From contig JAAMXP010003561.1 in assembly GCA_019693395.1 (NCBI GenBank), positions 1 to 27,712 on the forward strand: DNA of 27,712 nt, in the 5' to 3' direction. This document shows, one piece after another, positions 1 to 27,712 of this stretch. A program made the translations under genes and the position numbers. The notes beneath the pieces were generated by a model that had not been told where the DNA came from, searched no databases, and saw nothing but the letters and a program-made list of their open reading frames with translations. The first letter of the stretch is position 1. Each line of letters opens with the position of its first letter. Source of the DNA: Ettlia oleoabundans. Its lineage: Eukaryota > Chlorophyta > Chlorophyceae > Chlamydomonadales.

Positions 1-3000
1 CCCCATCACCATCAGCCCCACCACACACAACGCTCTCCCTACACACCCAAACCATACCAACCAAACACCATCAACCCACCTGCTAATCAAGGCCTCCCGT
101 GGGCCGGGCAGCAGCGCCGCCGCCGCCACTAGCAGCCCCGCCGCTGCTGCCACAAGGCCTGTATTAGCGGTGATGCGAGCCATTGCCCCTGTGAGAGCCG
201 CCTGCTGAGACTGCCCCACCGAGTTGGGGTTGAGGGAGGCTGCCAGGTTGGCTGCAAGCAGCTTAGCACGTTCAGCTGGGCTAATTGCGTCATTCTGCGA
301 AGAAAGAATGTATGGCGGTAAGAGATCAATTAGACAGACGGATTAGAGAATGGCATTGCGGGGAAAGATTGAATATGACAAGGAGTAGGCAAGGAGGGCG
401 TTGGCATGATGCAAAGGAAGACACCAACAACGGTGGCAGCAGCGGCAAGCTGAGAGTGGGCAGGACCGGCAGGAGGGCAGGACGGAAGGAGAGAGTGGGA
501 GAAGATGGGTGCAGTTACAGGCAACAATATCAGGTAGGTGGGACAGAGAGATGCGAGTAAAGCCCAGTGAGGGATAGCAACGCTCTTTAAGCGGGCTTGC
601 ACATGCAGATGCATAGGAGTAGACTTGAGTTCCAATTTGCCACTGGCTGCTGGCTGATGCTTGGGGCAAACATGAACGTGCGTCAGCAAAGTCTCACCTT
701 GGCTTTGTCTGCAGCCTCCGCAGCAGGCTCCTGCTTTGCCGCCGCCGGGGCTTGCTGGCTCTCCTTAGCCTCCTCCTGAACCGAAGGGTTGTACAAAACA
801 GGAAGGCAGCGGCAGTTTTACACACACACGAACCAGGCAGGCGGTGGCGAATCGAGGCTTCCATCAAGGCTTTTGCGTCCCGCAAAGTCCAGCGGTACAG
901 ACGAGCTGCTCTGACGTGCTGTGAACCAGGATCACCGAAATTTAATACAGGGATCACCGAGATATAATTTAGAGACCAAGGGTTTTGCGTCCCGCAACAT
1001 CCATCGGTACAGACGAGCTGTTGTAAGTTGTTGTGAACTAGGATCACCGACATTTGATGGATGAGGAGAAGCAGGAAGGGGGCACAATGCATGTGCATGA
1101 CAGTAGCAGGCCAATAGCAGCTGATGCACTCCACGCCAAGAGGTCCACCGACAGTACACCAAACACATGCACAACGCAAAGGGCACGCTTTTGCCCAGCT
1201 TGCAACTCGATTTGTTGCAAATTGACAGCTTGCAGTCCGCGAAAATTACTGCAAGGAGGAAAGGGATGCGGCCCTCACCTTTGCTGCTGGCATGGGCACT
1301 GGTGCGGGCTTAGAGGGTGCTGCGGCAGCAAGGGGGGCAGGCTTGGGCGCCCCCGCCTGCAGGCGTAGCACGCAATGGCTGTGTCAGTGTAATCGACGCG
1401 ATAACAAAGTTGGTAGTCCTGACTGCTGAAACTTGGCTTCGACACTTTACCTGGTAGGGCAAAGCCACCAAACATGGCGTAAGGAATTTTTTCCCCACGC
1501 CGCAGATAATAAAACGCCCACTACATGTTTGCAGCGTTGCAGCCCAGCGAACAACAGAGTCGTGCAGGGATCATCAGGCACTAATCCCTTCCTTCCCCAC
1601 CCAAGCCCAGAGTCAACCCCTTTCCTGCGATGCCATCCAGGCCCCATATTAGCAATTTGTGGCATGCACCTACAGTACTGCATTTGCCGACATTGCCAAC
1701 CGCACCTTGGCTGATGCTGCAGGCGGGGCCTGTGCGCTCTTCTCAGCTGCAGCAGGCTTTGGTGCCGCCTCTGCCTTCTCCGCCGCGGCTGGCTCGCTCT
1801 TCTTTGCCTGCTCGGCCTGCATTCCACCAGCGGGAGCAGGGCGATGGTTGAGGGGCATGATGTCAGCGAAGCCCTCCAATTAATTTCAGAAGAAAGTGCA
1901 GGTTAGTACTAGGAGACAGCTTGACGAGACATTGCAAGGGTCGTTTATTGTAAGAGCTACAAAAAGCATCGCTCCATGCGTACTGTTAAGGAAAACATCA
2001 GCGGCACCCATCAGGCGTGCTTGCCGGTCACCTTTGGTGCTGCAGGCTTAGGCTCGGGTTTAGCAGGCGGTGCCTTGTCCTCAGCCTTTGCGGCAGCAGG
2101 GGCCGGCTCAGGCTTCTTGTCTTCCACCTGAACAACGGTCATAGGTCTAGCAGCAGTGTGAGCTATATTCCAAATGTTAAAATGGGAATGGGAGAATCGG
2201 ATGCAGGGAAAAAAACCTATGGGCATATGGAATCAGGTACATGTACTATCCTTTGGTCTCCAATCAAACATTCAAGCGACGCATACAGCGGTACCAGTGT
2301 GGCCTATACACAAAGCACACTGCCAAGCTGGTTTAAGGCACCTATTGCTTGTTCAAAAATGACAGCTATTCAACCTACCTTGGGTGCGGGGGCCTTTTTC
2401 TCGGGCGCAGCAGCCGGGGGTGCCTCGCTCTTCTTTGCCTCAGCTGGCTGCAAATGGGTGGAGGTGGGTGCAGGGAAAGTACAAGGTTGTACAGCGGGCA
2501 ATATGGAGACTGATGGCAGGCGTGTGTGCCGGCCCGAGTGAGGGGGTCAGCAGTGCTGGCCCTCTCACCTTAGGCTGGGCAGGATCAGCAGGGGCAGTGG
2601 CAGTGGCAGCAGGAGCAGCAGCCGTTTTGGAATCAGCCGCGGCAGGGGCAGCAGCCGTGGGTGCATCAGCCGTGGCAGGAGCAGCAGCCGATTTTGCATC
2701 GGCCGTGGCAGGGGCAGCAGCCGTGGGTGCATCAGCCGTGGCAGGGGCAGCAGCCGTTTTTGCATCAGCCGCGGCAGGGGCAGCAGCCGTGGGTGCATCA
2801 GCCGTGGCAGGGGCAGCAGGTGCAGCCGTCTTAGCCGTGGATACCTCGGCCTTAGCCTCAGACTTTGCCGCCGCCTTGGGCTCAGACTTAGAGGGTGCAG
2901 ATTCAGGCTTATCGTCAGGTTTGGCCGCAGCCTTTGGCTCAGCCTTGCGAGGTACAGAGTCCTCAGCCTTAGGCTCAGCCTTTGCCTTAGGCTCAGCCTT

Positions 3001-6000
3001 AGAAACAGCAGGCTCCTCGGCCTTAGCATCAGGCTTTGCAGCCGCTTTTGGGTCAGCCTTAGGAGGCGCAGGTGCGGCAGGCAGGGCGGGCGGCGGCACG
3101 GATTCTTTGGCAGTAGGGGCAGATGGCGGCGCTGGCGGCGGTGCCGTCTTATCAGCTGCGGCAGGCGGCGGTGTCACCTTGGCAGCCGGCACCTCAGCCT
3201 TGGGGGGTTCGGCCTTGGGTGCAGGGGGTGGCGGTGGGGGTGGCACTTCAGCCTTTGGGGGCGCAGGGGCAGCAGGCTCTGCAAGCTGAACAGAATCAGC
3301 CTGCACACAGTGCGGATATGGGCAAGGGAACAAGTTGGCTGAATACGTCTTGTTGGAATGTGCAGCAATGCTACCGCCACTGCGCCAAACCAACCACACA
3401 GTAGCAAAACTGCACACCACCATGCCTCTTCGCTTCATATCTGCCTGCTGGACATGATGTAGCAAACGGACAATTTGTGACATACTGACAAGCGCTGTTG
3501 AAGATGCATGGCAAACGGGTCATGCCCCGCACCTGTGGGGGTGCTGGCTGCGTGAGGCTGGGCAGCTGCAGCGCTGAAGGCAGCATGCGGAGCTTATCCT
3601 TGGGCACCAGCCCATCGGGTGCCAAAAAAACCCCGGCTGAGAGTCCAAGCAGCGCCAAGGATGCTGCCGCCACGCCAGACTGCAGTACAAAGCAGATAAC
3701 AGGGGAATCCGCCCGTAGGCTCAAACACTGACTGAAAACCCAATAGGACAGATGAGAACTGGAGTGCTCTTTGGCATAAATAATAAATAATCGGCTGCGA
3801 CCAATAATGCTTTTCAAGCAGGGGCAAGCTAGAACAACAACACATAGGATGCTGCCAGGCTGCACAAACTGGCAAGCTGCAGGCATCAGCTGTGCCTGCC
3901 TGAGAGCCTGAGGCAGCGGCTGCAATTATGCCCACAAACAGCGCTGCGGCTGGACTCATCAACCCTATTGTGCAGCCTACTGTTGCAGCAAGATCAAAAA
4001 GGAAGGCTCAAAAAGGCAGAGTTCAGGAAGGCCAAATAAGGCAGTGCGTAAACATACAAAGGCTTAGCACTCACCCAGCTGCCCTTGCCCTCGGCCTGGC
4101 CGCCTTGTTTGAAGAATGAGCTGGCCTGCAGAAGCAGGGGTGATGCATGCACACGCCTTCAAGCCTCATTACACGCAGAAGGAGGCAACGTTTGAGGTCG
4201 CGTCCGCTGCGACTAACATTGCGGCGCAGGGGCACTAAACACACATGCGTTAGGCGATCACGGACAGATAACAATTGCACAACAAATCAAAGCACCAGGG
4301 CAACTTATGCACGCACCGTTCCCTTTCCGCCGCTGCCGCCTGCGGTGGGGGCCGCCTGCTGGCCGGTGCGCTTGCGCACCAAGAACTCCAGCTGCTCTGG
4401 GGAGCAATTAGCGGCTTCTTGCGGCGTGATCAGCCCATCCTTGACACATGCCTGGATGGTGGCTTCCAGAGAAGCAAGCAGCTCCTCCATTGGCCGCATA
4501 CCCTCATTGGAAAGCGAGGAGGAAGAAAGGGAGAGGTTGCCGCCTGCTGCTGCGCCACCGGAGCTGCTGCCGGCGCGCGCTGGCGTGGGCGTGCGGCTGG
4601 TCGGGCGCCGCGCGGGGCTGCGGCTGCGGCCGCGGGCGGGCTGCTGTGGGGGGGCCGAACTGGTGTTCCGCCGCTTGCGCTCCAGGAACGCCTGCTGCTC
4701 GGGGGAAAGGCCTGCCATTGGCTGCGAGCTGCTGGCAGAAGGTGGGGTGGAGGAGCTAGCATCGCGCTGCTTGCGTTCCAGAAAAGCTAGCTGTTCGGGT
4801 GAGAGGCCTGCAGGGGCACCAGCCGTCGATGTCACACGGCCGGTGGGCCTGGGAGCGGGGCTCCGGCCCCTAGTGGGTGCTGCGGGAACAGGCGAAGTGC
4901 TTGCCTCCCGCTTTCGCTCAAGGAATGCCTGCTGCTCAGGGGAAAGGCCGGCCGGGCTGGCTGCCGACGGTGCGGGACCGCGGCTGCTGGGGCGGGGTGC
5001 GGGGCTGCGGCTGCGGCCCCGGCTGGGAGGGGCGGAAGCGGGAGAAGCGCTTGTCTCGCGGCGCTTGCGCTCTAGGAACGCCTGCTGCTCGGGCGACAGG
5101 CCTCGCATGGTTGCAGAGCTGCTGGCTGTGGCCAGGGGTGGGGGAGAGGAGCTGGAGCTCTCCTGCTTGCGCTCCAGGAATGCCAGCTGCTCAGGGGACA
5201 GGCCTGCTGCGCTGCTGCCAGCCGGCGGCGAAGTGGGTGTGCGGCTGCTGGGACGGGGCGCGGGGCTGCGGCTGCGGCCCCTTGTGGGAGCGGATGGTGT
5301 TGGGGAGGCGCTTGTTTCGGTGCGCTTACGTTCCAAGAAAGCCCGCTGCTCAGCAGTTAGCCCAGCGGAGGCTGAGCTTTGAGAGGCTGCCCGTGAAGGC
5401 GGCGAGGGTGTGCGGCTGCTGGGGCGGGGGGAGAGGCTGCGGCCCCTGCTGGGTGCTGCATGCGCCGGCGAGGCGCTTGCCTCCCGCCGCTTGCGCTCCA
5501 AGAAAGCCTGCTGCTCAGGGGAGAGGCCTCGAGGTGCGGCGGAGCCAGTGACCACGTCAGGGCGGTCGAGCACGTGGCCAACTGACGACGAGCGTTTGCG
5601 CATCAGGAAGTCCAGCTGTTCTGGGGTGTATTTGGCTGCTTCCTCCTTGCTCATCGTGCCGTTTGTAGCCCCCTGGGCGCTAACCTGCAGCAGCAAGGCA
5701 CGGGATGCTGCCTTTGGCAGTGATCCAGCATGGGGCAGTGCCACCGGGTACTCGAGAGGCGGCCACCCTAGTTGGCACCTCTAGCTTGCGCGGGGGCTCT
5801 AATGCGCCCAGGATGCTATCTGGGAACGGTTAGGCTGATTGGCGGGAGGCCAAGGAGGACTACCACAACAGCCACGAACGGCGTGGAAGCAACAGCAATT
5901 GCGTCAGGCCCCGTGCTGCGGCTGTTCCACTTGCAGGCATCACACATTGTTTCACCAACACACCCGGATGCCGCATGGCCTCCCAAGAGCGCTTCCCCCT

Positions 6001-6056
6001 GCCTGTCGCAGGACTCGGGGCGGCTGCCCCAGCGGAACGCCAACGGAGCGCTGCAT
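1..6056 (-). CDS. Plastid-targeted multivalent SPEQ-motif repeat protein with membrane segments (3' end beyond window)
   Basis: Function unknown. Exons read on the minus strand: 6056-5964, 5684-4317, 4125-4075, 3679-3533, 3300-2569, 2447-2379, 2127-2032, 1816-1706, 1356-1279, 775-698 and 294-80 (donor GTGGGT; the gene continues past base 1). All ten complete introns are phase 0 and the frame stays open for about 1012 residues. Residues 1-34 (MQRSVGVPLGQ..., ending IRVSA) look like an algal chloroplast transit peptide with a V-x-A cleavage motif. Residues 51-470 carry nine copies of (S/T)(P/A)EQxxFLxRK(R/Q) in Ser/Arg/Pro linkers. A hydrophobic helix follows at about 507-526 (ASLALLGLSAGVFLAP), then a Pro/Ala/Lys/Glu-rich spacer (about 554-941) and a second helix at 987-1004 (GLVAAAAGLLVAAAALLP). 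The start is the ATG at 6056, chosen because its short exon joins in phase and completes the transit peptide. Exon 1 and the GTGACC donor after 2032 are the weakest calls. The family is not recognised; a scaffold, tether or linker role is inference. Confidence 0.72.
871..1055. repeat. Diverged 112-bp tandem duplication inside an intron
   Basis: Two copies start at 871 and 983 with TTTTGCGTCCCGCAA, share CGGTACAGACGAGCTG, and end near GGATCACCGA (copies near 932-939 and 1041-1050, with a third GGATCACCGA at 951-960). The copies lie in the intron between the exons at 1356-1279 and 775-698 of the plastid repeat protein. No coding sense is apparent. Confidence 0.75.
2605..2825 (-). repeat. Coding minisatellite, ADAPTAAAPATADAKTAAAP-type unit
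   Basis: Within exon 5 of the plastid repeat protein a unit of about 60 bases (20 residues, alternating ADAPTAAAPA and ADAKTAAAPA halves) is repeated in tandem with few changes. It lengthens the Ala/Pro spacer between the two membrane segments. Near-identity of the copies suggests recent expansion and likely length polymorphism. Confidence 0.8.
4368..5627 (-). repeat. Nine-copy degenerate protein repeat, core SPEQxAFLERKR
   Basis: The second exon of the plastid repeat protein encodes nine 12-residue cores at 5592-5627, 5487-5522, 5322-5357, 5163-5198, 5061-5096, 4908-4943, 4767-4802, 4671-4706 and 4368-4403. Start-to-start distances are 35, 55, 53, 34, 51, 47, 32 and 101 residues. Most long linkers carry a basic RGRSRSP or RGRSP block; two of the three short linkers are Ser/Pro-rich with almost no Arg, and the first short one differs. 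The first and last copies (TPEQLDFLMRKR, SPEQLEFLVRKR) differ from the internal ones and are preceded by EEAA and QEAA. The cores look like short amphipathic helices (Leu/Phe on one face, Glu-Arg-Lys at the end). Confidence 0.9.
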
Positions 6057-6974
6057 TGTTGCGGCAGCGATGATCACTCGTAGCGTCGTATGGATGCAAT
6101 GATCGGGCACATTACCGTTGCTGCACCCGCGATGGTAGGCTTTCCAGCGAGTGAACGTTGAGCTGGCACCTGGCGCAAGGGAGGACAGGAAATTCTCCTG
6201 GCGCGCTTAGTTCGTCACTGGCAACAGTCGAAACGGCGTGATTCCGTGGCAGGTCTACATATGAAGGTTCAGGGGCATGGCACAACTTGGTTGCACGGCG
6301 GCATCAAGTTGCACCTCCACCGGTGGAGGTGCAACACCTCCACCGGTGGAGCTCTCTTGCGTGCCTTGCAAGTTGCAAGCCTGAAGCAATGAGGCTTGAC
6401 AATGTTCTGACGTTTGGTAAGCTCGAGGTATCCATGAGCTGTTAGATGTCCAGGCACAAGTCTGGTCTCACGTGGAGGACTCGACAGGATCACTGCCAGC
6501 TGATCTCGTTGTTCTAGCCTAGTTCTAGCTGAAAGAGATATCCTGATGGTTGGGATATGTCTTGCATCCTCGTTGAAAGTTCCATACGACCGCAGGCACC
6601 AAGCAGTAAGTACCTGCCAATTGCTTGCCTCAAGTTAGGTCGTGAGCAGCATGCGGTAGCGTTACGAAGAGCGCACCTGACCATGCACCAGTTGAAGAGC
6701 TGGCTATTGGCAACAGCCAATCATATGATATGTTTGGCCGTTCTCAAGTGTATCAGCGCCCGCTTAGGAATGCCCGCCGAATGGCAATCCCCGTGGCAGG
6801 TTACTTAACGCCACGCCACGCTATGGGCGGCACGGCGGGGCTGTAGATCGGCGTCGTAACAGGTGTCGGCCCTGCTACGCCATCCCAGCGTCTCTTGTGT
6901 CCGTGATTGGCAACACAAAAGCGCTTTAACCCGCCGACCACAATCGAAACACAGTCGAAAACGGACCCAACACT
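6057..6974. promoter_or_regulatory. Divergent intergenic region between the repeat protein and the LysM gene
   Basis: About 0.9 kb separates the start codons of the leftward plastid repeat gene and the rightward LysM gene, so both promoters and 5' UTRs should lie here. No exon-like reading with good splice signals was found on either strand. The one clear structure is the pair of palindromes at 6308-6351. No convincing TATA box was identified. Confidence 0.5.
6308..6351. repeat. Two adjacent perfect palindromes sharing CTCCACCGGTGGAG
   Basis: Bases 6308-6335 form a perfect 28-bp palindrome: the half-site GTTGCACCTCCACC is followed directly by its reverse complement. Two bases later, 6338-6351 repeats the inner 14 bases, CTCCACCGGTGGAG, again a perfect palindrome. 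This could be a binding site for a dimeric regulator, a cruciform or hairpin, or a relic of a small inverted-repeat element. The position midway between divergent genes favours a regulatory reading, but that is inference. Confidence 0.85.
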
Positions 6975-8619
6975 ATGGAAGTCTGGGGCTTCCTGCTTGC
7001 AGGCGTAGCATATGTCAGCCTGGTATCAGGTGTGTTACACTGCATTACAGAAACTTGCAACACCGAACCACTGCGCGAGAACAGCAGCGGGCAAAGCCTT
7101 TTGGAACCCGTTGCAGCGCATTCCAAGTTGCTCCTGCAATTGGATTCATATGCTTCTGTGGCTTCAGTCGTATCGCATGGCGTCCGTCACCGAACCCCAT
7201 TGGGGGTCACCTGCTCCTTGCCGTCAGCTGCCCCGCGGGCGCTGGCCCGGCCCATTTCGCCTGCACTGCAAACCTGAAACTGTACACGCCCGTCTGCCTT
7301 ACTGAACTTTCAATGTCCTAGCTGGAATTTACATTCCTACAGTGCCATCCATGCATGTGGGTGCAGCACGCATGCTTGGGGTGGACAGCCAACACACCTG
7401 CGAGCTGGTACTGCAGGCAGGCGAAGACCTGTGGACGGTGAGGCCTTGTTGTTCCAGCAAGTCAGGGCACTGCGTCAATAGCGTTGCCAGGGTTAGCCCA
7501 CCTGCACCCTTGTTTGCTTCAACGCCCCTGTTTGGCAAAGCCACCTGCCATACACCGCCCAGCTTCCCTGGTGACCATGGCACATATTGAGTGAAACCAA
7601 TAATGCAAAAAACTGGTTTCACAGGCCACGTCATAAACCATGTTAATCTGTGTCCTGTCTTTTCCCCATTCCTTCCCACACATTTTTCCAGGAGGTCTCC
7701 CCTGCATTCTCCCCGCACTGCCACTGCACCCTTTCCCAATGCCTATATCTGCTGCCCACCCAAACACCACAGGTTTGCCAGAAGCTGCATCTCGACCTTG
7801 ATCTAGTCCTGCAGCTCAACCCAAGCTATGGGGAGGCAGGCCACGGATTGAAAGGCAGCACGATGCGCGTGCCGTGCCAAGGTGACACACTCCTGAGCAG
7901 TGCGAGTGCTTGTTCTTGTTACTTGTATGCACATACTAATGGCCCCTCACCGCTGCTTAATTTCCGTAGCATGACGTCATGCAGTCTGCTATCATAACCT
8001 GCTGCACTTGCAGTACGCCTGTAGCTTCACTGTGTTGTTTGTAGCTGGCTTGTGGCCATGTGCAGCGCTTGGTGAGCCCAGCTTGCAGCAGCAGAGCCAA
8101 CAGCAGCCGCAGCAGCTGCAGCAGCAGCCAGAGCCGCAGGCACACCTTGACTTGCGCATACCCTGCAACTGTGAGTGAGGGTGTTGTTGAAGATGAAAGC
8201 ATGGCAGTGTGCTTGCACAGCGTCCCGTTCCCCTTTTCTGGTCAGCAGCATAGCTTAATGAAGCGGAAGTACAAGCTTGATTCCGTCTGTGTGGCAGTGT
8301 TATGGTCCGCTACGCATGAAGAGCAGGGTCGCACGTTGCGTTTCCCTCTTTCGCGGTATCTGCTATTTGCCTCAATTTACCTACCATTGGCCGGTCATCC
8401 CTCTACCTTCGCTGCCCTTCAGACCGCGCTATTAGCGGAGAGACGCTCGATGACGTTGCGGCGCGTTTTGAGGTTCCCGTCAACCTGCTGCTCTCCCTTA
8501 ACAACCAGCCACAGCGGGAGGAGATTGCGTTTGAGGTGATGGACCCTGGGCAAATCCTGATGCTACCATGTCGAGCCGCTCAGCAGGACAGTGCCAAGGA
8601 GGGGCAACAAGTGCAGTAG
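6975..8619 (+). CDS. Secreted protein with two cysteine-flanked LysM domains
   Basis: LysM domains bind N-acetylglucosamine glycans such as chitin or peptidoglycan. Exons 6975-7029, 7343-7437, 7773-7881, 8066-8170 and 8423-8619 join in frame (phases 1, 0, 1, 1) to give 186 aa ending in TAG. Residues 1-18 (MEVWGFLLAGVAYVSLVS) form a signal peptide or anchor. LysM 1 spans about 38-85: CELVLQAGEDLWTVCQKL, then LQLNPS, closing with RVPC. A Gln-rich linker (about 93-111) follows. LysM 2 spans about 120-171: CNYRAISGETLDDVAARF, then LLSLNN, then DPGQILMLPC. The Cys residues that open and close each domain recall disulfide-braced LysM modules of secreted plant and fungal proteins. No enzymatic or kinase domain follows, so it looks like a binding-only protein of the cell exterior or vacuole. 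The second and fourth exon boundaries cut inside LysM modules. The family call is firm and the exact ligand is unknown. Confidence 0.85.
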
Positions 8620-9380
8620 TTCAACTGCAGGAAGCAGTTGCAATAAACAAATGGAAGAAGGGCAGGGTTGATGGTACTGATACTCCTGGCTATGACTATG
8701 CCCGAGAGGTTGAGTGGAGTCCACTATGATGATACTGATTGTGAGCAGGCCAAACTACTCTTAAGTTTTGGCTGTGAAAGGAGCGTCAATTTCCGCACGT
8801 TAGTGTGCATGTTGCTCCGCTGATGCATGAGCTGGAGCTTCACACTTCCCAGTCCAACCCACTTCTTCCTTTCGGACAACGGATTGTCACCCAATTGACA
8901 AGTTTTGACTGATTCAAACCTTGCACTTTGATTGCGCCTTGGGCTGTGTTTCCATTGTTCGGCTCATTTGCAGCGTTCACAGAAAGTCATCTTACCTTGA
9001 CCTTGTATATGACGGTTCCAGCAAGTGCATTTGGCAGCTGCACGGCAGATCCTCCAGTGATCCAGAAGGACCTGGTAGCCCAAATTTCACCTGACCATGC
9101 TTACAAGAAAAAGCCTCAGTTCCCACGGCTGCATATATTCAGATATAAAGCATAGTTGGCATTCGCAGACTGCCAACGGCGATTGGCGGTGGCGGCTGTG
9201 CCAGCTGGGTCCCGCTGGCAGTGGGACTTGTGCTGACCAAATTCAGTGCCCCTGCCTGCTGCCCCAAACCGCGTGCGAATGCGATATCTCATCGGAGTCA
9301 CTAATGCGTTTCAAGGACTAGCCGCAGCTCCTTTTACAAAGGCGGGGGCCGGCTCAAACCCGCCCCCGTTAGGATACAGC
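8620..9380. other. Intergenic region between the LysM and MFS genes
   Basis: No gene is supported here. An AATAAA lies at 8642-8647, 22 bases after the LysM stop, and no nearby TGTAA was seen, so the LysM poly(A) site is unclear. The right part must contain the MFS promoter and 5' UTR. Confidence 0.5.
9144..9150 (+). promoter_or_regulatory. TATA-like element upstream of the MFS gene
   Basis: TATAAAG lies about 235 bases upstream of the chosen MFS start codon. Its position would allow a 5' UTR of about 200 bases. This is suggestive only; transcript 5' ends are not known. Confidence 0.3.
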
Positions 9381-12300
9381 ATGTATGCCGCCTTGTCGGC
9401 GGGTAGGCAGAGCAGCCCGATCGGCGTGCATCTCCATTCCCGATGTCGGCAGCCAGCGCTTGCGGTGCCTGTGCGCCAGCATCACCGCTGCAGGCTGAGA
9501 CTGCCGCAAGTTACACAGGCTGCTGCACTGGCCAGACCTGTGCCAGAAGATGGAGATCCGGCTAAGCAGTATCAAGGCAGCGAAAGAGCGGCTGTTAGGG
9601 GAGGGTTTGGAGCTTTTTTTACCGCTCTATCCGACCCTGCGTGCAACCGCAAGCTCTTGGCGATCAGCTTAGGTGCGTCCTGCCCCGCTTCCTGGCAGTC
9701 ACCAATGGTTGTGCTGCACTATTGTTGCGCATTGAGCTGCAAATATATAACTTTGACAGCTGGTTTGCTGCAGCTTCCAGGGTGTTTTGAACTCCTGTCT
9801 GACAGGCTCAACCCCAGTGCTTTGCGCAGCGGGCAAAAGCATGCCACTGCTCACATTTCTCTCAGCCCAACCCTCTTTGTCACCTAGTTTGCAGCCCAGA
9901 TGCTGTCATCGATATCCACCTTGATACACGACACTTACATGCCACTGTACATGAGCGAAGTACTGCACATGAGCAGCACAAAGGCAGGTTTCTTTTTTGG
10001 CAGTGATGTTGCAGATGATGATTCCATGCATGCATCCTAGCAGGCTGGTTGAGCACTGCATGGCAGGCTGTGCTGCACCAGGGAGCTGGTCCCAGCTTTG
10101 CCATTGTATTGTGATTGCTGTTGCTTGTAGTGCCTACAGCTCTTTTTTGTGACTGCCCATGATGCTGTCAGCCCCTTGCCCGACTGACACCCTTGGAACG
10201 AGTGACACCTTCCTGCTTACACCCTGCTGCCTTTGTTGGCTCGCCTGCTTGATTGTTTGATCGATCGTGCAGATGGGCAATCTGTACGGCGTGCTGCAAC
10301 TCGTGTCCCGCGCGTCTGGTGTCGCCAGCGGCAGGCTGGCTGACACCTTCACGCCTGCCAGGCATGTTGCTTTGCTTGTGCTGGCAACGCGGCCAGGCAT
10401 GTTGTGCTTGCTTGCAATGCCCAGGCAGCCATGCATGTGCTGGTTTATGTTGGGCAAGCTGCCTCGCACCCGCGCTCAGTGGGCGGCTTTGGAAGCTAAT
10501 CCTAATTCCTAGCACTGCCAGGAAGCGGCGGTTGGCACGTTTTGCTCGTTTAGATGAGCAAGCAACTGTCACCTACGTTTGGGCATGCTTGCCGGCCTGC
10601 TTCCATGCTGGCATTCTAGTGCGCCTATTCTACTGGTCATGCAGGATGGTGATCCTAGGGGTAGGACTTACAGCCTTTGCTAGCAAGCCTATGTTGGCGG
10701 TGTGCGGCTCGGTCTGTGCAGTCGCAGGGGCAGCCGCTTGTGTGACGTGGGTAACCTACGCTAAAGTGAGTCTGGGTGGGTGACTACTGTTACTGTGACG
10801 TGGGTGACACATGCCAAGGTGATGTTGGTTGGTCAAGGCTGGTATTGACGTGTTGGCGTTGCTTACGCCAATTTTAACAGCTTGTCGGGCGACCTTTCCA
10901 ATTGCTGCTTGTTTCTGTCGGCGGGCACCTGTCTTTGTGGATGGGGATGCAGTTCGTCCAGTTTCAAGCGTTTAACTGACCCCGCCTTGTTTTCACCTCA
11001 TTGCGTTGGCAGATGTTTGATCGCATAGTCAAAGGCATCCGAGAGGCTCCCTCCAAGGCGCTTGTGGGAGAGCTTGCAGCACAGGTGATATGACTAGTTT
11101 AGTTGTTGGTATTTATGGTTCACACCACATTACGTCACTTGTTGTCTCGTTGTCCTGGTTGGCTGACAGGGCCTGTGATGTTGGTTCAATACCTGCAAGT
11201 AATGATTTGCACACAAGCCAGATCAGGCAGCTCTTCAGCTGGTTCCAAGGGCATGCAAGCATAGTCTCTATAGCACCCAGGGCATGCACACATAGTCCCT
11301 TCCGAAGGCTTCCAGCCTGAGTCTCCCTCACTCGTCGCCCGCTGTGCCCGCCGCCCCCCCTCTCCCGCCCGCCACAGTCTGGTGACCCTGCAGCAGGTGC
11401 CTTCAGTGTGCGGCACTCGCTTTCCACGCTGGGCATGCTGCTCGGCTCTGGAGCGGCGGCAACGGCCTTCCAGGCAAGGTTCCCAGACTGCCGCCGCTTG
11501 CAGCAATTCCACTGCTGCTATTGCTGTTACACCTGCTAGCTGCTGGGTGCAGCCAGAGCCAGTCGTGCTGCTGTTGTGCCGGGCCGCTAGCCTAGCTGCA
11601 TGCAATGCACAGCCCAACATCCCAGGCTTGGCTCTCGCCCAACATCAGAGCATATCGGTTTTTCTTTCTTTTTGCAGCTGACTGGGCGGAGCTATCAAGC
11701 CACCTTTGCCTTGTCAATCATCCCGGCTGTTGCGGGCTTAATCCTGGTGGTTGCCGCTTTCGGGAGCGACGCTGTTGCTGGGAGGACACAAGGTGCGTGG
11801 GACGATGCATGTTAGCAGGCTTCATTGTTTCAACTTTTCATGCCGGCTGGGGTGGAGCTCAAAAATCCACAATTGCACCAGACGTTGTGCGAACGTTTAT
11901 GTCAGCAGCAATCTGTTGGAAGTTTTCCCAGTGTTTCAGATGCTTTGAGGTAGAAGCTCAATGGCAGGGTAGTTTGTGGTTGCACCATGCTATGGCATGC
12001 CACTATCATCCAACTTGCCATTATTTTCACCCCATGCCGTACTTACAGGCATCCAAAGTGGGACTTCAGAGCCTGCTACGCTCAGCTTACTTGCCAAGGC
12101 ACGTGCCTTCTCGTCTGCCCTGCCCGGAGGGTACTACCAGGTGCGCCAGGGGGGTGTAACGCATGTGATGCCGCACCAATTAGCCTGCAAACGCTGATTA
12201 ACATGAGTGCCGACATCAACATAGCACAGCGCAGCGCAGCCTAGCCGGGTGCAGCACACCCAACATGCAACAGCTACTCTCCCTGATTGCCCACACCTCC

Positions 12301-14383
12301 AGAACTCTTCCTGTCACTGCCTGGCTGCTGCGCTTGTCGGCTTAATGTTTGTGCAGTTATCCAGTCCCTTGCTGCTACCCTGTCTTCACGAAAGTGCAAC
12401 TCTCCACACACGTGTGTAGGCCCTTATAGTCGCATTCACCCTGTATCTTGCGCGATTCGACGTCGCTTTCATAACCGTGCACGCCTCCTCGGTGAGATAT
12501 GTTCGGAAAGTTAGACAAGTTGCTGCTTGAGTGTTAGAGGCATTGCTGCTCTTTGCATAACAGTGGGAGGGGTTGCTGCTCGAATCATATAGATGCTGTT
12601 GCAAAAACACTAGAAAGATCTGTGTATAGATACAGTCTACGATGTCAGGTGTGGTGTCCCTGCCGGCATTATTGTGGTGCCCCTGGTGGTATGATTGCTG
12701 CCATCGGCATCACTCCCTGACAGAGAACAGCATGAACCGCCTACAATGTTTCCCAGTCACCGCAGCCGCTCTGTCTGTTGCTGCCACTGCCTGCCGAGTC
12801 TGCCAAGTCGAAATGCCTGCCTTCCACCTCTCGTGTCCAAAACAACCCTGTTCAAGAAATGCCATTAGCAAAGTTAACACGACAGGGAGCGTGACTGAAG
12901 AAAATGAGCTAATGCCCCAAATTTCTTACTTTGGATTCAGGTCATGGACCGTGCTAGCCTGCCGATGCTCACCCTCTTTTCCATGCTTCCCGTGGTCGTC
13001 CTGGTGAGGCTGCAAGCACCACTTACAACCATACACCAGCAGCGGCAGTTGTACCCGAGTCAACCCGGCCCGGCGTAGTTCGCCTATCCGACTGCCTGAC
13101 TGCCTGTCTGCATGCCTCACCCACCACCACCATATCCACACACCCCACCACCACAGGCGGCACCCATCGGCATGTGGGCCAAAGCAGGGGTGGCGGCTCG
13201 CAACCGCGTCCTAGTAGCCGGCACAGGCATGCTGATACTGGGGGATCTGTGCTATGGTCTCATGCACAGCATGCTGGGTGAGGCCGGGTAGCATCAGCCT
13301 GTCGATTGCTTGGCAGTGTCACTGTGCTCCAATGTGCATTACTGCTGCCGCTGTTGCTGTGGCAGACCTTGTCTTCTCCCTGTCCTTGTTGCTGCTGTCG
13401 TTGTTGCATTCTGCTTTGGTTGCTTTCACACAAGCAGCCGCACACAGAAGGCAACATTGGTTCGTTGTCAAATCACGCCTCAGCCCTTGCATGGCTGACG
13501 GTCTTTTCCTGCCGGTGTTCGGCTGCTTGCAGGCATGGTGCTGGGCTCGGTGTGCGTGGGTCTCCACTTGGCAGCCACCCAGGGGGTGCTTTACGGCATG
13601 CTGGCTTCATGTGAGTGGGCTGTTTACTGTGGAATGTGGGCTGTTGACGTTTCCTTGTTGAACATCTTGTTTCGGACCCATTACTCAACTGCACATTGGT
13701 AGTTCCGTTCTGCGGCACATCTACACAACTCGCACGTTTACCCAGTCCACCTCTGGATTTGGTTTTGCCCTTCTGCAGACATCCCTAGCCAGCCGGTGGC
13801 TGGGGTAGGGCGTATGAGCGGCACTGCCTGGTCCTTTACGGATCTCTTGCTAGGTGAAGCACTTTGAATCCTTTTACTGTTATGCAACCCCAGCCATAAT
13901 GCATGCATGTATCAAGTAACGTCTGGGCCTGGCAGCAATTCTGTAGGTCTATCCTCCCGTTGGTGGCTCTACCCTCGTTGGCTGAGTTGGCCCGGCGGTT
14001 GTGGAGACGCTGCTGTGTGCCTGCCCCGGGTGCAAGCTGGGGTAGCCTAATCATCATGTATGGGGCGCCTACTTGCCTATTGGTGCTGACTACTAGCTAG
14101 CATGTGTGGTGCCCAACCCCTGCATTGCCGCTACAGCCACTGTACTGCTGCCACACCAATGTACTGGCGCCACGTCCTCTGTACCGCAGGTGTGTCTCTG
14201 GCCTACTCCAACTCGCTAGCTGGCTACCTGTGTGACTGGACAGCTGCCAGAGGGCTCGGCAGCAGCGGCTGCTTTTTTGGCGGGGCCGCATTCAGTGTAC
14301 TGGCCATCGCTGCGCTGCTGTGCTTCTCAGCATATGGAGAACTTGGACGGGAGGAGCCTGTGCTGGCGCCCCAAAAGCCTTGA
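9381..14383 (+). CDS. Plastid-targeted major facilitator superfamily transporter
   Basis: Exons: 9381-9672, 9895-9983, 10273-10361, 10645-10765, 11013-11084, 11378-11473, 11678-11792, 12049-12140, 12420-12491, 12941-13003, 13157-13277, 13533-13610, 13779-13853 and 14190-14383. They give 522 aa with no frame break. Residues 1 to about 60 are Arg-rich and almost free of acidic residues, like a chloroplast transit peptide, which selects the ATG at 9381. The core matches MFS_1 transporters: HDTYMPLYMSEVLHM (helix 1 and loop), GRLADTFTPAR (the loop 2-3 GxLaD motif), MFDRIVKGIREAPSKAL (residues 198-214, the central DRxxKGIRxAP signature), LYLARFDVAF (second-half helix 7, about 330-339), and GVGRMSGTAWSFTDLLLG followed by LAYSNSLAGYLCDW near the end. 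Three introns use GC donors (9984, 10362, 11474); each is needed to keep the MFS alignment. The bacterial-like signature suggests drug or metabolite export across the plastid envelope, but the substrate cannot be read from sequence. Confidence 0.88.
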
Positions 14384-15317
14384 GTGCAGCCGGTAGCTTA
14401 CGGTGTTAACGGCTGCATACACGGTGTGTCACTAGTGTGGCAACGCGCAGGACAGCGGTTGCACCAGCTCCCTACCACATTATGCACCTCTTATCTCCGA
14501 GCCCTCCTACCGGTGCTGCAAAGCCCCGTAGGAGCTTCGGCACCAGCTATTGAATGCGCTGCAGAGCAAGCTGTTTAGAGTTTGTAGGACTGAGTGATTT
14601 TTTTCGCATGTTCGCTATGTTGCTCGTTTTGGCAGGCGAATGATACATGTGCCTGTGCCAGCCAGCAGACCAGCGTTTCTGCCTGAATCCTTCACTTGAC
14701 CTTGTTGTTTGCATTGGTTTTCTAAATTGACTGCAATTCACGGAACCAGGTTCACTACAATTACCTTGTAAAGATTGCTGGTGCGGTGTGTATAGTAGAT
14801 ACTCAGAATTAGCTTGTTGGATGCTTTCAGCAGGTGAGCCTCAGGGGGCAGTTGGCGTCAACTGCATGGTAATTAGCGGCCATCTGGCACAAGGCCACGA
14901 GTGGACTAAAGTGCTTTGGACGTTGCAATCAATCATAATATAAGAAAGCAGTAACTCAACATTTATGGTTTCTACTAACAGCAACGGCAACATATTGGTG
15001 AATATTGCGGCTGCACGGTGGCACCATCTAGATGCATGCCCATGCTGTGCTGCGCTGTGCTGTGATGAACGCGGCGCGCCTGCCAGCAGGCTGTTGATGC
15101 CCACTCCGCAAACAAATTCCTCTCTTTGTCATTTTATCTTACGCCGTCAGTCTTAGCTCTTCCGTCAGCCACCGACAGCAGAAGTATAGAACTACAAATT
15201 CACGATACAGCTCCTTCAGAGCCTGTCTCGCTGCTTCATACAAGCCCAAAGTCTCATGTAAGCCCTTAAGTATTGGCTGGCATGTTTCACCAATAGCGGA
15301 GAGTGTGGGATCTGCCG
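14384..15317. other. MFS 3' UTR and intergenic region
   Basis: After the MFS stop codon I see only short uninformative ORFs on both strands. The right part may hold the promoter, or additional 5' exons, of the two-exon gene that follows. Confidence 0.45.
14767..14771 (+). terminator. Candidate TGTAA poly(A) signal of the MFS gene
   Basis: TGTAA, the usual green-algal poly(A) signal, lies about 385 bases after the MFS stop codon, a typical 3' UTR length for such algae. Cleavage would be expected some 10-20 bases downstream. Confidence 0.45.
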
Positions 15318-16114
15318 ATGCTAAACCTCTGTCCCACTTTTTCTGCAGCCGGGCCGCCCAAGCGTCTTATAGTCACACCTTTGTCAACGGAACTGCAACC
15401 CGCAATGGCGCCGAGCACAAAGTCAGGCGGCGCGGCTGGCGCTATTGTCATGCACGCCATCACCCCCGGCCCCGCCGCCGCCGCCGCCACCGCCGCCGCT
15501 GCCACCGCCGCTGATGCCTCCATTGCGTGGACCATCAAGGCTGCTGCCTCGACTGCCGAGCCCGGCCTGTACACCAGTGTCGACCTTGAGCTCTCTCCCG
15601 ATGAGGTGGGCAGGAAAGGACGGGTAAATGGGTGGAAGGGTGGGTGCTGCCCAGCTTCTTTCAGTTGGGGCCATCAGAGGAGCTCTGCCGACTCGAGTGA
15701 ATGAATACTGGCATAAACCTGTGGCAAACTCGTCATTATTTTGACCCTAAGCTAATCTAAGTACACACTTATGTTCCTCTTCCTCCCTATCCTGGCGTGC
15801 AGGCAATGTGGCTGGCGCAGCCCCCTTCCCTTCCCACAGCCTCCTCCTACACCACCACCACCATCAAGCAGCAGAAGCAGCAGGCAGGGCCTGCTTTACC
15901 CGCCCTCACGCTACAGCGGGTTTTGTCGTCGCCTGAACAATTGGCCCGCCATGCATCTGCCAGCATGCGCTCCGCCGCCCGCAGCCTGTGCACCAGCCTG
16001 AGCGCACCCACCTGGCTCACCGCCGCCACCGCCAACCAGCCCCGCACCACAACCATGTTTGTGCCTAGCACTGCGGACGGCTGGACCAAGACGTATATCA
16101 ACTGGGCCTCCTGA
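15318..16114 (+). CDS. Ala/Thr/Ser-rich hypothetical protein, two exons
   Basis: Not recognised. Exons 15318-15605 (donor GAG|GTGGGC) and 15803-16114 (acceptor GCGTGCAG, stop TGA) join in phase 0 to give 199 aa. Visible segments are GPPKRLIVTPLSTELQPAM, a poly-Ala/Thr run from GCC repeats, IAWTIKAAASTAEPGLYTSV, then LQRVLSSPEQLARHASASMR and the C-terminus GWTKTYINWAS. No membrane helix or known catalytic motif is evident. An in-frame TAG at 15294-15296 bounds the frame. The ATG at 15318 is the simplest start, but a TTTTTCTGCAG acceptor-like tract at 15338-15348 means the first exon could instead begin there, with more exons upstream. The opposite strand is Gly-rich and lacks coherent splice sites, so plus is preferred. 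Confidence 0.5.
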
Positions 16115-16422
16115 CTGCCCAACACCGCGTAGTGGCAGTGGTCGGCAGCTTGAAAGAGGAATGGCTCCTTATGACGGAGTGGGTGCTGGTCCCTCGTACA
16201 CTGCTACCCACTGCAACTGGAGCCCTTCTTTCCGTAGCGTAGCTTTACCTTTCCTCTCACTGAAGCACTGTGAGTTCCTAACCCACCGCCTTGACCCTAT
16301 TCCCTGTTGATGCCTCCTTGGTGCTTGTTCCTTATTTAATCTTCCTTATTCTTCTCCCCTACCTTCAGAGTAATATGCCTTGCACCGAATGCAATGGCTA
16401 GCAACTTGTTGATGCAACTTCT

Positions 16423-16427
16423 TGTAA
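16423..16427 (+). terminator. Candidate TGTAA poly(A) signal of the two-exon gene
   Basis: TGTAA lies about 309 bases beyond the stop codon at 16114. It is close to the convergent MYND gene, whose own candidate signal is at 16527-16531, so the two 3' UTRs may abut. Confidence 0.4.
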
Positions 16428-16526
16428 GCAAACAAGAAAACTTCCATCAACAAGGCCGAGTTGGGAACTGCAGGTACAGACAAAAGCTGTGAGGGAACCA
16501 CGTCCAATGGGTGAGATACCGTCCTC

Positions 16527-16531
16527 TTACA
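16527..16531 (-). terminator. Candidate TGTAA poly(A) signal of the MYND gene
   Basis: TTACA on the plus strand reads TGTAA on the minus strand, about 204 bases beyond the MYND stop codon. Spacing and motif fit green-algal 3' ends. Confidence 0.45.
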
Positions 16532-16734
16532 ACAGCAGACCCATGAGCGGTGCCATAAGGAGTTCAGGCGGGAGATGCAGGGAGGATGGGAGGTGACTTG
16601 AGACCTCACAAAAAGCCGTGCGGGCAACAGCAGGCAACGGACACAGGTCAGCAGGGGCGTCTCAGACACGTCACACTGTCTGCCACTGAGTCGCGAAACG
16701 TCACTCAGCTGGTATTCCAGCCTGCTCAAACCTG

Positions 16735-19700
16735 CTACGCGGAAGCGTTGAGCAGCTTGCATGCGGGTCGATGCTGCTTCCAATCAGCCTGGCTGCAGGC
16801 CTCACTGCAGTACCGCACCACCCTGCAGCCTCCGCATTTGCGGCCTTTAGGAGCCGCCCCCTCGCTGTCACCCACCAGGCTGCTGCACCGGGGGTTGGCG
16901 CACTGCAGCAGCGCCAGCGCTTTGGCGCGCCGCACCGCCAGCTGCTCTGCTTCTGTGCTAAGGGGCTGCCTGCGGGCTGGGCCATTACCAGCAGCGCCCG
17001 TTTGCTCCCCTTGTGGCTGCGCCTCCACCACCGATTGGAAGCCAAGCAAGGAACTGAAGTTGTCCTGGGAAATGCCAGACAGCAAACCGTCCACACAGTG
17101 CCGCACTACGACCCAGTGCTGCGTGTCGATGCGCAGGTGGGCCACCAGCTGACGCAGCAGATCACAGCGCAGTCTGAAGCCATTCGTGACCTGCAGAGAC
17201 AGCATGCATGGCAGCAAAAGGATTTGGTTGCCCAGGCGTCATGATATAAGCAGCTGAGGCACTTAATCTCAAGGGGAAGCCTTATGGTTCGTGCCTTTTG
17301 TCATTAAGTATCACTGCTTCAGAATCTATCGAACAGGGCCAGCACAGCTTGCAAAGCATAATACCCACTGCCAAACCAAACACGGGCGTAGTGGTGCACA
17401 CACCTTTCAACACTAGCTGCATGGGCAAATAGCCACAACTAGCAGCAGCAATGGCTGGTGCGCAGCTGCCGCAGATATCACTAACAGGGGCCTTGAGCTT
17501 ACTCACATCTCGCGATTGTTGGCCACCCTGCCTGATGGCATTCCCCAACGCTACACCCGCGAGGCCCAGCGATTGCAGCAGGTCGCCATGCTGTGCTAAC
17601 CTGGGGACCACAGCAGGCTCCAGCTCCACTGCCAAGCACAGCATGTCGAGTGCTGCCTTTCCCACAGAAAACCTGGGTCATCGTCGAATGCATATACAGT
17701 GTTTACGTTTACGAACTGCACAGCAACCAAGTACATCGGCATTTGTGTAAGGGGTCAGGTATGGAAGGACAAGAAAGGGAGCACACGAGGTCGGGCGTGG
17801 AAGGACAAGTAGTCAGGCCGCACATGGTCCGTGCAAAACATCATGGCAGCTCTGCTGGTTTTAGCATGCAGGTTGAGGATGAGGGTGAGGACAATCATTC
17901 AACAAGCATACGACAGTCATGCTTGGCCAACTGAGGACAAGCATACGACAGTCATGCTTGGCCAGCTGGGACAAGAATAAAACAAGCATACAACAAGCAT
18001 ACAACAGTCAGGCTTGGCCAGTTACCCATGCGATGGCGTGCTGTGGCCATTCATGCTCCAGCATGCCACGGCATAGCGGGGCACACTGTAATTATGCCTG
18101 CCACAGCATGCCACACGGTCAGAACAACTTTCCAGCTGCCATCAGCATGCGAGCGGCAGCCTGCCATAAGGTCAGCACAACATCGCAGTTGTCACAGGCA
18201 TGGGCTCAATACCAACCCTGCCACTCCGTCACTGTAGCATGGCAGCTGCCCAAAGCATTAGCTCTTTTTGGCTTAAATACCAGCCCACCCACCTCCAAGG
18301 CTGAGCACGCCACTTCAGCCAGCACCGCCACTGCATCCAGGCCGCCAGCAAGCCCCACGCTGTGGTTGCCCAGCAGCAGACGCCACAGCGCGCCAAGCGA
18401 GTCTTTCTGGAGCAACATCGTCACCAACATGCACCTGCTGTCGTCCAGCTGCTGCCGCTCCTCATTCCCGAGCAACACGCGAGGCAGGGCCGAGAGGGAG
18501 GTGAGGTACAGCAGCAGGCAACACTCCAGCCGCCTGCAGAAAAACAAACTCCAGGAGTTGCATTTCCCGTTTGCTTTCCATGGCCTGCATTTCCCGTGAT
18601 AGAAGTTAACTCCTACGTTACCAGAACTAGCACCTCGAGAGAGATGAAAGGCCTTGCAGCGTTTGCTCTCACAGAGACAGTAGCAACCAGGGGAAAAAGT
18701 TCACGGCAACGCTGCCCACAATATATAGATTACGAGGTGACACACAAGGCAGGCAAGCACATGACAACAGCGAGCAAGCCGAGTGGGCCGGTGGCAGGTG
18801 AGCAACCTGTATGCCAGATGGGACAAGGGAGTTATTTGTTATGAGCGGTAAGGAGCACACGAGGCAGCACCCACACACCTGGAGCACAACTCCTGTTCAC
18901 TCTCCGGTACCGGTGCTAGCATGTCGCTATTGCACCGGTACGCATGCAGCAATGCAGACTCCAAGCACAGGCCGAGGTCTGGCAACATGCGCTTGTCTGC
19001 AAGCACTTGCTGCCCGTGCGTCGAGCTCTCTGCCCGGGTGGCTGGTTCTTGGTTAGCTGTGCTGCGTGATGACTGGCGTGACCCAGAACCCCCACTGGTT
19101 GGTGATGGAGAAGGGGGCAGCTGAGGAGAAAGGTACGGGGCCACCAACTGGACGTATCGGCGGTGGTGGTCAGGGCATGGAAGCTGGCAGCGGCGGTTTC
19201 TGGAAAAGTTGGTATCAATGCCGGAAAGTTGAGCAGGCGATGCGCTAGGGTTGTGCCGAGATGGACACTAGTACAGCAAAAGCTGCTGGATGAGTGTCCT
19301 CGCCCCGCTGCGCTAGTACCGCAGAAAGGCCGCCAGCTGCCGCCACCGCAGCCCCCGCAGTGCGGCAGCCGCCTGGCGCCACACCCTGTGATGGCTGGTG
19401 CGGCAAAAGCGGAGCTAGTCGCATAAAGTCCTCCGCTGCCCGCCATGCTGCCGTCACACAGTCGCTGCCGCCGCTGGGGCAGTTAGCACGGTTTGCAGCA
19501 GCTGACAGCCTGCCACAGCACTCCGCCCATTTGTTAAGCATGGTATCCCATTCGGCCTGGAGCTCCCGCCAGCACAGCGTGCCAAAGTTGGCGCCGCTGT
19601 GGCTGTCAGTACTTTGATTGAATCCGTCTGCTGCAGTGCCAGCTGCGTCTGCGCCTGCGGCTGTAGTGGTGCTGCCTGCCGCGCCTGCCACCTCTGAAGC

Positions 19701-22700
19701 CAGCAGGTGCACCAGCGGCAGGCCGCTGGGGCTGCCTAGCTGCCGCACGACCGCCGCCAGCTGCTGTCCTTGATCGCTGGGCAGCAACCCTGACCGCTCC
19801 GAAGGTAGGTGGCACATGTCGGCCCACAGGCTGGCCTGAAGAGCGAGGCAGGCTGTCAGGAGGCCACCCTGGTCCGCGCAAGCCCGTGATCCAAGCAGCG
19901 CAGGATGGGCTGCTAGGCTACCAACCGCCAGCAGCAGGGCGTTGCCGTTGCTGCTGGTATTGCTGTTGCTGCTGTTTCTGTTTCTATTGCGGCTGCTGTT
20001 GCTGCTGGTTCCTGCAGAGCCGGCGTCACGGGAAGCGGCATAACGGCGCCTCCCCGTGCGCAAACAGGCTACGGCCAGCATTTCAGCAATGAACTGCAGC
20101 TGGTTGCAGTGATCAGTGTTGGCCACCGCTGCTGCCTGCTGTTCTGCGGTAAGCAGCATGGGACCGAGCGCCAAACCATACCACCTGCTCCTGCAGCTCC
20201 GGCAGCTGCTCCACAGCCTCATGTATCCCTGGACAGGCATCCGCAGCCAGAAGCTGCCTGAAAACCCGGGACAAGCACCGGGAAGGCTCAACGGTGCCTG
20301 CAGCACAGCAGCAGCACAGTGACAATGTGCGAGTTAGAACCCTTGTCGCCCCCGCAGGACAGACAAGGGACCGCTCTGTACTGCAACACTGGCGACAGCT
20401 ATAGGTGCAGTACCAAGAAATTGCAGGTAGGCTGAGAGGTGGGAGCCAAGGAGACGCCGCAGGCCCCTACCTCCTGCTTATCTCCCCGGCGGACGATGTA
20501 ATGAGTGTATGTGGAACGCTGTGTGCATCCGAACAACCAGGGCCCACACGGGGCGTCATTTATAAAGTGTGACAACACTGCCAAGCTGGCACGCTTCCGT
20601 CAGGTCCACAGGACAAGGTGGGCAAATAGGAGTTTGTGCCATGAGCCAACCATGGAACGGAAACGAATTGCTTGATGCTCGTTAACCATCCCTCCTAGGG
20701 TTTGTGAATGAGCAATCGAGTTTGACTCCAGCTTGACTCTGCCAACTAGCCAGAGCACTTCAAAGGGGCCACCATGTGGGCACAATTAGTGTGGCACTCA
20801 GCAACCGGCATGTGAGGTATCGACCAGCACCAAGTCAGCAGTCGGCTTCTCCAGCACACCCACGCGTGGCAATAAGAAAACACGTTGTAAGGTATTGACC
20901 AGTACCATCGGCCAGTACACAGAGAGCAGCCTGCTCACCAGTGCGTTTCATCAACACTACAGCGGCTGGTGCCATGGCGCCCAGCCAGGGCACCATCCTC
21001 TGAGGTTTGAGGGCAACCGTCATTGCCAGCGCGACTGCTCGGGGGGGCACGCTCGCTTCCGGCATTGAGAAACAGTCAAGCAGGGCGGCGACGGCAAAGG
21101 CGTTGACCCTGATGTGCGACTCCAATACGTTTAGGCAGCCAGGCGGAAGCTCACTGCCACTGGAAACCTCTTCCGTAACCGCTGCAGCTGTGGCACCATC
21201 AGTTCGACAGGCACCACTGCGAGTGTAGAGGAAGGGGGCAGTTGGGAGTGTTGCCGGGCATGACAAAGCTACACTGGGCAATAGCGACAGTCAGGTCAAG
21301 CAATGGTTGCATGGAAAGTGAAAGTCAGGGTGCATTTAGCGCACAGCCGGTGCAGGCAGGCAACCAGTCAGTAGCTTGCAACACAATTTACAGCATAAGA
21401 TTGCTAAAGCGTTTGCTTTGCCCAGGTGTATTGTCACAGCCAGCTAGGCATGAGCGGGACTGCTGTATGGCACGACGGGCCAGGGGGTCAAAACGCATTG
21501 CCAGCTGGCAGTGAGGGCAGCACCCACCTGCGGCACTGAGGGCAGCACCCACCAGCTGACAGTGAATGCAGCACCCTCCGCGGCACTAAGGGCAGCACCC
21601 ACCTGCGGCAGTCAGCAGGCGCACCCAGTCGGCTTCTGGCAGCTGCAGGCAGTTTCGCTCCAGGAGCCCCAGAATGGCTGAAAAAGCCTGCACACATTGG
21701 GGACCGGGTGGCTCCATAGGGAGATGTTGGACAGCTTGCAGAAGTTTTGTTAGGACCCGGATTTCCATGGCCTTATGTTTAGTATCAGCATCCTAACTTG
21801 CACATGCTGTTTTGCCGTAGCTATTCCAGCATGCACTTGAGTTCTCAGAAAGAGGGCCCGTTGTGAGTTGTGTCCCCATTTCTCTGACACAGACCAGGAA
21901 GGATGACATACAGGCAAACCTATGCAGTCCGTGCCTAAAAGCCAACGAGATGTTTGGAGATGTTTGTCATTGGCAACAGGAGCTGCAGCCCCAACCCAAG
22001 CAACTCTACGCCATAGTGTAGGGGACATGCAACCGTGGCAGTCACGTTACCTGACAGATGGCGGTACTTCGGAGCATGAGAGCATGTCCATCCAAGCTGT
22101 TAGTGTGCAGCATTGGCTGCCTCCGCTCCTGGTATTGTTGTTGTTGACGCCTTATGGCAGCTGTGGCATCAGCCAGGCTAGCCCCCAATTCCGCAAAGGC
22201 TCTGCAGGAAGGGCAGCGAGGCTGGGCGGCTTGCTAGACCAGGCCGTGGTGATGGTGCCGCTTTGCGAGGCACATAGCACACCTGCACGCCCAAAACGCT
22301 CGTCTTTGGTGAGCTCTGCGCCCACTTACCTCGCAAGCGACTGTGGCACCGGGCCCTGTGGGAGCCATGTCACGGTGCAGGCGTTGGCGAGTTCATTGGC
22401 AACGTCAGCCGTTGCATATGCTTGGCGGGAACTGGAGGCGCTCAGCTGTGACCGCAGCTGTTCCACAAGCTGCTCCAATCTTGTCCACCGAGGCTCCTCA
22501 ATGTCTCCGTGAGCACAAACCCAAAGGCACGCAACTGCAATCGTCTGCCACAAGTAACTCCGGCTGAATACGGCGCTCGCTGAGCTGCCATCGCTGGGCT
22601 GCCAGGCTGGCGCAGGCCGGAAGGAGGTGTCGGAGGCGGCAGAAGGTGCGCAGGCATGGTGTGCAAAGAAGCAGGTAGGACCCTCTCCTTGCGATGTAGA

Positions 22701-22817
22701 CTGAAATACCAGTTGATTGAAATGTTTTATACTGGCCCACTTCTTTGTGGGGCATGTAGTGGCTAAGCTGTAGACCATGGGACGAACACATGACTGGCCT
22801 GTTCGAGCAGTGGCCAT
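16735..22817 (-). CDS. Large helical protein with C-terminal MYND zinc finger
   Basis: Exons on the minus strand: about 22817-22330, 22201-22051, 21771-21603, 21187-20939, 20297-20185, 20138 to about 19275, 19183-18879, 18533-18293, 17656-17507 and 17190-16735, roughly 1060 aa. Phases agree at nearly all joins. The C-terminus is a MYND finger: CANPRC, then KCGGC, YCSEACSQADWKQH and a final PAC, with the usual Cys/His spacing for two zinc ions. The rest is Leu/Ala-rich and helical (LEQLVEQLRSQL, KLLQAVQHLPMEPPGPQC, LRIDTQHWVVVRHCVDGLL), with an Asn/Ser/Arg run from a trinucleotide-like repeat near 19950-20010. MYND fingers mediate protein-protein contacts, often with PxLxP-like peptides; no SET domain was seen, so no methyltransferase call is made. 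Such MYND proteins are, to my knowledge, numerous in Sphaeropleales. Uncertain points: the start (ATG 22817, or a later start, or an intron between 22560 and 22690), the donor near 19275 and the acceptor at 17657. Confidence 0.75.
17902..18022. repeat. Intronic tandem repeat, about 35-bp unit
   Basis: ACAAGCATACGACAGTCATG followed by CTTGGCCA occurs at 17902-17936 and 17937-17970, with a longer degenerate third copy to 18022. It lies in the intron between the exons at 18533-18293 and 17656-17507 of the MYND gene. No function is indicated. Confidence 0.8.
21503..21610. repeat. Minisatellite that copies the 5' splice junction of a MYND-gene exon
   Basis: About four units of roughly 30 bases, with the shared core GGGCAGCACCCACC on the plus strand. 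On the minus strand the unit contains GCCGCAG|GTGGGTGCTG, identical to the junction used at 21603/21602, so further GTGGGTGCTG donor-like sites occur within the next 80 bases of intron. Confidence 0.75.
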
Positions 22818-22916
22818 ATAATCAGCAGGCAGTCAGCGTGAGCAACTGGAGGTTATCTTGTGGAATTAGTTATTTTGCACAATACAACGGCTCAGCTGAG
22901 CCGACATTGCCTGCAG

Positions 22917-23201
22917 GTACAACGTGGTTTGGCTGCCGTGGGGCCAGCTGTACCTGGACTGCGGCTTGGGCACCCAGACAAGCACCCCAAACTGGTGCGC
23001 CCCTCTCATCAGCTGGACCACCATCTATGCAGCCGACCCGCTGGAAAATTTCAACGAGACAATCGGCGACCCAGTCGCATGCTGGGTGCTGAGGTGGCGG
23101 CATGGTCTGAACACATCAAGCCAGCTGTGCTGGACTATGTGGTGGGGCCCCGAGCGGCGGCACTAGCAGAGCGACCGTGGAGCCGTGCTGCGGAGATGCA
23201 G
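22917..23201 (+). pseudogene. GH20 beta-N-acetylhexosaminidase fragment with frameshift
   Basis: After a CCTGCAG acceptor the plus strand reads YNVVWLPWGQLYLDCGLG, then NWCAPLISWTTIYAADP. This matches the region after the catalytic acids in GH20 hexosaminidases (YLDCG...NWC...W...Y...DP). A second frame continues with RMLGAEVAAWSEHIKP and GPRAAALAERPWSRAAEM, the family's conserved LGxExxxWSE and PRxxAxAExxWS blocks. The frames change near 23070-23073 in a short C-run, consistent with a one-base loss. The catalytic domain with its Asp-Glu pair is absent: the MYND gene occupies the opposite strand just upstream, and no GH20 exons were seen there. No recognisable C-terminal exon follows the GTGCAA donor. 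It is most simply a truncated relic; an assembly error is the alternative. Confidence 0.75.
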
Positions 23202-24253
23202 GTGCAATACAGATGCCACAGGCAGGTCGCTGGGCAGGCCGCTGGGCACCCCACCAATCAATAGCAGTATTTTTCAGTGCTGTCGCTGCTACTTTTTTCA
23301 GGCTTCGGCGCCTGTGGATATCGATTTTTGTTGCTGTTGCGTCTGCTGCTGCCTGTTTGTCTGTTAGTGGGGGAAGCACTGGTGGGCTTGTCTGCCCATT
23401 TGCCAAGCTCTCAGTGCAGATGTGCGCCCCCATCCGGCCAGCCTATCACCACCGCCGCCTTGGCTAGATTTGACATGCATGCTGCTCCCGTTGCCTGCAC
23501 TGCAGTGGTGCGATACACCCCCGGCGCAGATCAACCATCTGGGTGGTGACTACTGGTGAGGCAGGCTTTGCCAGGTAAATGTAGTGCCAGCCGCCTAGAC
23601 TGCACTTGAAATTCTGGCTGGCGGCTGGGTGCAGTTTGATACTGATGCGACATGTGCCCCTCTGGTGCATGCCACAGGCTGTATCTGCGTGCTGTATCTG
23701 CTGAATCGGTGGCTGGCTGGGAGTCCCCCATGCGTCCACGCGCGCTCGCACGCCCCCCCCATGCAAGCTGTTCTTACCCTTCCCTCGTTTACACTCTATC
23801 ATATTTTAGCTGCATGCCAGGTGTTCTAAGGTGCGAACATTACTATCCAATCAAGCTAGCCACCCCTACCCTGTCCAATGCATGTGTTGCACATAACCCT
23901 AATTTCCTTTTGTTCTCATGTGCTCCTGTAATACACTCTGCAGTACGACTTTTAGTACACTTTGTAGTACACCTGTTGACTGTGAGATGCCGATTACAAC
24001 AACATCACAACACGGACAGCTCGGCACCCAGTGATGAAGGAGGGGGTCACAACCCAAAGCCCATCACAGCTCCCTAACAATCAAGGGAAAATAAGGCAAC
24101 AGCTGCAGCCAGCTGGCCCGGGGAACGACTGCTGCTTCTGCCACTCATTGCAGTGTCGGTCCCGCTGCACCAGGCTGGCGGGTGATGTAAGCCACTTTTT
24201 ATGGAATTTTCTTGAATTTTGTGACTGCCGCCGCCTTGTTTGCCCTGAGCAAA
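23202..24253. other. Intergenic region between the GH20 relic and the Kir-like gene 3' end
   Basis: Several open frames occur here, but none shows a family motif or consistent splicing. The right part is the 3' UTR of the leftward Kir-like gene. Confidence 0.45.
23994..23998 (-). terminator. Candidate TGTAA poly(A) signal of the Kir-like gene
   Basis: TTACA on the plus strand is TGTAA on the minus strand, about 256 bases beyond the stop codon at 24254. Confidence 0.4.
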
Positions 24254-27200
24254 TTACTCAGAGTCAGAGGCTGGCTGGGAGCCTCCCTCTCCCTCTTGCT
24301 CCTGTTCAAAGATGGCTTGCAAGCTGGCCAGAGACCGCCGCCGCTGCCAGCTCCCCCCTGGGGCTGCCCCCTGCCAAGCTGGCAAAGGGATGCCCAGGCC
24401 GGGTGTCTCTGCTGCTGCAAACTCTCTGTCATCCCTGCTGCTGCTGCCACTTGCCAGCCTGCTGCGGCCACAAGCCTCTGCTGCTGCAGGGCCTCTGTCG
24501 TTGCTTCTGCTACTACTGTCGGCCAGCCTGCTGCGTGTGTGTGGCTGAGCGTGCCGCGCTGCTGCGCCCCCCCTTGCTCCTGATTCTCGCCCTATTGCCG
24601 CTGCTGTTCTTGTGCCTGCTGTGCCTGCTGTGCCCAATCCAGGGACTGGCGGTGGCGGCAAGCCTGGGCCGGGTGCTGTCCAAGGTGCTGAGTGCCCACC
24701 TCGGGAGCTGCTGAATGGGCTTTCAAATCCAAACCTGGGCGAGTTCTCGGCAGCTACCATGGCTGCATAGCGTGCCAGGGGCACCCCAGGTGTGGCCGTG
24801 AGGTCGCTGGGTTGCAGGTCAGGCTGCTGCTGGTACCGCAGCCGAGGAAGCTGCGGTGAAGGTGGCAACTGGTACTGCTGCTGGTGATGGTGGGGAGGTT
24901 GCTGGTACTGCTGCTGCTGCTGGTCAGAGGGCTGCTGGTACTGCTGCTGGTTCTGCCCATGCTGTCCAGGCGCGGGGCCTGCAGCCGCTCTGCCGCTCTC
25001 ACCGCTTGTTCCTGCCTCTAGCCTGGTGCTGACAGCTGGCTGGTCCTGTGAGGGCCGACTTATCAGTGAAGCGTAGCGATCCAGAGACACAGAAGGACCC
25101 GCAGATAGGGTGGAAAGCAGGGGGGGGCCGGTGATGCGAGACGGCTGCCCCTCCTCCTCCTTTTCCCCCTCCCTATCCTCTGCCTCCCCCTCCTGGCCCG
25201 ACCCATACTGCTGCTGTCGCTCCTGCTGCTGCTGCTGCTGATATTGTGTTTGCAGTCCCCGCTGCCCAGAATCCCCGTAAATTTCCGAAGCCGCCCCTTT
25301 GACCAAACTGCCGCAACCGGTACGCCCATGCGCCCCCCCCGCCGCTCCACCCTCTTGCTGCCGCGGCCCCGGCGAGGCGCGTGCCAGGCTGGCAGCATAG
25401 CGCTCCATAGGGACCAGCGGTGTGGCGGTGGAGTCGCTTCCCAGCAGATCCGCCGCCTGTTGAAGCGCCTCCTCTAGAGCGGGAATCGGCGGCAGCATCG
25501 CTACCGCGCCACCAGGAGCAGCCCTGCCGCCGCCAGACCCTGATCCTGATCCTACCTCTACTTCCCCTGCTCCTGCTGCTGCTGAAGGACCCGGTGAGGG
25601 TGAGGCTAATGTTGAGGGTGTGGCTGGTTCTGATGGTGCTATAAATGGCGCCCCTGCATGACGGACCCCTGCTGCCGCCGCCGCCCCCCGCCGCCGCTCC
25701 GCCGTTACCGCCCTGGCAGCCGCCACCCACAGCGCGCGGGGCGACTCCGCCTGGGGCCTATCCAGCGCCTCTGCCAAGGTCGGGTTGCGCTCCTGCTGTG
25801 CTCGTGCTGTGGCATGTGACTCTGGGGCAGCCGAGCTGCTGCCTGCGGGGTGGGCAGGCAGGGGAAACATCTGGTTGAAAGAAGGTAGGTTGGAAATCAA
25901 CTGGTAGGGAATCAATCGGCAGAGAGTCGATTGATTTTTGTTGGTATGGAATCTGATTCCCCGCCTGCCATTGAAGCTGAATCGAGGGGCCAGGCAGCAA
26001 GCCTGCAGGACACCTGTCTGTTCTTGTTAGCGGGTGGGTGGCTGGCTGAGCGCCTGCCCACATGCCTGTGTACCTCCCTGCTGGCTTACTACTAATCCAC
26101 CAAGCCAGCCACACCTGCCCGCCCTCCCACCAGGCCACCAATTGAACCGCCCTGCCGCTGCCGCGTCCGCCCTCCCACAAGCCAACCTAACAGCCAGCCC
26201 CCTCACCGCGTTGCAGGTACGCCCTCACAGCGGGGTGCCTCAGAGCCGAGGGGTGCAGGTGCAGGGTGGGCCGCCCCCCTTGCTCGCTTTGGGCCCACCC
26301 CACAGGCTCAACATCGAAAAAGTGGGCCCACCGCACACGCGGCTTGCCATCTCTGCAAGGACAAGAGCAATAGATCGACGGGTGTGAGAATGGAGGCAGC
26401 AGGAAGGAATACTCAAGTTTCAACCTAACAGATTACTTCTTATCAAACTTGGCCCTTGCAGGCAGGTTATGGGAGAAGAGCTTTCCCCTGCTTTAGCAAG
26501 TGTTAGGCAGCTTGTGGCTCTGCCTGTCAGACAGCAGTCCTCCTGACGTGTGCTACTGGGCTTTGTTGCAGCATGCCCCACACTTCTAAGCAGCACAGGC
26601 AGGCCATGAGGTGCTCCACTCTGATGTGTGTAGGTGTGGGTGTGACTGCGACTATGGCCGTGAATGCATTTGCGAGCGTTGGTGGGTGTGGGTGTGAATG
26701 TGGACTGTGACCATGTAAATGCATGTTTGACTGTTCACAGTGCTCACCTGCACTGGTCTGGCGGCCGCACCATAGGCGCAAAGGTGAAGCCGTACCGTAC
26801 GTGTGCCTCCACCCTGTACGTGCGCTGCCGCATCCTGTTCTGCCCGCTGACGTGCAGGTAGCCTTGCAGCTGCGGGTTGGGGTGTGGGGGAGGGGGTGAG
26901 GGTTATGGTGGGGTGTGGGTGTGGGTGTGGGTGTGGGCGGTGAGGGTTGGGGTGTGGGTGTGGGTGTGGGTGTGGGTGTGGGTGTGGGGGGGTTCTGGGG
27001 CAGGGATGGACGCAAGAGTTGAGGACAGGGATGGAGGCAAGGGGTAACATCTGCGTTACAACAAGGGAGTGGCGATGCCGGGCAGTTGTTGTTGATTTGA
27101 AGCACAGGGCTCGCCAGCCTACGACTGCATTCTGACTGGCAGCCAGTCAGCATTGGGCTGGGCTGGGCATCTCCTCGGCCAGCAGCACAGAAACCCACTT

Positions 27201-27615
27201 AAAATTACGGGGTGCAGTTGCAACCTCCGCGGCAATACGCAAGTACAGGGCTGTACCACGACACAAACAATTTACCAGTGGGAACACACCCATAGTAGCT
27301 TCACCGGCACCACAATATCTGACGAGTCGGCATCAGCCGACAGGGCACCAGCCTCATCACCGCTATGCCCAGCAGCAATACCCTCATCACCACAATCCCC
27401 AGCAGAGCCCCAGCCTCGCCACTGCTGTCCCCAGCAGCAGCCCCGACATCAGCTGTCACTACCAGCCTCACCAGCACCACGATTTCCGAGTCGGCATCAG
27501 CGGACAGCCCCCCCGGCTGCAGCCATCCGGCCAGGGGTGAGGTGACATCGATGCGGTGGACCACTTCTGTGGGCAGACGCAGGTAGAGGCGGTCTGTGCC
27601 GCTTTTAAAGCCGCA
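24254..27615 (-). CDS. Kir-like potassium channel, cytoplasmic domain and long Gln-rich tail (5' part beyond window)
   Basis: Exons 27615-27472, 26869-26748, 26352-26207 and about 26013-24254 join in phases 0, 2, 1. The first three encode a segment aligning with the cytoplasmic domain of inward-rectifier (Kir) channels: DRLYLRLPTEVVHRIDVTSP (compare the Kir LVSPL..H.ID..SPL block), SEIVVLLQGYLHVSGQNRMR (compare EIVVILEG...TG), RTYRVEAHVRYGFTFAPMV (compare SY...E..WG.RF.P) and KPRVRWAHFFDVEPV. The pore and the TxGYG filter should lie beyond base 27712. The last exon adds about 587 residues of Gln/Gly/Ser/Ala/Pro-rich disordered tail, including QQQQYQQPPHHHQQQYQLPP-like runs, and ends at a TGA. 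Three RYA motifs occur in the tail. The start of the last exon (acceptor AACAGACAG at about 26014) was chosen for phase and is uncertain. Kir-like genes are known in green algae; ion selectivity cannot be judged from this part. Confidence 0.72.
24752..25427 (-). repeat. Three spaced RYA motifs in the Kir-like channel tail
   Basis: The tail encodes TPLVPMERYAASLAR (about 25378-25427), SVSLDRYASLISRPS (about 25052-25100) and TPGVPLARYAAMVAAE (about 24752-24800). The shared pattern is hydrophobic-x-RYA-x-hydrophobic, about 100 residues apart within low-complexity sequence. It resembles a repeated short linear binding motif; the partner is unknown. Confidence 0.65.
26904..26993. repeat. (GTGTGG)n G-rich repeat in an intron
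   Basis: Two blocks of tandem GTGTGG, separated by GCGGTGAGGGTTGG, lie in the intron between the first two Kir-like exons, starting about 35 bases upstream of the acceptor at 26870 in transcript sense. The plus strand is G-rich with many GGG runs; the transcript strand is C/A-rich. Confidence 0.9.
27301..27510 (-). repeat. Duplicated exon 3' end with splice donor, plus GGTGATGAGG-type repeats
   Basis: The segment 27468-27507 (last codons of the first Kir-like exon and its donor GTGAGGC) reappears, diverged, at 27301-27344 about 165 bases into the intron, with a donor-like GTGAAGC. Between them are several short degenerate repeats of a CTCATCACC / CCCCAGCAG type. The duplicate could act as a cryptic or alternative donor. 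Confidence 0.7.
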
Positions 27616-27650
27616 CTGCATGGCCAAGGGCGGAAAGAAGAGAGACGCGG

Positions 27651-27712
27651 TGTTGTGTTGTGTTGTGTTGTGTTGTGTTGTGTTGTGTTGTGTTGTGTTG
27701 TGTTGTGTTGTG
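27651..27712. repeat. (TGTTG)n pentanucleotide microsatellite at the window edge
   Basis: At least twelve perfect TGTTG units run to the last base. In transcript sense it is (CAACA)n, ending about 35 bases upstream of the acceptor at 27616, inside an intron of the Kir-like gene. Its full length is not visible. Confidence 0.95.

Follow-up and report, generated by a model that had tools for sequence, protein, structure and literature searches.

A gene on the minus strand of the window, by which we mean the whole 27,712-nucleotide stretch analysed here (Ettlia oleoabundans contig JAAMXP010003561.1), probably encodes a chloroplast-imported, membrane-anchored, multivalent Rubisco-binding pyrenoid protein that ties the matrix to a membrane. 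Nine Rubisco-gripping peptides stand ahead of predicted membrane anchors, and the protein is therefore a probable tie of pyrenoid to membrane; import, insertion, the membrane concerned and the tethering itself are what we infer. In the mechanism we propose, each of nine short helices would bind weakly to the Rubisco large subunit at its N-terminal region, in the manner of the Chlorella pyrenoid linker CsLinker. Spread along a flexible basic chain, the nine helices would together grip the Rubisco condensate, and one or two downstream helices would anchor this chain to a membrane, for which the pyrenoid-traversing thylakoid is the likeliest candidate.

Exons 1 and 2 together cover positions 4317-6056, exactly the range given by the first-pass annotation, which named no strand. 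Exon 1 (5964..6056; like all gene features below, on the minus strand) carries the start codon and a transit-peptide-like sequence, MQRSVGVPLGQPPRVLRQAGGSALGRPCGIR, and is followed by a GTGTGT donor; VSA follows after the boundary, and the predicted transit-like start thus ends IRVSA. Exon 2 (4317..5684) is a basic, disordered repeat region containing nine CSLinker motifs, as seen with PF24429 and AlphaFold2. The computed pI is 11.5 for model residues 33-500, a range that extends slightly beyond this exon. Motif 1, YTPEQLDFLMRK (5595..5630), is of an extended type (SKEEAAKYTPEQLDFLMRKR) and lies outside the window's seven matches in the genome search with PF24429. Those seven are motif 2, LSPEQQAFLERK (5490..5525), motif 3, LTAEQRAFLERK (5325..5360), motif 4, LSPEQLAFLERK (5166..5201), motif 5, LSPEQQAFLERK (5064..5099), motif 6, LSPEQQAFLERK (4911..4946), motif 7, LSPEQLAFLERK (4770..4805), and motif 8, LSPEQQAFLERK (4674..4709). 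Motif 9, CSPEQLEFLVRK (4371..4406), is again extended (KDGLITPQEAANCSPEQLEFLVRKRT) and sits within a small predicted three-helix unit, a block modelled by AlphaFold2 with pLDDT 88-94 (model residues 401-440). The starts of the nine SPEQxAFLERK-type cores are separated by 35, 55, 53, 34, 51, 47, 32 and 101 residues. The core pattern Q..F[LM].RK occurs nine times in exon 2; when the same residues were shuffled it arose once in 6 of 20,000 trials and twice in none of 20,000. Thus, the nine cores spaced 32-101 residues apart that had been described from the sequence are borne out by the exon model and by the shuffles.

The motif had gone unrecognised at first pass, and we reject the reading that no described family contains it: the window protein matches the Pfam family PF24429, "CSLinker motif", in nine stretches (E 7.5e-85, 278.6 bits, cut-off 27), and its best PDB match is 8q05_Z, CsLinker alpha3-alpha4 (E 3.2e-8). 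The core of PF24429 is the Rubisco large-subunit-binding helix of CsLinker, seen by cryo-EM in complex 8q05 (PMC11570498). The CsLinker contact residues Gln170, Phe173, Leu174/Met240, Arg176 and Lys177 (PMC11570498) map to the Q, F, L, R and K of the core, and all five are kept in each of the nine window copies. RbcL, encoded on contig C1228 of the same assembly, is identical over 475 of 475 residues to 8q04_A, whose sequence is that in 8q05. The motif is thereby shown to be that of an already known family, with its Rubisco site assigned from sequence and a relative's solved structure. It is very improbable that CSLinker-like motifs have drifted here to another partner. Such drift could be suspected from the first and last copies, which deviate from the core in their flanks, and from scores against PF24429 of single extended copies, 16.7 bits for motif 9 and 12.9 bits for a copy in a CBM20/coiled-coil reading on contig C792, both under the cut-off of 27; the conserved contacts and the identical RbcL speak against it.

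AlphaFold2 places a helix at each of the nine motifs of exon 2 and models the intervening linkers with low confidence, pLDDT being below 50 at 200 of 456 residues. The spacing of 32-101 residues falls inside the range of 20-120 used as a linker criterion in the CsLinker paper (PMC11570498). Judged by AlphaFold2 pLDDT and spacing, the window protein fits the FLIPPer-type pattern of a linker, mostly disordered and with structured repeats at distances within these limits; for CsLinker, localisation in the pyrenoid has been shown as well.

Downstream of the repeats, the gene model is a prediction. Exon 3 (4075..4125) would encode ASSFFKQGGQAEGKGSW between a CAG acceptor and a GTGAGT donor, in phase 0. 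Exon 4 (3533..3679) would encode a first hydrophobic helix, SGVAAASLALLGLSAGVFLA, followed by PDGLVPKDKLRMLPSALQLPS. Exon 5 (2569..3300) would begin a tail rich in Ala, Pro, Lys and Glu, the remainder of which is assigned to exons 6-10 (2447-2379, 2127-2032, 1816-1706, 1356-1279 and 775-698; span 698..2447; phase 0, GT-AG), and exon 11 (80..294) would supply a second hydrophobic helix, TGLVAAAAGLLVAAAALLPGP. All 10 predicted introns are GT-AG and phase 0, and nine of them bring in-frame stops if retained; the joining of exons 2, 3 and 4 is predicted from these splice sites and phases. With the exons so joined, two Ala-rich hydrophobic helices flank the Ala/Pro/Lys tail in a Kyte-Doolittle hydropathy profile. 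A mean of 1.6 is the usual Kyte-Doolittle threshold for such helices, and the 19-residue means of the first and second (2.01 and 2.05) are above it. The two are weakly alike (alignment score 37, matched by 112 of 2000 shuffles). A hydrophobic helix after the repeats had also been noted at first pass; it is present, but at 3679-3533, with the second at 294-80, both outside the 4317-6056 range to which the whole protein had been assigned. Likewise, of the disordered, multivalent plastid linker or tether, EPYC1-like or membrane-anchored, that had been suggested, the repeat part is supported by the identity of the motif with the Rubisco-binding helix of CsLinker, and the membrane part is plausible from predicted splicing and hydropathy.

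The same region could instead encode just a second, soluble linker, an unlikely but serious contender. If intron 2 is retained, or another gene model applies, the protein terminates three residues after exon 2 at the stop TAA at 4305, ending ...GGKGTVRA, and would be CsLinker-like, with the hydrophobic exons belonging to another gene or isoform. The frame of exon 2 is indeed open up to this stop, the motif-bearing proteins P0001 and P0009 terminate soon past their last motif, and linkers of this sort are present in the same genome on contig C4 and probably on C653. A GTGCGT donor nevertheless lies before the stop at 4305, and the later exons stay in phase 0 across the rest of the model. An assembly or gene-model artefact is hardly credible: the source assembly is a draft of 1230 contigs and the gene apparently extends beyond the contig end, where it is truncated, but exon 2 reads as one uninterrupted frame, and its nine motif copies are diverged members of a genuine family. 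Among ten neighbouring ORFs, nine had no Pfam match and the tenth is a MYND finger.

A membrane-anchored protein might also serve at another site or for another purpose, at the envelope, on thylakoids in general, or in recruiting single Rubiscos rather than a condensate. Across the exons scanned, PF24429 alone passes its Pfam cut-off and no other family does; seven downstream stretches on the gene's side gave no Pfam match, and a tail with no recognised domain in the stretches scanned leaves room for such a role. We consider it improbable: nine motifs, spaced as in a linker, point rather to partitioning into a Rubisco condensate, and for CsLinker a fragment with two motifs was found to bind ~100-fold more tightly than one with a single motif (PMC11570498). 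The preferred reading is a tether between pyrenoid matrix and membrane.

The window gene is not the only carrier of the motif. In the genome search with PF24429, three copies on C4 rank on top (73.4, 71.9 and 64.8 bits) versus at most 59.3 bits for the window. The C. sorokiniana protein P0011, which has five PF24429 stretches and is probably CsLinker or its strain variant, finds its best match in L020 on C4 (108 bits; C266 reaches 90 and the window 85). The window gene was accordingly rejected as the CsLinker orthologue; the C4 counterpart fits better. Apart from soluble linkers, the motif occurs in this genome in CBM20 starch-binding proteins, and the CBM20/coiled-coil reading on C792 has, besides its extended motif, a helix resembling the window's second one (alignment score 53, equalled by none of 2000 shuffles). 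It probably also occurs beside a CSP41-like epimerase: exons on C180, which we take to be CSP41, match Pfam GDP_Man_Dehyd weakly (E 0.06) and PDB epimerases weakly (best E 0.032). An apparent fusion of a methyltransferase with motifs in P0008 is doubted, because on C653 a separate transit-like start, MQASLSLTSRASF, divides the methyltransferase exons from the motifs. Contigs C692 and C999 carry rhodanese-like exons; a rhodanese joined to the motif was not found in this genome, the 1.5 kb upstream of the C692 exon being free of it, and for this reason the rhodanese parallel drawn below comes from Micractinium proteins only. Prasinodermophyta, too, may possess the motif, in a fusion with the Rubisco chaperone BSD2. 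Profile searches of the window's genome with Bestrophin (PF01062) and BSD2 (PF25436) returned no match, for the controls as well, and are hence uninformative. No protein with the whole architecture of the window gene was found elsewhere (16 matches in one search, none in a second and 4 in a third), the second and third being aimed at orthologues of this architecture, 557-1771 residues long; this absence is weak evidence because the method requires shared 5-residue words, and the first and third searches scored only the candidates with the most words in common.

With CsLinker the window protein shares the motif and its contact residues, Ser/Arg/Pro disordered spacers, a transit-like start and a similar spacing; CsLinker, however, is a matrix linker, whereas the window gene has nine motifs, two of them extended, predicted membrane helices and an Ala/Pro/Lys tail. 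EPYC1 of Chlamydomonas is likewise a disordered repeat protein that cross-links Rubisco through spaced short helices, but with another motif and a small-subunit site. The motif is, as had been proposed, unlike the Chlamydomonas one, the CsLinker motif binding the large and not the small subunit; the two linkers are held to have arisen independently (PMC11570498). Chlamydomonas RBMP1 and RBMP2 are predicted membrane proteins with Rubisco-binding motifs and have been proposed as ties between the matrix and the tubules (PMC10473226, PMC13345187), yet their motif, [D/N]W[R/K]XX[L/I/V/A], is unrelated and binds the small subunit. SAGA1 and MITH1, of the Chlamydomonas matrix-traversing membranes, also bring membrane and Rubisco matrix together, MITH1 lacking a detectable Rubisco-binding motif and working through SAGA1 (PMC11649565). 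The window protein is best read as a functional counterpart of RBMP1/2 rather than as CsLinker itself.

On balance, we lean towards the view that Chlorella-type algae rely on a single large-subunit-binding motif to put together the entire pyrenoid. Chlamydomonas uses an unrelated small-subunit-binding motif to this end, and the two lineages would each have joined their motif to corresponding types of client. These are disordered linkers, starch-binding CBM20 proteins, an epimerase resembling CSP41, membrane proteins (here the window gene) and rhodanese proteins (in Micractinium). In the window gene, this genome offers a candidate for a membrane tether. As pyrenoid engineering based on small-subunit binding depends on replacing plant RbcS, the authors of the CsLinker paper ask for parts that bind the large subunit, for which Chlorella is a possible source; RbcL co-immunoprecipitation in that work enriched 360 proteins (PMC11570498). 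The window protein and its CBM20 relatives are candidates for such parts.

The minus-strand gene of the window (contig C957 of a draft genome of 32.9 Mb in 1230 contigs) is predicted to encode a protein that carries CSLinker motifs, a known kind, and is built like a membrane tether. Exon 1 (6056-5964, minus strand) encodes a transit-like start and exon 2 (5684-4317, minus strand) encodes 456 residues. The gene's nine motif cores take the form [Y/L/C][S/T][P/A]EQxxFLxRK and follow one another at distances of 35, 55, 53, 34, 51, 47, 32 and 101 residues. The repeat region is composed of 20% Ser, 15% Ala, 14% Pro and 12% Arg in a 370-residue slice, and a pI of 11.5 was computed for residues 33-500 of the gene model. 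When exon 2 was shuffled 20,000 times, one Q..F[LM].RK occurred in 6 shuffles and two in none. Elsewhere in the window, two copies of the self-complementary CCTCCACCGGTGGAG were observed at 6310-6352, upstream of the gene start, and a MYND finger exon (PF01753, 35 bits) lies at 16738-17238 on the minus strand, with no relation to the motif gene.

The first-pass annotation had recognised the motif from no described family, but Pfam names it: PF24429, 'CSLinker motif', matches nine stretches of the window protein (E 7.5e-85). The top PDB match is 8q05_Z, i.e. helices alpha3-alpha4 of the Chlorella sorokiniana pyrenoid linker CsLinker (E 3.2e-8), the second of two matches up to E 10 being HeliScrew4 (E 0.076). 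In the accessible text of the cryo-EM study of CsLinker, its helix sits on the RbcL N-terminal region, with Phe173 occupying a pocket made by RbcL Ile87 and Tyr97, salt bridges between Arg176 and Glu51 and between Lys177 and Asp86, and possible hydrogen bonds from Gln170 (PMC11570498). The contact residues Q, F, L, R and K are all kept in 9/9 window copies. A loose anchor pattern matched 13 times in the window, the four matches beyond the nine motifs being chance occurrences in the Ala-rich tail. The same anchor matched 91 times in 17 homologues from other species (P0001-P0017; 16 from the first protein search, P0017 added by a later one), with all five contact residues in 60. Of the remaining 31, 29 are motif-like, with Lys replaced by Arg, Gln, Ser, Ala or His, and two, one each in P0001 and P0004, are not. 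On the partner side, the RbcL of this assembly (contig C1228) is identical to 8q04_A across all 475 residues and retains Glu51, Asp86, Ile87, Glu93 and Tyr97. The 'Gln95' of the CsLinker paper may reflect a numbering offset, because this RbcL has Asn at position 95 and Gln at 96. Together, these sequence comparisons argue strongly that the window protein would bind Rubisco.

An AlphaFold2 model of exon 2, built with seven homologues and averaging a pLDDT of 61.7, has a helix at every window motif, pLDDT <50 for 200 of the 456 residues, and a three-helix unit of higher confidence at the last motif. The first and last copies are of an extended type, EAAxx[S/T]xxQLxFLxRKR, of which five copies (two in the window, one on contig C792 and two on contig C180) align with ten invariant columns. 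The extended type matches PF24429 weakly: scored alone against a cut-off of 27, the last window copy reaches 16.7 bits and that on C792 12.9; the C180 pair jointly reaches 37 bits.

The membrane part of the gene depends on predicted exon joining. Eleven exons, joined by prediction, give 1012 residues up to the contig end; each of the ten introns between them is GT-AG and phase 0, and nine would bring in-frame stops if kept. Predicted exons 4 and 11 encode hydrophobic helices, GVAAASLALLGLSAGVFLA (hydropathy 2.01) and GLVAAAAGLLVAAAALLPG (hydropathy 2.05), separated by a tail of 37% Ala, 22% Pro and 13% Lys in a 389-residue slice. No Pfam domain matched in the scanned stretches downstream of the motif exons, and three protein homologue searches found no orthologue with this domain order. 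We regard the evidence for a membrane anchor as moderate.

In the genome search, PF24429 scored above cut-off 22 times on five contigs (four on C4, three on C653, seven in the window, seven on C266 and one on C180) and in 0/14 control genomes; the window's seven matches are motifs 2-8, extended copies 1 and 9 not being among them. C4 encodes a soluble linker with five copies by pattern, which is the likelier CsLinker counterpart. Its sequence differs from the CsLinker fragment in 8q05, so this alga is probably a relative rather than the same strain. C653 seems to encode another soluble linker, its gene cut by the contig end. A methyltransferase gene adjoins the motif gene on C653; P0008, a fusion in Chlorella vulgaris, could stem from an error in the gene model. 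On C266 (3877-6640, minus strand), CBM20 exons are followed by eight motifs by pattern, and the contig matches Chlorella variabilis P0001 at 374 bits as its counterpart; its product is a candidate SAGA-like starch-to-Rubisco linker. C792 (3850-6790, plus strand) carries, apparently in one gene, a CBM20 (68 bits once two exons are joined), an extended motif, a stretch judged coiled-coil-like by eye and a hydrophobic helix. This helix scores 53 against the second hydrophobic helix of the window (0/2000 shuffles as high) and 45 against the first (15/2000). CBM20 gene parts at the end of C413 and on C52 (4035-5021) contain YPPEQLAFLQRK and YSPEQLAFLRRAGKL, and are probably halves of one CBM20-plus-motif gene, the P0016 counterpart, split between contigs. 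Finally, on C180 (8014-9048, minus strand) an epimerase-like C-terminus is followed by two extended motifs; exon joining here and on C792 was done by eye and is predicted. The epimerase-like end, HFFASADKAKRVLGWQPQ...DKDVDFSADDRILAAAK, is what we take to be the C-terminus of CSP41 proteins; Pfam and PDB suggest a distant epimerase kinship only. Also on C180, the product of 5338-5604 (plus strand) is related to the N-terminal portion of P0014 (63 bits), and P0014 could be a gene model that fuses this gene with a CSLinker-motif gene.

Among the homologues, CBM20 and the motif both exceed Pfam cut-offs in P0001, P0010 and P0015, and P0016 combines CBM20 with a motif under cut-off (22.4 vs 27). 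Three Micractinium proteins join motifs to rhodanese, as in Chlamydomonas RBMP2: P0006 by Pfam, P0007 by a precomputed table, and P0017, which reads PsbP, motifs, rhodanese and could result from fusing gene models. P0012, listed in EukProt as Prasinococcus capsulatus cf., combines four motifs (84 bits) with a BSD2 cysteine-rich domain, which scores 38 bits and matches BSD2 in the PDB at E 4e-4. Its listed source belongs to Prasinodermophyta, far outside Chlorellaceae, and the accessible text on CsLinker reports homologues solely in closely related species (PMC11570498); this motif-BSD2 protein may be contamination in the Prasinococcus data.

In the openly accessible literature that we searched, including the 2026 review PMC13159521 and PMC13167743, we found no report of membrane, CBM20 or CSP41 proteins that bear CSLinker motifs. 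The motif differs from the Chlamydomonas motif [D/N]W[R/K]XX[L/I/V/A], which accessible text reports in EPYC1, SAGA1, SAGA2, RBMP1 and RBMP2, and also in the putative epimerase CSP41A (PMC8320531). In the sources as accessible, SAGA1 and SAGA2 join starch-binding domains to that motif (PMC10473226), RBMP2 combines a rhodanese domain and transmembrane helices with six motifs (PMC13345187), and MITH1, described as lacking a detectable motif (PMC11649565), was rejected as a parallel. Since the Chlamydomonas motif occurs in this set, the putative clients of the two lineages are, by analogy, parallel: linker with linker, CBM20 with CBM20, membrane protein with membrane protein and perhaps CSP41 with CSP41 and rhodanese with rhodanese. 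The evidence is suggestive of a toolkit common to both lineages by convergence.
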